Source: Nitrospiraceae bacterium
GTDB lineage: Bacteria; Nitrospirota; Nitrospiria; Nitrospirales; UBA2166
NCBI GenBank assembly: GCA_002726235.1
Contig: PBSN01000007.1
Coordinates: 1-64,000, forward strand
Reading direction: 5' to 3'
Length of the DNA: 64,000 bases
A model generated the notes under the pieces. The model did no database searches. It was not told the origin of the DNA and worked only from the letters and a program-made list of their open reading frames with translations. The position numbers were made by a program, and so were the translations under genes. Shown here piece by piece: positions 1 through 64,000 of this stretch. Position 1 is the first letter of the stretch. Every line of letters begins with the position of its first letter.

Positions 1-195
1 CAGGAGCAATCCTCCTGAGAGGGCGTGAGCCTGAGCATATTCCAGGGTCTCCACATGATCGTAAATTGAGATCGAGAGCACCTTTGTTTTTCCTGGGATG
101 CTTCCTCCTACCATCAACACTACTCCGAACTCACCGAGGGTATGTGCGAATCCTAAGACTGTTGCTGTGATGTATCCACGCAATGCCAACGGCAG
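1..195 (-). pseudogene. modB: 3' fragment of molybdate ABC transporter permease (modB), cut by the window edge
   Basis: Reading leftward from base 195, 65 codons run open to the window edge and match the conserved C-terminal half of ModB, the membrane permease of the molybdate ABC transporter ([48 protein letters not shown]). Upstream of base 195 the frame continues only into unrelated codons and no other frame gives the expected N-terminal membrane helices. I therefore read this as a 5'-truncated remnant joined to foreign or degraded sequence near 195. The rest of the reading frame lies outside the window, so intactness of the 3' end is unknown. The family call is secure; the pseudogene status is inference. 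Confidence 0.7.
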
Positions 196-953
196 ATGCG
201 CGGAGCATACCATCTGACCGCGACGAGTACCAGAATCCAGTTAGCGTAAGCAATATAAGCGACGATAATACCACGAACCTGTTGTGAGGGATGCTGATGC
301 CAGAAGAACCGTTGTCGATGCATACGAGATCTTGAATTTGCGATATGTGGCGATATAGATACATAAGCGGATCAAAATTGATACATGGTTGCTTCAGCAG
401 GGTTGTGGTGAGCATCAAAAGATCGTGATAAAACACAACGTAGCACACGTAATCTTGGGTGGCATTGGTATTGCTTTAGCACTGTTCTGGATTAGAAAGC
501 TGGATGTCATTATGTTGGAGTTGTACTAATTGCAACGTCAGGCCCGTTCAACGTGCGATATCACCCCTCCTGGATTCACCTCCCGTCTAATATCTGTGCT
601 AGATAGGGCGCGGCGTGCGATTGTGCAACTCCAACATAATGACATCCATGAGGTTGGACTTGGATGAGCGAGGTCAAGTCAAGTAGTGAAGGCGACGACT
701 CAGAAAGAATTGGGTTTGGGTGTCTGGGGCGATCAGCGGTGTCAGCAGTCCTGTTTTTTTCCTTCATGGCGAAACTAGGCTGGAGCAGATTTTGATCTTC
801 TAACGAGTCTTCATTGGCGTAGCGATGATATTTGAAACTGAGCTGACAGGGAGGCTGATCCGCAAAGGGTTTCTGTCTCCTGTACTGCCTATGAAGGTGC
901 GCAATCCCCTTCCCCCGTAGATCCTCTCGAACTGCATTGCGCGTGAATAGCCC
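196..953. other. Gene-poor stretch between the modB remnant and the FMN-protein operon
   Basis: No convincing gene is seen in these 758 bases. Short open frames exist on both strands (for example 131-448 and 576-767, minus) but their products have no recognisable domain, no good ribosome site and odd composition. The only clear structure is the inverted repeat at 501-648. Together with the truncated modB this suggests decayed or rearranged DNA. Confidence 0.6.
501..648. repeat. 23-bp perfect inverted repeat with a 102-bp spacer
   Basis: Bases 501-523 and 626-648 are exact reverse complements of each other (arm begins TGGATGTCATTATGTTGG). The spacer 524-625 has no open frame that I would call. 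The arms could be termini of a very small transposable element, a recombination product, or the stem of a long hairpin RNA. No flanking direct repeat is obvious. Confidence 0.8.
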
Positions 954-1460
954 TCAGTCCTCGTTTGCTATGAGTCGTCGCTTCAGAATCCACATTTCGT
1001 ACAGCGGAAGAGTGGACATCAGTACAAAGCTACTAATCATGAAGAAATCCCCCAAAAGCAAGGTGAGCGCAAAGACTTCAGAAACGTACAGGATCAACCA
1101 GGGAGAAAGAAGATCGAGGCCGACGCCTGTGAATGACATATAAGCCATGGTAATCTTGAGCCATCTGGGCGCCATAGTGAGGAAAAAAATATGGACGATG
1201 ATGAGGAAGACGATGGGCATTGTAAACAGGTGAAAGTGGGTGATTTCGGCTAATTCATGAAACGATTTTGGTTCACCGAAGGTGGCATCAGATCCGAGGT
1301 AGTGGGTGATGACGCCGTCATAGGACAACCCGTTCATCGTATAGGCCCAGTAGAGGGTGAGCGCAAATCCGATACCAACGATGCTGACGAAGAAGGTATA
1401 GACCAAGCGAATTTGGCGATCAGTATCCAGCAGCCTGAAGCGAGTGTTAAAGTTGCGCAT
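954..1460 (-). CDS. Small four-helix membrane protein, partner of the FMN-binding protein
   Basis: The product is 168 aa with four predicted membrane helices (about 20-42, 75-96, 107-130, 133-158). Helix 2 carries histidines 75, 77 and 90, and another, His68, precedes it, a pattern compatible with b-type haem or metal binding. I do not recognise a named family. It follows the FMN-binding gene directly: that gene's stop overlaps the region just upstream, and ATG 1460 sits behind GGAAATTGAAG. The tight coupling suggests an electron-transfer pair, with this protein as membrane anchor or quinone/haem side of a small reductase. That role is inference; the membrane topology is seen directly. Confidence 0.7.
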   Translation of the reverse strand: MRNFNTRFRLLDTDRQIRLVYTFFVSIVGIGFALTLYWAYTMNGLSYDGVITHYLGSDATFGEPKSFHELAEITHFHLFTMPIVFLIIVHIFFLTMAPRWLKITMAYMSFTGVGLDLLSPWLILYVSEVFALTLLLGDFFMISSFVLMSTLPLYEMWILKRRLIANED

Positions 1461-1462
1461 CT

Positions 1463-2161
1463 TCAATTTCCAAATAATCGATTAAAAAATCCCCGAGACG
1501 TTTTCTTCTTGTGTTCAATGGCGCCACATGGCGTTCCCTGCGGATTCAAGTAGAGTTCCTCGGTCAACACCAACGCCCGTTTTACCCCAGCGCTTGCCGA
1601 CCGGACTGACATCGTTGCCCCAGTGATGTTAATAATGTCCCGATTAATTCTGATCGGATCGTCTGATTGTTTGCCTTTGTATTGGTACATAAACCGGGGC
1701 TTGCGAATATCGGCACCACGGCTCTCTCGATAGATGAGCATCTCTACCTGGGAGACTTTGCCGGAAGGTGTGATCCCTACCATGTAAGTCATCGGGCGGT
1801 ACTTCCCAATGGTGTTTTGAATGGATGTGTATCCATCAATGGTGCCGTCTGTTTCACCGATAAAAAACTCAAAACTCGTTTCTGGGAATTTCCAGCCGAT
1901 GCGGCGCTCAATACAGGATTTTTGCTCAGGGGTAATCTTCCTGCTTTCCGCTTGAATAGTCTTGGATTGGGGGAGGAGCAATTTTAATGCTTCGTCTTCG
2001 GTTAGGTAGACGACTTCCTTCCCGATTTCTTGGGTTGTGAGCCACCGTCCGAGCTCTTCATCAAAGATTCGGTCGCGTATTTCCGCTCCATAGGATTGTG
2101 GTATTGCTTGGGTAGATAGGAGGAGGATCACGGCGATGATAGTGAACAGTGGGTGAGACAT
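1463..2161 (-). CDS. Exported FMN-binding domain protein
   Basis: The product is 232 aa. The start at 2161 gives a clean signal peptide (about residues 1-25, ending SYGA); an upstream in-frame start at 2296 would bury it. Residues about 110-205 form an FMN_bind domain of the RnfG/NqrC type, with TGATMS at 180-185 resembling the motif to which ApbE attaches FMN through a phosphodiester bond. The protein would act in the periplasm as a one-electron carrier. It is followed immediately by the four-helix membrane protein, and a lipoprotein and porin lie upstream on the same strand. Iron reduction or respiratory electron transfer are plausible jobs, but the substrate cannot be told from sequence. 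Confidence 0.75.
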   Translation of the reverse strand: MSHPLFTIIAVILLLSTQAIPQSYGAEIRDRIFDEELGRWLTTQEIGKEVVYLTEDEALKLLLPQSKTIQAESRKITPEQKSCIERRIGWKFPETSFEFFIGETDGTIDGYTSIQNTIGKYRPMTYMVGITPSGKVSQVEMLIYRESRGADIRKPRFMYQYKGKQSDDPIRINRDIINITGATMSVRSASAGVKRALVLTEELYLNPQGTPCGAIEHKKKTSRGFFNRLFGN

Positions 2162-2300
2162 TATATGGTTCGACAGTCTCGTTTTTTCCGGCGATTGGCA
2201 ATGCGTGAGAGCACGTGATGTTTGACTGCAGGTAACGCCGGTGTATGAAGCCAGCGTAGAGAGAGAGGTGTTGCCATGGGGATAACCCACACGCACCGTG

Positions 2301-2762
2301 TTAGATGGGATGGCATCCGTGTTTTTTGAGGCGTTGCTGGATGGTGTTCAGGATTCGACGTTCAACGTGGGGCGATCCATCGACCGGGAACCACCGCAGT
2401 GCTTTCACTCCGCTGAGGGGATGTTCTTGTCGAACGTGAATAACGCGGATGGTCGATACATCGTGATCATCAATGATTTTTACGAATAGACTGGAGCGTT
2501 CTTGCGTAAGTTTTCGCCCAAACGCTCCGACGCCTTGCTTCGACATGCCTTTTTCCCAATCGGTCTCGAGGACACCGGAGGATTTGTCGGCCGTGATCAG
2601 CGTGGCGCGTTCGAGTACCATGAGGCTCTCGTCCCACACCGTGTCGTACTGACAGCGAACGGTCGAGGTTTGCCCTCCGGAGAGACTGGCGCAACCAATG
2701 AGTAGGCTCGGGAGAATTATGGTGCTGGCGAATCGAAACAATGAATAGCTTCTGCTCATCAT
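2301..2762 (-). CDS. Hypothetical outer-membrane or periplasmic lipoprotein
   Basis: The product is 153 aa with a lipoprotein signal peptide: charged start, hydrophobic core, and lipobox LIGC with the acylated cysteine at residue 24. The mature part is small and soluble, with alternating charged and hydrophobic stretches resembling a BamC/NlpB-like fold, though I cannot assign it to a family. It sits 21 bases downstream of the porin gene on the same strand and about 140 bases upstream of the FMN-binding gene, so it is probably co-transcribed with the porin. Either of the two leading methionines could start it; no strong ribosome site decides. Confidence 0.65.
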   Translation of the reverse strand: MMSRSYSLFRFASTIILPSLLIGCASLSGGQTSTVRCQYDTVWDESLMVLERATLITADKSSGVLETDWEKGMSKQGVGAFGRKLTQERSSLFVKIIDDHDVSTIRVIHVRQEHPLSGVKALRWFPVDGSPHVERRILNTIQQRLKKHGCHPI

Positions 2763-2783
2763 CTTGTCTTCTGGTGTATTGTG

Positions 2784-4133
2784 TCAGAAGTACGTCGCGA
2801 CGGAAAGGACAATTCCATCGTTCATGACGTCTCGTCCGGTAATGCGGTTGGGCTCGAAATTGTACTGGTATTCAAATTTGAACACGGTATCCTCTGTTGG
2901 CCGGAAATTGATTCCTGGAGTAATCCGAAATACATCGCCTTCCAGTCCCGGAGTATCGAGGTTCGTGTTCACATCGTCAACCCGAAAAACTCCCGTAAAA
3001 ATGGAATCATCACTAAAATATTTTGGGGCCAGTTGTTGGATGAACGTCGGCATAAAGTGATAGTTGAATTGTCCATACCAGCCGAACATGCGTTCGGGGA
3101 GTCCGATGAACCGGCCATCGAGATCTCTGTCATTACCTTTAATTGTGGTATAAGCCGCCTCGCCTAAAAATTCCCACGGTCCCCGCATAAAGGTCCAGTC
3201 CAGGGCGCCGATAGTCAAGGGGCGTTTTGACTCAGGGTCGATCTTTGCATGATAGCCTGATACACCGAGTTCGACGCCTAGGATTGGGCTATAGGCCAAT
3301 CGGCCGACGAGAGCTTGGTTGTTATTGTTGTCCAGATTCAGACCAACGTCTGTGGTTTGCCAGCGAGCGCCAGCCAGCCCTCCGGCATCGGTGATTCGTG
3401 GAGTGCCATCCTTGGAAAATCCATTCATGCCTTGCGTTATATAGACCTCGTAATCTAGCTTGGAGAGTCGGGTGGGATAGAAGGTTCCAAAAACTCCTAC
3501 TCCAGGCTCACGCAGTACGCCGGGAATGACCCTGAGAGTTACTTCTGGGCGTTGTGTGAGATCGTTGATGGGAGAATCGTGGACCAGATTGAATTTGCCG
3601 ACCGGAAGGAGTATGACTCCGGCACGGAAATTGATCCACTCCGCAAAGGAGTGGTCGATGACCGCAAATTCCAGTTCTGCTTCGCCGATGCCATGTTCAA
3701 CTTCGAGTTCGGCAGCCATGCGGGTGTTTTCTGTGACATCAGAATAGATAAAGGGCACAAAACGAGTTTGATCAAAGCTAGCGTTTGGATTTCGGCGAGC
3801 ATTAGTGGGACCCTTTAGGTTGGCATATTCGAGGTCCATATACCCGCCAATTACTGCGCGGGGGTTGCTGTAGCCGGGTCTTGCATAGATGAGACCGCCA
3901 CTGCCGCCGTAGCGTAAGCCTGCTGCCTGGGCTTTGCGTTTTTGTTGTTGGTCTTCTAGGTCATGGTCGGCCAGCTCATGTTGTAGTAATTCATCGCTGA
4001 GCTTCTCGAGTTTTTTAATGCGCTCCTCAAGTGATAGTTCTTTTTCATCTTCAGCACCGACTGTTGGGGCAAATCCAAACATTAATAGTGCTGTCAGGAT
4101 CGCGATGGTGCATGATGTGCGCCTATGTTTCAC
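2784..4133 (-). CDS. Porin-like outer-membrane beta-barrel protein with N-terminal coiled coil
   Basis: The product is 449 aa. A signal peptide (cleavage after TVGA, about residue 27) is followed by a heptad-rich segment (about 30-68, LEERIKKLEKLSDELLQ) typical of porins that anchor to peptidoglycan or trimerise. The remainder has the amphipathic alternation of a beta barrel and ends VSVATYF, with the terminal phenylalanine recognised by the BAM machinery. It starts with GTG behind GAGGAGG. It resembles phosphate-selective (OprO/P) or general porins, but the solute is unknown. Its place at the head of an operon with a lipoprotein and an FMN-binding protein suggests a role in nutrient or metal entry. 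Confidence 0.7.
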   Translation of the reverse strand: MKHRRTSCTIAILTALLMFGFAPTVGAEDEKELSLEERIKKLEKLSDELLQHELADHDLEDQQQKRKAQAAGLRYGGSGGLIYARPGYSNPRAVIGGYMDLEYANLKGPTNARRNPNASFDQTRFVPFIYSDVTENTRMAAELEVEHGIGEAELEFAVIDHSFAEWINFRAGVILLPVGKFNLVHDSPINDLTQRPEVTLRVIPGVLREPGVGVFGTFYPTRLSKLDYEVYITQGMNGFSKDGTPRITDAGGLAGARWQTTDVGLNLDNNNNQALVGRLAYSPILGVELGVSGYHAKIDPESKRPLTIGALDWTFMRGPWEFLGEAAYTTIKGNDRDLDGRFIGLPERMFGWYGQFNYHFMPTFIQQLAPKYFSDDSIFTGVFRVDDVNTNLDTPGLEGDVFRITPGINFRPTEDTVFKFEYQYNFEPNRITGRDVMNDGIVLSVATYF

Positions 4134-4241
4134 AATAGCCTCCTCGTAAACAATATTCAGTAATCAGTGCTAAGGTCTAAGTAAGACAGTAAAAGTGCAG
4201 GTATGCATAATCTGGTGCGTAGTATTTTCGGCATTGTTTTC

Positions 4242-5870
4242 TTACTGTTGGCTGATTGGGGTGCTCTTCCGAGAGTCTTCACGCGTTCCACAATAAGAAA
4301 ACAATGACAATGTTGAAAACCACGGTTCCACATATCTGGAACGTCTGAACGTCGTGAGATAGTCGAAACAGTAGTATTTCGAGAGTTTCTGTCCCAGCTT
4401 TGAACTGAACAGCACGGTGCCTTGGAATTCGGCTGCACGCACCACGGCAGCAACCTCATTCAATCCGCGTGCGCGCGCGACATCAAATTCCGGCGCATGA
4501 TAGGCGAACAGTCGTTGGGTCTCCCAGGTAAACACGCTGGTCTCTTCGGGATCAAAGTGGGTTTTGACATGTTCGACAAATGCACTTTGTGGAGGCATTG
4601 TCTCGGCGTAGGCCTTGACCAGGGGGAAGGTGATCAGGCTTGAAAAGATAACTGCCAGAGTGCCAATTGCGGGAGCAACTAATTTCAGCTTGGTATTGCC
4701 CCACTGGAACATCAAAACACCGATAGTCACGCCAGCCAGTGGGTAGAGAAAGAGGATAGGCGGAAGCGCATGGCGTGGGCGTTCCGGGTTTTGACCGATG
4801 AGGATCCATACTAGGTATGGTGCGATCAGTGCACCAACACTCAGCATCGCCGGACGTATTGGCTTGTGAAGCATTGCCCACAACAAGAGGAGACAAAAAC
4901 TGATTGAGAAAGGCACTCTCCATATGTTTTGTGGTGCTTCCGGCCAATATCCTCCAAGCGAAAACGCCCAGATTCCCCACCACCATGTCATGTACCGGCC
5001 CAACCCGATCTCGTCCGAAAAGACTGTGCCTCCCCAGCGGGTGAAGTGTCCGGTACTAAAGTGAATACTTGACTGAATCAATTCTGCCGATCCGGTGTGG
5101 AGGATAAGTGGGAGGATCCATACGCAAGTCCCTATTCCAAGGCCTCCACATCCCCAGAGTGCCAATTCCTTGAAACGGGTTGGCCGTTGTATGAGTATGA
5201 TGAGGGCACACCCTAGGACAAACGGCCAGTAACTCAATCGTGTTCCAAGAACTAGGCCCATCAATGCTCCTGTAGTGCCAACCCACCACAAGGAGGAAGA
5301 TCGTTTGGCGCTGGGGTAGAGTGCGTAGGTCAGTGTAAGGGCGACCCAGGGGAGGAGGGAGCACCCAAGCGCATCGCTGAGAGGTTTTTCGGCTTGTAGC
5401 CATAGGCCGGGACTCAGGAGATATAAGCTGACTGCGGTCACTCCAGCCCAGAGCACAATTCCCGACGTGGCATCATTTAAATAAGGGGAAAGGGAAGACT
5501 TTGTTGCATAACAGGAACGATCGTTCTCATTTGGTGGGGGAGGAGGGGTGATGCACCGCTTAGTCCAGTGCGAGGCGAGTAAGGCGATTGGAATCACTGC
5601 GAGTGTGCTGAAAACGATGCCAGGGAGAATCAAGGCGGTGGTGTCCTGCATGACGGTGGGTCGGATCGCCCATTGGAAGCTTTTTGCCAACGCGATGTAA
5701 ACTGGATAGCCTGGGAGGTGTGGTTGATGTTTTGCAAGATCAAACTCATGGAGCGCGAGAGCAAAGTCTACAGCGTCCCAACCTTCCAGATAGTGGCCTC
5801 GGTATAACCAGCGAAGGGTCCCTCCTGCCACAACCAAGCACAACAAAAATGATGTATATGTCCGTCTCAT
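4242..5870 (-). CDS. Polytopic membrane protein, GT-C glycosyltransferase-like
   Basis: The product is 542 aa with roughly ten membrane helices. The first periplasmic loop carries EGWDAVDFAL near residue 30, matching the acidic D-x-x-D style motif of GT-C glycosyltransferases that use polyprenyl-linked sugars. The C-terminal third is a soluble segment. This layout fits the ArnT/PMT-like superfamily, but no closer family is recognisable, so donor and acceptor are unknown. It stands between the porin operon and the P19-like genes on the same strand, with about 40 bases to the next gene upstream and 108 bases to the porin start downstream. It may glycosylate a surface protein or lipid; that is inference. 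Confidence 0.6.
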   Translation of the reverse strand: MRRTYTSFLLCLVVAGGTLRWLYRGHYLEGWDAVDFALALHEFDLAKHQPHLPGYPVYIALAKSFQWAIRPTVMQDTTALILPGIVFSTLAVIPIALLASHWTKRCITPPPPPNENDRSCYATKSSLSPYLNDATSGIVLWAGVTAVSLYLLSPGLWLQAEKPLSDALGCSLLPWVALTLTYALYPSAKRSSSLWWVGTTGALMGLVLGTRLSYWPFVLGCALIILIQRPTRFKELALWGCGGLGIGTCVWILPLILHTGSAELIQSSIHFSTGHFTRWGGTVFSDEIGLGRYMTWWWGIWAFSLGGYWPEAPQNIWRVPFSISFCLLLLWAMLHKPIRPAMLSVGALIAPYLVWILIGQNPERPRHALPPILFLYPLAGVTIGVLMFQWGNTKLKLVAPAIGTLAVIFSSLITFPLVKAYAETMPPQSAFVEHVKTHFDPEETSVFTWETQRLFAYHAPEFDVARARGLNEVAAVVRAAEFQGTVLFSSKLGQKLSKYYCFDYLTTFRRSRYVEPWFSTLSLFSYCGTREDSRKSTPISQQ

Positions 5871-5910
5871 AGGTTCTCGTGTGAAATTTAGTGCATGTCG
5901 TTGAGCTTAC

Positions 5911-6672
5911 TTAGTAGGCGTATCCACCTCCGGTTGCTTCTTCCGTTGGCGGCAGGGGCACTCCTCCTCCTGTTCCTCCTTGACTACTGCCGATGGTCTT
6001 GAAGTCGCCGAGGAGAAAGCCGCCTGTCACGACTACTGGGTCTGTTCCAAATACTGATCCAGAACGCTCGTGTGTTGGCGAGATATCTGATCGCATTGCA
6101 ATTCCGGGAGAAATTGCCGATTGGTTGGAGCTTCCGGCCTGGGCGGGAGCAGTGATGGTGACTTTCGCATCGTACCCTGCCTCGGAGGCTTTCAGTGTGT
6201 CAACTAAAGCGATATTTCTCGCGTAATGGAATCCTTCAGCAATACCCACGTGCGGAACAAGGGTTGTATCGAGAGATTTGCCCGTATCGCGATTTGTTAG
6301 TTTGAGGTTGACGTTTAGGTAGGGAACAAATTCGCCTTCAGCTTTGCCACCAAGAACAGCGCCAGAATACCGGATTTGTGCTTCAAAATGTATGTCGGCT
6401 GCTGTTTTTGGGGTAAGGGGTCCCCCTACTGGTTCAGCTGGTTCAAGAATCATGTCTGGGGGAGCTACTTCTAAGGTGATGGTCATATTGCCGCTAGATG
6501 CCGGCGCGTCTTCTACTAGGACCAGCTCGCCTGTAAAGTTTGGAACGGTTTCAACTGCAGGGGGGACATTACTGTCGCAACCTATTAACAGACTGAGAAT
6601 TCCAATCAAGCCCATTACCCGCACAAGCTGGCCTGCATATTTGTTCGAAGATGGTCTATGAGTCAGTATCAT
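5911..6672 (-). CDS. P19/Tp34-like periplasmic metal-binding lipoprotein
   Basis: The product is 253 aa. ATG 6672 is chosen because GAGGAG lies just upstream and it yields a lipoprotein signal with lipobox LIGC (Cys32). Residues about 45-180 resemble the P19/Tp34 family of periplasmic iron/copper-binding proteins: ADIHFEAQI, EFVPYLNVNLKLTNRDTGK, then TTLVPHVGIAEGFHYARNI. Two histidines that would correspond to metal ligands (His95 of DIH, His149 of HYARN) are present, while the usual methionine position reads VPH. The gene overlaps the 3' end of the preceding gene by 28 bases. P19 proteins work with FTR1 permeases, but none is in this window. Family assignment is by motif memory only. Confidence 0.6.
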   Translation of the reverse strand: MILTHRPSSNKYAGQLVRVMGLIGILSLLIGCDSNVPPAVETVPNFTGELVLVEDAPASSGNMTITLEVAPPDMILEPAEPVGGPLTPKTAADIHFEAQIRYSGAVLGGKAEGEFVPYLNVNLKLTNRDTGKSLDTTLVPHVGIAEGFHYARNIALVDTLKASEAGYDAKVTITAPAQAGSSNQSAISPGIAMRSDISPTHERSGSVFGTDPVVVTGGFLLGDFKTIGSSQGGTGGGVPLPPTEEATGGGYAY

Positions 6673-6700
6673 TGTTTTTTCTCCTCGCTTCAGCTTGGGA

Positions 6701-8269
6701 TCATGGAATAGTCGTTGGGTTGCCACGGCGGGTAGCAGTTAGGATATTGGCAAATGCTGAACTAAGACGCTGCATGAAGTCTTGTGCCTGCGTTTGCGTG
6801 AAAATGGCCTGTTCTCGGTCGTCAATTGTTGTGGCATCAAAGTTTGGAGCAAGGTAATTGATATTACTGAAGAATGCCCTTGCTTCGGCGCGGGCTTTTC
6901 CAAATGCTTCGAGATCACCAGGGGCTTTCCCTCGCATACTGACGATTTCGTGGTAGACGGCGAGATAAAAGATTTGGGTCAGGCGAGTTTCGATAATACT
7001 GATGTGAGTCTGAATACCCGTTCCACCGCTCGCGATGGTGCTTGCCCCAGCTAAAAAGGCATTATCAATACTGTCTACCAGATCACAGTCGATATTGGCG
7101 GGAGTTCCAAACTCCGCCCCTTCGCAATTGCCCTCTCTGCTCGTCGCGGTTCCTCGGATAGCTTGCCAGAATGCCCAGGCCTCGTCCCAATTATGACCGG
7201 CACCTGAGATGGCGTCGATTTCCCCGGCAGGAACTTTTTCAATAACCTCATCAAATTCATGAAGCAGATTAAGGTAAAACATCCGTTGCGCACCCTTTTC
7301 GGCCCATTCGCCACATTCCATGGGAAAGATGGTGCCATTGACGTTGCAGTCGTTTCCGATTGGACGCTGGGCTAACGCATTTGCGACGTTATCTTCTGCT
7401 GAGGCTAATACAGCTGCCGTAAGGCCACGACTTGCTGCGTAGCGGCTCGGATCTTCGTATTTTATGAATGAGGTTTTGAGGTTTTCGCCAAATCCAGTAT
7501 CGGAGCCATACAGTATGCTCGCGGTCGCAAAATCTGGGAGTGCAGCATTCATTGTTTCGAAATTCGAGACAAGCGCTTGCTGTTTGTCAACGTTCCCTAT
7601 GGGCATTGTGGTGGCGGGTGGAACGCCAGTGGGTGCTATGCTCCCTGAACTTCCACTGGGAGTTTGAGGAACATTTCCTGAGCTGCCAAATGAGGTTACG
7701 GTGGTTAATATGGGGACTCCTCCAGTATCACGGAAGAGTGCAGATGGAGGTACGGCATCATAGTGAACTGCTAGAACGTTGTCTGAAAACATCGTGACTT
7801 CTAGGAGGTACTGATCGTTGAAGGGATTGCCGAGTGGATCAGATGAAGGAAGTGCCACGTTTGAACCATAGCTCCATCCCGCATCATTTCCGAGTGTAGG
7901 AACGAGATCAAACGCGAGGATTCCGGCTCCTGGATTCGAGCGATTTATAATCTGTACACGCATTCGCTGATACGGAATGAAGTCCCCGGCATTGCGAGCG
8001 CCAAACACTTGGGCTCGTTCCGCAAAGAGGCGTACTTGGAAATACATATCTGCCAGATTGTTGGAGACTTGTCCGTTAACAATAGCTGGAACGAGGGTGG
8101 TTACCTCGGCGATTTCAACCACTGCCTCAATCGTTTCTCCAAACAACTCCGCTTCGCCAAGTTCAATTGCAGAAACTGAGGGGGCCCGGGGATCTTTGGG
8201 GGCTTGTGCAAACGTGTGTGATGCCATGACAGTACATAGTAGGATCATGACGATTTGTATTTGTCTCAT
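6701..8269 (-). CDS. Secreted fusion: P19-like domain plus FEA1-like (low-iron-inducible) domain
   Basis: The product is 522 aa with a signal peptide (cleavage near AQA, residue 22). Residues about 40-170 look P19/Tp34-like (DMYFQVRLF, DFIPYQRMRVQIINR, FDLVPTLGNDAGWSYGSNVAL), but the ligand histidines are replaced by tyrosine/serine. A Gly/Ser/Pro/Thr-rich linker (about 185-228) leads to a helical domain (about 230-510) with ECGEWAEKG, HNWDEAWAFWQAI and four cysteines (308, 319, 382, 395). This second domain recalls FEA1, the low-iron-inducible periplasmic protein of algae that also occurs in bacteria. Start 8269 has AAGAAAGGA upstream. The downstream P19-like gene overlaps it. An iron-binding role is inference. 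Confidence 0.5.
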   Translation of the reverse strand: MRQIQIVMILLCTVMASHTFAQAPKDPRAPSVSAIELGEAELFGETIEAVVEIAEVTTLVPAIVNGQVSNNLADMYFQVRLFAERAQVFGARNAGDFIPYQRMRVQIINRSNPGAGILAFDLVPTLGNDAGWSYGSNVALPSSDPLGNPFNDQYLLEVTMFSDNVLAVHYDAVPPSALFRDTGGVPILTTVTSFGSSGNVPQTPSGSSGSIAPTGVPPATTMPIGNVDKQQALVSNFETMNAALPDFATASILYGSDTGFGENLKTSFIKYEDPSRYAASRGLTAAVLASAEDNVANALAQRPIGNDCNVNGTIFPMECGEWAEKGAQRMFYLNLLHEFDEVIEKVPAGEIDAISGAGHNWDEAWAFWQAIRGTATSREGNCEGAEFGTPANIDCDLVDSIDNAFLAGASTIASGGTGIQTHISIIETRLTQIFYLAVYHEIVSMRGKAPGDLEAFGKARAEARAFFSNINYLAPNFDATTIDDREQAIFTQTQAQDFMQRLSSAFANILTATRRGNPTTIP

Positions 8270-8451
8270 GCTATGAATGTCCTTTCTTTATTGACGCGAA
8301 AAACAATAAAATTTCGTCAGTTAGAATGTCTTCATGCTCTTGTCTTCCACGTCACTTCCAATATGGCTTTCTGGGGGATTTGTGTGTCATCCACAGATGG
8401 CATTGTCCGTATCTTCCTGTACACCCATTCCCGACTACGTGCGTTGATTCT

Positions 8452-9879
8452 CTATGTCGCAGTAAGCGCATCGATTTCAAGCAATGCCTTCTCGGTGCGA
8501 ATTGATTGGATATGTTTGAGGTTTCGTGAGCCTTGCATAATTTGATGTGCTGCTTCGATGCCCATTTCCATTGCCGTATCGAGGAAAATATACCTAAAGA
8601 TCCCCTGCCGTCCGCCGGTTAATACGTTCTCCATTTTTGCAACTTCTGCAAGGAGAGTATCCCTATCATGTTGATATCCAAGATGGTAGATGGGGTATCC
8701 GTGTTCGACCCACACGCTATGATGGTCGAGGGCAACCGAGTCAATGTTATATCCGAGTGATCGAAGCTCAAGGGACATTTCCTGAAATAGGGTGTTGCCA
8801 TCGGCCTCCCAGATTTTGTCACCGACTGAGCAGGGAATTTCCAGCATGATCGATGTTTTGCCTTGCGGCACCATTTCAGAGCTACGGCGTTTAGGTTCCT
8901 GGATGCGGCTCATCTTGTACTGGGGTTCCGCGATATACATCCAGGTGTTCTCGCTAAAATCTGGGATGTCGAGTGGGATGTTCAAAAAGCGAAGTGCGCG
9001 AGACCGCAGATTGCCAATCGCCGTTTCCACACCATTAGTTGATTGTGGAGCGATGTATCGTGCCAAGGCGGGCAGTGAAATTGTCGAAAATACCCATGAA
9101 CATGGCAGGAGGTATTCCTGGCCATCAACGTGATAGCGTACAGCCTTCACCCGGTTCCCGACGACGTCGAGGCCGGTCACGTCTGCTCCAAGGTGGATTA
9201 TGCCGCCTTCACGGCACATTCGGGAGGCCATTCGATCAAATAACTGGCCCATGCCAAGCCGTGGATAATAGTATCGGCGGGCATAGGTCCGAATTGGAGA
9301 TCGCCGCAAGCCAATGAGTCGCAATGCGGCATCGCCAAGATTGAGGAGAGAAATGCGTTGTGCCGCCCAGTCTGATGAAATTTGGGTGGGGGGGATGCCC
9401 CAGAGCTTTTCCGTGTACGGGCCGAAGAAGCGATCATAGAGCGGGCGGCCAAATCTGGCGGTCACCCAGCCTTCAAAATGCGATTCGTCACGTGGAGAGA
9501 TGCGGCGACGGATAAGTTCGCCCGCATACCCCAGCAAGGCCTTTAGGTTTAATCCAAGACCGAGATTCTCGACCAGATCTGGCGCGGACAGTGGATAGGC
9601 AAATCGTTTTCCGGAGTGCATCACGACAGATTTGCGCTCGGAGACGAGCATGTCGGCTCCCATCAGGTCGAGAATTCGGCTTGTGAGTTCTTGGTTTTGT
9701 GAAAGAAAGCGGTGTCCTCCAAGATCAAAACGATATTCGCCAAATGTATTTGTTGCGCAGAGTCCGCCGGGACGCGGCTCTCGCTCAAGGACCACGACAT
9801 CCCATCCTTGAGCGGCCAATTCCCACGCACAACTTAAGCCACAGGGACCGCCACCCAGTATGACAATAGGGTCTTTCAT
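8452..9879 (-). CDS. FAD-dependent oxidoreductase (protoporphyrinogen oxidase / UDP-galactopyranose mutase-like)
   Basis: The product is 475 aa. The N-terminus has the dinucleotide-binding motif IVILGGGPCGLSCAWEL followed by LEREPRPGG and a second motif FDLGGHRF, as in the protoporphyrinogen oxidase/amine oxidase/UGM superfamily. ATG 9879 overlaps the stop of the upstream ferredoxin gene (ATGA), so translation is coupled. The pair Bfd-type ferredoxin plus flavoenzyme suggests that electrons flow between the two. Members of this superfamily act on haem precursors, carotenoids or sugar nucleotides, and the sequence does not settle which. The Fur-like site upstream of bfd would place it under iron control. 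Confidence 0.7.
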   Translation of the reverse strand: MKDPIVILGGGPCGLSCAWELAAQGWDVVVLEREPRPGGLCATNTFGEYRFDLGGHRFLSQNQELTSRILDLMGADMLVSERKSVVMHSGKRFAYPLSAPDLVENLGLGLNLKALLGYAGELIRRRISPRDESHFEGWVTARFGRPLYDRFFGPYTEKLWGIPPTQISSDWAAQRISLLNLGDAALRLIGLRRSPIRTYARRYYYPRLGMGQLFDRMASRMCREGGIIHLGADVTGLDVVGNRVKAVRYHVDGQEYLLPCSWVFSTISLPALARYIAPQSTNGVETAIGNLRSRALRFLNIPLDIPDFSENTWMYIAEPQYKMSRIQEPKRRSSEMVPQGKTSIMLEIPCSVGDKIWEADGNTLFQEMSLELRSLGYNIDSVALDHHSVWVEHGYPIYHLGYQHDRDTLLAEVAKMENVLTGGRQGIFRYIFLDTAMEMGIEAAHQIMQGSRNLKHIQSIRTEKALLEIDALTAT

Positions 9880-10073
9880 CTGGTTTCCGTTTGGGTATGG
9901 GCAGTGCATTCTGCCGCGACCTGTATCAGATCCTCGATATTCTCAGCGCATCTCCCGCAGCAATCACGGTCGAGATCGAAAGCTGTGATAAGTGAATCGG
10001 GATCAGACCCGTGTTTTGACAATGCGCATTGCATCTTCCGGTCGGTGATTCCTTTACAGAGGCACAGATACAT
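9876..10073 (-). CDS. bfd: Bacterioferritin-associated ferredoxin-like [2Fe-2S] protein
   Basis: The product is 65 aa, the usual size of Bfd. It has the four-cysteine pattern of the BFD-like [2Fe-2S] domain: CLC near residue 4-6 and CCGRC near residue 38-42, with the typical opening MYLCLCKGITDRK. Bfd proteins dock on bacterioferritin and deliver electrons that release stored iron. The bacterioferritin gene is divergently transcribed 197 bases away. ATG 10073 follows GGAGAC. The downstream flavoenzyme overlaps by four bases and could be its reductase. A strong Fur-box match lies 18 bases upstream of the start, so repression by iron-loaded Fur is expected. Confidence 0.85.
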   Translation of the reverse strand: MYLCLCKGITDRKMQCALSKHGSDPDSLITAFDLDRDCCGRCAENIEDLIQVAAECTAHTQTETR

Positions 10074-10090
10074 GATGAAGTCTCCATATG

Positions 10091-10109
10091 GATAATGCTA
10101 ATGATTATG
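10091..10109. promoter_or_regulatory. Fur-box-like operator upstream of bfd
   Basis: The 19 bases match the classical Fur consensus GATAATGATAATCATTATC at 16 positions by my count, and the GATTATC that follows (to 10115) extends the array of hexamers. It sits 18 bases upstream of the bfd start and about 15 bases from the predicted bfr -35 element, so it could control both divergent genes. Confidence 0.75.
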
Positions 10110-10124
10110 ATTATCAATAATAGC

Positions 10125-10154
10125 TTTACGCGAAGGACTTGTCAAATCTATAAT
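10125..10154 (+). promoter_or_regulatory. Candidate sigma70 promoter for bacterioferritin
   Basis: TTTACG at 10125-10130 and a perfect TATAAT at 10149-10154 are separated by 18 bases. The start codon of bfr is about 115 bases downstream, so a leader of roughly 105 nt is implied. Confidence 0.45.
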
Positions 10155-10269
10155 GATTCTGCCCGTATTGACTTATAGTTGGCACAATCACATGAGGCCA
10201 CCATGTTTTCATACTTAATAAATTGCGAGGTGGCGTGGCCAAATACGTAGTGTTGACGGGAGGGATGTG

Positions 10270-10743
10270 ATGAAAGCAAAAAAAGGTGTTGTTGAGTATC
10301 TCAATAAACTTTTGACCAATGAGTTGACCGCAATCAATCAATATTTTCTCCATGCCGAGATGTGTGAGAACTGGGGGTATGATCGGCTGTATCACAAAAT
10401 TCGAGCCGAATCCGTTGACGAAATGAAACATGCAGAGGATCTTATCGAACACATTTTGTACCTGGAAGGCGTTCCCAACGTACAACGCCTTAACACCATT
10501 ACCATTGGGCAGACGGTCTTGGAACAACTCAAACTTGACCTGAAGGTGGAACAGGGAGCGGTGATCCTTTTCAACGAAGCAATTGCTCACTGTGTCAAGG
10601 TTGGGGATAACACCACGCGTAACAAACTGGAAGACATGCTGGAGTCCGAAGAGGGACACGTCGATTTCATCGAGACCCAACTTGAAACTATCAAGCAAGT
10701 TGGCCTCCAAAATTACCTCAGCCAGCAAATTAAGAACGACTAG
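10270..10743 (+). CDS. bfr: Bacterioferritin
   Basis: The product is 157 aa, the family length. It shows the ferritin four-helix signature with ferroxidase and haem residues in place: NELTAINQYFLHAEMC in helix A, ESVDEMKHAEDLIE in helix B (Glu-Met-Lys-His, where the Met is the axial ligand of the inter-subunit haem), and EEGHVDFIETQL in helix D. ATG 10270 is preferred over GTG 10267 because GGGAGG lies six bases upstream. Bfr oxidises and stores iron in a 24-subunit cage in the cytoplasm. The divergent bfd gene and the Fur-like site between them support an iron storage/release pair. Confidence 0.95.
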   Translation: MKAKKGVVEYLNKLLTNELTAINQYFLHAEMCENWGYDRLYHKIRAESVDEMKHAEDLIEHILYLEGVPNVQRLNTITIGQTVLEQLKLDLKVEQGAVILFNEAIAHCVKVGDNTTRNKLEDMLESEEGHVDFIETQLETIKQVGLQNYLSQQIKND

Positions 10744-11139
10744 TTTGCTGACCGAGGTCGGTCTAGCACAACACTATTCACGCGCTTGAGAAGTTTCGCT
10801 TTGCCCGCATTATCGGACAGCAGAATTTCGTTGATCACGTTGTTGGTTGATGGAAATTTACTGGTCGATGGGACAGCAGGTCTTGCAAAAGCCCGGATCA
10901 TCAAAGTTCTGAGTAATGCATGCTGGGGTTGATTTCGGCAGATCTAGCCGGAATGGAGATTTACCGTCCACAAGGCGGGTGCTAGTGATACAAAAAAGAG
11001 TTGTTCGTTGCACGGCACGAAGTGTCGGGCGCACACACGGCCGACACTCTCGAACCGCTGTGGTCAAGTAGGTTGGTGGAGGAGTAAGCAATTGCCACAA
11101 GAATACTTGTGGCCCACGACTATTACAGCTCGCGAATTA
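10744..11139. other. Intergenic region downstream of bfr
   Basis: No confident gene is seen. A weak inverted sequence GACCGAGGTCGGTC (about 10749-10762) follows the bfr stop but has no T-run, so it is a poor terminator. A minus-strand frame (10858-11100) ends in FDDPGFCKTCCPIDQ, a cysteine-rich tail that looks protein-like, but its start is unconvincing and it may be a remnant. Confidence 0.5.
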
Positions 11140-11457
11140 TTACTCGTATTTGATGGCCAATCCGCGAGCGTCTGCTTGGCAGTGCAAGAGGAATGCCCAC
11201 CAACAGTTGTTGGCAATTTCTACATCAACCACGTCATCTGCACCCATTTCTTTCGCGGTCGCTGTAAGCTTGTTTAAAACGGCACCCTTGGAAATATCGG
11301 CAAATGGCATTGACCAGCCCGACACCTCAACTGTTCCTAGGACTTTATGCGGTTTTGTGATTGACTTTGAGTCGACACTCATCTGGGTCAAGGGGTAGGA
11401 ACATCCAACAAGAAATGCACTCGCGCAAATAATTGCAAGGAATTTTACGTTCATCAT
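11140..11457 (-). CDS. Small lipoprotein, paralogue of the next gene
   Basis: The product is 105 aa. ATG 11457 follows GGAGG with ideal spacing and gives a lipoprotein signal with lipobox LVGC. The mature domain contains TKPHKVLGTVEVSGW and MGADDVVDVEIANNCWW, which resembles the 'GA-D-V-V-V' core seen in small YbjQ-like periplasmic or surface proteins, but I cannot name the family. It is clearly related to the gene at 11490-11846, which shares the KPxK, EVSxW/EASxW, GADDxxDxxxxNNCxW and ADGLG/ADARGLA blocks at matching spacing. The two genes are adjacent on the same strand and probably arose by tandem duplication. Function unknown. Confidence 0.7.
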   Translation of the reverse strand: MMNVKFLAIICASAFLVGCSYPLTQMSVDSKSITKPHKVLGTVEVSGWSMPFADISKGAVLNKLTATAKEMGADDVVDVEIANNCWWAFLLHCQADARGLAIKYE

Positions 11458-11489
11458 GTATGCCTCCATATCGTTTGATCGTCTCGGCT

Positions 11490-11846
11490 TTACTGAGGAT
11501 TCGCCGCATCCTCATATTTCACAGCTACGCCGAGACCGTCGGCCCAGCATCTGATTACCTCTCCGATAGCGGGAACCACCGACCAATAACAGTTATTCTT
11601 TACCCTGATATCTAGAATGTCATCTGCTCCGAGAACATCTGCTTTTGTTCGCAGCGTGTGCATCATTTTTCCAACTGCAATCTCGCCAAAAAAAGCCCAC
11701 TCGGAGGCTTCAACGGTTTGCTGCCATTTGATTGGCTTATTCACAGTCTCGGAGGTAACAATTCCCATGGGTGCCATTGAATAGGAACAGGAAATCGTCG
11801 ACAAAGACAAAAACACCAAGCAACCGAATACATGCCATCGTGTCAT
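11490..11846 (-). CDS. Small lipoprotein, paralogue of the previous gene
   Basis: The product is 118 aa. ATG 11846 is chosen because GGAAGGAG lies just upstream and the protein then begins with a lipoprotein signal ending in a serine-rich lipobox (STISC). The mature part shares conserved blocks with its neighbour at 11140-11457, including GADDILDIRVKNNCYW, and an extra conserved cysteine near the end (IRCWADGLGVAVKYE). It lies 32 bases upstream of that neighbour and is likely co-transcribed. Nothing in the context indicates a substrate. Both are exported to the envelope by inference from the lipoboxes. Confidence 0.7.
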   Translation of the reverse strand: MTRWHVFGCLVFLSLSTISCSYSMAPMGIVTSETVNKPIKWQQTVEASEWAFFGEIAVGKMMHTLRTKADVLGADDILDIRVKNNCYWSVVPAIGEVIRCWADGLGVAVKYEDAANPQ

Positions 11847-12038
11847 AGGGTGGCTCCTTCCCTTGAAATATATCGGAGTAACTCTCAAGCGTCTTTCGCC
11901 TTCACATATGCATGAATTGTGTCATGATCTATCATGGTTCGTTGTTCATTGTAGCACAGCAACATTGCAGAAAAGAAAAGAAGCCATCGCCATTATCTAG
12001 CTGTCCGTTATTTTCGTTCCGTTAGATAGATCAATGGT

Positions 12039-12362
12039 TCAGAGTGATTTGGCTGGTGTTGCGCTCGCATTGGTTGTAGCGAGAGGAAGGTCTTTCTCTG
12101 ATGGCGAAAGTTCCGTCGCGTGTTTTTGTGCCTGTTCATTGGCATCTTTTAATAAGCGAGCTTCTGTGTTTATGACAAAATCAACTTCATCCTGAACGAC
12201 TTCATGGATTGCTAGGCAGGTTTTTTTTGCAAACGGTTTCTGGGATATCGGTGCAGCACCATGTAGCAACTGCTTGGCTCGTTGGACTGCAATGATGACA
12301 ATCCGAAAACGCGAGTCAATCTTAGTGTTGCTGTGATGATCGAGTAATGAAAGAACCCCCAT
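12039..12362 (-). CDS. rpoZ: RNA polymerase omega subunit
   Basis: The product is 107 aa. The N-terminal half carries the omega core DSRFRIVIIAVQRAKQLLHGA followed by KKTCLAIHEVVQDEVDF, which wraps the beta-prime C-terminus and aids polymerase assembly. The C-terminal 40 residues are polar and low in complexity, longer than in E. coli omega. ATG 12362 sits behind AAAGGAG. The gene overlaps or abuts gmk directly upstream, and the order yicC-gmk-rpoZ is a widely conserved operon, which supports the call despite the short sequence. Confidence 0.85.
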   Translation of the reverse strand: MGVLSLLDHHSNTKIDSRFRIVIIAVQRAKQLLHGAAPISQKPFAKKTCLAIHEVVQDEVDFVINTEARLLKDANEQAQKHATELSPSEKDLPLATTNASATPAKSL

Positions 12363-12373
12363 TGTCACTCCTT

Positions 12374-13027
12374 TCACTGTGCATGATTCTGCCCATCGAG
12401 GCAGGATTTGTCGACATACGCGGTTTTCATTCGCTCCGCGGTGATCACGGCTTCCAATTCTTTCAGTGTTTGATTCAAGTCGTTGTTCACGGCGATATAG
12501 GTATATTGGCGGAAGTGTTGCATTTCATCGCGTGCGCGGTTCAATCGCATCTGAATCGATTCTTGGGAGTCTAGACCTCGGGTTTGAAGGCGCGTTTGGA
12601 GTTCATCCCATGATGGCGGAAGGAGATAAATGAACACTCCTTTCTGGAATGTTTTCTTGAGTTGCATGGCTCCCTGCTCATCGATATCCAGTAAGAGGTC
12701 AATTCCCTCAGTCAACGTCTGTGCTGTCGCCGTCCGGTGCGTTCCATATAAATGACCATAAACCTCTGCCCATTCGAGAAATTCTTTGGCATCGATCATT
12801 TTCTGAAACGTGTCTTTGCTGACGAAGGCATAATCTTGTCCGTCAACCTCACCTGATCGGTGAGGTCGGGTGGTGCACGAAATAGAAAATCGCAAACGTG
12901 GTATGCGGGTAACAAGTTGATTGCACAATGATGTCTTACCGGCGCCGGAGGGGCCAGATATTACGAACAGAATGCCTTGGCGTTGACCAAGAGACACGGC
13001 GTCTTCAATCGTCGGTATATTGTTCAC
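12374..13027 (-). CDS. gmk: Guanylate kinase
   Basis: The product is 217 aa, matching the family. The P-loop GPSGAGKTS occurs near residue 25, followed by the GMP-binding segment FSISCTTRPHRSGEVDGQDYAFV and the region FLEWAEVYGHLYGT. The enzyme phosphorylates GMP to GDP with ATP in the cytoplasm and is essential for nucleotide supply. The start is a GTG at 13027 without a strong ribosome site; a GTG further in (about residue 12) is possible. It lies between yicC (22 bases upstream) and rpoZ, the usual bacterial arrangement. Confidence 0.95.
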   Translation of the reverse strand: MNNIPTIEDAVSLGQRQGILFVISGPSGAGKTSLCNQLVTRIPRLRFSISCTTRPHRSGEVDGQDYAFVSKDTFQKMIDAKEFLEWAEVYGHLYGTHRTATAQTLTEGIDLLLDIDEQGAMQLKKTFQKGVFIYLLPPSWDELQTRLQTRGLDSQESIQMRLNRARDEMQHFRQYTYIAVNNDLNQTLKELEAVITAERMKTAYVDKSCLDGQNHAQ

Positions 13028-13049
13028 GTGTTGGATGATGTTTGGAACG

Positions 13050-13928
13050 TTACTCGAGGTTGTGGATTTGCTCTCGAATTTTCTCCAGCCTGCCTTTTAT
13101 TGCCACGGTCCGTTGTGAGACATCAAGGTCATTGCCCTTTGTGCCCATCGTATTCACTTCTCGATTGAGTTCCTGCATCAGGAAATTGAGTGTTTTCCCA
13201 ACCTCCGTGCCCGTCTCTATAAGGGCCTGACACTGATCCAGATGGCTGTCCGTTCGGACGAGTTCCTCACTTATATCACATCGTGTGGCAAACAAGGCAA
13301 TTTCCTGAGAGAGGCGTGCGGCATCCACCGTGTAGTCCTTCATGAGGGGCGTAATTTTTTTGTGTAGACGGTTGGTGTAGTGTTGAATGATACGAGGTGC
13401 ACGCCGCTTGATTGCAGTGATGTCCCGTCGTATGCCTCGAAGGTGACTCAGTATATCTCGTGTTAACGCGCGACCTTCCCGATGTCTCATGAGGTCAAGT
13501 TCTTCCAATGCACTGCGTAGTACTCGATCCATGATCTCCATTACTACCTCAGTAGGTATGGGAGGAGGCGCGATGGTCGTGAGTTCTCGAAAGTTCGCCA
13601 ATAAGCTGATGTCGATGTCTCCGGTTAAACAAAGGTCACGTTGCACTTTCTTGAGCGCACAGATGTATTGACGGGCGATATCTTCATCAATACGAATGTG
13701 TTGTTGCTGTCTCGATCCGTTACGAATGGAGATAGACACATCAACCTTTCCACGTGAGACATGCTGACCGATGATTCGCTTTATTTTGGCCTCATGCGGA
13801 GAAAGTGTGCTGGGGAGATGGGTTGTGATCTCGCAAAACCTGTGATTGGTAGATCTAATCTCCACGACCACGCGGTGACCGTAGACGACACGTTCCTTCC
13901 GGCTGTATCCTGTCATGCTTTTAATCAT
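13050..13928 (-). CDS. yicC: YicC/YloC family endoribonuclease
   Basis: The product is 292 aa and begins MIKSMTGYSRKE, the hallmark of the family. The segment EIRSTNHRFCEI and the C-terminal EVGKTLNFLMQELNREVNTMGTK are also characteristic; the latter is the DUF1732 region with acidic metal-binding residues. YicC proteins are RNA nucleases that act with the degradosome on small RNAs. The start overlaps the stop of hflX by four bases (13925-13928), so the genes are translationally coupled, and gmk and rpoZ follow downstream. Confidence 0.92.
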   Translation of the reverse strand: MIKSMTGYSRKERVVYGHRVVVEIRSTNHRFCEITTHLPSTLSPHEAKIKRIIGQHVSRGKVDVSISIRNGSRQQQHIRIDEDIARQYICALKKVQRDLCLTGDIDISLLANFRELTTIAPPPIPTEVVMEIMDRVLRSALEELDLMRHREGRALTRDILSHLRGIRRDITAIKRRAPRIIQHYTNRLHKKITPLMKDYTVDAARLSQEIALFATRCDISEELVRTDSHLDQCQALIETGTEVGKTLNFLMQELNREVNTMGTKGNDLDVSQRTVAIKGRLEKIREQIHNLE

Positions 13929-15637
13929 CGGGTGGTACTCCCAGCGTAGCCCCATGATCGTTCTTGTGCAGGGGCACCCAAGACGTACGTCTGGAAATGT
14001 TCGTCGATCGCCTCAAGAAGTGGAGGCAGTGATGTGGGATTGAGCGCTGATATTGCAATGCCGGACAACCGGTGGGCTAAGACATCTCGCTGCGGTAAAG
14101 CAACACGATCCGACTTGTTCAGGACAAGAAGGCGTGGAATATGGGTGAGGGAAAGTTCGGACAAGACACTCGACACAACACGAAGTTGTTCGTCAAACGT
14201 TGGGCTACTGAGGTCGCACACGTGTAGAAGGAGGTCGGCATCACGCAGTTCGTCTAATGTTGTCTGAAATGCCCCCATAAGTCCTTTAGGAAGTTTTTGG
14301 ATAAACCCCACCGTATCTGTGAGAATCACTTCTTTTTCTGTCAACAGCCGCAATCGACGGCTTGCAGTGTCCAAGGTCGTAAAGACTTGATTGCTTGTTT
14401 CGACGTGATTGCGCGTCAAGGTGTTGAGGAGCGTCGATTTCCCCGCATTGGTATAGCCGATCAGCGCAACGATTGGATAGTTGTGGCGTACTCGGAGAGC
14501 TCGTTGTTGGTGGCGCTGTTTGACGAGTAGCTTCTGTTGGCGCTCGAGGTGAGCAATCCGATCTCGGATTCGGCGCCGATCAAGTTCGAGTGTGGTTTCC
14601 CCTGGTCCGCGACCACCAATTCCACCGGTCAATCGTGAAAGAGAGGTCGAGCGCTCCGCGAGACGCGGGAGTACATATCGAAGCTGGGCTAACTCGACTT
14701 GGAGTTTCCCCTCTCGAGAGTGAGCCCGTCTCGAAAAAATATCAAGGATCAATTGTGTGCGGTCAATGATCTTCATCTCGGTGATTTCGGAAATGGCTTT
14801 TGTCTGTGCTGGCGTTAGGTTTTGATCGAAAATCAGAAAATCTGCTCCGCGATGTAAGGCGTTGATGACAACATCTTTTAACTTTCCCTGCCCTAGTAGA
14901 TATTTGGGGTGAACTGTCTGGGGACGTTGGAGCACTGTGTCTAGAACAACAATGCCATCCGAATCCGCGAGTTCTTGAAGTTCGATGACCGATTCTTTCT
15001 GAATCGCACGATGCTTCTCAGACACACTGATTAATATGGCACGGTCGGAGCCATGTTCGACATGATGGTTCGATTTCGACCTGGAGAACTCTTCATCCAA
15101 GGAACGAAGAAATGTCGAAAGGTGGAGGTCGAGTGCGTGAAATGAGGTGGGTGCCCACACCTCATACACGCGGTGAGCAGGGTTTTGTGGAAGCACATGT
15201 GCCAGGTAGATCATGCCTGGTCTTCCCTCCGTATCGATTCCCAGGGCGGCAATCAGATCAAAACGAAGCATGGCAAGATCTGTCAAGTCATCTTGGCTCA
15301 GAGATTCGTTGCGTAGGTGGGTATGGATCATGCGAATGCCGCGCAGGGCGGTTCGGCCCAACCGATATCTCGAAAGGTTAGGGATGATCACCTCGCGTTC
15401 ATCTCCCACAAACACATCTTCAACGACACCACCTCGACTAATCAAAACACCAATTTGCCGTTTAATCTCGCGCGACAACTCGGTCAAGTAGGTCGCAAGC
15501 TCCACACTGATTACCTCGTGAGCAGAGACGCGTCGACGGTACGCTTTTTTTAGTCTGTGGAGATGGCTTGGCTTCAATCCACTAAGGTTGCCGTGTACAG
15601 TTGAAATTCTTCCTTCTCCTACGTAGTCATGGCACAT
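13925..15637 (-). CDS. hflX: Ribosome-associated GTPase HflX
   Basis: The product is 570 aa, longer than the 430 aa of E. coli HflX because of an N-terminal extension of about 190 residues (VHGNLSGLKPSHLHRL...) found in some lineages. The core has the HflX glycine-rich signature TGGIGGRGPGETTLELDRR and a G domain with GYTNAGKSTLLN, DTVGFIQKLP and NKSD. HflX splits stalled ribosomes and binds the 50S subunit. The start at 15637 overlaps the end of tsaD by 19 bases. The gene is followed by yicC with a four-base overlap, forming a tight housekeeping operon. Confidence 0.93.
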   Translation of the reverse strand: MCHDYVGEGRISTVHGNLSGLKPSHLHRLKKAYRRRVSAHEVISVELATYLTELSREIKRQIGVLISRGGVVEDVFVGDEREVIIPNLSRYRLGRTALRGIRMIHTHLRNESLSQDDLTDLAMLRFDLIAALGIDTEGRPGMIYLAHVLPQNPAHRVYEVWAPTSFHALDLHLSTFLRSLDEEFSRSKSNHHVEHGSDRAILISVSEKHRAIQKESVIELQELADSDGIVVLDTVLQRPQTVHPKYLLGQGKLKDVVINALHRGADFLIFDQNLTPAQTKAISEITEMKIIDRTQLILDIFSRRAHSREGKLQVELAQLRYVLPRLAERSTSLSRLTGGIGGRGPGETTLELDRRRIRDRIAHLERQQKLLVKQRHQQRALRVRHNYPIVALIGYTNAGKSTLLNTLTRNHVETSNQVFTTLDTASRRLRLLTEKEVILTDTVGFIQKLPKGLMGAFQTTLDELRDADLLLHVCDLSSPTFDEQLRVVSSVLSELSLTHIPRLLVLNKSDRVALPQRDVLAHRLSGIAISALNPTSLPPLLEAIDEHFQTYVLGAPAQERSWGYAGSTTR

Positions 15638-16698
15638 GTTGAGGTTTCAGTTGTTGGCTCGCATGCGATCATTGTATCTGGTCTTTTCCGAAGTGGTTGC
15701 TTAGCAAACGGTTCGGTGTCGAGGGGAGCAAAATTTTTACGGGTGTAGGCGTTCCATCCTGCTGCGGCGATCATTGCACCGTTATCTGTACAGTAGCGCG
15801 GTTCTGGAAAATGAAGATGAAGGTGATGTGTGGCCGTGTGATCGTACATAGTCGTCCGGAGTAGCGAATTGGCCGCGACTCCGCCAACTACAACGATATC
15901 AGAAATGTCATAGCACACAGCCGCGTGGATTGTTTTCTGAATGAGTACCTCAACGATGGATGTTTGGTATCCGGCCGCAATGTCGGCTGAGGTCATATCA
16001 GAGTGATGTTCGCGTGGAGATTGTAAAAAATAGCGCAAAGCGGTTTTGATGCCGCTGAAACTAAAGTCAAACGACCGTTTTGATGGATATGGGAGTGAAA
16101 ATGGAACCTTGCGAGGGTCTCCAGATTGAGCGAGTTTGTCAATCAACGGTCCTCCGGGATAGCCGAGTCCTAGCATCTTTGCGCCTTTATCGAAGGCTTC
16201 GCCTGCCGCGTCATCGAGGGTGCGACCGAGCTGTTCATAATGGTCGTGGGATTGCACTGCATAAAGGTTGGTATGGCCGCCAGACACGAGAAGTGCGATA
16301 TGCGGAAAAGGGATTTGAGTTGTGCCAAGTCGAGCCGAAGCAAGATGGCCTTCCAGATGGTGAACTCCAATCAGGGGGATGTTAGCCGAGTAAGCTAATG
16401 CTTTTCCAAATGAGAGGCCAACGAGGAGTGCGCCAATCAATCCTGGACCTTGGGTGACGGCAATGGCATGAAGGTGATTGAGTCGGACATCGGCTTGGGC
16501 AATTGCTTCTCGAACCACACTGTCCACAACTTCAATGTGAACGCGGGATGCGTATTCTGGCACTACACCTCCATATGGGGCATGAACGTTTTCTTGAGTG
16601 TGAAGAACATCAGAGAGCACTTCATGCCCGTTTTTTACGACCGCAACGGCGGTGTCGTCGCACGAAGTTTCAATGCCTAGAATGAGCGTATCACCCAT
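15619..16698 (-). CDS. tsaD: tRNA N6-threonylcarbamoyladenosine transferase TsaD
   Basis: The product is 359 aa. It opens with ILGIETSCDDTAVAVV, the conserved ASKHA-fold start of the Kae1/Qri7/TsaD family, and has the iron-binding histidine pair in HHLEGHLAS plus LLVSGGHTNL and GGVAANSLLR. TsaD transfers the threonylcarbamoyl group to adenine 37 of ANN-decoding tRNAs, together with TsaB and TsaE, which are not in this window. Its 3' end overlaps hflX. It lies 87 bases downstream of clpC on the same strand, with no clear terminator between. Confidence 0.96.
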   Translation of the reverse strand: MGDTLILGIETSCDDTAVAVVKNGHEVLSDVLHTQENVHAPYGGVVPEYASRVHIEVVDSVVREAIAQADVRLNHLHAIAVTQGPGLIGALLVGLSFGKALAYSANIPLIGVHHLEGHLASARLGTTQIPFPHIALLVSGGHTNLYAVQSHDHYEQLGRTLDDAAGEAFDKGAKMLGLGYPGGPLIDKLAQSGDPRKVPFSLPYPSKRSFDFSFSGIKTALRYFLQSPREHHSDMTSADIAAGYQTSIVEVLIQKTIHAAVCYDISDIVVVGGVAANSLLRTTMYDHTATHHLHLHFPEPRYCTDNGAMIAAAGWNAYTRKNFAPLDTEPFAKQPLRKRPDTMIACEPTTETSTCAMTT

Positions 16699-16785
16699 GG
16701 TGATTACTCGTGGATAGCGATGGTGTGAAGGGAGAAAGAAATATGGAAACGTGGAGGGGTGTTTGTGTTTACGCCCAAGCGGGGA

Positions 16786-19224
16786 TCACACGCTCGCAAG
16801 CGCCTCTTCTTCAACTTCAATGAACTCAAGTGCTTTACCTTGAAGAGAGACTTTAACTTTTCTCCCATCGCGGAAGCGCCCTTTGATTAGCTCGTCAGAC
16901 AGTGGGTCACTAAGATACTTTTGGATAGCGCGCCGCATCGGCCTTGCACCATACAGCGGCTGATACCCTTCTTGGATAAGAAAGTTTTTCACGTCTGCGG
17001 AAATTTCTAATTCGAGACCTTGGGCGCATAGCCGGTTGTGAATTTCCTGAAGTTGGATGTCGATGATCTGGTAGAGGTGTTCCTTCTCGAGGGAATGAAA
17101 GACCAAAACTTCATCAACTCGGTTGAGGAACTCTGGACTAAAGGCTTTGCGCAATTCATCAAGAACCTCATCTTGCTTCTGCTTCCGTATATCCTCTTGT
17201 TGGCGTTTCTGCTGAAATCCGAGCGAGACTTCCTTCTGGAGCAACTTGGTTCCAATATTGGAAGTCATGATTACGACGGTGTTCTTGAAATCAATCTTTC
17301 GGCCAAGGCTATCCGTCAAACACCCATCATCTAGAACTTGTAGCAATACGTTGAAGATGTCGGGATGTGCTTTTTCTATTTCATCAAAAAGCACCACGGA
17401 ATAGGGGCGACGACGAATTTGTTCCGTTAATTTTCCACCTTCTTCATAGCCCACATACCCGGGAGGCGCACCAAAGAGGCGTGAACTACTGAATTTTTCC
17501 ATGTATTCTGACATGTCGATGCGTATGAGGGCATCTTCAGACTCAAAGAGAAAACCTGCGAGGGCACGTGCAAGCTCCGTTTTGCCTACGCCCGTTGGGC
17601 CGAGAAAGATAAATGATCCGATTGGTTTCCTCGAATCTTTCAAGCCTGCACGGGAACGACGTAGCGGACGGCAGACTGCGGAAACTGCTTCGTCTTGTCC
17701 GATGACACGTTCGTGTAACTCTTCTTCCATACGAAGCAACTTCTGTGATTCTTCTTCCTCTAGTTTGAAGAGAGGAATCCCTGTCATCATTGACACCATC
17801 TGAGAAATATCATTTCGCGAGATGACAGGGCGGTTCTTTTCTTGTCCTTTCTTCCATTCGGTGCGTGAGGCATCGTGAAGTTTGCGGAGGCGCTGTTCTT
17901 CCTCTCTAAGCTTGACGGCTTCTTCAAAGTTCTGCAGTGTGATGGCAAGCTCTTTTTCCCGAACAACACGCTTAAGATCTTGTTCATGCACCTTGAGGTT
18001 GTTGGGCAACGCATAGGTTTGAAGTTTCATGCGTGAGCCACTCTCGTCAATCACATCGATGGCTTTGTCTGGGAGACAACGGTCTGAGATGTATCGATCA
18101 GAGAGGCGCACCGCATCAATGATCGCATCTTCGGTGATCTCAACTCCGTGATGGTTTTCATATCGCTCCCGTAATCCTTTGACAATCAGGATAGATTCTT
18201 CGACTGATGGCTGTTGAACATAGATTGGATGAAACCGTCGCTTGAGAGCCCCGTCTTTCTCGATATGTTTCCGATACTCATCAAGGGTAGTGGTGCCGAT
18301 ACAGTGAATCTCCCCTCGCGCAAGAGCAGGTTTCAACATGTTTGAAGCGTCAATGGAGCCTTCTGCGGCTCCGGCGCCAACGAGCGTGTGAAGTTCGTCG
18401 ACGAAAAGGATAATGTTGCCGCTTTGCACAGTTTCTTTCATGACAACTTTGAGACGTTCCTCAAACTGGCCGCGATATTTTGTTCCAGCGACAAGTGCCC
18501 CAAGGTCAAGGGCAATCACACGTCGATTGAGTAAGTTGTCGGGAACTTCCGCGTCGACGATTCGCTGAGCGAGTCCTTCAACGATGGCGGTTTTTCCCAC
18601 TCCGGATTCTCCAATGAGGGCGGGGTTGTTTTTCGTTCGACGGCACAGGATTTGAAGGACTCGCTCAATTTCTTTTACGCGCCCGATGACAGGATCCAAG
18701 GCATTTTCCTGTGCAAGCTTCGTGAGATCTCGCCCAAACTCATCGAGCGCAGGAGTCGTACTTTTTCGTTCTCGATCGCGTGGTGCAGACTTTTTGAGGT
18801 ACATCACCGTAAGTTGCCGTACTGCAAGGAGATTTGCGCCAAGACTTCGTAAGGTTTTCCCTCCAAGCCCCTCCTCTTCACGGAGAAGACCGAGGAGCAA
18901 GTGCTCACTTCCGATATGGTTATGGCCGAGAAGGCGAGCCTCTTCGATGCCAAATTCGATAACTTTCTTGACTCGGGGGCTGAACGGAATTTCTCCAAAT
19001 GCGAGTGCGGTGCCGCCACCGGGCATGTTCAGTTCGATCTCCGCCTGAATGCGTTCTGGTGAGAGGCCCATCTTCTTTAGAATTGAAGAAGCGATGCCGT
19101 CGTTATCACGTAAAAAGGCCAGAACCAAATGCTCAGTGCCGAGATAGTCATTCATGTGGCGTTCTGCTTCTTCCCGTGCAAGGATAATGATCTTCCTGCC
19201 TTTGTCGGTAAATCGCTCGAACAT
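16786..19224 (-). CDS. clpC: ClpC-type AAA+ chaperone of the Clp protease
   Basis: The product is 812 aa. ATG 19224 follows AAGGAGG and gives the standard start [11 protein letters not shown]; an in-frame codon at 19272 is upstream of that site. The layout is two N-terminal Clp repeats (1-145), AAA-1 with Walker A GESGVGKT (205-212), a middle UVR-type segment around 420-470 ([18 protein letters not shown]), AAA-2 with [10 protein letters not shown] (about 545), and a C-terminal D2-small domain. ClpC unfolds substrates for ClpP. The middle domain distinguishes it from ClpA and marks it as ClpC, which uses adaptors such as McsB or MecA. Confidence 0.96.
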
Positions 19225-19435
19225 TCTGCCTCCTTGACGTGATACTTTCCCCCGTGTGATATCGTTGAGCAAACGAGGGAAGTGACATGCTGGAAATTTC
19301 CGTCAGTCTAGGGGCCGTCCAAATTGATTGTCAAGCTTGTGTGTGGTTGACAAGGTCCTGTTGCCCACCTACCCTAAGGGCCGATCGCTTCGCTCTTTTC
19401 TTTTCATCACTCAATATGGATTTTCTGGTACAGCT

Positions 19436-20293
19436 GTGAAGACGATTGGGATTCTGGCCAAACCCAATTTTCCTGGGGTTGCTGCAACCTTGCAATACCT
19501 TGTGCCTTGGCTTAAAGAACGTCAAAAAGAGCCTTTGCTCGACCCTCTTATTGCCTCATTCTCTGTCGACGAACACACCTTAAATCTAGAGTCTGGTTTG
19601 GTGGATCAGGGCGATATGCTCTTGGTTTTTGGGGGTGATGGCACTATGTTGCGTGCAGCACGATTGGTGGCACGTCATCCTATCCCTATTTTGGGGATCA
19701 ACGTTGGTGGATTGGGGTTCTTAACGGAGATTACTCCAGACTATGTATGTTTAGCGTTAGAGAACGTATTCCGCGGAGATTTCCGGGTTGAGGAACGCCT
19801 GATGTTGCATTCGCGGGTCTGTTCGCGAATCGAGGCAGTGGTTGATGCCGTTGCGTTGAACGACGTTGTGTTTAGTAAGGGAACACTTGCAGGCATGGTC
19901 AAACTCGAGATATCAATCGGAGGAGAATTCTTAACGGCGATTCGTGGCGATGGATTGATTATTTCAACACCCACAGGGTCAACAGGATATTCACTCTCCT
20001 CAGGTGGGCCGATTGTGAACCCATCGGTGCACGCGATGATTCTGACTCCCATTAGTCCGCACATGCTGACGAATCGTCCGATTGTCGTCCCGCAGACCGA
20101 GGTTGTGCAGGTGGTGCTGTGTAGTAAAGACGAAGGGGCAGTTGCGAGTTTTGATGGACAGTCGGGTCATCCGCTGTATGAAGGAGATACCGTGGTAGTT
20201 CAAGCCTTGGACACGCGAGCACAGTTCATCCGCTTTCCCGATAAAACATTTTATCAGGTATTGAGACAGAAATTGAAGTGGGGCGAGAGTTAG
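19436..20293 (+). CDS. nadK: NAD kinase
   Basis: The product is 285 aa if it starts at GTG 19436, where homology begins (VKTIGILAKPN); the frame is open further upstream but with no plausible protein. It contains the catalytic GGDGTMLRAARL motif, the NAD-binding segment GINVGGLGFLTE and the conserved GDGLIISTPTGSTGYSLSSGGPI. It makes NADP from NAD and ATP in the cytoplasm. Its stop codon overlaps the stop of the convergent rqcH gene by four bases, leaving no room for a terminator between them. Confidence 0.95.
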   Translation: MKTIGILAKPNFPGVAATLQYLVPWLKERQKEPLLDPLIASFSVDEHTLNLESGLVDQGDMLLVFGGDGTMLRAARLVARHPIPILGINVGGLGFLTEITPDYVCLALENVFRGDFRVEERLMLHSRVCSRIEAVVDAVALNDVVFSKGTLAGMVKLEISIGGEFLTAIRGDGLIISTPTGSTGYSLSSGGPIVNPSVHAMILTPISPHMLTNRPIVVPQTEVVQVVLCSKDEGAVASFDGQSGHPLYEGDTVVVQALDTRAQFIRFPDKTFYQVLRQKLKWGES

Positions 20294-21756
20294 TTTTCTC
20301 TCACTTCGCTCGCTTTCAACCTCTTTAATCGCTCTTCGTCAAGTTCGACGTACAGGGTTTTTTCCTGAGTCATGGTCACCGTTCCGGGTGGTTTGCCTTT
20401 CACTTTTTTTACATATTTGCGTAGCGTGTAACTCACGTCGCCGTGGCCACTACGCTTGCAGCTACTGTATAGCAGTGCGAGGTGCGCGGCGTCATACAGG
20501 GTTTGTTGTGGCACTGCCGTCCGGTCTCCAACAAATATTGCCACATGAGATCCGGTAACGCCGCGCGCATGCATCCATAGGTCACGTCCCCTGGCTACTC
20601 TAAAAGTCAAGGTTTCATTCTCAGTAGCATTGCGTCCCACGCCGATCGTCAAACCATCGAATGACACAAAATGGCGATAGGGACGTTTGATTTTCTCCTG
20701 CCGTTTTTGTGGGGCTATGTTCCTTTCCGGAGATGCAAGGGATGATGCTGGTGATGACGAGCTGCCGAGGTCAGATGGTGGACTGCCTTGCAGAAGGCGA
20801 TCTCGGTCCTGCGCAAAGGATTCAAGCTCCTGCTTCATCCTTCCGATACGTGGTGGGAGTTCGCGTTGCGCCGAGCGGTATTTCTTATACTTCAGAAAAT
20901 ACCCATTCATATTTGCATTAAGACTGAGTGCTGGGTCGAGGGGAATAATCATGGTGCCAAGAAAAGGATCAAAGTAATCTTGTACGATTGCTTGCGTTGC
21001 ACCCTTGGAGATAGTGTGCATTGAGGCTTTGAGTAATTCGCCACACCGCTGATAGTCCTGGTATCGATCCATGCGTGCAAGGTCGGCTTCAAGGTTCGCG
21101 AGTCGGCGTCTGGTTTTTTTAATGCGGCGCGCATTGTTTGAAAGGAGTTCTTGTTGTACACGCTGTATCGCAAGTTCGTGTGTGAGTAGGGCGTAGCGTG
21201 TTTCAAGGCTGCGATTGACGGGATAGGGGCCATCATTGATGCAGTATCTCTGTTTGCTGGTATCTTTGTCAGCATTGTGTTGCACGGATGAGGATTGTAC
21301 GAATGGTGATTTGTAGCGGTCACCAATTGCCAAACGTCCGGGGCGGAGTGTGGCTGATACGACGTCGGTAGCATCAAGAATATAGAGATTTGCACTGCGC
21401 CCGATCAAGTCGGCTATAAGAGATCTGCTGTCTTGAGTTTTTTTGCACCGAAGTCGGACAATGCGGTCGTTGGCGACTTTCTCAATGGATACGAGTTTTG
21501 CGCCTAGCAGATGCCGACGAAGCAACTGGCAAAACTGTGGTGGGGTTGCGGGATTTGCATATTTTTGTGTGAGCAAATGAAGGCGAGGGATCTGCGGATG
21601 TGCGGAGATGTGGAGATGTAACGTTTCTCCTTCAATCCTGATTTCGAGTGTGATGGCGAGAGAATCCGGTTGGTAGATTTTCTGAATCCATCCACCTTGC
21701 AGTGGGATGGCGATTTCTTGTAATACCTGATCGATTTCGTGGATAGACTGCGACAT
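20290..21756 (-). CDS. rqcH: NFACT-domain protein, RqcH/FbpA-like
   Basis: The product is 488 aa, somewhat shorter than the typical 560-580. An NFACT-N domain (IDQVLQEIAIPLQGGWIQKIYQP...) is followed by a helical segment (about 200-330) containing a long arginine-rich coiled region, and a C-terminal NFACT-R domain (YRHFVSFDGLTIGVGRNATEN, then LWMHARGVTGSHVAIFVG). RqcH binds stalled 50S-peptidyl-tRNA complexes and recruits Ala-tRNA for C-terminal alanine tailing. ATG 21756 is preferred over 21774. It is convergent with nadK (stops overlap) and divergent from prmC (25 bases apart). Confidence 0.85.
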   Translation of the reverse strand: MSQSIHEIDQVLQEIAIPLQGGWIQKIYQPDSLAITLEIRIEGETLHLHISAHPQIPRLHLLTQKYANPATPPQFCQLLRRHLLGAKLVSIEKVANDRIVRLRCKKTQDSRSLIADLIGRSANLYILDATDVVSATLRPGRLAIGDRYKSPFVQSSSVQHNADKDTSKQRYCINDGPYPVNRSLETRYALLTHELAIQRVQQELLSNNARRIKKTRRRLANLEADLARMDRYQDYQRCGELLKASMHTISKGATQAIVQDYFDPFLGTMIIPLDPALSLNANMNGYFLKYKKYRSAQRELPPRIGRMKQELESFAQDRDRLLQGSPPSDLGSSSSPASSLASPERNIAPQKRQEKIKRPYRHFVSFDGLTIGVGRNATENETLTFRVARGRDLWMHARGVTGSHVAIFVGDRTAVPQQTLYDAAHLALLYSSCKRSGHGDVSYTLRKYVKKVKGKPPGTVTMTQEKTLYVELDEERLKRLKASEVREN

Positions 21757-21781
21757 GACACCATCATAATACAAAAAACTG

Positions 21782-22657
21782 ATGACGATTAACGAAAGCC
21801 TGCAATGGGCAATGGAGATCTTTGAGCAGGAAGGCGTTGAGAATGCTCGTGGGAACGCGGAGCATCTCCTAGATCATTGTTTAGGCATGGATCGGACTGC
21901 GCGGTTTCTTATGCGACATGAGCGGGTGCTCTCCACTGTCGAAGAAGATGTATATCGTCGACTTGTTGCTCAGCGAGCTGATCACACGCCGTTGCAATAT
22001 CTGCTGGGTAAAGCTCCATTTCTCAATGAAGATTTGGTCGTGGATAAATGGGTTCTGATTCCTCGCCCGGAAACCGAAAAGGTGGTTGAGGTTGCCATAT
22101 GGCTTCTGCGACAGGGGGAAAGCGTAGTGGCTCCTGTGGTACTTGATATCGGAACGGGATCTGGAGCGATTGCAGTCAGCCTCGCAAAAGCGCTGCAGGC
22201 AAAGGTGTGGGCGAGTGACGTGTCGGCTGAGGCGCTTGAGGTTGCGCAGATCAATGTTCGACGTTTACAGCTCGAAGAGCAAGTGGCGGTGGTACATGGG
22301 GATCTGTTTTGTCCGTTCCATGTGCTTAACCTCGCAGGACAAGTTGATCTTGTGATTTCCAATCCACCATACATCCCACATAGGGTGGTGGATACTCTTG
22401 CTCCTGAGGTCTCCCAACATGAACCGCGGATGGCGTTGGATGGTGGCGAGGATGGGTGTGATTTTTATCGAGCGATTGTTCCGGCCGCCATCCCGTTTTT
22501 GAAACCCGGCTTGGGGTGGCTGGTCTTAGAACTAGGTGATGGTCTTGCCGTGAAGGTGCAGGATATCATCGGAAATCAGCGCGAGTTCAGTACTCCCCAG
22601 GTGTTTCCGGATCTCAATGGGAAAGATAGGGTGATTATGGCGAAACGAGGACGGTGA
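21782..22657 (+). CDS. prmC: Peptide chain release factor N5-glutamine methyltransferase
   Basis: The product is 291 aa. An N-terminal helical substrate-binding domain (1-90, with PLQYLLGKAPFLNEDLVVDKWVLIPRPETE) precedes a class I methyltransferase with motif I VLDIGTGSGAIAVSLA and the catalytic NPPY (VISNPPYIPH), where the substrate glutamine amide is bound. PrmC methylates the GGQ glutamine of release factors RF1 and RF2. No prfA gene accompanies it here, unlike in many genomes. It is divergently oriented to rqcH. Confidence 0.95.
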   Translation: MTINESLQWAMEIFEQEGVENARGNAEHLLDHCLGMDRTARFLMRHERVLSTVEEDVYRRLVAQRADHTPLQYLLGKAPFLNEDLVVDKWVLIPRPETEKVVEVAIWLLRQGESVVAPVVLDIGTGSGAIAVSLAKALQAKVWASDVSAEALEVAQINVRRLQLEEQVAVVHGDLFCPFHVLNLAGQVDLVISNPPYIPHRVVDTLAPEVSQHEPRMALDGGEDGCDFYRAIVPAAIPFLKPGLGWLVLELGDGLAVKVQDIIGNQREFSTPQVFPDLNGKDRVIMAKRGR

Positions 22658-22799
22658 GAATGCGAAATGATGGATGCTGAACGTCAAATGCGCTTGAATA
22701 GAGGATGGCAACTGAAAAAAACGTGTTCATCGCTTTACACTTCTACAATCGACGGAATCTACGGCTTCCAGGTTGCCGTTGTGCGTGGATATCCCGAAT

Positions 22800-23996
22800 C
22801 TAAGGTTCAACCGCTTTTCTGGTCTGCAGACGGAATGATCGACCCGGAAGAATTTTGCCCATGACAACGAGGCGGTCGGCGCCTGTCACGGATGGAAGAT
22901 TATTTGGTGTTCCATGAATGGTTTGGTAGGCCATAATGGCGAACGCGGTGGCTTCGATAGTTTTGCTATTCCATTCGTACGCTTCTGCGGTGTTTACTGA
23001 AATGGGGGCGAACGCAGTACGGAATTCTTTGACTAAGGTGTGATTTTTTGTTCCACCACCTGCAAGAATGACTTCATCGACTGTCCCCTTGAGAAAGCGT
23101 TGACTTGTGTTCGCTGCTTGAGCAGTGAACGCGGTCACTGTTGCGACGAAGTCTTCGTTTTGCATCTTGCATCGCCTCGCATCTCGCATCAGTCGCTGAA
23201 CGTAGGCGTTGCCAAATTCTTCCCTTCCGGTCGATTTCGGGGGACGACGTTTCAAAAACGGGTGCTTCGACAGGGCTGTCAGAAGGGCTTGGTTGATGCG
23301 CCCTTTTGCTGCGGTGGAACCATTGGTATCTTGGCGTGCTTTGCCCTTGGTGATGTGTGTGATGGCGCTGTTGATCATCATGTTGCCTGGGCCGACATCG
23401 AATGCGGCGATAGTGCCTCCTGTCATTGTGGAGGGAAGGTAGGTTACATTGCAGATGCCACCGAGATTCACGATCAGTCGAGATCTGGTTTTATGCTGAA
23501 ACAGAATGTGATGTGCATAGGGAGTTAGTGGCGCACCTTCTCCACCAGCGGCCATGTCACGCGGACGAAAGTCTGCGACGGTGGTCACTCCGGTTCGTTC
23601 TGCGATGATTGCTGGTTCTCCTATCTGAAGGGTGGATCTATGTGGTGCGCGTGAATGATGGTAGAGGGTTTGCCCATGTGAGCCAATGAGATGAATGTCA
23701 TGGTTGGTCAGGCCGGATAATCGGATGAGTTTTAACGCTGTTGCTGCGAAGCGCTCTCCGAGCGTTACGTTTAGATCGCACACTTCCGGCCCGGTTCCGG
23801 ATTCGCATATTTGAAGAATATGGGCTTGAAGTTTTCGGGGATAGGTGCTGGACGCAAATGCCAAGAGTTTCACGATCATTCGCGGACCGTGCCCCTTGAT
23901 CGAGACAAGGGAAGCATCGATTCCATCAGCAGAGGTGCCTGACATCAGACCAATGACATTCAATGGTGAAAAAATCTCCTTTTCGGGAGTGAGCAT
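22800..23996 (-). CDS. anmK: Anhydro-N-acetylmuramic acid kinase
   Basis: The product is about 398 aa. The family start VIGLMSGTSADGIDASLV, the motif GSHGQTLYHH, the segment ADFRPRDMAAGGEGAPL and NLGGICNVTYL are all present. AnmK opens the anhydro ring and phosphorylates anhMurNAc during cell-wall recycling. The start is uncertain: ATG 23996 has GGGAGG too close; a TTG about 36 bases downstream has AAGGAG at workable distance; the frame is open to 24080. The divergent nfeD gene begins nearby, so the true start affects the shared intergenic region. Confidence 0.92.
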   Translation of the reverse strand: MLTPEKEIFSPLNVIGLMSGTSADGIDASLVSIKGHGPRMIVKLLAFASSTYPRKLQAHILQICESGTGPEVCDLNVTLGERFAATALKLIRLSGLTNHDIHLIGSHGQTLYHHSRAPHRSTLQIGEPAIIAERTGVTTVADFRPRDMAAGGEGAPLTPYAHHILFQHKTRSRLIVNLGGICNVTYLPSTMTGGTIAAFDVGPGNMMINSAITHITKGKARQDTNGSTAAKGRINQALLTALSKHPFLKRRPPKSTGREEFGNAYVQRLMRDARRCKMQNEDFVATVTAFTAQAANTSQRFLKGTVDEVILAGGGTKNHTLVKEFRTAFAPISVNTAEAYEWNSKTIEATAFAIMAYQTIHGTPNNLPSVTGADRLVVMGKILPGRSFRLQTRKAVEP

Positions 23997-24071
23997 ACCT
24001 CCCGCTCGTTTTCTTGACAATGCGCAAAAAACGGCAGTACCATCATGTCGCATCACGTCGTAGCGAATTAC

Positions 24072-25412
24072 ATGATTCACACTCTCCTACATGGCTGTCG
24101 AATCACCTTTTTCATCGCGATTTTTCCCTTACTCGTAGTTGGGGCTTCACTCAACGTTGCGTCTGCCGCAACTGTCATGGTTGCCACCTACGAAGGGGTG
24201 ATCAACCCGGTCACTGCGGAATATTTCCAATCCGTACTTGATGAGGCAGTTGAGTCCAATGCGCATCTCCTAGTGTTTCAGCTCGATACTCCGGGCGGCC
24301 TTGATACGTCAATGCGGCTGATTATCAAGGAAATCAATGCTTCGCCCGTTCCAGTGGTCGTCTTTGTCTCTCCCAATGGGGGCCGTGCCGCCTCTGCCGG
24401 CGTTTTCATCACCATGGCCGCACATGTTGCGGCTATGGCGCATGGGACGAATATCGGTGCAGCGCACCCCGTCGCCATGGGTGGTGGCGAGATGGACAAG
24501 GTGATGAAGGCTAAAGTTGAGAACGATGCGGTCGCATATATCAAGTCGATCGCGGAAAAGCGTGGTCGCAATGCGGAGTGGGCTGAAGATGCGGTTCGAA
24601 AAAGTGTATCGGTGACAGAGAAAGAAGCGTTGGAACTTGGAGTGATCGATCTCGTGGTCGCGGATCTCAACGAGCTTCTCGTTGCTATTGATGGGCGTGA
24701 GGTGGAAACGGCTACGGGAACGGTCGTGTTAAAGACTAAGGACGTACATCTTCAAGACGTTCCAATGACGTGGCGTTTTGAGTTTCTCAAGGTGCTGAGC
24801 GATCCTAACATCGCCTATATCCTCATGACCATCGGGACCATAGGCATCATTGCGGAATTGTATAGTCCGGGGATGATCTTGCCAGGCGTCGTTGGGGCCG
24901 TGAGCCTTATTCTTGCGTTTTATTCGTTTCAAACATTGCCCATCAATTACGCAGGGTTATTATTGATGATGCTTGGTGTTGTCCTGCTGATTCTCGAGAT
25001 GCAGATGTTCAGCTATGGGCTACTGAGCATCGGTGGAATCGCTGCTATGATTCTTGGATCTGTAATGCTGATGAATGGTGGGGCGGAGTTTCAGAAGGTA
25101 TCCTTAAGCGTAATCCTTCCAGTGGTTTTGGTGTTCGCGGGGTTCATCCTGCTGCTGACTGGGTTAGCGGTGAAATCATTTCGACGAAGGCCGGTGACGG
25201 GGGCTGAGGCGCTGGTGGGCATGACAGTCCTAGCCAAAACTGATCTTGACTTGGAGGGTCAGGTGTGGCTTAAGGAGGGGGGGGAATTGTGGAATGCTAC
25301 TAGTGATGTGCCGATTCGGGTTGGGCAAGAGGCTGATGTTACGGCGGTTAAGGGTTTGCGTTTGTTGGTGACACAACACGACAAAGCTAAAGAAGGGGAA
25401 TCATCGACATGA
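24072..25412 (+). CDS. nfeD: NfeD family membrane serine protease (ClpP-like)
   Basis: The product is 446 aa from ATG 24072 (an ATG at 24045 is also in frame). A signal peptide (to about SAA, residue 33) leads into a ClpP-fold domain with [12 protein letters not shown] and the nucleophile motif [15 protein letters not shown]; the lysine expected in the Ser-Lys dyad is likely in the following SIAEKRGRN helix. Four membrane helices (about 240-375) and a C-terminal OB-fold NfeD domain complete it. Such proteases cleave the C-terminus of partner stomatins. The next gene encodes exactly such an SPFH partner, overlapping by four bases. Confidence 0.9.
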
Positions 25413-26182
25413 GTATATTCTCGATGCCTGTCATTGTTATTGCGGTGATCGTGATGATTTTATACAGCGGGGTCAAGGTTCTGCGGGAATATGAGCGTGG
25501 GGTGATATTTTTCTTCGGCAAACGCTCCAAGGCGCTTATCGGAGGCAACGGTCCCGGCATCATCGTGCTCATCCCCGGTGTGTATCAAATGGTAAAGGTC
25601 AGTCTGAGAACAGAAACCCTCGATGTTCCCTCACAGGACATTATCACCAAGGACAACGTGACAGTGAAAGTGAATGCCGTGGTTTTTTTCCGGGTTGTTG
25701 ACCCTGATAAAGCCATCTTGGATGTCGAGAATTATCTGTATGCGACACAGCAGATGTCTCAGACAACCCTGCGTAGCGTTCTTGGTCAGAGCCTGCTGGA
25801 TGACTTGCTTTCAAAACGAGAAGAGATCAATTCAGAGCTTCAGCGGATTATCGATCTACAGACGGAGCCGTGGGGTGTCAAGGTGATGGCAGTGGAAGTC
25901 AAGAATGTTGACCTCCCACAAGAAATGCAGCGAGCCATTGCTCGTCAAGCTGAGGCAGAGCGGGAACGGCGAGCAAAGGTGATCCATGCCGATGGAGAAT
26001 ATGAGGCATCAAGCCGCCTTGCCGACGCGGCCGAGATTATGTCTCGTACTCCTGCGACCCTTCAGCTTCGCTATCTTCAAACCCTGACAGAGATCACCGT
26101 GGGTCAAAACACGACCGTGGTATTCCCACTGCCCATGGACATCCTATCTGCCTTTGTCCCGAAGAAGCCGCCTGAGACGTGA
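25409..26182 (+). CDS. SPFH/Band 7 (slipin/stomatin-like) membrane protein
   Basis: The product is 257 aa. One N-terminal membrane hairpin or helix (1-25) is followed by a Band 7 domain ([60 protein letters not shown]) and a coiled region ([22 protein letters not shown]). It ends PKKPPET after a hydrophobic patch, as in stomatins that are cut by NfeD proteases. The ATG overlaps the nfeD stop (ATGA), so the two are translated together. The complex is thought to organise membrane microdomains. Confidence 0.92.
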
Positions 26183-26261
26183 GAAAGACGCTTCACCAAT
26201 CTAGTCTAATGCAGTGTCCTCTGCGGATGTGATAAGCAGGTAGGGAGATTACAGCGGCTCG

Positions 26262-27638
26262 ATGTTTGCCCCGCTTGCTTGGTTTAAAAGAGGGCTCCCG
26301 GCACAACGCCTCACCCCCACTCAGATCCTATTCCTTGGCTATGTCGTTATTATCGGGATAGGGGCGGGTTTGCTCCTTTTGCCGATCTCGACCCCAGATG
26401 GTGGCATCAGTTGGGTTGATGCCGTCTTTACGGCAACATCGGCAACCAGTATTACCGGCCTTATTGTTCTCGATACCCCACGTGATTTCACGCTGTTTGG
26501 TCAGCTTGTCATCCTCGGTCTGATTCAAATCGGCGGAATTGGGTATATGACCATTGCTGCTCTGCTCGTGATTATTCTGGGACGTAGAATTGGGATGCAG
26601 GAACGACGCCTTCTTCAGGAATCCTTAAATCTGATGAGTCCTGAGGATATTCTGCGTTTCGTGTTGCAGGTGGTCAAAATAACTTTTCTCATCGAGGGGG
26701 CAGGTGCAGGGGTTTTTGCCCTTCGATTCTGGGAGGATTTCGAGCCGGCGTACGCCGTGTATTACGGTATCTTTCACTCGATCTCTGCCTTCAATAACGC
26801 AGGGTTTACCCTCTTTTCCAATAGCTTGGCGACTTACCGCCTCGACCCGGTCATCAATGGCGTCGCGATGATTCTTATCATCACTGGCGGGATAGGGTTT
26901 CTTGTCTATGGCAATGTCGTCGGTGTGATCCGAAAGCGGGATCTGCGGCTGTCCGTACACACGAAGATGGTGTTAAGTGTCACCGCAGTACTGATTGTGA
27001 TGGGAACGCTTGTGGTGTTGTTATTCGAGCATGCAAATCCTAGGACGCTTGGGATATTGTCCTGGCCGGAAAAAGTCATGGTCGCTGGCTTTCAAGTAGT
27101 CTCAGGGAGGACGGCGGGGTTTGGAACTGTCGATGTATCCATGTTTACCGACTCGACATTGTACTTCGTGGTATTCTTAATGTTCGTCGGAGGTTCTCCA
27201 GGAAGCACGGGTGGGGGAATCAAAACTACCACTTTTGGGACCATTGTGATGGCCTTGTGGGCGACCATGCGTGGGTATCGAGATGTGATGGTGTTTTATC
27301 GACGCATTCCAACCGATATTGTTGCCAAGGCCTTTTACTTGGCAGGATTGGCCATTGTTCTTGTCTCAGTGGCCACTCTCGTTCTTACGTTTGTGGAACG
27401 ACAGGATTTTATGAGTACGTTGTTCGAAGTCACTTCGGCTGCCGCAACGGTGGGGATGTCGACGGGTGATGGTGCTTCACACAGTCTTTCTGCCACGTTT
27501 AGTGACGGGGGAAAGTTGTTAATTGTACTGTTGATGTTGATTGGAAGGATTGGGCCGTTAGCCATCAGCATCGCGATCGTTGGTGGGAGCCAACACGCGA
27601 GATTTCGCTATGCCGAGGAGAAGCTTGTCATTGGATAA
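26262..27638 (+). CDS. ktrB: Potassium uptake protein KtrB/TrkH family
   Basis: The product is 458 aa with about ten hydrophobic segments arranged as four M-P-M repeats. Selectivity filter-like segments are visible: TATSATSITGLIVLDT, SAFNNAGFTLF, SGRTAGFGTVDVSMFT and SAAATVGMSTGD, each with the glycine that coordinates potassium. GGSPGSTGGGIKTTTFGTI is another family signature. KtrB is the ion-conducting dimer, gated by the cytoplasmic KtrA ring encoded directly downstream (64 bases). Na+ dependence cannot be told from sequence. Confidence 0.93.
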   Translation: MFAPLAWFKRGLPAQRLTPTQILFLGYVVIIGIGAGLLLLPISTPDGGISWVDAVFTATSATSITGLIVLDTPRDFTLFGQLVILGLIQIGGIGYMTIAALLVIILGRRIGMQERRLLQESLNLMSPEDILRFVLQVVKITFLIEGAGAGVFALRFWEDFEPAYAVYYGIFHSISAFNNAGFTLFSNSLATYRLDPVINGVAMILIITGGIGFLVYGNVVGVIRKRDLRLSVHTKMVLSVTAVLIVMGTLVVLLFEHANPRTLGILSWPEKVMVAGFQVVSGRTAGFGTVDVSMFTDSTLYFVVFLMFVGGSPGSTGGGIKTTTFGTIVMALWATMRGYRDVMVFYRRIPTDIVAKAFYLAGLAIVLVSVATLVLTFVERQDFMSTLFEVTSAAATVGMSTGDGASHSLSATFSDGGKLLIVLLMLIGRIGPLAISIAIVGGSQHARFRYAEEKLVIG

Positions 27639-27702
27639 GCGATATTATGGTGAATGTTAGTGTGTTAACCTCCATTCATCATTATTTGCAGTGGAGGTGG
27701 GG

Positions 27703-28392
27703 ATGAATCGTCAGGTTGCGGTTTTAGGCTTGGGACGCTTTGGGTCGAGTGTCGTTGAAGCTTTGGTGAAGCGCAGTGTTGATGTTCTCGCGATTGACAA
27801 CAATCCGGAAAGTGTTCAAAAGATCAGCGAGATCGCGACCTATGCTGTGCAGTGTGATGCCACCGATGTCAAGGCGTTGCGGGCTGTCAATGCGCAGGAT
27901 GTAGATGTTGCGGTGGTTAGTATGGGGCAGGATGTTGAAGCTACGATTTTGATCGTCATGATTTTGAAGGATCTTGGCATTAAGGACATTGTTGCCAAGG
28001 CATTTACTCCACTCCATGGAAAGATTTTGACCAATCTTGGTGTGAAGGAGGTCATTTATCCGGAACGCGATGCTGCCGTTCGTCTCTCACGGAGACTTGC
28101 GGCGCCACGTGTATTGCAATATCTCGAAGTATCATCTGGGTATTTTATTGAGGAGGTCAAAGTTCCCCGAACCATGGTCGGAAAGCGTCTTGGCGAGACC
28201 AATCTTCGAACCCAATATAAAGTGAATGTCATTGGCATCAAGCATTGGGTACAGAAGACGGAAAAAGGGCAGGCCGTGATGGCCCTCAATTTCAATTTTG
28301 TACCGTCACCGGAAGATCTCCTAGACGACGGCGATGTCATTGTGGTGCTTGGAAAACCGGCTGATTTAGAGTGGCTTGCTGCGTTTGAATGA
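27703..28392 (+). CDS. ktrA: Potassium uptake regulatory subunit KtrA/TrkA
   Basis: The product is 229 aa. ATG 27703 is chosen over the GTG at 27691 because GGAGGTGGGG precedes it. An RCK-N Rossmann domain (VAVLGLGRFGSSVVEAL, then DNNPESVQ and CDATD) is followed by an RCK-C domain (about 140-225, VPRTMVGKRLGETNLRTQYKVNVIGI). The protein forms an octameric ring that binds ATP or ADP and opens KtrB. It is paired with ktrB immediately upstream. Confidence 0.93.
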   Translation: MNRQVAVLGLGRFGSSVVEALVKRSVDVLAIDNNPESVQKISEIATYAVQCDATDVKALRAVNAQDVDVAVVSMGQDVEATILIVMILKDLGIKDIVAKAFTPLHGKILTNLGVKEVIYPERDAAVRLSRRLAAPRVLQYLEVSSGYFIEEVKVPRTMVGKRLGETNLRTQYKVNVIGIKHWVQKTEKGQAVMALNFNFVPSPEDLLDDGDVIVVLGKPADLEWLAAFE

Positions 28393-28437
28393 GCAATACC
28401 GCCGTGTTCTACCTTCGATACTCCTCTTCAAAGTGGG

Positions 28438-29001
28438 ATGAAGTTTTACCTGAATAGGTGGCCCCTTGCCACGGTGTTTCTAGGCATTGCCGCTGTGCTG
28501 GCTTTGCTGATTGGAATCGGCGTTGAAAAACCAAAGCGCGTTGCTGAGGTTCCCGGCGTGTTTAAGAATGCTGATGCTGAGATTGATCGCTTTTCCTTCA
28601 TTCAAACAAAAGATGGAAAAATGCAATGGAAGGTTCAAGCTCGTCGTGCGCGAATTGTAGAAAACGAATTCAAGGCTGTGTTGGAAGATCCTCGAGTAAC
28701 GCTCTTTAAGGAGGAGGGAGCTCAGATGATTTTAGAAGGGGATGAAGGTGTGGTGGATACCGAATCGCATAATTTTACGTTGAAGAAACGCGAAGGCTCC
28801 ATTCCCATCCATTTGGAGAGCGGGTACACTATCTATACGAATCAGTTGCAGTGGATTGACCAGAATCAAGAGATCTCTACCGATGCACCGGTTACGATTT
28901 ATGGTGATGGGATCGAAATTACAGGCTTGGGCTTACGGGGGGTGCTTGGGACTGAGACCTTCACAATTACCAATGATGTCCGTGCCGTGGTTGCGAACTA
29001 G
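28438..29001 (+). CDS. lptC: LPS export protein LptC
   Basis: The product is 187 aa. A single N-terminal membrane anchor (about 8-27, PLATVFLGIAAVLALLIGIG) precedes an LptC/OstA-type beta-jellyroll (residues 45-185) with IDRFSFIQTKDGKMQWKVQARRA and DEGVVDTESHNFTLK. LptC passes lipopolysaccharide from the LptBFG extractor to LptA. Sequence identity in this family is low, but the order lptC-lptA-lptB-rpoN-hpf-rapZ is the conserved one. Its 3' end overlaps the start of lptA by 26 bases. Confidence 0.85.
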   Translation: MKFYLNRWPLATVFLGIAAVLALLIGIGVEKPKRVAEVPGVFKNADAEIDRFSFIQTKDGKMQWKVQARRARIVENEFKAVLEDPRVTLFKEEGAQMILEGDEGVVDTESHNFTLKKREGSIPIHLESGYTIYTNQLQWIDQNQEISTDAPVTIYGDGIEITGLGLRGVLGTETFTITNDVRAVVAN

Positions 29002-29515
29002 TCTCCTCTTCCTTGGCATTTTTCTTCTGTGCGGAGTGGCGTGGGCGATGGAGGATCAAGACTCGGATCCCATTGTCATTACGTCGCAAAGTCTGGTGGT
29101 CCATAATCGGAATGATCAAGCCATTTTTGAAGGTCAGGTCATGTTGATTCAGGGAGCTTTTCGGCTCACAGCCGATCGTATGGTTGTGTTTTTTGCGGAT
29201 CAGGCTGCGTCCAACGATCCGGGCGTCCCGGCCGTCGCTGGCCAGAAAATTTCTATGATTAAAGCAGTTGGGCATGTCAAGATTGTGGACGGGGATCAAT
29301 CAGCGACTGGGAAGAAGGCTGTGTTTTATGGCAAGGAGGAAAAAGTTGTCCTGACTGGACAACCGGAGATCTGGCAGCACGGGTATCGTGTTACTGGGAA
29401 AAAATTGACCCTCTTTCTTAAAGAGGATCGTAGCGTGGTTGAGGGAGGAAGCCAGGTTGTGATTACCGACAGCGGCTCACTGAACTTGGGTGCTTCTGCA
29501 GAGGATGAGCATTGA
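28976..29515 (+). CDS. lptA: LPS transport periplasmic protein LptA
   Basis: The product is 179 aa. The start at 28976 (a second ATG directly at 28973) gives a signal peptide ending GVAWAME, whereas the longer open frame upstream is non-homologous. The mature protein is an OstA-like jellyroll with PIVITSQSLVVHNRNDQAIFEG, KAVGHVKIVDGDQSATGKKAVFY and REDRSVVEGG-like repeats that polymerise into the periplasmic LPS bridge. It overlaps lptC upstream and lptB downstream (stop and start share bases), so the three are one transcript. Confidence 0.88.
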   Translation: MSVPWLRTSLLFLGIFLLCGVAWAMEDQDSDPIVITSQSLVVHNRNDQAIFEGQVMLIQGAFRLTADRMVVFFADQAASNDPGVPAVAGQKISMIKAVGHVKIVDGDQSATGKKAVFYGKEEKVVLTGQPEIWQHGYRVTGKKLTLFLKEDRSVVEGGSQVVITDSGSLNLGASAEDEH

Positions 29516-30261
29516 CCGCTGTGAGTTGTGCCACGAAATCGCTTGATGCCAGAGTGCTCGAAAAAGTTATCAAAGGGAGACGTGTTGTCAGGTCTGTGAG
29601 TGTGAAGGTTCAGTCAAATGAGATTGTTGGGTTATTAGGACCCAACGGAGCCGGAAAAACAACAGTGTTTGGTATGATTGTCGGCTTGGTCAGCCCTGAT
29701 AATGGGGCAATCTTTCACAACGGTGAAGAAATCACTGGCCTTCCCATGTATAAGCGTGCGCGCAAAGGGATTGCCTATCTTCCACAAGAGCCATCCGTGT
29801 TTCGGCGACTTTCGGTTGAGCAAAATCTGCTAGCTATTCTTGAAACGCTCAACCTCTCCAAGCAGGAGTGTCAGCAACGTCTTGAAAATGTCTTGGCAGA
29901 ACTCTCTATTGGGCACATTCGAACTCAGAAAGCATTTACCCTCTCAGGAGGAGAGCGTCGGCGCGTTGAGATTGGAAGAGCTCTTGTAATGGATCCCGAT
30001 TTTCTTCTTTTGGATGAACCGTTTGCCGGGATTGATCCCATCGCGGTGAACCAGCTTCAATCAACGATTATGCATCTCAAGCACCAAGGTATAGGGCTGT
30101 TGATTACAGACCACAACGTTCAGGAAACGCTTTCGATTACCGATAGAGCGTATATATTAAGTGATGGTGAGGTGGTAGAATCCGGGAGTCCAGCGGATAT
30201 TGTGAGTAGTCCGATGGCTCGTGCCGTGTATCTCGGGGATCGCTTCCGATTAACTGAGTAA
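29512..30261 (+). CDS. lptB: LPS export ABC transporter ATPase LptB
   Basis: The product is 249 aa. All ABC motifs are present: Walker A GPNGAGKTTVFG, Q-loop LPQEPSVFRRL, signature LSGGERRRVEIGRAL, Walker B FLLLDEPFAGIDP and switch histidine ITDHNV. It powers LPS extraction with LptF and LptG, which are not in this window. Translation probably starts at TTG 29512 overlapping the lptA stop, or at a GTG four codons further on. rpoN follows after 13 bases. Confidence 0.96.
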   Translation: MTAVSCATKSLDARVLEKVIKGRRVVRSVSVKVQSNEIVGLLGPNGAGKTTVFGMIVGLVSPDNGAIFHNGEEITGLPMYKRARKGIAYLPQEPSVFRRLSVEQNLLAILETLNLSKQECQQRLENVLAELSIGHIRTQKAFTLSGGERRRVEIGRALVMDPDFLLLDEPFAGIDPIAVNQLQSTIMHLKHQGIGLLITDHNVQETLSITDRAYILSDGEVVESGSPADIVSSPMARAVYLGDRFRLTE

Positions 30262-30274
30262 CAGAGATAATAGT

Positions 30275-31663
30275 GTGGCAATGAAATTGCAAATGGATAT
30301 GCGGCTGTCGCAACGGCTCGTCATGACACCGCAATTGCAACAATCCATTAAGTTGCTACAGATGTCGCGGTTGGAGCTAGAGCAAACGGTGTCTGAATAT
30401 TTGGTTGAGAATCCTCTGTTGGAGGAGGTGGAGCCGGATGTGTCCGCCGAAGATGAAACTTCTCCTGTGAGCCTAGATCCTAACTCGCAAAGCATTGATT
30501 GGCAGGGATGGAGCAACATGAGGCAGAGTGGCTATGTTGCTTCGGGCGATGAGGTTTCCCGCAATCAACGGGTGGCAACTGAAACAACACTTGAAGAGCA
30601 TCTCTTGTGGCAGCTGAATCTTTCCGCCTTGACTGATGAAGAGAAGTCCATTGCACAACTCATCATTGGAAATATTGATGAGCGTGGATATTTGTGTTGT
30701 AGCCTGGAGGACGTCGTGGCAGGTACGTCTGTATCTCCGGAGAGCGTCGGAGTTGTTTTCCGGCAGGTTCAAGGGTTTGATCCCCCCGGTGTTGCAGCAC
30801 GTGATCTGAGAGAATGTCTTCTCATTCAAGCTGAGAGCCTTGGTCTGTCGCACTCGCTTGTCTGGATAATCATTGATCGATTTCTTCCTCACTTGGAACG
30901 AAAAAAATACAAGGCCATTGCCAAGGTACTTGGTGTTGGCCTTCACGAAATTTCCCACGCCGTAAAGATCATCGAAGGGATGGAGCCTCGCCCCGGGCGG
31001 CCGTTCTACAATGTAGACAATCAAGCCATTATTCCTGATGTCATTGTTATGTGGTTTGAAGGGAAGTGGCACGTTCTTCGTAATGATGATGGTCTTCCAC
31101 GCATTCGGATCCAACCTAAATATCAGGCACTGGTGGCAAAAGGGTCGGTTGAGGCGAAAGAGACGCAGATCTATCTGGGAGAAAAAATGCGTTTGGCGAG
31201 ATGGTTGGTCCGAAGCCTTGATCAACGCAATAAAACCATCATGAGGGTGGCGGAAAGTATTCTGAAATTTCAGGAACCATTTTTCTCCAAGGGGCGAGAA
31301 TATTTGAAGCCGTTGGTGTTGAGGCAGGTTGCAGATGATGTGTCGATGCATGAATCCACTGTGAGTAGGGTGACTGTAAACAAGTATCTCTATTCTCCAC
31401 AGAGGGGGATGTTTAGCCTGAAGCATTTTTTTTCTGGAGGTATTGCACGTATGGGTGGTGAATTGCCTGACGTGACGCCTGAAACTGTCCGTGAAATGAT
31501 TCGGAAGATCATTGCTGAAGAAAATACCTATCACCCGCTCAGCGATCAGGAGATAGTGAATCGACTTAGTCAACAAAAGGTCGCTTTTGCTCGACGAACG
31601 GTTGCGAAGTATCGGACAGAACTTCGCATTGCTCCGGCAAATCAACGGAAGGTGGCATTCTAG
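30275..31663 (+). CDS. rpoN: RNA polymerase sigma-54 factor
   Basis: The product is 462 aa. Region I is glutamine- and leucine-rich (MKLQMDMRLSQRLVMTPQLQ, then QSIKLLQMS), region II is short and acidic (about 50-110), and region III carries the core-binding domain and the DNA-binding RpoN box ARRTVAKYR at 439-447. The start is GTG 30275 or the ATG two codons on. Sigma-54 needs an AAA+ enhancer-binding activator, none of which is encoded here. The gene sits between lptB and hpf, the usual place. Confidence 0.97.
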   Translation: MAMKLQMDMRLSQRLVMTPQLQQSIKLLQMSRLELEQTVSEYLVENPLLEEVEPDVSAEDETSPVSLDPNSQSIDWQGWSNMRQSGYVASGDEVSRNQRVATETTLEEHLLWQLNLSALTDEEKSIAQLIIGNIDERGYLCCSLEDVVAGTSVSPESVGVVFRQVQGFDPPGVAARDLRECLLIQAESLGLSHSLVWIIIDRFLPHLERKKYKAIAKVLGVGLHEISHAVKIIEGMEPRPGRPFYNVDNQAIIPDVIVMWFEGKWHVLRNDDGLPRIRIQPKYQALVAKGSVEAKETQIYLGEKMRLARWLVRSLDQRNKTIMRVAESILKFQEPFFSKGREYLKPLVLRQVADDVSMHESTVSRVTVNKYLYSPQRGMFSLKHFFSGGIARMGGELPDVTPETVREMIRKIIAEENTYHPLSDQEIVNRLSQQKVAFARRTVAKYRTELRIAPANQRKVAF

Positions 31664-31707
31664 TTCGCGGTGCAATCGAACGTTTGCTGTATGAGAGAGG
31701 TGGAAGG

Positions 31708-32235
31708 ATGACGATCAATCTTACGGGGAAGCAGGTCGTTCTTGACGAAGCTCTGCGGCAGTATGTCGACAAAAAAGTCGAAAAACTGGGGCAGTATGGG
31801 GCAAAACTTCATGACGTCCACATTATGCTCGCGATGGAAAAGTATCGTGCGCTGGCAGACATTTCGGTGAATGTGGGTGGTCATGCGGTGGTTGCGAAAG
31901 CGGAGACAAAGACACTCTATCGGTCAATTGATGGTGTGATGGAGAAGATAGAACGACAGCTTATGCGATATCGAGGTAAACTCCTTGGAGTCAAAACACG
32001 CCATGCAGGTGCGCCAACGGAATCATTGCGTGATGGTAGCGGTGTTGACTCCAACCATCTTGGCATCAAGACTCGGACTATCTCTGTGGCTTTGGCATCT
32101 GCGGAAAAAGCACTTGAGGCGATGGCATCTTTTGAAGATAATTGCATGGTTTTTTCTGATGAACGCACGGCGCGGTTTCGCATCGTACACCGCCGTCCTG
32201 ATGGAGAAGTGGAAATCCTGGATCCGCTAACCTAG
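31708..32235 (+). CDS. hpf: Ribosome hibernation promoting factor (long form)
   Basis: The product is 175 aa. ATG 31708 is preferred (upstream AGGTGGAAGG); the open frame begins slightly earlier. The N-terminal S30AE domain (ITLTGKQVVLDEALRQYVDKKVEKL-like, residues 1-100) binds the ribosome, and a C-terminal domain (about 120-175, ending FRIVHRRPDGEVEILDPLT) mediates 100S dimerisation in long HPFs. The stop codon TAG lies inside the left arm of the intergenic repeat at 32231-32400. It is downstream of rpoN, as in many Gram-negative bacteria, though long HPF there is less usual. Confidence 0.9.
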   Translation: MTINLTGKQVVLDEALRQYVDKKVEKLGQYGAKLHDVHIMLAMEKYRALADISVNVGGHAVVAKAETKTLYRSIDGVMEKIERQLMRYRGKLLGVKTRHAGAPTESLRDGSGVDSNHLGIKTRTISVALASAEKALEAMASFEDNCMVFSDERTARFRIVHRRPDGEVEILDPLT

Positions 32236-32400
32236 CAGAGTGTTGAAAAATTCAAAGCACCAAAAGTGTCAGTTGAAAGGCAGGATGTTCAACACCGGCA
32301 GAGCCGCAGTTTCTTAGGCGTGCGGAGCGTACGAGGAGTCGTGTGAGTACGTTAATGGGTCGGGAATATCGTTGGAGACCTTTTTCAACATCCTGTTAGG
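32231..32400. repeat. Intergenic inverted-repeat element, copy 1 (Nitrospira-type, non-autonomous)
   Basis: Ends 32231-32250 and 32381-32400 are inverted copies matching at 17 of 20 positions (core TGTTGAAAAA). The left arm contains the hpf stop codon. The interior carries a GTACG..CGTAC pair of short motifs also found, in altered form, in the copies at 38470-38588 and 57854-57950. No coding capacity. It looks like a MITE- or REP-like element. Confidence 0.7.
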
Positions 32401-32447
32401 GCCAACGGGCATCGTTGGCCAAGATTTCTGTTCCGCTCTTATTTACC

Positions 32448-33323
32448 ATGTCTAATGCCTCAGGTGTTCAGCTCATCGTCATTACCGGTCTCTCCGGTGC
32501 AGGGAAAAGTTTGGCTATCCGTTGTCTGGAAGATTGTGGGTTCTTTTGTGTTGACAATCTTCCAGCCCCATTGCTCCTGAAGTTTGTCGAACTTTGTACC
32601 CAGAAGGGAGCAGAAATTTGCCGCGTGGGATTAGGTATCGATATCCGGGAGCGAGGGTTTCTCGGCGAGGTGGTGGCCATATTGAAACGATGGCGGGACG
32701 AGGGGTTTTTCGTCGAGGTGTTGTTTATCGAAGCGCGGGATGACGTACTTTTCCGAAGGTTCTCGGAAAGTCGTCGGCCTCATCCCTTAGCGGGAGACAG
32801 ATCCGCAATGGAGGCCATACGATACGAGCGGAGCTTAATGAACGAATTGCGTCATACTTCTGACAGAATCATTGACACGTCTGATTTATTGGTACACGAT
32901 TTTAGAGCAGCCGTCGTCCAATATTGCCTAAGTGCTGGGGGAACCGGAACTTTTCGGATCTTGATTGTTACTTTTGGGTATAAATATGGCATTCCGTATG
33001 ATGCGGATCTTCTCTTCGACGTGAGATTTCTGAAAAACCCTTACTTTGTTAACGAGTTGAAGGATTTTACAGGGGAGAATCCTCGTGTGCTGGATTTTGT
33101 ATTGGGTTTGGATGAAACGAAACCGTTTTTGATGAAGACAGAAGAATTGCTCTGGACGATTTTACCGCTCTACAAGCGTGAAGGAAAACGGTATCTGACT
33201 ATCGGGATTGGTTGTACTGGAGGGCGACACCGATCCGTCTCCATCGGGAGCACGCTTGCGGAAAATATTCGTGTAGCTGGGTATGAGGTCACCTTACGTC
33301 ACCGAGATATGACGCAGCCATAG
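32448..33323 (+). CDS. rapZ: RapZ/YvcJ family nucleotide-binding RNase adapter
   Basis: The product is 291 aa from ATG 32448; the frame extends to 32415 without a better start. The P-loop GLSGAGKS near residue 17 is followed by GFFCVDNLPAPLL, the DTSDLLVHDF region and the C-terminal domain with SFGYKYG-like FGYKYGIPYDADLLFDVRFL and GCTGGRHRSV. In enterobacteria RapZ binds glucosamine-6-phosphate and guides RNase E to GlmZ; in other bacteria the role is unclear. No HPr kinase or PTS gene adjoins it here. Confidence 0.93.
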   Translation: MSNASGVQLIVITGLSGAGKSLAIRCLEDCGFFCVDNLPAPLLLKFVELCTQKGAEICRVGLGIDIRERGFLGEVVAILKRWRDEGFFVEVLFIEARDDVLFRRFSESRRPHPLAGDRSAMEAIRYERSLMNELRHTSDRIIDTSDLLVHDFRAAVVQYCLSAGGTGTFRILIVTFGYKYGIPYDADLLFDVRFLKNPYFVNELKDFTGENPRVLDFVLGLDETKPFLMKTEELLWTILPLYKREGKRYLTIGIGCTGGRHRSVSIGSTLAENIRVAGYEVTLRHRDMTQP

Positions 33324-33355
33324 GCCATCGGACGATTACAGGACAGATCAAGTTG

Positions 33356-33487
33356 TGAGGTGGGTTTCACACGAGAAACCGGTTGTCGGACTCGACATCG
33401 CGTCACACGCGGTTAAAGTCGAGTTGTTCTTGTTGCAAATGGAAATACAGGATGGACAAGTTTGGGATCGCGTCTCTGCCTTCTGAG
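33356..33487 (+). pseudogene. Possible N-terminal fragment of a PilM-like actin-fold protein
   Basis: A GTG-initiated frame of 43 codons reads VRWVSHEKPVVGLDIASHAVK and then VELFLLQMEIQDGQ before stopping. The segment resembles the N-terminus of PilM, the actin-like inner component of type IV pili (P-VGLDIGS-AVK-VEL, the first phosphate-binding loop). Only about one eighth of a PilM is present and nothing of the remainder is visible downstream. I read it as a remnant, or a chance match; an intact PilM/GspL-type gene exists at 55,693. Confidence 0.4.
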
Positions 33488-33564
33488 GGTGTTGTGGATG
33501 GGGAGTTATGATTCGCAGCGTTGTGAAATAATATGTAAGTGGGTCTTGTGCGGATCGCTGTGCA

Positions 33565-34128
33565 ATGATGGGGTATGACTCAAGTATTGTCATCGTGGGG
33601 TTTATGGGCACAGGCAAGACCGTCGTTGGTTCGGTGTTAGCGAAGGAGCTTGGTGTCCGCTTTTTCGATACCGATCGGTTGATAGAAGAGGCTCAGGGGA
33701 TGCTGATCGCGGACATTTTCAGCCGGGATGGAGAGGAGGTGTTTCGCACAATGGAGAAGCAAACGGTACGTAATGTTGTCTCTTCTGCGAAACGCGAGCC
33801 GTGCATCATTGCTACTGGGGGAGGCACTGTCGTTGATGTAGAGAACCTGCAGCGGCTGAAGACGATTGGCCTGATGGTCTGTTTGTATGCGGATCCAGAG
33901 GTCATTCATGCGCGCACAGTGGATGATGCCTGTCGACCACTGTTGCCCACCGGTGAAACTGTGGATCGGCTTTCGGCGATTGTCGAATTGTTGGCTGTGC
34001 GTCGGCCCTTCTACGAAAGTGCTGACATTTGTATTGATACGAGTCAACACGGTGTGAACAGCGTCGTGACCAGCGTAATTGACCATATCAATAGCATCGA
34101 GAGCAAACGTCTGAATTGCTTACATTGA
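33565..34128 (+). CDS. aroK: Shikimate kinase
   Basis: The product is 187 aa. Walker A GFMGTGKTVVG, the shikimate-binding DTDRLIEEAQGM and GEEVFRTMEK segments, and the conserved GGGTV loop are all present in the usual order. The enzyme phosphorylates shikimate in the chorismate pathway. The start is the first of two closely spaced methionines at 33565. aroB follows directly, so the two pathway genes are co-transcribed. Confidence 0.95.
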   Translation: MMGYDSSIVIVGFMGTGKTVVGSVLAKELGVRFFDTDRLIEEAQGMLIADIFSRDGEEVFRTMEKQTVRNVVSSAKREPCIIATGGGTVVDVENLQRLKTIGLMVCLYADPEVIHARTVDDACRPLLPTGETVDRLSAIVELLAVRRPFYESADICIDTSQHGVNSVVTSVIDHINSIESKRLNCLH

Positions 34129-34216
34129 ATTGCGTGAGAAAGAGTGGAATAACGTGGTACAGAATTCAACCCTTGGAATATCTCGAAAGCAAATCAATGG
34201 TCGAGGTAGCTCAATA

Positions 34217-35311
34217 GTGCAGGTTCGGTTGCGCGCGAGGAGTTATCCTGTCGAAATTGGAAAAGGGATTTTTTCACGGTTTGGCAAACGTTTGAGTAAG
34301 TTACGACCGGCCGTCATTGGGATGAAGGTGGCGGTTGTAACAAACCCTCGATTGCTCAAGTTGTATGGGAAAGGCCTCATCCATAACCTCCGGGCTGAAG
34401 GTTTTGCAGTCACAACGATTGTAGTGCCGGATGGGGAGCGCTCTAAGGATCTGTCGTGGGTCGGCCGTATTATTGATAAGCTCGTCGCGGGGAAGTTTGA
34501 ACGGCGATCTGCATTGATTGCGCTTGGAGGCGGCGTGATCGGAGATCTCACCGGTTTTGCGGCCTCGGCATATTTACGCGGGATTCCCTATATTCATGTT
34601 CCGACGACTGTCATTGCTCAGGTTGATTCGAGTGTTGGGGGAAAGACGGCCGTCAATCATGCTAAGGGGAAGAATCTGATCGGAGCATTTTACCAGCCGA
34701 AATTGGTGTTCGCTGATGTCGAAGTGCTCAACTCCCTTAATTTTCGAGAGTTAATTGGGGGGCTGGCCGAGGTGATTAAGTACGGCGTTATCGCAGACGC
34801 AAAGCTTTTCAGGTTTCTCGAGACCGATATGGCGAGGATCCTCAGTCGTGACCCTGATGCCTGGCTCTATCTTGTGAGTCGTTCATGTGCAATCAAGGCA
34901 GCAGTGGTCAGCGCGGATGAGCGGGAAGGGGACCGTCGTCGGATTTTAAATTATGGACATACCTTGGGACATGCCATTGAGACGGTCACGAGCTACCGAG
35001 GGTATACACATGGTGAAGCCATTGCCATGGGGATGGTATTTGCGGCGCAATTGTCTGTTGCAGAGGGCTTGTGTGGTACGACGACGGCGAAGCGCCAGTG
35101 TGATCTCCTCGTAAAAGCGGGGTTGCCGACGACAATGCCGGGCCTTCCTCACGCCGCTGTCATGCATGCCATGGATCGAGATAAAAAGGTTGTTGCCGAA
35201 CAGGTGAACTTTGTGCTCGTTGACCGTATCGGTCGGGTGAGGGTCAAAACGATAGAAAAGCAAAAAATACGACGTGCGCTCAAGAGCTTTTGTCAGAGCA
35301 CGAGTTCTTGA
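34217..35311 (+). CDS. aroB: 3-dehydroquinate synthase
   Basis: The product is 364 aa from GTG 34217, which has GAGGT nine bases upstream and fits the family length; the frame is open to 34130, immediately after aroK. The NAD-binding GGGVIGDLTGFAASAYLRGI, zinc-site residues in DEREGDRRRILNYGHTLGHAIE (the two histidines) and HGEAIAMGM are clear. It converts DAHP to 3-dehydroquinate, the first ring-forming step of the shikimate pathway. The pairing aroK-aroB is common. Confidence 0.95.
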   Translation: MQVRLRARSYPVEIGKGIFSRFGKRLSKLRPAVIGMKVAVVTNPRLLKLYGKGLIHNLRAEGFAVTTIVVPDGERSKDLSWVGRIIDKLVAGKFERRSALIALGGGVIGDLTGFAASAYLRGIPYIHVPTTVIAQVDSSVGGKTAVNHAKGKNLIGAFYQPKLVFADVEVLNSLNFRELIGGLAEVIKYGVIADAKLFRFLETDMARILSRDPDAWLYLVSRSCAIKAAVVSADEREGDRRRILNYGHTLGHAIETVTSYRGYTHGEAIAMGMVFAAQLSVAEGLCGTTTAKRQCDLLVKAGLPTTMPGLPHAAVMHAMDRDKKVVAEQVNFVLVDRIGRVRVKTIEKQKIRRALKSFCQSTSS

Positions 35312-35691
35312 TGATGGCATAGGGCTAACTGTTTGAGGGGTTGTTCTTCGGTTGTCTCGCGGTTTTTAGCTTGTGGCGCCTGTGGGCATTATGGCGTATG
35401 GGGTAATTGAGGACTTCGTCTCCGAAACACGCCATTGCCGCAAACGAAGAATTTTTCAGCATTCTCACCGAGAATTCCCACGAGGAAGGAATGGACACAT
35501 AGCTACATCGTGGGTCCGCGTTTACACTCCGTTTCAGTTTTTCTCTTCGTTGAATTGGTCTAGGAGCCCCTGCGTGTCAATGCCCTCTCCGAAGGCACCT
35601 GAACCTTGTGTTGTCTGCTGAGAGTGTGTGACAATCAGCGGAGGATTTGTGAGATACAATACAAATCATGCAAGCATATGACTGAGGGGGT
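35312..35691. other. Intergenic region between aroB and the ketoacyl synthase gene
   Basis: No confident gene. On the minus strand 35534-35659 reads as a 41-residue frame ending GSGAFGEGIDTQGLLDQFNEE and two more residues, which looks like a genuine protein tail but has only a TTG start and no upstream domain; it could be a remnant or a very small protein. No terminator hairpin is obvious. Confidence 0.45.
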
Positions 35692-36939
35692 ATGAGCGGA
35701 CCTAGACGTAGGGTTGTCGTGACAGGCCTCGGCGTGATTTCTCCAATTGGGATCGGCAAGGAAAATTTTCTTGCGGGTCTTCGTGCTGGGCGATCTGGTA
35801 TCGCACCAATTACCCGGTTTGATGCCAGTGGATATGAATCTAGAGTGGCGGGAGAAGTGAATGATTTTGATGCCGTAGAGCATCTTGGGCTTCGGCGTGT
35901 GAATCAGATGGGGCGTGCAGCTCAATTTGCGGTTGCTGCTGCTGGGATGGCCCTGGACGATGGTGGTCTCAATCTTGATGCAGTTGATAAGGAGAGAGCA
36001 GGGAGTGTTATTGGGACTGCGGTCGGCGACCTTGGGTGGGCTATTGAAGAAGCGCTGACGCAAGATCACAATGGCCATGTTGCGTCGAATCCTCGCACGA
36101 TGTTTATGGCCTATCCAAATTCAGTCTCTGGCCAAGTGTCTATCCGGTACGGACTGAATGGGGCTACAGATACGATCTCAAGCGGATGTGCGTCGGGAGG
36201 GACGGCGTTTGGACTTGCGTCCAATCTCATCCAACGTGATGAAGCGGATGTTCTCCTTGTCGGGGGGACTGAAGCCCCGCTTCACCCAACCATCTTCCGG
36301 AACCTGTGTGCGGCTGGTGCGTTATCGACGATGAATGGCGGAGGGAGACCGTCTCCGTTTGACAAGGACCGTGATGGCCCAGTGTTGGCAGAGGGAGCTG
36401 GCATTGTGGTCTTTGAAGAACTGGGGCATGCGCTTCGACGCGATGCCACGATCTATGCGGAGTTTATGGGGTGGGGTTCAACGACTGATGCCTTTAGTCT
36501 CACACGAACCGAACCCAATGGGATACAGGGAATTCGTGCCAGTCAGGTTGCATTAAAGAATTCGTTGGTGGCTACTGACGAGGTTGACTATATCAGTGCG
36601 TATGGGATTGCGACGCCATCGTGTGATTGGACTGAAACCCGAATTGCGAAAATGGTGTTCGGTGATCGCGCTCGCACAATTCCCATTAGTGCGATTCAAT
36701 CGATGGTTGGATATTCTTGGGCCGCCATGGGTGCGCTACAATTCATTGCCAGTTGTATGGCAATTACAGAAGGGGTCATCCACCCGACGATCAATTATGC
36801 CGCGAAAGACGTGAATTGCGATCTTGATTATGTGCCGAATGTCGCGCGAGATCTACGAATTGACACCGCCGTGACTGACCAGTTTGGATGTGGGAAGAAT
36901 GTCGTGACGGTTATCCGGCGGTACAACGGTTTCGGATAA
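35692..36939 (+). CDS. FabF-like beta-ketoacyl synthase homologue lacking both catalytic histidines
   Basis: The product is 415 aa, the length of FabF, and aligns with it from VVVTGLGVISPIG to the end. The active-site cysteine is kept (TISSGCASGG, Cys166). The two histidines that FabF uses for decarboxylation are replaced: AHGTSTP has become AYGIATP (Tyr304) and TGHLLGAAGA has become VGYSWAAMGA (Tyr341). The lysine of the STKSM motif is glutamine (Gln336). It should still bind acyl-ACP and may form a thioester, but ordinary condensation is unlikely. It could act as a chain-length-factor-like partner or an acyltransferase. ATG 35692 has GAGGGGG upstream. No ACP gene is adjacent. Confidence 0.85.
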   Translation: MSGPRRRVVVTGLGVISPIGIGKENFLAGLRAGRSGIAPITRFDASGYESRVAGEVNDFDAVEHLGLRRVNQMGRAAQFAVAAAGMALDDGGLNLDAVDKERAGSVIGTAVGDLGWAIEEALTQDHNGHVASNPRTMFMAYPNSVSGQVSIRYGLNGATDTISSGCASGGTAFGLASNLIQRDEADVLLVGGTEAPLHPTIFRNLCAAGALSTMNGGGRPSPFDKDRDGPVLAEGAGIVVFEELGHALRRDATIYAEFMGWGSTTDAFSLTRTEPNGIQGIRASQVALKNSLVATDEVDYISAYGIATPSCDWTETRIAKMVFGDRARTIPISAIQSMVGYSWAAMGALQFIASCMAITEGVIHPTINYAAKDVNCDLDYVPNVARDLRIDTAVTDQFGCGKNVVTVIRRYNGFG

Positions 36940-36953
36940 TCTCCTTCGCGCGC

Positions 36954-37376
36954 TCATTCTTCCACAGTAAACCCAGCTTCTTTCCACGCTTCGGTTCCGC
37001 CCTTTAAGTTATATACATTCGTGTAGCCTCGCGCAAAAAGGGTGCGCGCGGCGACATTCACCATGTGACCAGTTTTGCAATACAAGTAGATTGGCGTTGA
37101 TTTATCGGCGGGGAACTTCTCTAGGTGCTCGTCAAGCTTGTTGTGAGGAACAAGATGGTCTGTTCCTTTGATGTGGGCCTGCTCGGGAGTATGAACGTCT
37201 ACTAAAAGGATATTATCTTTCGAGGTGGCAGCATTGAATTCCTGTGCCGGGAGGACATTGAGACCATTGGGAGGGATGAAGAGTTGAATGAAGGCACACC
37301 CGGAGAAGATGGGCATAGCCAAAGTGATGAGAAACAGCATGAATAATGTTCCGGGTGTTCTACGATGGGTTGTCAT
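36954..37376 (-). CDS. Rhodanese-domain lipoprotein
   Basis: The product is 140 aa. ATG 37376 is chosen because GGAGGAGG lies upstream; the longer open frame has no homology. A lipoprotein signal ends in FSGC (lipobox), and the mature part is a single rhodanese domain with the catalytic loop YLYCKTGHM and the following GYTNVYNLKGGTEAWKEAG. It would handle sulfane sulfur at the outer or inner membrane surface. It is convergent with the ketoacyl synthase gene and divergent from the SUMF1-like gene. Confidence 0.85.
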   Translation of the reverse strand: MTTHRRTPGTLFMLFLITLAMPIFSGCAFIQLFIPPNGLNVLPAQEFNAATSKDNILLVDVHTPEQAHIKGTDHLVPHNKLDEHLEKFPADKSTPIYLYCKTGHMVNVAARTLFARGYTNVYNLKGGTEAWKEAGFTVEE

Positions 37377-37526
37377 AACCTGATCCTCCTCCCCGATATC
37401 AAAGTAAGCTGGGCATAGCTTGGAAGGTTTGCCATGCTTGCCCGTCTCCGTATGGTAAAATAATACATCCATGTGCTTCAGCACAAATCGAGATAGCGTC
37501 TTGTAATGATGTGGGAGGTGCGCCCC

Positions 37527-38408
37527 GTGAACGCATATCAAGTGATGCTTGTATCGTTTTTTGTGTTCTTCCCCGCCTGTACAGGTGTGCCGCTAACTAC
37601 TCAGTCATCAGCAACACAAATTGCACCTGAGATGGCGGCGACTTTCACACTGGGGAAAGTTGCTGAAGAAGGTAATGGGGAACTCAGTGACGTTCCTATG
37701 GTGCTGATTCCAGCTGGAGAGTTTCCGATGGGAAGTATGCAAGGCAGTGCGAATGCGAAACGGGCGGAAGGTCCTCAACGGATGGTTTATTTGGATGCGT
37801 ACGATATGGATGTCTATGAGGTCACGACGAAGTATTATGCGAAATTTCTCGAAGTTACCCACATGCCGGCTCCTTTGGCGTGGAGTCAAGTGGACTTGGC
37901 CAAGCATGGGGATCGTCCCGTTGTTGGAGTAACGTGGGATGAGGCGTCGGCATACTGCAAGTGGGTGGGAAAGCGGTTGCCGACTGAAGCCGAATGGGAG
38001 AAAGCGGCTCGGGGGACCGATGGGCGAAGTTACCCGTGGGGGAATGAGGTGCCGACATCTGATCGGGCGACGCTCACAAAACATTGGGAGGGTTATGATA
38101 CACCGACTCCGGTTGGGAGCCTGGAAGGAGGGAAGAGTCCGTACGGACTGTATGATATGGCGGGTAACGTGATGGAGTGGGTTTCTGATTGGTACGATCA
38201 GAGGTACTACGATACTGCCCCGGCCAAGAATCCCAAGGGCCCGGAAACGGGGAAGGCTGGTGTTGTTCGTGGAGGGGGCTGGGGATTTTTGCCTACTGAT
38301 GCTCGCTCAGCACGACGTATCTACCCGTCCCGCGATACTCAGTGTAGAAATATTGGGTTTCGTTGTGCCAAAGATGCTGTGGAGCAACTAGAGATAGAGG
38401 AAAACTAA
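37527..38408 (+). CDS. SUMF1/formylglycine-generating-enzyme-like lipoprotein
   Basis: The product is 293 aa. GTG 37527 is preferred because GGGAGG precedes it at correct spacing. A lipobox-like FPAC follows a short hydrophobic start, so the protein is probably a lipoprotein. The rest is an FGE-sulfatase (SUMF1) domain: MVLIPAGEFPMGS, VTWDEASAYCKWVGKRLPTEAEWEKAARG, YDMAGNVMEWVSDWY, and RNIGFRCAKD. The cysteine pair of true formylglycine-generating enzymes is not in the usual place, and no sulfatase is nearby, so it is probably one of the many family members with other roles in the envelope. Confidence 0.8.
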   Translation: MNAYQVMLVSFFVFFPACTGVPLTTQSSATQIAPEMAATFTLGKVAEEGNGELSDVPMVLIPAGEFPMGSMQGSANAKRAEGPQRMVYLDAYDMDVYEVTTKYYAKFLEVTHMPAPLAWSQVDLAKHGDRPVVGVTWDEASAYCKWVGKRLPTEAEWEKAARGTDGRSYPWGNEVPTSDRATLTKHWEGYDTPTPVGSLEGGKSPYGLYDMAGNVMEWVSDWYDQRYYDTAPAKNPKGPETGKAGVVRGGGWGFLPTDARSARRIYPSRDTQCRNIGFRCAKDAVEQLEIEEN

Positions 38409-38469
38409 TTCGGTTCCTGAGAACTGAATGGCAAGGCTTGAGGGTTTGCTAGCAGTCAGGAGGAAATGG

Positions 38470-38588
38470 CCCTGTTAAAAAATGCCCGGTCCTCACAAGG
38501 CCATAGAATTGTGTTGGCGCGCGGAATGTACACGAATCTGAGCAGGGTAGCGGACCGAAAATGCCACTGAAGGATCTTTTTGACAGTC
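38470..38588. repeat. Intergenic inverted-repeat element, copy 2
   Basis: The arms CCTGTTAAAAAATGCC (from 38471) and, inverted, ACTGTCAAAAAGATCC (ending near 38572) bracket 119 bases lying between convergent genes. The inner GGCCTTGTGAGGACCGGGC (minus strand) and a GTACA motif resemble the interior of the other copies. It begins four bases beyond the ilvE stop codon on the minus strand. Degenerate but of the same family as 32231-32400. Confidence 0.55.
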
Positions 38589-38592
38589 TTCT

Positions 38593-39507
38593 TCATACCG
38601 GTGTGAGCCAGTCACTGTGAGTGTCTGATTTTCCAGATACCGTGTCAAAATAGGAACACTGGATTTTTTTGGTGATTGGTCCTGGTTTCCCTTCACCAAT
38701 TGCGCGATTGTCGATTTCTTTGAGGGGGGTAATTTCAGCTGCAGTTCCGGTAAGAAAGACCTCGTCAGCACTATACATCTCGTCGCGACCGAATCGCTCT
38801 TCTTTGACGGTAAATCCGAAGTCCCGCGCAATCTGAAACACTGAATTACGGGTAATGCCTTCCAGCACTGCCTGAAGAGGCGGCGTTTTTAGGCGTCCAC
38901 GGCGAACGATGAAGATGTTCTCCCCAGTTGCCTCGGCGACGTAGCCGTCTGTATCCAGTAAGATGGCTTCATCGTAGCCCCCTCGTTTGACTTCCTGTTT
39001 CGCCATGATGGAATTGACGTAGTACCCGCTAATTTTCGCCAGGGGCATGTTCGAGTTTACGTGATGTCGTGCGTAAGAAGACACCTTGGCTCGAATACCG
39101 TTCAGCAAGCCGTCCTCTCCCAAGTATGTTCCCCATGGCCATGCCGCTATTGCAACGCGGACAGGGAGGTTCTCACTCGGATAAAGGCCCATCTCGCCAT
39201 ATCCGAGATAGATCAGTGGCCTGATATAACAGGCATCGAGTGCATTAGCTCGAACAACGTTTAGGATGGCGGTACTGATTTCTTCCTTGCTGAACGGAAC
39301 ATGAACCATGCCGATGTTGGCAGAGGCAAACAAACGATCAACATGGTCGGAGAGTCGGAAGATCGCAGATCCTTGTGGACCTTTGTAGCATCGAATCCCT
39401 TCGAACATCCCCAGCCCGTAATGCAAACTATGCGTGAGGACATGGACGTGCGCGTCCTTCCAGTCTACTAAGGTGCCGTCCATCCAAATTTTCGATCCTT
39501 CCTGCAT
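38593..39507 (-). CDS. ilvE: Branched-chain amino acid aminotransferase
   Basis: The product is 304 aa. Family landmarks include HVLTHSLHYGLGMFEGIRCY at the start, the PLP lysine in AKISGYYVNSIMAKQE, ATGENIFIVRRGRLKTPPL, LEGITRNSVFQIA and EVFLTGTAAEITPL. It is a fold-type IV PLP enzyme that interconverts branched-chain amino acids and their keto acids. A GGATGGAGCAACCCG leader precedes ATG 39507. It is convergent with the SUMF1-like gene, with repeat copy 2 between. Confidence 0.95.
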   Translation of the reverse strand: MQEGSKIWMDGTLVDWKDAHVHVLTHSLHYGLGMFEGIRCYKGPQGSAIFRLSDHVDRLFASANIGMVHVPFSKEEISTAILNVVRANALDACYIRPLIYLGYGEMGLYPSENLPVRVAIAAWPWGTYLGEDGLLNGIRAKVSSYARHHVNSNMPLAKISGYYVNSIMAKQEVKRGGYDEAILLDTDGYVAEATGENIFIVRRGRLKTPPLQAVLEGITRNSVFQIARDFGFTVKEERFGRDEMYSADEVFLTGTAAEITPLKEIDNRAIGEGKPGPITKKIQCSYFDTVSGKSDTHSDWLTPV

Positions 39508-39693
39508 CGGGTTGCTCCATCCTCTCTAGCGAGTGTAGTCAGGGATGCGGGGCGCATCATAACAGCCTGTCCGTGAACGGGTCAACGAATTGTCTCGGTG
39601 TCGTGCATAGACTTTTTGTCGAGCAATGTCCTACAATTCGGTGCGAGAATCAGCATAGGATATTCGAAAATGCCAGTGAAAATAAGGGTTGAA

Positions 39694-41664
39694 ATGATGG
39701 GACACTTCAAATGGATAAGGCGGTATTTCCTCGTGGTTTTTATCATTGGTGCGTTTGTGTTGGTGCCTGGCATCGGTGCTGGCGACGCATTGGCGCACGA
39801 GGGTGAAGAACACGAAAAGAAAATACTCGGTGGTGCGGGAACAAGAGAAGGATTGTCATCGTCGCCATTTCGCAACAAACGCGATCATGAGATTCATTGG
39901 TATGAATGGGGTGACGAACCGTTCGAACGTGCGACGGCCGAGGATAAGCTCATCTTGCTGGATCTGACGGCGGTCTGGTGTCATTGGTGCCATGTGATGG
40001 ATGAGACCTCCTATTCCGACCCAGAAATCATCGCAATGCTGAATAGGGACTTTATTGCGATCCGGATAGATACCGATCGACGTCCGGATCTACAGGCGAG
40101 ATACCTCAGTGGAGGATGGCCGTCGACGGACATTCTTGTACCCAGCGGCGAACTGGTTTTTGGAGCGACGTATCTCCGTCCAGAGCAACTGAAATCGGTA
40201 CTTCGTGAATATCAACAACTCTATACGGATCATAAGCCGGAAGTTATGAAACGGGCGAAGGCCATGCAAGAGGAAATGAAGGCGGCGTGGGCTTCGCATG
40301 ATGCACCAAAGGGAGCAATTGATCCCGCGGTCATCACGCGCGCTGTCTCATTGATGAAAGGTAATTTTGATAAGGAAAATGGTGGCTTTGGTGCCTCGCC
40401 AAAGTTTTTCGAACACGATGCTCTCACCCTTGCATTTCTCATGCATCACCGGACTGGGGATGAAGAATTAAAAGAGGTTGTGCTCACCACGTTGCGGAAA
40501 CAGCTTGGAATCTTTGATCCGGTATGGGGTGGGTTCTATCGATATTCAGTGGATGAGGCTTGGACGACGCCCCACTATGAGAAAATGCTGGATACGCAGG
40601 CCATGGCAATCCGGAACTATCTTAACGCCTATCTGCTTACAGGGGAACGGCGATATCGCGCTGCTGTCGAAGGCATCATGACGTATGTTGATCGCTTCTT
40701 ATCGAATCCAGGCCGTGGGGGGTTCTTTGCGAGCCAGGATGCCGATGTTGGTAGTCATGATCCGCACGCGACCTTTGTTGATGGGGAGGATTACTATCTG
40801 CTGGGTGAGAAAGAACGATTGGCCATTGGGATTCCGCATGTTGACTTGACTGTTCTTACTCACTGGAACGGCCTGATGGCTGAGAGCTATCTTAAGGTGT
40901 ATCAGGCACTTGGGGACGAGCGAGCGAGAGATTTTGCGTTGAAAACCTTGGATATGCTGTACGTCACTCGGTATCGCAAAGGCGCTGGTATTGCGCATTA
41001 CTTTGCACATGGTAAACCTCAGCAATCAGGATTGCTGGTAGACCAGGTGGCATTTGCGCGCGCATTGATCGAGGCCTATGTGGTAACGGCGGACCGTTCA
41101 TACCTCCAGAAGGCCGAGATGATCGTTGCCGATATGCACGCGTTGTTGGAGGATAAAACGGCAGGAGGATTTTTCGACATGGCTTTCGACCCGGACGCAA
41201 AAGGGATGCTTCTTAGACCGGAAAAGCCCACGATAGAAAATGCTCGGGCTGCAATGTTGCTGAGCGAACTCTATTATTTCACCGAGAATGCTATGTACAA
41301 GAACGGTGCAGAACGGACATTGCAGTACTTGCTAGGAACTCGATCGCCATATCCCCCAGCTCTTGGGGCGCTCGCGGTTGATCGGTATCTCAACTATCCC
41401 CTGCATATTGTTGTTGTTGGAGAGAAGAAAGAACAAACAACACAGCGCCTGTGGCACGAAAGCCTCCGCGTGTATGCTCCAGGGAAGACCGTCATGTTGC
41501 TTGATCCTTCCACAGACGAGCTCGCCATTGGTGAAGTTACCTTTCCAAAACTTTCCCAACCCGCGGCCTATGTATGTACCGACCTGCTTTGTTCCAAGCC
41601 GATTGAAAAGCCAGGAGAGCTTCGCGAGAGCCTTAAACGGTTTCTTGCCGCGACTGTATCGTAG
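39694..41664 (+). CDS. Secreted DUF255 thioredoxin-like protein (YyaL/SPATA20 family)
   Basis: The product is 656 aa from ATG 39694; an ATG at 39670 is also possible. A signal peptide ends near DALA and is followed by a histidine/glutamate-rich stretch (HEGEEHEK). The N-terminal thioredoxin-like domain has the redox motif WCHWCHVMDETSY (CHWC). The large C-terminal part is an (alpha/alpha)6 barrel with GGFGASPKFFEHD and HYEKMLDTQAM. Bacterial members are uncharacterised; a cellobiose-epimerase-like barrel suggests carbohydrate chemistry. Export makes this member unusual among mostly cytoplasmic relatives. Confidence 0.8.
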   Translation: MMGHFKWIRRYFLVVFIIGAFVLVPGIGAGDALAHEGEEHEKKILGGAGTREGLSSSPFRNKRDHEIHWYEWGDEPFERATAEDKLILLDLTAVWCHWCHVMDETSYSDPEIIAMLNRDFIAIRIDTDRRPDLQARYLSGGWPSTDILVPSGELVFGATYLRPEQLKSVLREYQQLYTDHKPEVMKRAKAMQEEMKAAWASHDAPKGAIDPAVITRAVSLMKGNFDKENGGFGASPKFFEHDALTLAFLMHHRTGDEELKEVVLTTLRKQLGIFDPVWGGFYRYSVDEAWTTPHYEKMLDTQAMAIRNYLNAYLLTGERRYRAAVEGIMTYVDRFLSNPGRGGFFASQDADVGSHDPHATFVDGEDYYLLGEKERLAIGIPHVDLTVLTHWNGLMAESYLKVYQALGDERARDFALKTLDMLYVTRYRKGAGIAHYFAHGKPQQSGLLVDQVAFARALIEAYVVTADRSYLQKAEMIVADMHALLEDKTAGGFFDMAFDPDAKGMLLRPEKPTIENARAAMLLSELYYFTENAMYKNGAERTLQYLLGTRSPYPPALGALAVDRYLNYPLHIVVVGEKKEQTTQRLWHESLRVYAPGKTVMLLDPSTDELAIGEVTFPKLSQPAAYVCTDLLCSKPIEKPGELRESLKRFLAATVS

Positions 41665-41775
41665 TTATGGTGCTGATGGAGGGGTTGCGTGGTGTCAGCG
41701 CGACTATCCTTTCATTCGCCTTGTTTCTCTCCTTCAACCACCGGACACGCTCTTTCTATCGTTAGAAATTCGACT

Positions 41776-42534
41776 ATGCGGCTTGCGAATAAAACAGCAC
41801 TTATCAGTGGTGGTGGGACTGGTATTGGAAAAGCGATAGCTATATGTTTTGCAGCAGAAGGTGCGCGGGTGATGATTGTTGGTCGGCGGAAAAGTCCTTT
41901 GGCCGAAACCGTATCCGAGATTCATTCGCATGGGGGGCAGGCTGCGTATGTGATTGCAGATTATGCGCAGGTGAAACAGGTGAAGGAGTCGATTGCTGCG
42001 ACAATATCTACATTTGGGACGCTTGATATTTTGGTGAACAATGCCGGGGTGGCGGGGTTTAAGCCTATTCTTGAGGTGACTGAAGAGGATTATGAGTACC
42101 AGACAAGCATCAATCTCAAGGGTCTGTTGTTTGCCACCAAGTTTGCGATTCCTCTGCTTGCTTCCCAGGGAGGTGGTTCTATCGTGAATATCTCATCCGG
42201 TGCGGGATTGAAGGCGGTGCCTTTATCGTCCGTCTATGGGACCACGAAGGCAGGAGTGGTTCATCTCACCAAGATCAGTGCCCTCGAGACAGCCGATAAA
42301 AACATCCGAGTCAATTGCATCTGTCCAGGGTTTATCGAAACGCCCATCTTTGACACGTTCATTCCAAAGGATCAATTGAGGGCATCAAAAGCCAGTTTTA
42401 GCGAGATGACTCCGTTGAAACGAATGGGGCGTGCGGATGAAGTTGCAAAGGCGGCACTCTACCTCGTATCCGAAGATGCCTCATGGATGACAGGTAATGT
42501 GGTGACCTTGGATGGGGGCCTGAATATCGCATAA
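41776..42534 (+). CDS. Short-chain dehydrogenase/reductase
   Basis: The product is 252 aa from ATG 41776, where homology begins. The cofactor motif GGGTGIGKAIA, the NNAG motif, the catalytic serine (NISSGAG) and YGTTK (Tyr and Lys) are complete, so it should be an active classical SDR. The C-terminus GNVVTLDGGLNIA is typical. The substrate cannot be inferred; FabG-like or sugar/alcohol dehydrogenases share these features. It lies 112 bases after the DUF255 gene and 7 bases before the small exported protein. Confidence 0.88.
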   Translation: MRLANKTALISGGGTGIGKAIAICFAAEGARVMIVGRRKSPLAETVSEIHSHGGQAAYVIADYAQVKQVKESIAATISTFGTLDILVNNAGVAGFKPILEVTEEDYEYQTSINLKGLLFATKFAIPLLASQGGGSIVNISSGAGLKAVPLSSVYGTTKAGVVHLTKISALETADKNIRVNCICPGFIETPIFDTFIPKDQLRASKASFSEMTPLKRMGRADEVAKAALYLVSEDASWMTGNVVTLDGGLNIA

Positions 42535-42541
42535 TTTTTGT

Positions 42542-42991
42542 ATGAGCCGCGCTGTCCCAAAGGGGTTGCTGAGTGTGTTTGCGTGTGGGGTCATGTTATG
42601 TGCGATCCCGTCTTTGGCCACCCAGAAGAGTTTTCAATCGACAACAATTTCAAACATTGCGAATGATCCTGGTGCCTATGACCGCAAAAAAGTTGCTGTC
42701 TCTGGGAAGATTGTGAGTTTGCAAGTGCTTCGATCCTTTCGAGGGGCTACTTACGTTTCCATGGTGTTGATTGATGAAGACCAAGTAGATTCCCTGCCTG
42801 CTTTGACGGTTCTCTTCTGGCCATCCCATCCCTTGGCGATGGGGGATGTCGTGACTATTGAGGGGCGCTATCATGTGCAATGGAGATTTGGCGGGCTTGA
42901 ACATGATCATTTCGTCGACGCTAGTAAGGTGGTGCGTGAAGGTGAAGTTGAATTACCGTCTGCCTCACCGTCTCCGCGTATTCAGTTGTAA
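42542..42991 (+). CDS. Small exported OB-fold-like protein
   Basis: The product is 149 aa with a signal peptide (about 1-26, ending SLA). The mature part, TISNIANDPGAYDRKKVAVSGKIVSLQVLRSF and so on to GDVVTIEGRYHV, has the five-strand rhythm of an OB fold of the kind seen in periplasmic nucleic-acid-binding-like (NusG-like/YgiW) proteins. No specific family is recognised. It begins just after the SDR gene and is followed by the HNH gene after 18 bases, so it may be in the same transcript. Function unknown. Confidence 0.65.
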   Translation: MSRAVPKGLLSVFACGVMLCAIPSLATQKSFQSTTISNIANDPGAYDRKKVAVSGKIVSLQVLRSFRGATYVSMVLIDEDQVDSLPALTVLFWPSHPLAMGDVVTIEGRYHVQWRFGGLEHDHFVDASKVVREGEVELPSASPSPRIQL

Positions 42992-43009
42992 CCGATTTGC
43001 TTTGAAGGT

Positions 43010-43681
43010 ATGGATTGGACACGAGAAGAACTTAGTGCATCGGTGGTTGCGTATATCGAAATGCGTGACTTCGAGCAGCGTGGTGAAAAGTTCGTTAAAA
43101 AACGATTCTACGAGGCACTAAGCGAGCGATTCGATAGGTCTCCAAAGGCATTCGAGTATCGAATGCAAAATATCTCCTACGTCTATTCTGTCTTAGGAAG
43201 GCAGTGGGTTAGTGGTCTAAAACCCGCAAAAAACGTTGGTGCAAACGTTCTCCCCGTCATTGAGGAACTGATTTTCCAACACGAAGGCGTCATATCCACT
43301 CCGAAAGTAGAGTTTGAAGAACAGGTCTCCAAACTGAGGCGGGAGAAAACTCTCCCCAAACCGCAGGGAAGCAAGTCCCCGCAAAAACAAAGCAAGGAGA
43401 CTACATCCTACGACAGAGACCCAGAGGTAGTAGCGTGGATTCTCAAAAAATCAGGTGGTATCTGTGAGAGTTGCGAGAACCCCGCACCTTTTGTGAAACC
43501 TGACGGGGACTTCTATCTCGAAGTTCACCATCTTCGCAGATTGGCAGATGGTGGAAGTGACACTGTGACCAATGCAGTGGCAGTTTGTCCTAACTGTCAC
43601 AGAGAATTGCATTACGGCAGCAACAGAGAAAATGCACTAAAACACCTGTATCTTGTTATGGAGAGATTAGAGCGGGAGTAA
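43010..43681 (+). CDS. HNH endonuclease
   Basis: The product is 223 aa. The C-terminal HNH domain is complete: CESC (152-155), HH (173-174), Asn188, CPNCH (193-197) and His201, forming the zinc finger and catalytic His-Asn-His. The N-terminal 80 residues (WTREELSASVVAYIEMRDFEQRGEKFVK, then NISYVYSVLGRQWVSGLKPAKN) form a helical module often joined to HNH domains in phage- or restriction-related proteins. The base composition is more A-rich than its neighbours, and no methylase is adjacent, so it looks like an acquired, solitary gene. Target unknown. Confidence 0.85.
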   Translation: MDWTREELSASVVAYIEMRDFEQRGEKFVKKRFYEALSERFDRSPKAFEYRMQNISYVYSVLGRQWVSGLKPAKNVGANVLPVIEELIFQHEGVISTPKVEFEEQVSKLRREKTLPKPQGSKSPQKQSKETTSYDRDPEVVAWILKKSGGICESCENPAPFVKPDGDFYLEVHHLRRLADGGSDTVTNAVAVCPNCHRELHYGSNRENALKHLYLVMERLERE

Positions 43682-43755
43682 TTGAAATGAGAACATACCG
43701 AACAATTCAATCAGGCACTCTGTAAGGGTTAAATTATCTTTGTAGAGACAATCAT

Positions 43756-44433
43756 TTATTCGACAAGATGACCGCGGGCAATCCAGTGGCGATCGTCAGG
43801 GCAGGTGATGACAAAGTGGCCCAATCCGGATTCGGCTAATTGGGCTGAAACCTCTTCGTGGGTGAAAGCAGCTAGCATAGAGTTGTAGAAATCGCGGCGA
43901 AGGATTTCCGGTTCGTGATATGCGTACTGCTCAACGATGGTTTGAGCGATTGTTGTCGATTGAGGGCGGGAGAGATCCATGATGAGAACGGGTGCAGAGG
44001 GCTTTGCTAAGCGTGTGATCGTGGTCCAGAAATCCATAGGGCGGGGAAGGTGGTGCAGCAAACTATTGGAGATGACGGCATCAGCCAGGTCAGGCAAAAA
44101 AGTTCTTTGGATTGTTTCACAACGTAACTGGATGCAATCGTGTAGCTGCGCGGTGGTGATGGCTTTTTCTCCAAGCTGGATCATTGGACGTGAGGCGTCG
44201 ATGCCAATAACGCGACAGTCGGGGAGTGCTTGGACAAGCCGGATTGGAATATCCGCTGGGCCACATCCGAGGTCGATCACGGATCCAGAGAGGAAGTCCG
44301 GAAAACGCCGACGAAATTCATTGATAAAATATTCGTTTTCTTTTGAGAAGTCTGCTTGTGCGTATGCCTGCGCCTGGTCCGGATCGTCCATGAATTCTGG
44401 CTCAAGCACACGTTTCATTTCACGGAATTCCAA
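43756..44433 (-). CDS. Class I SAM-dependent methyltransferase
   Basis: The product is 225 aa. Motif I VIDLGCGPADIPIRL, the acidic residue ending the second strand (IGIDASRPMI) and post-I and motif IV (ADAVISNSLLHHLPRPMDFW) match the UbiE/COQ5-like methyltransferase fold. The substrate is not evident. It lies alone on the minus strand, convergent with the HNH gene and separated from the next gene by a long poor region. ATG 44433 has no strong ribosome site. Confidence 0.85.
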   Translation of the reverse strand: MEFREMKRVLEPEFMDDPDQAQAYAQADFSKENEYFINEFRRRFPDFLSGSVIDLGCGPADIPIRLVQALPDCRVIGIDASRPMIQLGEKAITTAQLHDCIQLRCETIQRTFLPDLADAVISNSLLHHLPRPMDFWTTITRLAKPSAPVLIMDLSRPQSTTIAQTIVEQYAYHEPEILRRDFYNSMLAAFTHEEVSAQLAESGLGHFVITCPDDRHWIARGHLVE

Positions 44434-45340
44434 CAGTCAATGCCATCTAACGTTTGATCTGGGATTACCTAGGTTTGTGGGTAGGATGCCCGTAGCATCA
44501 GGGGTGACGTAGTAAATAAAGCAAGTGGCTGCTCTTGGGAAAGGAGTGCCTTGCCTGGTCAATAATCGATTTGGTCAGTTGAAAGAGTTGTATCAGGATT
44601 CATGGGGATTCGTGGAGTCCCTTCTGTCTCCAGTGCCATCGGGACGTTGTAATTGGCAATGGCAACAGCGGCATCAATTGTAGCGTGGCGTATCATGATT
44701 GGGTTTTTCTGCTGATTTATAGTTCGTCACCAAACGTATTCCATGACCATCTTCGGTTCTGTTCCAACAAAATATTTGAGCGGGCGTGCATTTCCGACAT
44801 GCGTTGATAGTTTTCCTTCCGCTTCAGATTCAAATGTGGATTTGTGAGGTTCTGGTTGATTCGGATGTCATTATCCACGTGTAACGCGTCTTGCTCAGGC
44901 TAGTATAGCAGGGTTGCGTTTTGATCGATGATGCTGGCGAGGTCGTCATATGCGTTGAGAGCGAACACATCTGCTCGAAATCCTGCGATGAGGGGTGGAA
45001 TGGGTGTGTAGGATGCGGGTATTTCCATGGAAGAGGCTTTGGGGAGAAGAAAGAGCCGTTGAGGTGGTAGTATTTCAAATTTTCCACAGACTCGGTACTA
45101 TGCAACGAGGATATATGAACAGTGTAAAGAGGCTAGGCGTTCCATCCATTTTTCTCCAGCCAAGACATTGCCCGATGCCACACACGAAATATCGTCACTC
45201 TTTCAATTGATTGTTTCATTGATTCTATTGCGGGCAAGAAAAGGCGATTTGCGAAGTGTGATTCTCGATGGCACGTTGATTGCGTTTTAGGGGGGGGAGA
45301 CTTGAAGAGTTCGTTAATGCGTACAAAGATAAGGGGAATC
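44434..45340. other. Gene-poor region with small fragments
   Basis: Apart from the acetyltransferase fragment at 44559-44696, I see no convincing gene. A 42-codon minus-strand frame (44900-45028) begins MEIPASYTPIPPLIAGFRAD and looks protein-like, but its ribosome site is weak. The whole stretch gives the impression of decayed coding DNA. Confidence 0.5.
44559..44696 (-). pseudogene. 5' fragment of a GNAT-family acetyltransferase
   Basis: A 45-codon frame starts MIRHATIDAAVAIANYNVPM and continues ALETEGTPRIPMNPDT before an early stop. This resembles the first 40 residues of GNAT N-acetyltransferases (IRPAT-ADA-AIA-FN-AMALETE). The acetyl-CoA-binding part is not visible downstream in any frame, apart from a possible FIYYVTPDATG in another frame. 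I read it as a truncated pseudogene; the family match is by memory. Confidence 0.45.
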
Positions 45341-46426
45341 ATGATCCGATTGAGGATAGTGCTGTTCACCCTTGGAGTACTTCTGATTGTTCTCAATGGG
45401 TGCAGCCAACTCGGACCCGGAAGAATTGAAGTAGGCCGTGGACACTATAATGCGGTCGTTCAGCAGACCGACAATGAACAAATGCTTCTCAATCTGGTTC
45501 GCCTGCGTTACCGTGACACGCCGTTTTTTCTTCAGGTAGCAAGCGTGTCTACGAACTTCGAGTTCCAAGTTTCCGCAGATACCAGTGCGTCATTGAATAC
45601 GGGCCCAGACGTGTATGGCCTTGGCGTTGCGGGTAAGATGATCGAATCGCCGACTGTCACCTATACGCCTCTGCAAGGGGATCTATTTGTCAAAGAGTTG
45701 CTTTCGCCCGTAAGTCTGTCCACAGTAGTCTTGTTGTACCATTCTGGATGGGCAATTGATCGGATCTTTAACGTCACGATGCAATATCTTAATGGGATTC
45801 CAAACGCGCCGAGTGCGTCAGGCCCGACACCGGATGGGGTTCCTGAATATGCGGTCTTTCATCGGATCACCGATCTTCTTCGGGTTCTCCAAAAGCGGGG
45901 GGACGTGACCCTTTGGCAGGCTGAAGGAGGTGTTCCGGCTCAAAGCATGATTTTGCGCATCGCACCGCGTGCGCTTGATTTACCGGAAGGGAGTCAACTG
46001 GTTGAACTCCTTCGTTTGCCCCCTGGGAAAACCGATTACACGATCACTACCACTGTGGATTCAAGTAACGGCGAGGAAATGAGCGTTGTGATGCGATCAT
46101 TGATGGCAAGCTTGTTTTATGTGTCGCAGGGTGTGCAACCGTTGCCTGAAGATGAAACACGTGGTCGTGTCACGGTCACTCGTGATGCCAGTGGCCAACC
46201 GTTTGATTGGAGGCGGGTGACTGGAGAGTTGATGCAGATACATTCAAGTGTGAACCAACCAGAATTTGCGGCCGTACGTGTTCAATACCGTGGAACATGG
46301 TTTTACATCGATGATTCCGATTTGACCTCAAAGTCGACGTTTGCGTTGCTCATGAATCTCTTTGCGTTGCAGGCTGGCGATGTTCCAGCAACTGCGCCTG
46401 TGCTCACACTTCCTGTCGCTCGATAA
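45341..46426 (+). CDS. Hypothetical lipoprotein
   Basis: The product is 361 aa from ATG 45341, preceded by AAGGGG; other ATGs lie upstream in frame. A lipoprotein signal ends in LNGC. The mature protein has conserved-looking stretches (NAVVQQTDNEQMLLNLVRLRY, TPFFLQVASVSTNF, FHRITDLLRVLQKRG, VQYRGTWFYIDDSDL) that I recall as an unnamed family in Gram-negative genomes. It lies 13-20 bases upstream of the tRNA fragment at 46446. Role unknown; it is presumably in the outer membrane or periplasm. Confidence 0.7.
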   Translation: MIRLRIVLFTLGVLLIVLNGCSQLGPGRIEVGRGHYNAVVQQTDNEQMLLNLVRLRYRDTPFFLQVASVSTNFEFQVSADTSASLNTGPDVYGLGVAGKMIESPTVTYTPLQGDLFVKELLSPVSLSTVVLLYHSGWAIDRIFNVTMQYLNGIPNAPSASGPTPDGVPEYAVFHRITDLLRVLQKRGDVTLWQAEGGVPAQSMILRIAPRALDLPEGSQLVELLRLPPGKTDYTITTTVDSSNGEEMSVVMRSLMASLFYVSQGVQPLPEDETRGRVTVTRDASGQPFDWRRVTGELMQIHSSVNQPEFAAVRVQYRGTWFYIDDSDLTSKSTFALLMNLFALQAGDVPATAPVLTLPVAR

Positions 46427-46445
46427 GGTCAGTTGAGGAATAGCT

Positions 46446-46492
46446 CTGTCCTCCGAAGGCAGAGGTCAGAGGTTCGAATCCTCTCGGGTGCA
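46446..46492 (+). pseudogene. 3' fragment of tRNA-Arg(CCG)
   Basis: The bases form an anticodon stem-loop (CTGTC / CTCCGAA / GGCAG, anticodon CCG at 46453-46455), a variable loop, a perfect T-arm (AGAGG TTCGAAT CCTCT) and the 3' acceptor strand CGGGTGC plus discriminator A. The 5' acceptor strand GCACCCG and a proper D-arm are absent upstream, where the sequence is unrelated. This is the kind of 3' remnant that site-specific integrases leave at an attachment site. An intact tRNA-Arg(CCG) gene presumably lies elsewhere. Confidence 0.75.
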
Positions 46493-46619
46493 GCGCACGT
46501 TTGGGAACGGGTGTCTCATCCTGGAGACTAATGCCAAATTGCCTTAGTTTTTACTAGTTAGTATTCGTTTGAAGTGAACCACGAAATTGTGTCGGTGGGG
46601 GATGAACCCCTTGAAAATA

Positions 46620-46648
46620 TTGCAAAATATGCCCCATATTCTTACAAT
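46620..46648 (+). promoter_or_regulatory. Candidate sigma70 promoter for the type II secretion operon
   Basis: TTGCAA (46620-46625) and TACAAT (46643-46648) are separated by 17 bases, 48 bases upstream of the gspC start. No other promoter of similar quality is seen before gspC. Confidence 0.5.
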
Positions 46649-46695
46649 GATGGCTTCCTCTCCAATTATTATCAGTGTAAGGATCACTGGATGTT

Positions 46696-47652
46696 GTGAA
46701 ACGGACTTTATCAGGCCGGGTGGTGACGATTCTCTTTGTTATTACCGGTGCGGCTTTTGGGCTTGCGAGTATTCTAAATAGCCTACTTGCACACGCTTTA
46801 GCATCGCCTTCTACCGTTTCCATGCGCGTGGATTTTCCGCATCCACTACAACAGGCTATTGATATTGATCAGGTTGTACGGGTTATTCTCAGTGGGGACC
46901 TGTTTCTGCAGCCCGAACATCTCAAATCAGCTTCTATCAATGGAGATCCCTTATCGGACTCTTCTGGTTATGAGATTTCATCGTCTGGAGAGATCGTGAC
47001 ACCCGATGGACCTATTCCGCTTCGTCTGATGGGCACGGTCGTTGGACCTCCGCGGCTGACCTATGCGATTATCGAGTCTGATGATGAGGGACAGCGGCTG
47101 TATCATCTCCACGACATGGTTCTTGATGTGGCAAAAGTGGTTCGGATCGTGCGGAATGAAGTTACTGTTGAGGTGGGGGGGGTACCGGCGTTACTGCGGA
47201 CGGAATTCGAACCCGCGCGCTCGAGCTCTGAATCCCAACCTAGCGCTTCAAGTACGGCATCGATCTCATTAAGAGGATCCAAAGCCATCGTCGTGGCCCC
47301 GCGAAAATCAGCGCGGAAAGGGAAAAAATTAAAGCATCGATTAACGTTAGACCGTAAGGAGGTTGACGCAGCGTTTGCCAATCTCCCCAAGCTTCTGACG
47401 CAAGCACGGGTGATGCCTCATTATGCCAGTGGGAAAATGGCTGGGTTCCAAGTGGTCTCTGTGAAATCAGAAAGCCTGTTCGATCGTATTGGGTTGCAGT
47501 CTCAAGATGTGCTGAAGCGAATCAATGGGATGGAAATCAAAGATCCATCGAGATTCCTCAGTGCGTTTCAGCAGGTGAAGGAAGAGGAAACAATTACTCT
47601 TGACCTCGTTCGGCAAGGGAAGTCAAATACCTTCGTGTACGAGATTCGGTAA
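46696..47652 (+). CDS. gspC: Type II secretion protein GspC (HR and PDZ domains)
   Basis: The product is 318 aa. It starts with GTG and has one N-terminal membrane helix (about 8-31), a periplasmic HR-like domain (about 60-165, with PIPLRLMGTVVGPPRLTYAIIE as the core strand) that binds GspD, a basic linker and a C-terminal PDZ domain (about 225-318, FDRIGLQSQDVLKRINGMEIKDPSRF). GspC connects the inner-membrane assembly platform to the secretin. It is the first gene of the cluster, and gspD follows directly. Confidence 0.88.
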   Translation: MKRTLSGRVVTILFVITGAAFGLASILNSLLAHALASPSTVSMRVDFPHPLQQAIDIDQVVRVILSGDLFLQPEHLKSASINGDPLSDSSGYEISSSGEIVTPDGPIPLRLMGTVVGPPRLTYAIIESDDEGQRLYHLHDMVLDVAKVVRIVRNEVTVEVGGVPALLRTEFEPARSSSESQPSASSTASISLRGSKAIVVAPRKSARKGKKLKHRLTLDRKEVDAAFANLPKLLTQARVMPHYASGKMAGFQVVSVKSESLFDRIGLQSQDVLKRINGMEIKDPSRFLSAFQQVKEEETITLDLVRQGKSNTFVYEIR

Positions 47653-47682
47653 TTGCTAATGGGTTATTTCTCCTGTCATCCA

Positions 47683-49236
47683 ATGAACGTTTCCCAATGG
47701 ATGGGTTTACTGTTGGCGGTCTGCGTGCTCACTGGCGGTCTACTAGCCACAGATCATGTGTACGCCCAGCCTGCGGCTGATGATGTGATTCCCCAAGCGG
47801 GGGAGGCAATCACGTTGGATTTTCAAGATGTTGAACTCCCGGTTTTCATTCGATTTGTCAGTGAGTTTACCGGGAAGAACATTATGATTGACGAATCGGT
47901 GAGGGGAAAAGTTTCATTGTTTTCTCCGACAAAAGTTGCGAGTGATGGTGTTTACCAAGTGTTTCTTGATGTTCTCAAGCTGAAGGGATATGTCGCTGTT
48001 GACGCTGGGGAAGTGATTCAAGTGCTGTCGGCTTCCGACGCACCCTCAGGTCGCCAGATTTATGTGCATCAGTTAGAGAACGCGAAGGCTGCTGAGATTA
48101 CTGCTGTCCTTGTAGGGCTTGTCAGCAGGTCAAATGCGGTTACGCCTCCACAACCTGGTAAGCCCGTTGTGCGTCGCGCAACAGAGTTCGAAGGGCCTGT
48201 GCAGATTTACCCAGACAAGACATCGAATAGGCTCGTCATTACGGCGACCCCTGTTGACTATGAACGTTTGGTGACGATCATCGATGGGTTGGACGTGCAA
48301 TTGGGTCAGGTCTTTGTCGAAGCCGTGATTATGGAGGTGAACATTTCAACATTAAAAGAATTGGGCAACGAACCCAATGCACTGCTTGCCACAGGTGGTG
48401 TGGGTGAGTCTGTGACCTCGCTTGGCGGGTTTAACCGGGCACCCGAGGATATTGTAGGCATTGCCTCGCTGTTGGCAGGACAAATCTCAGCTGGCATCGA
48501 AGATTTAAGTCCGATAACGGTTCGGAACTTCTTGCATGCGCTCTTGACCCGTAAGGACGTGAATTTGCTTTCGACCCCTCATATTCTCACGACAGATGGC
48601 CATAAGGCGAAAATTATCGTGGGTGAAAACCGGCCTTTTGTGACTGGGCAGAGTCAGTCGGTGGGTGGAAATACGATGACCACGATTGATCGAGAAGATG
48701 TTGGGGTTGTCTTGGAGTTGACGCCGCATCTTATGGAGAATGATATGATCACGCTTCAGGTCTCACAAGAAATTACGGCGGTGGATGAGACCATCGCTCA
48801 GAATATTGGGAATACTCCTGTGGGGCCTACGACGACGAAGCGAGGGACCAACACAACCGTGATTGTTCGCGACGCTCAGCCTATTGTGTTGGGGGGGTTG
48901 ATTCGTGACAACATCACTGAATCGAACCGAAAGATTCCAATTCTTGGGGACATTCCGTTTATTGGCGCGATGTTTCGGTTTGAAACTCGTAACAGTGAGA
49001 AGGTCAATCTTTTGATTTTCTTGACGCCTCATATCGTGCGTGGTCCAGAAGATGTTTCCGAACTCAAGAAGCTGAAGCTTGAAGAGTTGCAACCGATGGT
49101 TGATGACAGCATTATTGAAGGTAGCGGAATACCCGACACAATCAGACAATTGCACATCGTTCCTTCGGGTGAAGTGGTTAATCACTCATTTTCTTTTCAG
49201 CCGCCTCCTCTAGTGTCGGCTGCTTCCGGAGCCTAG
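47683..49236 (+). CDS. gspD: Type II secretion secretin GspD
   Basis: The product is 517 aa from ATG 47683, which gives a signal peptide ending VYAQ; an upstream in-frame start cannot be excluded. An N0 domain (ITLDFQDVELPVFIRFVSEFTGKNI) and one or two N1/N2 repeats (VHQLENAKAAEI, VITATPVDYERLVTII) precede the secretin channel with VEAVIMEV, VNLLSTPHILT, and VLGGLIRDN plus IPILGDIPFIGAMF. It is shorter than E. coli GspD (650 aa), mainly by lacking one N-repeat. A separate pilotin is not obvious. Confidence 0.95.
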   Translation: MNVSQWMGLLLAVCVLTGGLLATDHVYAQPAADDVIPQAGEAITLDFQDVELPVFIRFVSEFTGKNIMIDESVRGKVSLFSPTKVASDGVYQVFLDVLKLKGYVAVDAGEVIQVLSASDAPSGRQIYVHQLENAKAAEITAVLVGLVSRSNAVTPPQPGKPVVRRATEFEGPVQIYPDKTSNRLVITATPVDYERLVTIIDGLDVQLGQVFVEAVIMEVNISTLKELGNEPNALLATGGVGESVTSLGGFNRAPEDIVGIASLLAGQISAGIEDLSPITVRNFLHALLTRKDVNLLSTPHILTTDGHKAKIIVGENRPFVTGQSQSVGGNTMTTIDREDVGVVLELTPHLMENDMITLQVSQEITAVDETIAQNIGNTPVGPTTTKRGTNTTVIVRDAQPIVLGGLIRDNITESNRKIPILGDIPFIGAMFRFETRNSEKVNLLIFLTPHIVRGPEDVSELKKLKLEELQPMVDDSIIEGSGIPDTIRQLHIVPSGEVVNHSFSFQPPPLVSAASGA

Positions 49237-49264
49237 GCTCAGGTTTCCGTCTCCTTTCTCGGCT

Positions 49265-50980
49265 ATGTCCACAACGGACGAACGGCTTAGCGAAATTCTC
49301 CAAGACAAGTATTCGGTTGATCCCGCACGTATTGAGGAAGCGCTTACGGCCCAGCGCGAGAAGGGGGGGCGACTGAGCGATATTCTTCTCACGCAACAGG
49401 TTGTACGGGAAGAAGAGTTGCTCGAGGCGCTCAGTATTCAATATCACCTTCCACATCGTGCGCACCTTCGTCCTCCCGACATTGAACTTACTCTTGTGTC
49501 GCGGGTGCCAATTGCTTTTGCCAAGCGGCATTTGGTGCTTCCCATTCAGGTTCGTGATGGTGTTGTTGAAGTCGTTACGGCTGACCCCTTGAACTTCGCC
49601 CCATTGGATGATCTGCGGATCTTATTGAACCATAATGTCCAACCGGTATTGAGTACCGCAATGACTATTTTGGGGTGCATTAACCAGGTTTACGATCAGA
49701 CCGCGTCGAATCGCGCTGAACAAGCCATCGAGGATATGTCGGGGGCAGAAGATGTTGACGCGTCAGCTGGGGAGTGGACAGAGCCTTTAGATTTGCTCGA
49801 TGCGACTGATGAGGCGCCGATGATTCGGCTGGTCAATTCTATCCTCTATCAGGCCGCACGACAGCGTGCAAGCGATATCCATCTCGAACCGTTTGAACAG
49901 GAAGTGCTGGTCCGATATCGAATCGATGGCGTGTTGTATAACAATATGACTCTTCCGCGGAGGTTGCACCCGGGGCTTATTTCACGCGTAAAAATTATGG
50001 CGGGACTGAATATTGCTGAAAAGCGTCTCCCGCAAGACGGGCGTATTACCATACGAACTGCAGGGCGCGCAATCGATTTGCGTGTTTCGGTCATTCCGAC
50101 AGCGTTTGGTGAGCGAGCGGTGCTCAGATTACTCGAAAAAGGAACGCGTCTATTTAGTCTTGTCGATCTTGGACTTTCAAACGAGAAGATGACTGTGATG
50201 GATCAACTCATCCGAATGAGTCACGGGATCTTGTTAGTGACGGGTCCCACAGGAAGTGGAAAGACCACAACTCTATATACCGGATTGACCCAAATCAATA
50301 CGTCGGACAGAAACATTATCACCATTGAGGATCCTGTAGAATATCAATTAACCGGTATTGGGCAAATGCAGGTCAATGCTAAAATTGGCATGACATTTGC
50401 TAATGGACTTCGGGCGATCCTTCGACAAGATCCGGACGTAATCATGGTTGGCGAGATCCGAGATCGTGAGACCGCCGATATTGCCATTCATGCTTCGCTG
50501 ACGGGGCATCTGGTGTTGTCAACTTTGCATACCAATGATGCGGCTGGTGCGGTCACCCGACTGATTGATATGGATGTTGAGCCGTTTCTCGTTTCGTCGT
50601 CTGTCTCTGCAGTCATCGCACAGCGGTTGGTTCGAGTGTTATGTCCGGAATGTCGTCAGTCGGCATCCCCGTCACACGAAGAACTTGTGAAACTCGGCTT
50701 AGAAGCTGAATCGGTAACCACAACAATTTATCATGCTGTTGGCTGTGAGACCTGCATGCAGACAGGGTATCGTGGGCGGCAAGGCATCTATGAGATTTTG
50801 CTTGTCGATGATGATATCCGGGCACTCATTATCGCGAAAACTGATTCGGCACAGATTCAAAAGTGCGCGATTGAAAAAGGAATGACGACTCTTGCTCATG
50901 AAGGGGCGGTCAAAGTTCTTGAGGGTGTAACAACGGTAGAAGAAGTGCTTCGCGTGACATTGCAGGATGTCGCTTGGTAG
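49265..50980 (+). CDS. gspE: Type II secretion ATPase GspE
   Basis: The product is 571 aa. An N-terminal N1E/MshEN-type domain (1-150) binds GspL, and the ATPase core has Walker A GPTGSGKTTTLY, the Asp box (EDPVEYQL), Walker B (LRQDPDVIMVGEIRD) and the His box (GHLVLSTLHTNDAAGA). A tetracysteine zinc motif (CPEC ... CETC, about 460-500) is typical of GspE. It provides energy for pseudopilus assembly from the cytoplasmic face. gspF does not follow directly: 358 bases with a mini-lipoprotein frame lie between. Confidence 0.96.
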   Translation: MSTTDERLSEILQDKYSVDPARIEEALTAQREKGGRLSDILLTQQVVREEELLEALSIQYHLPHRAHLRPPDIELTLVSRVPIAFAKRHLVLPIQVRDGVVEVVTADPLNFAPLDDLRILLNHNVQPVLSTAMTILGCINQVYDQTASNRAEQAIEDMSGAEDVDASAGEWTEPLDLLDATDEAPMIRLVNSILYQAARQRASDIHLEPFEQEVLVRYRIDGVLYNNMTLPRRLHPGLISRVKIMAGLNIAEKRLPQDGRITIRTAGRAIDLRVSVIPTAFGERAVLRLLEKGTRLFSLVDLGLSNEKMTVMDQLIRMSHGILLVTGPTGSGKTTTLYTGLTQINTSDRNIITIEDPVEYQLTGIGQMQVNAKIGMTFANGLRAILRQDPDVIMVGEIRDRETADIAIHASLTGHLVLSTLHTNDAAGAVTRLIDMDVEPFLVSSSVSAVIAQRLVRVLCPECRQSASPSHEELVKLGLEAESVTTTIYHAVGCETCMQTGYRGRQGIYEILLVDDDIRALIIAKTDSAQIQKCAIEKGMTTLAHEGAVKVLEGVTTVEEVLRVTLQDVAW

Positions 50981-51118
50981 ATCCCCGTTTGGTAATAAAC
51001 GGGAGGTCTGGTCGCGGTTTTTGGCTTGAGCTCAAGATAAAACAGGTTGCTCATCCTCATATGCATGGATGGAAAATACTGGCGTTGCCTTCTAGGTGCT
51101 GGATGCGGTTGGTGCCTG

Positions 51119-51256
51119 ATGAAGGGGCGACGCTATGTGAGTTTGCATGAGCTTGCCTGGACGACCATTGCTCCTTTTCGTTCTCGCCGTTACGTTCTTG
51201 TCAGTGTCTTACTATTGATTTGCGGCTGTGCGGATTTAGCCAACCAATATCAATAG
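51119..51256 (+). CDS. Possible mini-lipoprotein between gspE and gspF
   Basis: A 45-codon frame starting at ATG 51119 ends in a hydrophobic run and lipobox, RRYVLVSVLLLICGCADLAN and two more residues. The predicted mature peptide is only about nine residues, so this would be a nearly pure lipid anchor, unlike the usual GspS pilotin of about 100 aa. It has no strong ribosome site; a GTG 15 codons later is an alternative. It may be a tiny real protein, or the remnant of a larger lipoprotein in the operon. Confidence 0.35.
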   Translation: MKGRRYVSLHELAWTTIAPFRSRRYVLVSVLLLICGCADLANQYQ

Positions 51257-51338
51257 TTTCGTCTCGCCTTGCTCTGTTGTATGATTAATGCCGCAGGGTG
51301 TATTTTCGGTACGTTAGTAGGGGAGCGGAGTCAAGCAA

Positions 51339-52556
51339 ATGCCAGTCTATGAATACCGGGGGTTGACTGTAGCGGGGAAAGAGGTATCTGGCATGATCGA
51401 TGCCGATACTGCGAAAGGTGCGCGGCTTAAGCTTCGAAGCACCGGTGTCTTTCCTACTGATCTGAATGAGGGAGGATCGGCAGGAGCAAAAGGACTGTTT
51501 GCCTTCAAGGATCGATCAGAATCGATCTCCCTGAAGGAACAGGCCCTATTGACGCGGCAACTCGGGACATTGGTGACTGCGGGGTTGCCCCTCGTCGATG
51601 CACTCAGCGCCTTGATCGACCAAATCGAGAAAACCAATATCAAGGGCGTGATGGCAGATATTCGTGAACGAGTGCGGGAGGGGAGTGCGCTAAGTCAGGC
51701 GCTCGAATGTCATCCTGAATCGTTCTCTCCGCTCTACATCCATATGGTTTCAGCCGGGGAAGCTAGCGGAGCTTTGGACGAGGTTCTGGCACGCCTGGCT
51801 GATTTTCAAGATGGTCAAATTCGGCTTAAAAATCGAATCACGACTGTTTTGATGTATCCGGTATTTATGTTTGCGGTTGGGGCTAGCGTGCTCTTTGGGC
51901 TGGTTACGTTCGTGGTGCCCAAGATTACTGCAGTGTTCACTGAAATGGAACAGGCTTTGCCACTTCCGACTATCATTCTGTTGACCGTGAGTGAGGGGCT
52001 GGCCGATTATTGGATGTGGATTCTCGTTGGATGTGCGCTCGCAGTACTGATGCTGAGGAGGTTTTTGCAGACGGAGACTGGCCGTGAACGATACGATGCG
52101 TTTTTGCTCAGGCTTCCAGTGCTGGGGACTGTTGTACAAATGGTTGCAGTCTCTCGATTTACGCAGACACTCAGTACGATGTTGAGTAGTGGCGTGCCAT
52201 TGATGCAAGCCCTTGGGGTGGTTTCACGGGTAGTGGACAACCGAGTGCTTCAACATGCCATTGATGAAGCTCGTCAGAATATTCGGGAGGGTGAAAGTCT
52301 TGCAGCCCCGTTAAAACGAAGTGGTTTGATTCCGCCGTTGGCCACTCACATGATCGCGGTTGGGGAAAAGAGTGGCGAATTGGAATCGATGTTAATTCGT
52401 GTGTCGCAGGTATACGATTCCGAAGTCGAAACGTCTGTGAATCAACTGACTGCACTACTGGAACCCATTATGATTGTGGTGATGGGAGTGGTTGTCTTAT
52501 TTATTGTTCTGGCCATTTTGCTTCCGATCTTTGAAATGAGTTCGATGGCACGGTGA
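51339..52556 (+). CDS. gspF: Type II secretion inner-membrane protein GspF
   Basis: The product is 405 aa. It starts MPVYEYRGLTVAGKEVSG, the usual GspF opening, and has two T2SSF cytoplasmic domains (about 65-190 and 265-390) separated by membrane helices near 170-195, 220-240 and 375-400. The repeats carry LTRQLGTLVTAGLPLVDALSAL and FTQTLSTMLSSGVPLMQALGV. GspF is the platform protein around which the pseudopilus is thought to turn. AGGGGAGCGG precedes the ATG. Confidence 0.95.
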   Translation: MPVYEYRGLTVAGKEVSGMIDADTAKGARLKLRSTGVFPTDLNEGGSAGAKGLFAFKDRSESISLKEQALLTRQLGTLVTAGLPLVDALSALIDQIEKTNIKGVMADIRERVREGSALSQALECHPESFSPLYIHMVSAGEASGALDEVLARLADFQDGQIRLKNRITTVLMYPVFMFAVGASVLFGLVTFVVPKITAVFTEMEQALPLPTIILLTVSEGLADYWMWILVGCALAVLMLRRFLQTETGRERYDAFLLRLPVLGTVVQMVAVSRFTQTLSTMLSSGVPLMQALGVVSRVVDNRVLQHAIDEARQNIREGESLAAPLKRSGLIPPLATHMIAVGEKSGELESMLIRVSQVYDSEVETSVNQLTALLEPIMIVVMGVVVLFIVLAILLPIFEMSSMAR

Positions 52557-52578
52557 GCCTAACTGGGGAGGGTGCGGA

Positions 52579-53007
52579 ATGCGAGATCAACGAGGATTCA
52601 CGTTCGTCGAAATTATGGTGGTTGTGGCAATTCTTGCTGTTTTAGCAGCCATTGTGGTGCCTCGCATCATGGGAAGAACAGATGAAGCTAAAATTACGGC
52701 AGCAAAAGTGCAGATGCGCAATATTGAGGGTGCGTTGAAGTTATACAAGTTGGATACGGGGCAGTATCCATCCACAGAGTACGGACTCGAGGCACTTGTC
52801 ACCAAGCCAACTGCCGGGAAGGTTCCAAAAAACTGGCGTAAAGGAGGGTACATCCAGGCTGTCCCAAAAGATCCATGGGGGACGCCGTTTGTTTACCTGA
52901 GCCCTGGCGTCCATGATGACTATGACCTCGTCTCAAACGCGCGTGATGGTGAGCCAGGTGGAGAAGGGGAAGACGCAGATATTCAAAGCTGGAATCTTGA
53001 ACGATAA
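52579..53007 (+). CDS. gspG: Major pseudopilin GspG
   Basis: The product is 142 aa. The prepilin leader MRDQRG is cleaved before FTFVEIMVVVAILAVLAAIVVP, with glutamate at position +5. The C-terminal part has the GspG calcium-binding type loop (YGLEALVTKP ... DPWGTPFVYLSPGVHDDYDLVS). GGGGAGG precedes the ATG. It is the main subunit of the pseudopilus and depends on a prepilin peptidase (GspO/PilD) that is not in this window. It overlaps the start of gspH. Confidence 0.95.
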   Translation: MRDQRGFTFVEIMVVVAILAVLAAIVVPRIMGRTDEAKITAAKVQMRNIEGALKLYKLDTGQYPSTEYGLEALVTKPTAGKVPKNWRKGGYIQAVPKDPWGTPFVYLSPGVHDDYDLVSNARDGEPGGEGEDADIQSWNLER

Positions 53008-53503
53008 CAGACGTCGCACTTGCGTTGATGGCTTCTCTCTTGTCGAGCTTGTCGCCGTCATTTTTGTACTGATACTGATGGTGTCTATTGTGTATCCTAA
53101 AATTCGAACTGGAGGGGATTTAAAAACCGTTTCTCGGCAGATTATTGGGACGATTCAACATACCTATTCGAGAGCTGAGTCGGAGAAACAACCCTACCGA
53201 CTTCATTATGATCTCACCCATGGCGAATACTGGGTATCTGTAGCACCAACTGCCGTCGATAACGACGCGTCGCAAGATGTTAAGCCAGATCAGCCACGAC
53301 TCCTTCCCAAGGGCATCAAATTTGCAAAAATCGAAACCATGCATTTTGGCGTAGTAGTGGATGGACGTGCGTTTACCAATTTCTATCCCATTGGCCGTGT
53401 TGAGCCGACGGTGATTCATCTCCGGGATAAAGAGCACGAAACCTTTTTGCTCTCCATCAATCCACTTACCGCCCGCGTGACCGTGAGTTCTGACACGGAA
53501 TAG
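52997..53503 (+). CDS. gspH: Minor pseudopilin GspH
   Basis: The product is 168 aa if it starts at TTG 52997, inside the last codons of gspG, which yields the positively charged leader (L)NDNRRRTCVDG before FSLVELVAVIFVLILMVSI. The frame is open back to 52913, but that sequence encodes gspG. The soluble domain has the typical GspH beta-sandwich rhythm (QPYRLHYDLTHGEYWVSV). A minor pseudopilin at the tip-proximal part of the pseudopilus. The start codon is inference. Confidence 0.75.
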   Translation: MNDNRRRTCVDGFSLVELVAVIFVLILMVSIVYPKIRTGGDLKTVSRQIIGTIQHTYSRAESEKQPYRLHYDLTHGEYWVSVAPTAVDNDASQDVKPDQPRLLPKGIKFAKIETMHFGVVVDGRAFTNFYPIGRVEPTVIHLRDKEHETFLLSINPLTARVTVSSDTE

Positions 53504-53580
53504 CCGCTCGCGGTCACGCACATGACCGTTGCAAAGCCATCGCACGAGCGCGTAGGATACGCATTGATACGACACGCGTG

Positions 53581-54009
53581 ATGGCATTGAAAGACAATCA
53601 GGGTTTTACTCTCCTAGAAGTAATGATTTCGCTCGCGATTTTTGGTATGACAGCCACCGTTTTGTTGGGGTTGCGTAACTGGGATATTGATACTCGGATG
53701 TTTTCACAAAACGTGACAATCGCCACGCTTTTGGTGCAAGAAAAACTTGTCGAAGCCGAATTGGCGGTCGATGGTCCACCAGCGTTTGGTGTTTCCACTG
53801 GTGATTTTGGCGACCGTGCCCCAGGATTTTTCTGGAGGCAAACAGTGTCCGCTACTCCCTTGACTATTGATGTTCGAGAAGTAAAGGCCCGCGTTTCTTG
53901 GGGACAGGGTAATGAAGAAGAAAATTTTGTGCTATCGTCGGGGTCGGATGAAGAGACAGAAACCGCTGATGCAGTAGAGGCCGTAGCCTACTATCTCTTT
54001 GAGCAATAA
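53581..54009 (+). CDS. gspI: Minor pseudopilin GspI
   Basis: The product is 142 aa from ATG 53581 (a GTG directly at 53578 is also possible). The prepilin leader MALKDNQG is followed by FTLLEVMISLAIFGMTATVLL. The remainder is short and acidic, in keeping with GspI, which forms the tip complex with GspJ and GspK. gspJ follows after five bases. Seen directly: leader, Glu at +5 and size; the exact letter I rests on position in the operon. Confidence 0.82.
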   Translation: MALKDNQGFTLLEVMISLAIFGMTATVLLGLRNWDIDTRMFSQNVTIATLLVQEKLVEAELAVDGPPAFGVSTGDFGDRAPGFFWRQTVSATPLTIDVREVKARVSWGQGNEEENFVLSSGSDEETETADAVEAVAYYLFEQ

Positions 54010-54014
54010 GCCAG

Positions 54015-54761
54015 GTGCATGTATCTCCGATAAAACACTCGGCAAACAATCAGCGTTCTTTAATGGGGTTTACGCTGATTGAAATATTGCTCGCTATGGC
54101 GATGGTAGCGATTCTGTTTACTATGCTGTATGGAACGTTTGGGAGTAGCGTAGATCTTATCCAAGCGGCTGAACAAGAGGGAGAAACATATCATATGGCG
54201 CGACTGACTATTCGTCAGCTCTCGCAAGAATTGACGTCTGTCGTCCAATCGCTCAATGGGGTAATGTTTGAGGCTACTGCAGGAGAGAAATGCCCGCAGA
54301 TTGCGCGTATCGAGTTGCTAGATGCCGATGCAGTTGAGGAAGAGGAGGAGGAAGCGGAAGGGGGCAGGATAGGGTTTATCGCAGTTGATGTCGAAGAAGG
54401 CAATCGCCCCATGGACTGTTTTACCTTTGCAACCTATGCTCATGGACGATATCGGCCGGATGTGAAGGAGTCAGATCTTAGCGTGGCGACCTACTGGCTT
54501 GATGGTGATAAGGTTATGCACAGAGAAGAGACCAATCTCTTCAGCCTTTCATCGAAAAGCGTGGAATCTTACCCACTTGCCGAAGGCGTCGAGGGAATGA
54601 ATTTCAAGTTTTTTGATGGCACTGAGTGGGTTGATGAATGGGATGCTGGCAAGCTAGACATGCTCCCATATGCCGTTGAAGTCGAGTTGACGTTCCTGCT
54701 GCCGTCTGCAGAGCGTCGGGTATTCACAACTATGGTATCGGTATCACGCGCGTCAGAATGA
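54015..54761 (+). CDS. gspJ: Minor pseudopilin GspJ
   Basis: The product is 248 aa with a GTG start. The leader ends LMG and is followed by FTLIEILLAMAMVAILFTML. The larger soluble domain, with an acidic stretch EEEEEEAEGG-like near residue 113-120 and ends VELTFLLPSAERRVFTTMVSV, matches GspJ in size and position. It would form the tip trimer with GspI and GspK. Its stop overlaps the ATG of the gspN-like gene (ATGA). Confidence 0.85.
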   Translation: MHVSPIKHSANNQRSLMGFTLIEILLAMAMVAILFTMLYGTFGSSVDLIQAAEQEGETYHMARLTIRQLSQELTSVVQSLNGVMFEATAGEKCPQIARIELLDADAVEEEEEEAEGGRIGFIAVDVEEGNRPMDCFTFATYAHGRYRPDVKESDLSVATYWLDGDKVMHREETNLFSLSSKSVESYPLAEGVEGMNFKFFDGTEWVDEWDAGKLDMLPYAVEVELTFLLPSAERRVFTTMVSVSRASE

Positions 54762-55693
54762 CGTGGTCATTGGCGAGCCTATGGCGATGGGGCGCCTATG
54801 CCTTCTACGCGATTCTTATTTTCGGGATATGCGTATATGTCACGTTTCCATCTCCTCAATTTCATGCCTGGTTAATTGCCGAAGCTGATCGGCGTTTTGG
54901 CGTTCAGATTGAAGCGCAGGCACTACAGTCACACACACCTCTTCGTTTTGCTATTGACAAAGTCACTCTCTCGATCGATCCAGCGCGTGTTCCATTCTCA
55001 CGGATGGACACTGGGAGCATTCGCGTCGTGCCAATTGAGCATTTGAGTCTAGAATTGCACTCATGGCCCCTCTTGTTGGGACAGTATGTGCTGAGTACGG
55101 ACATCAATGTGTTTGGCGGCGGGGTTCGTGGAACACTCACGGCTGAAAAAGATGGTGGCCAATGGCGTTATCATGTGGATGGCGAGAGCGAGAACATTGA
55201 CCTCCAGTCTCTAGAGAAGGGCATACTCGCATCGAGAGCGGGTGGACAGGTATTGACCTCCGGTATTGGAGCTATTCGCTTTGATCTCACGTGGATTGGG
55301 AAGGATGGTCGTTCCGGAGCCGGTACGGTCTCCGTCAGTCTGGGGGACGCGATTGTCAATCTGTCGGGTTTGCCTTCTGTTGCCATCTCAGAACTCTCAG
55401 CGAATCTGACACGTGACCAACAGGGCTGGTGGCGAACCGATGATTTGCGGGTGGCTGGGGAGAACGATGGGTTTGCAGCGACTGGGCAGGGGCGCTTTCT
55501 GCTTGATGAATCCCTTTTGAGTAGCATGGTCAATCTTTCGGTGAGCGTTACGATCAATGATGCCGTAAAACGTCAGTACCCTCAGCTTGAGGTTTTCATG
55601 CCAAATATTGGGGAACCTGTTCGCCTGACAGTCACTGGAACGTTGGGTCGACCAATCATTCTGATCAACGGAGTTCCAATTTTGGCATCCTGA
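54758..55693 (+). CDS. gspN: Type II secretion protein GspN
   Basis: The product is 311 aa with one N-terminal membrane helix (about 12-31) and a beta-rich periplasmic domain with repeated strands (GGVRGTLTAEKDGGQWRYHVDG, VAISELSANLTRDQQG, FAATGQGRFLLDESLL), which fits the GspN family. GspN is present in only part of T2SS clusters and its role is not firmly known. Here it precedes gspL, gspM and gspK, not in the textbook last position. It overlaps gspJ by four bases and gspL by one. Confidence 0.75.
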   Translation: MTWSLASLWRWGAYAFYAILIFGICVYVTFPSPQFHAWLIAEADRRFGVQIEAQALQSHTPLRFAIDKVTLSIDPARVPFSRMDTGSIRVVPIEHLSLELHSWPLLLGQYVLSTDINVFGGGVRGTLTAEKDGGQWRYHVDGESENIDLQSLEKGILASRAGGQVLTSGIGAIRFDLTWIGKDGRSGAGTVSVSLGDAIVNLSGLPSVAISELSANLTRDQQGWWRTDDLRVAGENDGFAATGQGRFLLDESLLSSMVNLSVSVTINDAVKRQYPQLEVFMPNIGEPVRLTVTGTLGRPIILINGVPILAS

Positions 55694-57312
55694 TGCTGAC
55701 TCGATTCACACAAATGGTTGCACGCCTGTTTCGACCGAGGAGCTTCGTCGGACTTGATATTGGTAGCACTACTGTGAGGGTTACTCGGTTTCGGCGTGGG
55801 CGCGCTGGTCCAGATGAGATTGTGTGTCTGCAACAAGAGCTTTTGGGTGACGATTCCACGGAGCTTGGGGCAGATGCAGTCTCTCAAAGACTGCGTGTGT
55901 TATTTCAGGAACACTCGTTATTTGGTGTTCCCGTTGTGGTGGCGATGCCAACGCATTGGGTATTTTCTCGGATCCTCACGATCCCCTTCACTGACCCAAA
56001 AAAAGTTGCCCAAGTCATCTCTTATGAAACGGAGGAACTGATTCCCCTCGGGTTAGATGAGGTGGTTTTTGATCACACCATTATTGACTCGCATGAGGGA
56101 GAGAGTACAGTTCTTGTCGCTGCGGTTCCTCAGGATCGAATGACTCAATATCTGGAGTTATTGGCAAACGCGGGTATTGATCCGGTGTCGATGGATCTTG
56201 ATAGCTTGGCACTGTTTCACTTTTATCGGTACGCGCTTAAGGAATCGGCGCAGGATGTCGTGTTGATTGATATTGGGGCATCCAAGAGCACGATATGCAT
56301 CGTCAGCGGAGGGAAGTTGCGAGTGATCCGGAGTATCATGATGGCCGGTGAATCCTTGACGCGGAATTTGGCAGCTCACCTTGGAGGGACTCACGCTGAG
56401 GCTGAATCTGAGAAACATCAGTTCGTTGTTCCCGAAGATGACGATGGGTTTGATGTCAGTAACCCTGACTTAAAGGCATTGCGAGATTTTCTTGATCCCT
56501 TTACCACTGAAATACGAAATACAATTCAAGCTCACGAAACAGCAGCCGGTTTGACGATAACGCAGCTTTATTTGTGTGGCGGTGGAGCCAAGTTGAATGG
56601 GCTATCAGCTTACCTTGCCCATCGGCTCAATATTCAGATTGTCAATTCACTGGATGGCCGATTTGGCACCGCACAAAAAAAAGGGGATCTGTGGGATGGG
56701 GATTATGCGTCTAGCCTTGGCTTGGCAGTGAGGCCTGCGTTATGGGGGCACGGTGTCTCGATTAATCTTCGGCAGGGTCCATTTTCCATTCCCCATCGCG
56801 AACGATCAGCGAAGCAAAAAAGTTGGATGCGCCTTGTAGTGGGGGTAATGCTAGTTGTTGGGATCGGGTTTGCCAACTTTTACGTCGACTACTCCATTAA
56901 AGAAACACGACTACAGACGTTGAAAGATACACTCCGCCAGGATTTTCGAACGACGTTTCCTGATATCACGAGTATTGTTGATCCAGTGCAACAAGGGCGG
57001 ATGGCGCTAGATCAGGCCAAACAACGCCTCTCGGTGTTCGGTCATAATGATCCGGCCACGATCCTCCTCATTCTGGCTGACTTGACTGAACATCTTCCAG
57101 CGGACCGAACTCTCGAGGTCAATGAGTTGATCGTGGAGGGTGCGAAGGTCAAGATCGAAGCTTCAACTGATTCGTTTGAATCTGTCGACGCGATTAAAGC
57201 CGCCTTGACAAATTCTGAACGTTTGGTAGAGGTGGTTGTCAGTGATGCCAGAATGGGTGCAAAGCCAGGACAGGTCAAATTTCGAGTGACGTCGGTGGTT
57301 GGAGCAGAATAA
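55693..57312 (+). CDS. gspL: GspL/PilM-like assembly protein with PilN-like tail
   Basis: The product is 539 aa. Residues about 15-340 form an actin-fold domain similar to PilM (FVGLDIGSTTVRVTRF, VVLIDIGASKSTICIV, LYLCGGGAKLNGLSAYLAHRL), which binds GspE in the cytoplasm. One membrane helix (about 375-395) leads to a periplasmic PilN-like ferredoxin fold (400-539). The single chain thus joins what are PilM and PilN in type IV pili, as GspL does. It overlaps gspN and gspM by one base each. Confidence 0.88.
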   Translation: MLTRFTQMVARLFRPRSFVGLDIGSTTVRVTRFRRGRAGPDEIVCLQQELLGDDSTELGADAVSQRLRVLFQEHSLFGVPVVVAMPTHWVFSRILTIPFTDPKKVAQVISYETEELIPLGLDEVVFDHTIIDSHEGESTVLVAAVPQDRMTQYLELLANAGIDPVSMDLDSLALFHFYRYALKESAQDVVLIDIGASKSTICIVSGGKLRVIRSIMMAGESLTRNLAAHLGGTHAEAESEKHQFVVPEDDDGFDVSNPDLKALRDFLDPFTTEIRNTIQAHETAAGLTITQLYLCGGGAKLNGLSAYLAHRLNIQIVNSLDGRFGTAQKKGDLWDGDYASSLGLAVRPALWGHGVSINLRQGPFSIPHRERSAKQKSWMRLVVGVMLVVGIGFANFYVDYSIKETRLQTLKDTLRQDFRTTFPDITSIVDPVQQGRMALDQAKQRLSVFGHNDPATILLILADLTEHLPADRTLEVNELIVEGAKVKIEASTDSFESVDAIKAALTNSERLVEVVVSDARMGAKPGQVKFRVTSVVGAE

Positions 57313-57857
57313 TGTTGAAGTGGCTTGAACCTCTGAAACGACTCTCTCTTCGCGAACGAGTCATGGTGATTGCGGGCGGACTTTTTCTGTTCATCCTCCT
57401 CATCTATACCACTGCGATTGAGCCGATGATTGATCGCATGCAACGACTCGATCGGCTTGCTGCTGGAAAACAAAGCGCGATTCAGGAGCTGGCAGCGATT
57501 CGTGAGGAATATGTTGGAGTTCATGCTCAGGCGATACAGATTGACCGAGCGATCGATGAAGTGTCAGGCACATTCTCTCTATTGGCTTTTCTTGAAGAGG
57601 TAGCAACGGATGTTCATATCAAGTCACAGATCGTCGCGATGCGCCCCCAAGCGGCATTGCCGTCGAGTGAATATCGAGAAAATTCTGTTGAGGTGAAAAT
57701 CGAGAAGGTTGCCATTCCATCTGTTGTTGCCTTGCTCAGGGCGATGCACACCGCGTCTGCCGTTCTTCGGTTTAAACGCTTCCATTTACGGCCGCGGTTT
57801 GATGATCCGGCGTATCTCGACGTCTCGTTTCTCGTGTCAACCTACGAACGCGTCTAA
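57312..57857 (+). CDS. gspM: GspM/PilO-like inner-membrane protein
   Basis: The product is 181 aa. A short cytoplasmic tip and one membrane helix (about 15-38) are followed by a coiled region and a ferredoxin-like periplasmic domain, as in GspM. The hydrophobic run GGLFLFILLIYTTAI and the helix that follows are clear. GspM partners GspL. The stop codon TAA at 57855-57857 lies inside the left arm of the repeat at 57854-57950, as hpf does with copy 1. Confidence 0.82.
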   Translation: MLKWLEPLKRLSLRERVMVIAGGLFLFILLIYTTAIEPMIDRMQRLDRLAAGKQSAIQELAAIREEYVGVHAQAIQIDRAIDEVSGTFSLLAFLEEVATDVHIKSQIVAMRPQAALPSSEYRENSVEVKIEKVAIPSVVALLRAMHTASAVLRFKRFHLRPRFDDPAYLDVSFLVSTYERV

Positions 57858-57950
57858 CAGGGTGCTGAAAAATCCTGGCAGCGTTGTTCGCGCATTGCTT
57901 AGAGTCTCAATGCACACACATGTACGCCGTAAAGCCATTTTTCAACAGTC
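57854..57950. repeat. Intergenic inverted-repeat element, copy 3, overlapping the gspK start
   Basis: The left arm (CTAACAGGGTGCTGAAAAAT, 57854-57873) carries the gspM stop, and ATTTTTCAACAGTC (about 57937-57950) inverts its core. The interior GCTTAGAGTCTCAATGCACACACATGTACGCC matches the family interior in reduced form. The gspK start codon lies within the element, so the first residues of GspK are encoded by repeat sequence. Confidence 0.6.
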
Positions 57951-58929
57951 GACATCGTTGATACAACGACAGTCTGAGCGTGGCGTCGCGCTCGTTATTA
58001 CTCTATTGATGGTGGCGTTACTGGTCACCTTGATTCTGGAATTTGATGTGTCGACGCGCAATGAACTCAATGCAGCCACTAATTTCCGTGATGGCATGAA
58101 GGCATCGTATCTTGCAAAAGCTGGGGTGTCCGCTGCACAAGCAATTATGGCGGAAGATGCGAGAATCGATAAAATGTTTGGACGAAATTACGACACGTTG
58201 TTTGAGGTATGGGCTACACCGTTGCCGAACTATCCCATTGGTGATGGTGTTGTTTCCGTGCAGGTGACGGATGAAATGGGAAAGCTTAATCTCAATGATC
58301 TAGCCGCATTAACACAGGGTGAAGCCTCAGACTCCCTCAGACTGCTGGATCATACTAGGCGCTTCGAACAGTTATTTGAGCTTCTGGTTCTAGATACCCG
58401 CTTGCTTGATGCTATTTTGGATTGGGTCGATTCCGATGACCGTCAAAGGAAAGACGGGGCAGAGATACAATACTATGGAGAACTAGATCGGCCGTATGTT
58501 ACTAAGAATGGCCCATTCGATAGTCTTTCTGAACTTCGCTTGGTCAAGGGCATTACGGATCAGGTGTTCGAACGGCTGAGTCCGTTTGTGACCGTCTATC
58601 CGCGAAAACCCGATGGAGTTACACCCGTAAATATCAATACTGCCGATCCAGTTGTGCTTCAAGCGCTTGATGATCAGGGGAATATTTCCACAGCGCTGGC
58701 CGGCGATATACTGCAGGCGAGACCCTTTCAAAGTGCGCAGGACCTCAATCGCGTGACGGCGCTGGGCGATATCGATGAAAAACTACGTGCGGATAGAGTC
58801 GTCGAGGTGGCAAGTTCGTATTTTTCAGTGCGGGCGGTTGGAACGGTTGGCGAGACGTCAAAGATTGCAAAGGCCGTCATTAAACGTGATGCAGAAAAAA
58901 CTGAGTTGGTGTATTTGCGGATGGAGTAA
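57910..58929 (+). CDS. gspK: Minor pseudopilin GspK
   Basis: The product is 339 aa from ATG 57910, the only start giving a plausible leader: a longer-than-usual leader of about 25 residues ends QSERG before VALVITLLMVALLVTLILEF. The GspK-specific features follow: a long insertion, LDAILDWVDSDDRQRKDGAE and a SAM-like helix-hairpin-helix (NINTADPVVLQALDDQ). GspK caps the pseudopilus tip. The initial residues derive from the repeat element that overlaps its start. Placing K last, after N, L and M, is unusual. Confidence 0.85.
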   Translation: MHTHVRRKAIFQQSTSLIQRQSERGVALVITLLMVALLVTLILEFDVSTRNELNAATNFRDGMKASYLAKAGVSAAQAIMAEDARIDKMFGRNYDTLFEVWATPLPNYPIGDGVVSVQVTDEMGKLNLNDLAALTQGEASDSLRLLDHTRRFEQLFELLVLDTRLLDAILDWVDSDDRQRKDGAEIQYYGELDRPYVTKNGPFDSLSELRLVKGITDQVFERLSPFVTVYPRKPDGVTPVNINTADPVVLQALDDQGNISTALAGDILQARPFQSAQDLNRVTALGDIDEKLRADRVVEVASSYFSVRAVGTVGETSKIAKAVIKRDAEKTELVYLRME

Positions 58930-59096
58930 TGATGATGGCGTATGGAATTTTGGGGTACTGATGTCATAGGAGATTGAGCTCGCAAGCGTGGTGTTGGACG
59001 ATCAGGCGAATGAATTTGGAGGTCGGCGAGTTGATGATGTGATAGTCGGAGAACTACGCCGGTGATTAGGGGTCTGATGTGGACAGGGAGGATGTC

Positions 59097-59759
59097 ATGA
59101 CGCGTGAACTTACATACCAACATGCCATGAGAGATTTGGTGAATTTGTATGCGGAAATTGATCATCTGACGATGGAGTGCTGTGCTGCATGGCTTCCGAA
59201 GGCTCCAGATCGTCATGCGCAACTTGAAATGGCAGAACAGATTGGAGAGGAACGAAATCACTATCTTTCCCAAGTTGAGTGGCTCAATTGTCATGCTGGA
59301 GGGCACGCCTCGATTGTGCTGCCGTCGTGGGCAGATAGCCTTCGGACGTTAGTAAATGGCATGCAATGGCCGGAATACCTTGCGTGTGTCCATCTTGCGA
59401 TTGAGGGTGTTGGGATTGCCTTAGTCGAGCGCGTAGCGCGCGACGCTGATCAGGGTGTAAAGGATTGTCTCGCACCATCCTTGCGAGACGAAGGGGGACA
59501 TGCGAGTTTCGGAGTGCGTCAGTTGGAGCAATTGCTTCAGAGCGTTGATGGTAAGAAGCGCGAGGAGCTTAAACGACGGATTATTGCGAGTGTTACGGCG
59601 ATTGCTCGATTGGCCAGTTCGTTGCCTGTCACATCAGCACATTGGGAGGCCGTTGGGACGTCGACGGAGGAACTCCGTGATATTGCTGCTCAGCGGCTAG
59701 GAACATTACTCTCGCCGCTTGGTATTTCTCAATCGGTAAATCTCTCAGCATCAGCGTGA
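59097..59759 (+). CDS. Ferritin-like diiron-type protein
   Basis: The product is 220 aa. ATG 59097 is chosen because GGGAGG precedes it at correct spacing. Four helices carry the pattern of the ferritin-like superfamily: EIDHLTMECC, EQIGEERNHYLSQ (ExxH), AIEGVGIALVERV and RDEGGHASFG (ExxH). These residues could hold a di-iron or di-manganese centre. The closest general fit is to tRNA hydroxylase-, MiaE- or DUF455-type proteins, not to storage ferritins. It lies directly upstream of a small conserved protein with which it is probably co-transcribed. Confidence 0.7.
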   Translation: MTRELTYQHAMRDLVNLYAEIDHLTMECCAAWLPKAPDRHAQLEMAEQIGEERNHYLSQVEWLNCHAGGHASIVLPSWADSLRTLVNGMQWPEYLACVHLAIEGVGIALVERVARDADQGVKDCLAPSLRDEGGHASFGVRQLEQLLQSVDGKKREELKRRIIASVTAIARLASSLPVTSAHWEAVGTSTEELRDIAAQRLGTLLSPLGISQSVNLSASA

Positions 59760-59772
59760 AACGGTATCTCAT

Positions 59773-60189
59773 ATGGCACAGAAATTTGGAAATGCTCGCT
59801 GGGTCAAGGAAGGTTTTCTAGACAATCACATTGCTGGAACGGTGGTTGGGCGTATCACGTTTGCGGCTGTTGGAGTGGTCCCGATCGTGCTTCGAGGAGA
59901 CTTCAAAGATGATATCAAGGGTGAGGTCATCCTGTTTGAAAATTCTAACTTCGAGGATGATGATCGTGCAGCCCTCGGCCTTGCCGATCTTGATTCTGTG
60001 CTGCGCGGGGCTGTGCACCTGATATCGCTTGATCCGCATCCGCTTCTTGAGCCACACCCCTATATTGAGTGGTTTTCTGCCGAAGGGACACACTATCGGA
60101 TTGAATTGCAGGATGGGGATGCCAGAATTGCCTCACAACAGGAGACTTCTGCTTTGTTTGAGGAGAGCAAAAAACTGCGGTCAATATAA
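59773..60189 (+). CDS. Conserved hypothetical protein
   Basis: The product is 138 aa, cytoplasmic by lack of signal or membrane helix. It is rich in beta strands: GNARWVKEGFLDNHIAGTVVGRITF and so on, with GEVILFENSNFEDDDRAALG and HPYIEWFSAEGTHYRIEL. I do not recognise the family. It starts 13 bases after the ferritin-like gene, so the two probably share a transcript and possibly a function. A strong sigma70-like promoter immediately downstream belongs to the next genes. Confidence 0.65.
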   Translation: MAQKFGNARWVKEGFLDNHIAGTVVGRITFAAVGVVPIVLRGDFKDDIKGEVILFENSNFEDDDRAALGLADLDSVLRGAVHLISLDPHPLLEPHPYIEWFSAEGTHYRIELQDGDARIASQQETSALFEESKKLRSI

Positions 60190-60197
60190 AATTTGAC

Positions 60198-60226
60198 TTG
60201 ACACACGTAAGACGCACGTCTATAGT
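60198..60226 (+). promoter_or_regulatory. Near-consensus sigma70 promoter upstream of the barrel genes
   Basis: A perfect -35 TTGACA (60198-60203), 17 bases, and -10 TATAGT (60221-60226). It lies between the hypothetical gene and the small ORF at 60366, and would start a transcript with a leader of about 215 bases before the first barrel gene. Confidence 0.75.
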
Positions 60227-60365
60227 CGCGCTGATTGAGTGAGATAAATTACAAATCTGAAGGAATGTTGTGAGATGGATCATACTTTGAGGTGTCTGTT
60301 GTTAATAAAAACGGGAAAGACGGTGGTTCATGGTTGATGAGGTAACGAAGGAAAGGAGTGGATCC

Positions 60366-60416
60366 ATGACCAGATGTATAATCCGAAGATATTCCACAAG
60401 GTGTAGCTCAAGTTGA
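60366..60416 (+). CDS. Possible 16-residue leader peptide
   Basis: A tiny frame behind GGAGTGGATCC encodes MTRCIIRRYSTRCSSS, four arginines in sixteen residues, and stops 32 bases before the first barrel gene. Its ribosome site is good and it lies in the leader of a strong promoter. It might be a regulatory leader peptide, or chance. Confidence 0.35.
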   Translation: MTRCIIRRYSTRCSSS

Positions 60417-60448
60417 TAGTGTGCAATCCTAGACGGGAGGATCTCAAA

Positions 60449-61237
60449 ATGGAAAGAGCGAAATGGAAGACTATGGTGCTGCTCGTGGCGCTACTTTCCC
60501 CGCTTCTCTTCTTCGCTGCTCCCCCCAACGCGTCGTGGGCGCAGTTGCCCACCGAGATCAATGGTTTGGTCAAACTGAAGGGTGGGTTTGCGGCTCTCGA
60601 GAACAATCGATCTGGTGAAGCCTTCACAGACTGCTTTGCCATGGGATCGCCTGCCTGTAACGCTCCAGGCGCGACGCTTAATGACGGCACTACAGGGTTT
60701 AATGTTGGAGCTGGGTTGGATCTTCCACTCTGGCTGTTACCCTGGGGGCATGTTGTTGTTGCCGAACTTGACATAGGATTTTCAAAGTTCAGTTCCGGCA
60801 AGAGCTTTTTGCAGCTGATCGAGAATGGGCCGACTACGCTTGGTGGGGCAACCCCATGCGGTAGTCCGCGGTGTGCGACCGGGACCAAACCTGGGTTCCC
60901 AGGGCGTCCCCAAGAGCCAGGCGTTAGGCATGTCAATGTATCCACGGTCAATGCGGGGATCAGTCCGAAGTACCGAATGGACACGTTGTTTGGGGATGAC
61001 CGGAAGTTCAGGCCATGGATTATCCCGGTGGGTTGGGAGCTCCAGGTCTTTAGTCCCCCGCCGAATTCCATGCAGATGTGGGAGATTGGTGGCGTGACTG
61101 GAGTTGGTATGGATGTCCACGTATGGGAACGTATTTGGGTTGGTGTTGAAGGCCGGTACCACTACCAGTACACGGATCATACGGGCATCGACGGGAATTG
61201 GTTTACAGCTGGGGGATATGTAGGACTCTCATGGTGA
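60449..61237 (+). CDS. Outer-membrane beta-barrel protein, tandem family member 1
   Basis: The product is 262 aa. ATG 60449 follows GGAGG and gives a signal peptide ending ASWAQ; the open frame begins 36 bases earlier. The mature protein is beta-rich with conserved pieces shared by its two neighbours: MERAKWK at the start, the middle segment LDLPLWLLPWGHVVVAELDIGFSKF, PWIIPVGWELQVFSPP and the ending GYVGLSW, an outer-membrane C-terminal signature. These look like eight- to ten-stranded small barrels. Function is not evident. First of three tandem copies with shared leader sequence. Confidence 0.75.
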   Translation: MERAKWKTMVLLVALLSPLLFFAAPPNASWAQLPTEINGLVKLKGGFAALENNRSGEAFTDCFAMGSPACNAPGATLNDGTTGFNVGAGLDLPLWLLPWGHVVVAELDIGFSKFSSGKSFLQLIENGPTTLGGATPCGSPRCATGTKPGFPGRPQEPGVRHVNVSTVNAGISPKYRMDTLFGDDRKFRPWIIPVGWELQVFSPPPNSMQMWEIGGVTGVGMDVHVWERIWVGVEGRYHYQYTDHTGIDGNWFTAGGYVGLSW

Positions 61238-61311
61238 GGGGTATCTCAAACATGAGCCAGCTCATGGCACCGAAAATGCCGCAAAGCCTTGAGACACGGG
61301 AGGATTTCACA

Positions 61312-62028
61312 ATGGAAAGAGCGAAATGGAAGAAATCATTGTTGCTCTTAGCGCTAGTAATCCCGCTTCTTTTCGTCTTGTCGTTCCCCCAGACCTCGTC
61401 AGCACAGTTGCCTTTCCATGTGAATGGAAACTTCTTCTTTCAGGCTGGGGGTAAGTTCCTTATGAACGATAGGGCGAATGAGCCGTTCACGGACTTCTTT
61501 TCGGGTTCGACGGGAACGGAGCCAGCGGATAATACCGCGGGCTGGTATGTCGGAATGGGTATTGACATGCCGCTCTGGGAACTACCGTGGGGAGATGTCA
61601 TCGTTGGAACCATCAACATTGATGTAGGTCATTTTGACCAAGCTGATAAAACGTTTTTAACCGCGCAGGGCTTGCCGTCGCTAACTGCTCCGGGTCGTGG
61701 ACAAGATCTGAAGCAACAGGGTGGGTTGACGACGATGGGCATCATGGTGCACCCGAAGTGGCGCATTGCGGCACTTTCGACGGAGGTGAACGGGAAACTT
61801 ATTCAGCCGTGGATTATTCCCTTCGGATTTGAAGTGCAGGCATTCGCACCACCGACAGCTGGGATGAACATCTTTGATGTGGGGTCAATTTTTGGTGTCG
61901 GCGTTGACATGGTGTTGACGAAGCGGTTGGTGGTCGGTATCGATAACCGGTGGCATGTTGGCACCGGCCAGTCTCGTATTGACACACTGAATACGACCGT
62001 TGGGGGATACGTCGGAATCCGCTTCTAG
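61312..62028 (+). CDS. Outer-membrane beta-barrel protein, tandem family member 2
   Basis: The product is 238 aa. ATG 61312 has ACGGGAGGAT upstream, the same leader as its neighbours. After a signal peptide ending TSSAQ, the protein keeps the family pattern: FHVNGNFFFQAGGKFLMNDRANEPFTDFF, DMPLWELPWGDVIVGTINIDVGHFD, PWIIPFGFEVQAFAPPTAG and the terminal GGYVGIRF. Divergence from the first copy is concentrated in loops, as expected for surface-exposed parts of a barrel. It lies 74 bases after the first copy and 65 bases before the third. Confidence 0.75.
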   Translation: MERAKWKKSLLLLALVIPLLFVLSFPQTSSAQLPFHVNGNFFFQAGGKFLMNDRANEPFTDFFSGSTGTEPADNTAGWYVGMGIDMPLWELPWGDVIVGTINIDVGHFDQADKTFLTAQGLPSLTAPGRGQDLKQQGGLTTMGIMVHPKWRIAALSTEVNGKLIQPWIIPFGFEVQAFAPPTAGMNIFDVGSIFGVGVDMVLTKRLVVGIDNRWHVGTGQSRIDTLNTTVGGYVGIRF

Positions 62029-62093
62029 CGGGACGACGTCCTAAGTAACCAAGGATGACCTGCAACATGCGACATATACGGGAGGATTTGACA

Positions 62094-62783
62094 ATGGAAA
62101 GAGCGAGATGGAAGACTACATTATTGCTCTTGGCATGGCTATTCCCGCTTCTGTTCATCCCGGTCTTCCCCCAGCTATCATGGGCTCAGATGCCGGTTGA
62201 GGTGAATGGATCAACCTACTGGGGAGGCGGAATTGCCGGCTTGATCAATGATCGAGCAAATGAAATGTTTACTGACTTAAACTCGTCTCTCACGGGGAGC
62301 AAGCCAAATGATGACACGCTTGGCTGGTACGTGAGTACGGGTATGGAAATCCCAATCTGGGGCCGCTCAAATGGACACGTCATTTTGGGCGAAATTAACA
62401 TGGATTTTAGGAAGTTTGGTGGTGAGGAGGCGGGTTTCCCGGGCAGTGGGGGCGGTAAAGGTTCGGGTTTCGAGATCCATAGAGTCGACTTGATTCAGAT
62501 TTCAGCCAGTTTCTCGCCGAAATATCGTTTCGATAACTTTCACTCATCTGGGCGGATCTGGCCGTGGATTATTCCAGTTGGCTTAGAGCTTGGTGCGATA
62601 AGCCCTCCAGGGCCTGACGTCAATCCGATTGATATTGGTACAGTTCATGGGTTTGGCGTTGATTATATGTTGAACCGCTACTTTATCGTCGGTGTTGATT
62701 TTCGGTATCACTTGGCCTCAGGTATCAATGCAATTGAAACCAGCAGCTTCACTTCAGGTGTGAAGGTCGGGCTACGGTTCTGA
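62094..62783 (+). CDS. Outer-membrane beta-barrel protein, tandem family member 3
   Basis: The product is 229 aa. ATG 62094 follows ACGGGAGGATTTG. After a signal peptide ending SWAQ come the family blocks: VEVNGSTYWGGGIAGLINDRANEMFTDL, MEIPIWGRSNGHVILGEINMDFRKF, PWIIPVGLELGAISPPGPDV and the C-terminal GVKVGLRF. It is as diverged from copies 1 and 2 as they are from each other, by eye. The three may give antigenic or substrate variety at the cell surface; no regulatory switch is visible. Confidence 0.75.
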   Translation: MERARWKTTLLLLAWLFPLLFIPVFPQLSWAQMPVEVNGSTYWGGGIAGLINDRANEMFTDLNSSLTGSKPNDDTLGWYVSTGMEIPIWGRSNGHVILGEINMDFRKFGGEEAGFPGSGGGKGSGFEIHRVDLIQISASFSPKYRFDNFHSSGRIWPWIIPVGLELGAISPPGPDVNPIDIGTVHGFGVDYMLNRYFIVGVDFRYHLASGINAIETSSFTSGVKVGLRF

Positions 62784-62849
62784 GGATTTGAGGAGGTGGT
62801 GCTGATGAAACGATGGGCTGTAAAAGTTGCGAGATGGAGGGAACCAATC

Positions 62850-64000
62850 ATGAGAAAACATGGGCCAACAACCAGGTTCGGCCCTGGGGTCCGATACGGG
62901 CTCTTGGCGCTGACTGTGGTCGGTATGATGGTGGGTCCAGTCATTTCTTCAGTGCTGGCGCAAGTTGTCACTCTAACGCCAACCGAAGGGGGGGCGGCTC
63001 TGGGTGTTCAGCCTGGGACTGCGACCATCGATGTTAAGCAAAACGGAAATGCGAAAGTTACATTTGACCTTTCTGGGATACCGGCGCCAAACCCAGGCCG
63101 TGAGTGTCGTGGTCTGGACAGTGACCAGTCATTGTTGTCCGGGTGGTTTCGGTTTATCAATGACGCTGGGGAATCCACGGTTAATGCGGATAACCTAGTC
63201 GAGCGGTGGGGGCCTCCACCAACTATTATTGAGGATGCTCCTGAAGGGTGCGTTGCGGAATATCCGATTTCGCGAGGGAGAAAGCCGTTCGACCCAGAGA
63301 ATCCTGAGAGTACAGATCGAGGCGGAGGGACATCTGGCTGTTATGGGAAGGCTCCAAACGTGATTACGTGGAGTCCGATAGCCAAATCGACGGCTGGCTT
63401 CACTGCCGGGATGGGTGGAACTTCGCGTCCTGATCCGAACGGGTTTGTGTCTGATATAGACGGCGATGCGAATGCAACCCTGAAGACCAATTTTGACCCT
63501 ACCGATGGGGCAACGACACCGTTGGTTCTGAATCCATGGCATTTTGGATCGAGTGTTCCACCGTTCTGGGCGCAATGTACGAATCCAAAGGTCACTCCCG
63601 CACCGCCGGTCTGCCTTGCTGCTGGAGGAAAGCTCCGGGCGAATGACAGCGGGTATAAGCGGGTATATGAGAACAAGCCATTCAATGACCATGTTGGCCC
63701 GAATGGCGAACGCATTCCGTCGAGAATACCGGGTATCGGGGTGATCGGTGAGATGAATACTTTTGGCGAAGTTGATGAGAGGGCATATGGTCGAGGCCTT
63801 ATTTTTGATATCAACGGACCCTGTGACAACAATCCTCTCGCCAGAACGCCGTGTGGGCCTGGTGGGTTTGGAAAAGAAGGTGGTCCTCCGGCACATCCGG
63901 CTGGGCGAGATATGATGGGCTTCCCGCCGAAGCCTGGGAGTGCAAAGGGTCAGCGGTTCCAAGTTCCTGATGAAAAGGGACGGCAAACTCTTGCTCGAGC
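62850..64000 (+). CDS. Large secreted protein, cut by the window edge
   Basis: At least 383 codons are open to the window end. ATG 62850 has GGAGGG upstream; an in-frame ATG at 62805 also has AGGAGG and would lengthen the N-terminus by 15 residues. A signal peptide ends SSVLAQ. The mature part starts VTLTPTEGGAALGVQPGTATIDV and is rich in Gly, Pro, Asn and paired cysteines (RECRG, EGCVA, SGCYG, AQCTN, PVCLA, GPCDN, TPCGPG), with Trp-rich spots. I recognise no family. It follows the barrel genes by 66 bases, possibly in the same transcript. The remainder lies outside the window. Confidence 0.75.
   Translation, partial: MRKHGPTTRFGPGVRYGLLALTVVGMMVGPVISSVLAQVVTLTPTEGGAALGVQPGTATIDVKQNGNAKVTFDLSGIPAPNPGRECRGLDSDQSLLSGWFRFINDAGESTVNADNLVERWGPPPTIIEDAPEGCVAEYPISRGRKPFDPENPESTDRGGGTSGCYGKAPNVITWSPIAKSTAGFTAGMGGTSRPDPNGFVSDIDGDANATLKTNFDPTDGATTPLVLNPWHFGSSVPPFWAQCTNPKVTPAPPVCLAAGGKLRANDSGYKRVYENKPFNDHVGPNGERIPSRIPGIGVIGEMNTFGEVDERAYGRGLIFDINGPCDNNPLARTPCGPGGFGKEGGPPAHPAGRDMMGFPPKPGSAKGQRFQVPDEKGRQTLAR

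Follow-up and report, generated by a model that had tools for sequence, protein, structure and literature searches.

A gene series behind a Fur-box-like site in a Nitrospirales genome combines P19-FEA1, FMN-binding and porin genes and is likely an iron-uptake operon

Introduction

P19 proteins are known from P19-FTR1 iron systems, such as FetMP, Campylobacter P19, and FtrABCD. In the described systems covered by the available text of Meheust et al. 2021 (PMC8238504), P19 partners FTR1. That text also counts an FMN-binding gene in 260 P19 gene clusters, most FMN clusters being Gram-positive, so the pairing of the two has precedent. Other systems that bear comparison are green-algal FEA1, or Low iron-inducible periplasmic protein (PF07692), with the FEA1-related lipoproteins (NF038033); the flavinylation-associated membrane cytochromes (PepSY-like, MsrQ-like, DUF4405, and FezC, in the part of PMC10979944 available); and FbpABC.

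Here, we describe a gene set from a Nitrospirales draft genome (90.65% complete). Nitrospirales include major nitrite oxidisers, and we found no literature description of this gene set in them, judging by titles and abstract starts. The set is a variant on the already described FMN-P19 clusters. Like P19-FTR1 systems, it has a periplasmic PF10634 protein, an FMN_bind protein, and an iron theme. In contrast, we found no FTR1 in its genus, and it contains a P19-FEA1 fusion and adds a porin, a lipoprotein, and a small PF27139 membrane protein (sMP). The fusion shares the PF07692 match with algal FEA1 but has a P19 domain attached, and it scores 46.5 bits against NF038033, far below the cut-off of 250. 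As with the flavinylation-associated cytochromes, a small histidine-bearing membrane protein is encoded by an FMN_bind gene, with apbE nearby in the order. Unlike those cytochromes, as the accessible text of PMC10979944 presents them, sMP has four helices, one of which carries three invariant histidines; we detected no match between them and sMP in either sequence or fold, and any haem in sMP is putative.

The gene series and its Fur-box-like site

We found nine genes on the minus strand, from sMP (954) to a Bfd-like gene (10073), behind a Fur-box-like site in the window, the whole 64,000-nucleotide stretch of DNA that was analysed, which starts at a contig end. The first-pass annotation had observed a combination of iron genes in this region, and we confirmed it. 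Overlapping Fur-box-like sites (10091..10115) lie between bfd and the divergent bacterioferritin gene bfr (10267..10743, plus strand). A Fur-box-like site had been noted in this region; it is strong, with 2 to 3 mismatches to the 19-base consensus. Three matches were observed versus 0.01 expected, and 0 of 500 shuffles of the bfr-bfd intergenic region reached this. UBA2166 (L032) has a site with 3 mismatches in the corresponding gap, and a Fur-like box was found upstream of the porin set in 14/17 related loci. At the level of the site, the series is a putative member of the Fur regulon, with Fur binding predicted. The bacterioferritin call was also correct (TIGR00754, 190.3 bits, over cut-off; PF00210).

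The first gene of the series encodes a Bfd-like [2Fe-2S] protein (9876..10073, minus strand), with weak matches below cut-off to PF04324 (23.3 bits; cut-off, 26) and NF007803 (21.1 bits). It overlaps a gene for an FAD flavoenzyme of the PRK07208/amine-oxidase type (8452..9909, minus strand; NF005547, 399.5 bits, over cut-off). The earlier proposal that Bfd is coupled to this flavoenzyme comes solely from the gene overlap.

Two modules are joined here, an FMN/porin set and a P19/FEA1 block. The nine genes are likely one iron-uptake operon. Order-wide neighbours (apbE, Fbp-type ABC, ExbB/ExbD/TonB, and bacterioferritin) and Fur-like boxes give good support to a role in iron acquisition. The first-pass interpretation as a whole, a distinct iron-uptake system with FMN-dependent reduction at the membrane, is partly supported: the iron role held, distinctness is reduced by the 260 published clusters cited above, and the reduction is a prediction.

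We give about an even chance to a model in which the operon is Fur-box controlled, a predicted ApbE-flavinylated FMN protein mobilises ferric iron, and P19 and P19-FEA1 pass the iron to an Fbp-type ABC permease, not FTR1. Every step of this path is inferred; what we observed are the families, the gene order and its order-wide conservation, the Fur-like boxes, and no FTR1, FeoB, or ZIP gene in the four draft genomes of the genus. According to this model, the OprO/P-like porin would admit small ferric complexes, and the four-helix PF27139 protein would draw electrons from the quinol pool and reduce its neighbour's covalently bound FMN. The FMN protein would reduce or strip the ferric iron, which P19 and P19-FEA1 would hold in the periplasm. 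Import would be by FbpB-FbpC, whose genes probably lie with fur immediately outside the window; bacterioferritin would store the iron, and the Bfd-like protein would release it. Entry of ferric pyrophosphate via the porin is no more than an idea; in Neisseria, where FbpA and FbpBC are both present, pyrophosphate-supplied iron was used TonB-independently, according to the available text of PMC4189776.

The porin, lipoprotein, and FMN-binding protein across Nitrospirales

The FMN/porin set comprises an outer-membrane porin (2784..4133), a small protein that is likely a lipoprotein (IGCAS; 2301..2762), a periplasmic FMN_bind protein (1463..2161; PF04205, 33.1 bits), and sMP, all on the minus strand. 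The porin is likely OprO/P-like; it has orthologues in the order, and 7 of 14 match PF07396. The FMN_bind protein has a predicted ApbE flavinylation motif (TGATMS), and [ST]GA[ST] is present in 26/26 aligned sequences. Flavinylation by ApbE is predicted from this motif, and a class-level relative (L154) has ApbE fused to FMN_bind.

We found that lipoprotein, FMN_bind, and sMP genes are consecutive in all 29 best-scoring loci outside the window's own genome, with the lipoprotein orthologue at the same place in each. The porin is present in 28 of these 3.5-kb loci; in the 29th (G161), it is at a contig end. In 19 wider Nitrospirales loci, apbE lies near the set in 18 (the 18th seen once a clipped stretch was added). 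Within the window's genus, apbE is present in 3/4 genomes, and none was found in the window's own draft (90.65% complete). The wider loci also contain an Fbp-type ATPase (13), an Fbp-type permease (12), bacterioferritin (10), ExbB (8), TonB (8), ExbD (7), and Fur (3), with families checked on representatives. Fbp-type ABC genes are near the set in 13/19. The substrate-binding protein at these loci resembles FbpA (best E to ferric-binding structures, 8e-48), and 8 of 9 such ORFs have N-x-Y-Y, the ninth being a short fragment. Like FbpABC transporters, the loci of other Nitrospirales have an FbpA-like NHYY protein, a two-domain permease, and an ATPase, often with TonB/ExbBD, near the FMN module. 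The module, present in 51/56 genomes and linked with Fur, ApbE, and ferric transport, would define the likely core iron route of Nitrospirales.

P19, P19-FEA1, and FEA1 relatives

The family calls for P19 and FEA1 had been made from motif recall, and they were right: the P19, P19-FEA1, and FMN_bind proteins were all matched by profile search. Stand-alone P19 (Tp34/FtrA-like; 5911..6672, minus strand) scored 63.4 bits against PF10634, matched FetP (3nrp) at E 3.7e-10, and is likely a lipoprotein (IGCDS). The P19-FEA1 fusion (6701..8269, minus strand; model macfe62cc35c5) is over cut-off for PF10634 and PF07692 (29.9 bits versus 25 for the latter) and has 7 relatives besides itself. DIHFEA and FHYA are kept in stand-alone P19 and not in the fused copy, which has Tyr, Gln, and Ser at the positions of His, Glu, and His; these conserved columns are candidate metal-site residues of P19. 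As for neighbourhood conservation, the FMN/porin set is widespread across the order, but the P19/FEA1 block was found in 2/4 genomes of the genus. There, P19-FEA1 and P19 occupy the position that apbE/Fbp/Ton genes have in other Nitrospirales loci.

PF07692 was matched, with E values of up to 0.5, by each of the 53 proteins scanned, among them that of the window. We considered an imelysin/M75 origin of FEA1 and set it aside at the level of sequence families; no M75 family is among the family matches listed for the 53 members. FEA1 relatives of Actinobacteria and Chloroflexi are near FbpA-like genes in 22/44 loci, with NHYY in 22/22, and archaeal relatives are near FecCD in 13/32 loci. For three prokaryotic groups, this puts a debated algal protein in the vicinity of ABC genes of the FbpA-like or FecCD type, and its role is therefore directly testable.

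These neighbours also bear on a different reading, in which P19 and FEA1 together capture ferric iron for the ABC transporter without reduction, and the FMN protein, instead of reducing iron for uptake, serves to maintain the site or to remove oxidants. Fbp transporters carry ferric iron (established knowledge; available text of PMC4189776), algal Fea1 was purified carrying ferric iron (review PMC7676907, in the text available), and FEA1 lies near FbpA-like genes where none of the called ORFs, in 79 FEA1 loci, gave a blastp match to the window FMN_bind protein. Against this, iron genes are accompanied by ApbE and FMN_bind throughout the order, and P19 clusters repeatedly contain FMN or thioredoxin-like genes (PMC8238504, available text). 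We regard non-reductive capture as rather unlikely.

The small membrane protein

sMP (PF27139; 954..1460, minus strand) is a four-helix, histidine-bearing inner-membrane protein present in the same 51 of 56 Nitrospirales genomes, the window's own included. Its AlphaFold model (pLDDT, 87.3) has four long helices. Glu72, His75, His77, and His90 are invariant in 66/66 sequences, and the three histidines are on one predicted helix. A fold search gave no match at E 0.001, with middling VIA Z. VIA rows at 19 to 20% identity raised a heme-copper oxidase ancestry, which we dropped because no COX1 family is among the Pfam matches listed for 28 relatives and no oxidase was in the PDB sequence matches; the fold rows themselves neither show nor exclude it. 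The PDB sequence matches included one weak cytochrome c row (E, 1.1), and 11 of 20 distant relatives have a CXXCH haem motif. PF27139 would be a new candidate membrane partner for flavinylated proteins.

The c-type haem motif fits a reading of porin, FMN protein, and PF27139 as a module for respiration or extracellular electron transfer, merely under iron regulation and not an uptake route, as do the role of FMN_bind proteins in many extracytosolic redox systems (PMC8238504, available text) and the absence of P19 from the set in all 19 other loci examined. In contrast, the Fbp-type, TonB/ExbBD, and bacterioferritin neighbours and the Fur-like boxes point to assimilation, and we consider this reading improbable.

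The permease

The earlier annotation had reported no FTR1 in the window. Consistent with this, FTR1 (PF03239) was found in 0/4 genomes of the genus, including the window's own draft (90.65% complete), and in 14/117 of the order, all from one other genus. FeoB_C was found in 0/117 genomes of the order and ZIP in 0/4 of the genus. Among FeoB, FTR1, ZIP, and Nramp, an Nramp-like gene was the sole inner-membrane partner candidate found in the window's own genome. This gene and the incompleteness of the draft would suit an ordinary P19-type ferrous system whose permease is encoded elsewhere (Nramp-like, or an FTR1 that the draft lacks), with the FMN module a neighbour that has a separate job, but the Nramp match in just 1/4 genus genomes, the FTR1 counts, and the ferric-type ABC genes often beside FEA1 relatives elsewhere make it quite unlikely.

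Because no FTR1 gene was found in the draft, iron is likely taken up through a nearby ABC transporter, as in the model that we favour. An FbpB homologue is present in 4/4 genus genomes. Contigs C92 and C33 of UBA2166 have a 24-base end in common, which would give modABC-fur-fbpB-fbpC after sMP. The window has a modB (molybdate permease) fragment at its contig end (1..192, minus strand) with 98% identity over 64 residues to UBA2166 ModB, which itself matches TIGR02141 over cut-off. In the window's own genome, the start of C7 falls within modB and the end of C4 within modC, with matching orientations. The modB fragment likely marks a junction towards modC-fur-fbpB-fbpC, and, judging by the contig ends of the two genomes, Fur-FbpB-FbpC is probably encoded directly past the window edge. 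Unlike FbpABC, FbpB-FbpC in this genus follow Fur without an adjacent FbpA (L181 to L183), and the two FbpA relatives read there (L185 and L186) are without N-x-Y-Y. A tentative extension, which we hold to be rather doubtful, is a hybrid reductive-ABC route in which PF27139 represents a novel type of electron carrier in the membrane that supplies ApbE-flavinylated proteins, and P19 and P19-FEA1 replace FbpA in the genus, giving reduced or stripped iron directly to FbpA-less FbpBC. If it were true, FEA1 would generally serve iron ABC transporters as a periplasmic partner, in bacteria as well as in archaea.

The series also includes a GT-C glycosyltransferase-like multi-pass membrane protein (4242..5870, minus strand; PF11028, 25.1 bits; cut-off, 24.2). 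The window GT-C protein had no blastp match (E 0.001) to ORFs called at Actinobacteria FEA1 loci; glycan genes do occur near FEA1 in Actinobacteria, and a comparable glycan role of the FAD enzyme and the GT-C protein would be a candidate reading. Relatives of the flavoenzyme are near FEA1 in 17/38 Actinobacteria loci.

Gene content and putative Fur control of the probable iron-acquisition region

We found nine minus-strand genes at positions 954 to 10743, encoding a Bfd-like protein, a PRK07208-type FAD enzyme, a P19-FEA1 fusion, a stand-alone P19, a GT-C-like membrane protein, an OprO/P-like porin, a lipoprotein, an FMN_bind protein, and a small, predicted four-helix membrane protein (sMP; PF27139; 954 to 1460). 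The bacterioferritin gene (bfr) lies divergently at the head of this series. The spacing of neighboring genes ranges from a 34-base overlap to a 182-base gap. In UBA2166, a MAG of the same genus, all ten genes are kept in identical order, with 80 to 92% protein identity to the window. We consider an iron-acquisition role for the region well supported and very probable.

The first-pass annotation had called P19, FEA1, FMN-binding, and bacterioferritin proteins from sequence, and profile searches bore these calls out: the first three passed Pfam cutoffs and bacterioferritin passed an NCBIfam cutoff. The Bfd-type ferredoxin it proposed did match a Bfd-like profile, but below the cutoffs. The window starts contig C7 (155,382 bases) of a 1.87-Mb draft genome that is 90.65% complete. 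Downstream of bfr, we also observed an adjacent pair of small lipoprotein-like genes, alike by eye (11140 to 11888).

In the bfd-bfr gap, the Fur consensus is matched three times at overlapping positions, versus 0.01 in shuffles, and the equivalent gap in UBA2166 contains a Fur-like site with 3 mismatches; each site was reached by 0 of 500 shuffles. The first-pass annotation had noted a Fur-box-like site in the region. Elsewhere in the window's genome, a Fur-like box with 4 mismatches (0 of 500 shuffles) lies upstream of fur-fbpB-fbpC (L181). When we counted boxes reached by at most 5% of shuffles, 14 of 17 order loci with apbE had one upstream of the porin gene; the porin upstream regions of the other three (L148, L151, and L152) had none meeting this threshold.

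Conservation of the porin, lipoprotein, FMN_bind, and sMP genes in Nitrospirales

Of 198 Nitrospirota genomes, 70 had an sMP match; for the order Nitrospirales, the count was 51 of 56 with the window's genome included. Outside that genome, the lipoprotein, FMN_bind, and sMP genes are consecutive in all 29 best loci, and the porin gene is present in 28, the 29th being interrupted by a contig end. We also examined 19 wider loci drawn from two other Nitrospirales families and found genes for an Fbp-type ATPase (13 loci) and permease (12), bacterioferritin (10), ExbB (8), TonB (8), ExbD (7), and Fur (3). Representatives of ApbE and of the ABC, ExbB, ExbD, TonB, and Fur proteins were confirmed by Pfam. 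The apbE gene lies beside the set in 18 of the 19: 17, plus L143, for which it was counted from the adjoining stretch L215; L142 stops at a contig end. In L215, we found no Fbp-type, Ton, or Fur genes in the 13 kb before apbE and no Fur-like site with 5 or fewer mismatches. Neighborhood conservation, proposed at first pass as a check, holds for the four-gene set across the order but not for P19 and the FAD enzyme, which occur in 0 of the 19 wider loci. Among 117 order genomes, P19 turned up in 3; FEA1 turned up in 2, both of the window's genus.

The neighboring binding protein matches solved ferric-binding proteins. None of the tested permeases and ATPases scored above any NCBIfam equivalog cutoff shown, so the case for ferric iron as substrate comes from the binding protein and the neighboring genes.

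Predicted flavinylation and the small membrane protein

All 26 FMN_bind proteins share the motif [ST]GA[ST]-x-S. In a class-level relative (L154), a single protein joins ApbE and FMN_bind, forming a self-contained flavinylation unit; four more FMN_bind relatives (L155 to L158) are about 500 residues each. ApbE is present in three of the four genus genomes and was not found in the window's draft genome (90.65% complete); none of the four ApbE places in the genus is beside the set. A second ApbE gene in UBA2166 (L168) lies near thioredoxin-like and small lipoprotein genes, a neighborhood that by eye resembles published DUF3570/DUF4266 flavinylation clusters.

The sMP model has four long helices at good confidence (pLDDT, 87.3), and Glu72, His75, His77, and His90 are invariant in all 66 aligned sequences. 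Foldseek returned no solved relative at an E value of 0.001, VIA rows were within the noise range for helical bundles, and COX1 had no match in the four genus genomes. A CXXCH heme motif precedes the invariant H-x-H in 11 of 20 distant sMP relatives recovered in the phylum, which suggests from sequence that the family may function in electron transfer. Distant sMP relatives at L187 to L204 and L162 are membrane proteins of roughly 200 to 270 residues that have the invariant H-x-H in common with sMP, many of them with CXXCH as an insertion; both forms coexist in some genomes (G117, G060, and G119).

Meheust et al. 2021 (PMC8238504) report 260 P19 clusters that contain an FMN-binding gene, mostly Gram-positive, and, more broadly, connect iron uptake with flavinylation. 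Huang et al. 2024 (PMC10979944) describe DUF4405 and FezC as cytochromes related to flavinylation and ferrosomes. In titles and abstract starts of the open-access literature, with few subscription papers, the Nitrospirales set was not described.

Candidate inner-membrane permease

The first-pass annotation had noted that the window lacks FTR1, and we found FTR1 in 0 of the 4 draft genomes of the genus. FTR1 occurs in 14 of 117 order genomes, all of one genus, in open frames of 506 to 704 residues; two of these (G105 and G177) are among the five order genomes without an sMP match. We found FeoB_C in 0 of 117 order genomes, ZIP in 0 of 4 genus genomes, and a single Nramp match, in the window's genome only. 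FbpB-like proteins are present in all four genus genomes.

In the window's genome, modC followed by fur-fbpB-fbpC occupies the end of contig C4, and contig C7 begins inside modB; the corresponding two contigs of UBA2166 have a 24-base end in common. The simplest reading of these contig ends is that fur-fbpB-fbpC lies downstream of the probable operon, after modABC. The modB fragment (window 1 to 192) is 98% identical to UBA2166; modA and the start of modB are absent ahead of it, reflecting either a deletion or faulty assembly where the contig ends.

The two FbpA-type relatives examined in the genus (L185 and L186) lack N-x-Y-Y, which leaves room for P19/FEA1 as iron donor; by inference, P19/FEA1 may deliver iron to FbpBC. 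The full path, FMN reduction followed by ABC hand-over, seems to us an even bet. We regard as unlikely its boldest form, in which PF27139 would be a new electron carrier and P19/P19-FEA1 would replace FbpA in a hybrid reductive-ABC route.

P19-FEA1 fusions and FEA1 neighborhoods

The fusion has seven relatives besides itself, one of them without the P19 part, in a search that scored only the 7998 candidates with most shared words. Its N-terminal part is predicted to adopt a P19-like fold. The P19 domain reads DMYFQV and GWSYG in the window fusion and DLHLQV and GWQYG in that of UBA2166. GWHYA is present in each of the five full-length fusions that are more distant; the first histidine is retained in four of them, with Glu next in three and Asp in one. 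The stand-alone P19 of the window retains DIHFEA and FHYA.

A collection representing each of 84,980 species by a single genome yielded 101 FEA1-type places; the 79 loci we examined are 80 of these minus UBA2166. Many contigs are short, so neighbor counts are lower bounds. Among 38 Actinobacteria loci, mostly Acidimicrobiia, at least 18 have FbpA-like and at least 15 FbpB-like genes within the flanks. FbpA-like genes are present in at least four of six Chloroflexi loci, with FbpB-like genes in 0 of 6 fetched flanks. Of the 32 archaeal loci, which come mainly from Marine Group II, at least 13 have FecCD and at least 14 its binding protein, with FbpA-like genes in 0 of 32 fetched flanks. None of these genes was found in the flanks of the three remaining loci. 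All 22 FbpA-like proteins near FEA1 have NHYY. Algal Fea1 is treated in PMC4855317 and PMC7676907; bacterial FEA1 near Fbp genes was not described in the same open-access titles and abstract starts.

Of the 38 Actinobacteria loci, 17 contain a member of the FAD-enzyme family; the window enzyme passed the NF005547 cutoff, and the three Actinobacteria relatives tested fell below it. Across the survey (L033 to L111), Actinobacteria FEA1 genes are grouped with genes for LPG-synthase/GT2 fusions, an epimerase, and a PRK07208-type FAD enzyme, which hints that iron capture may be linked to glycan modification. In five Actinobacteria loci (L052, L055, L093, L102, and L109), a membrane protein gene immediately follows FEA1; the L102 copy belongs to UPF0014 (PF03649).
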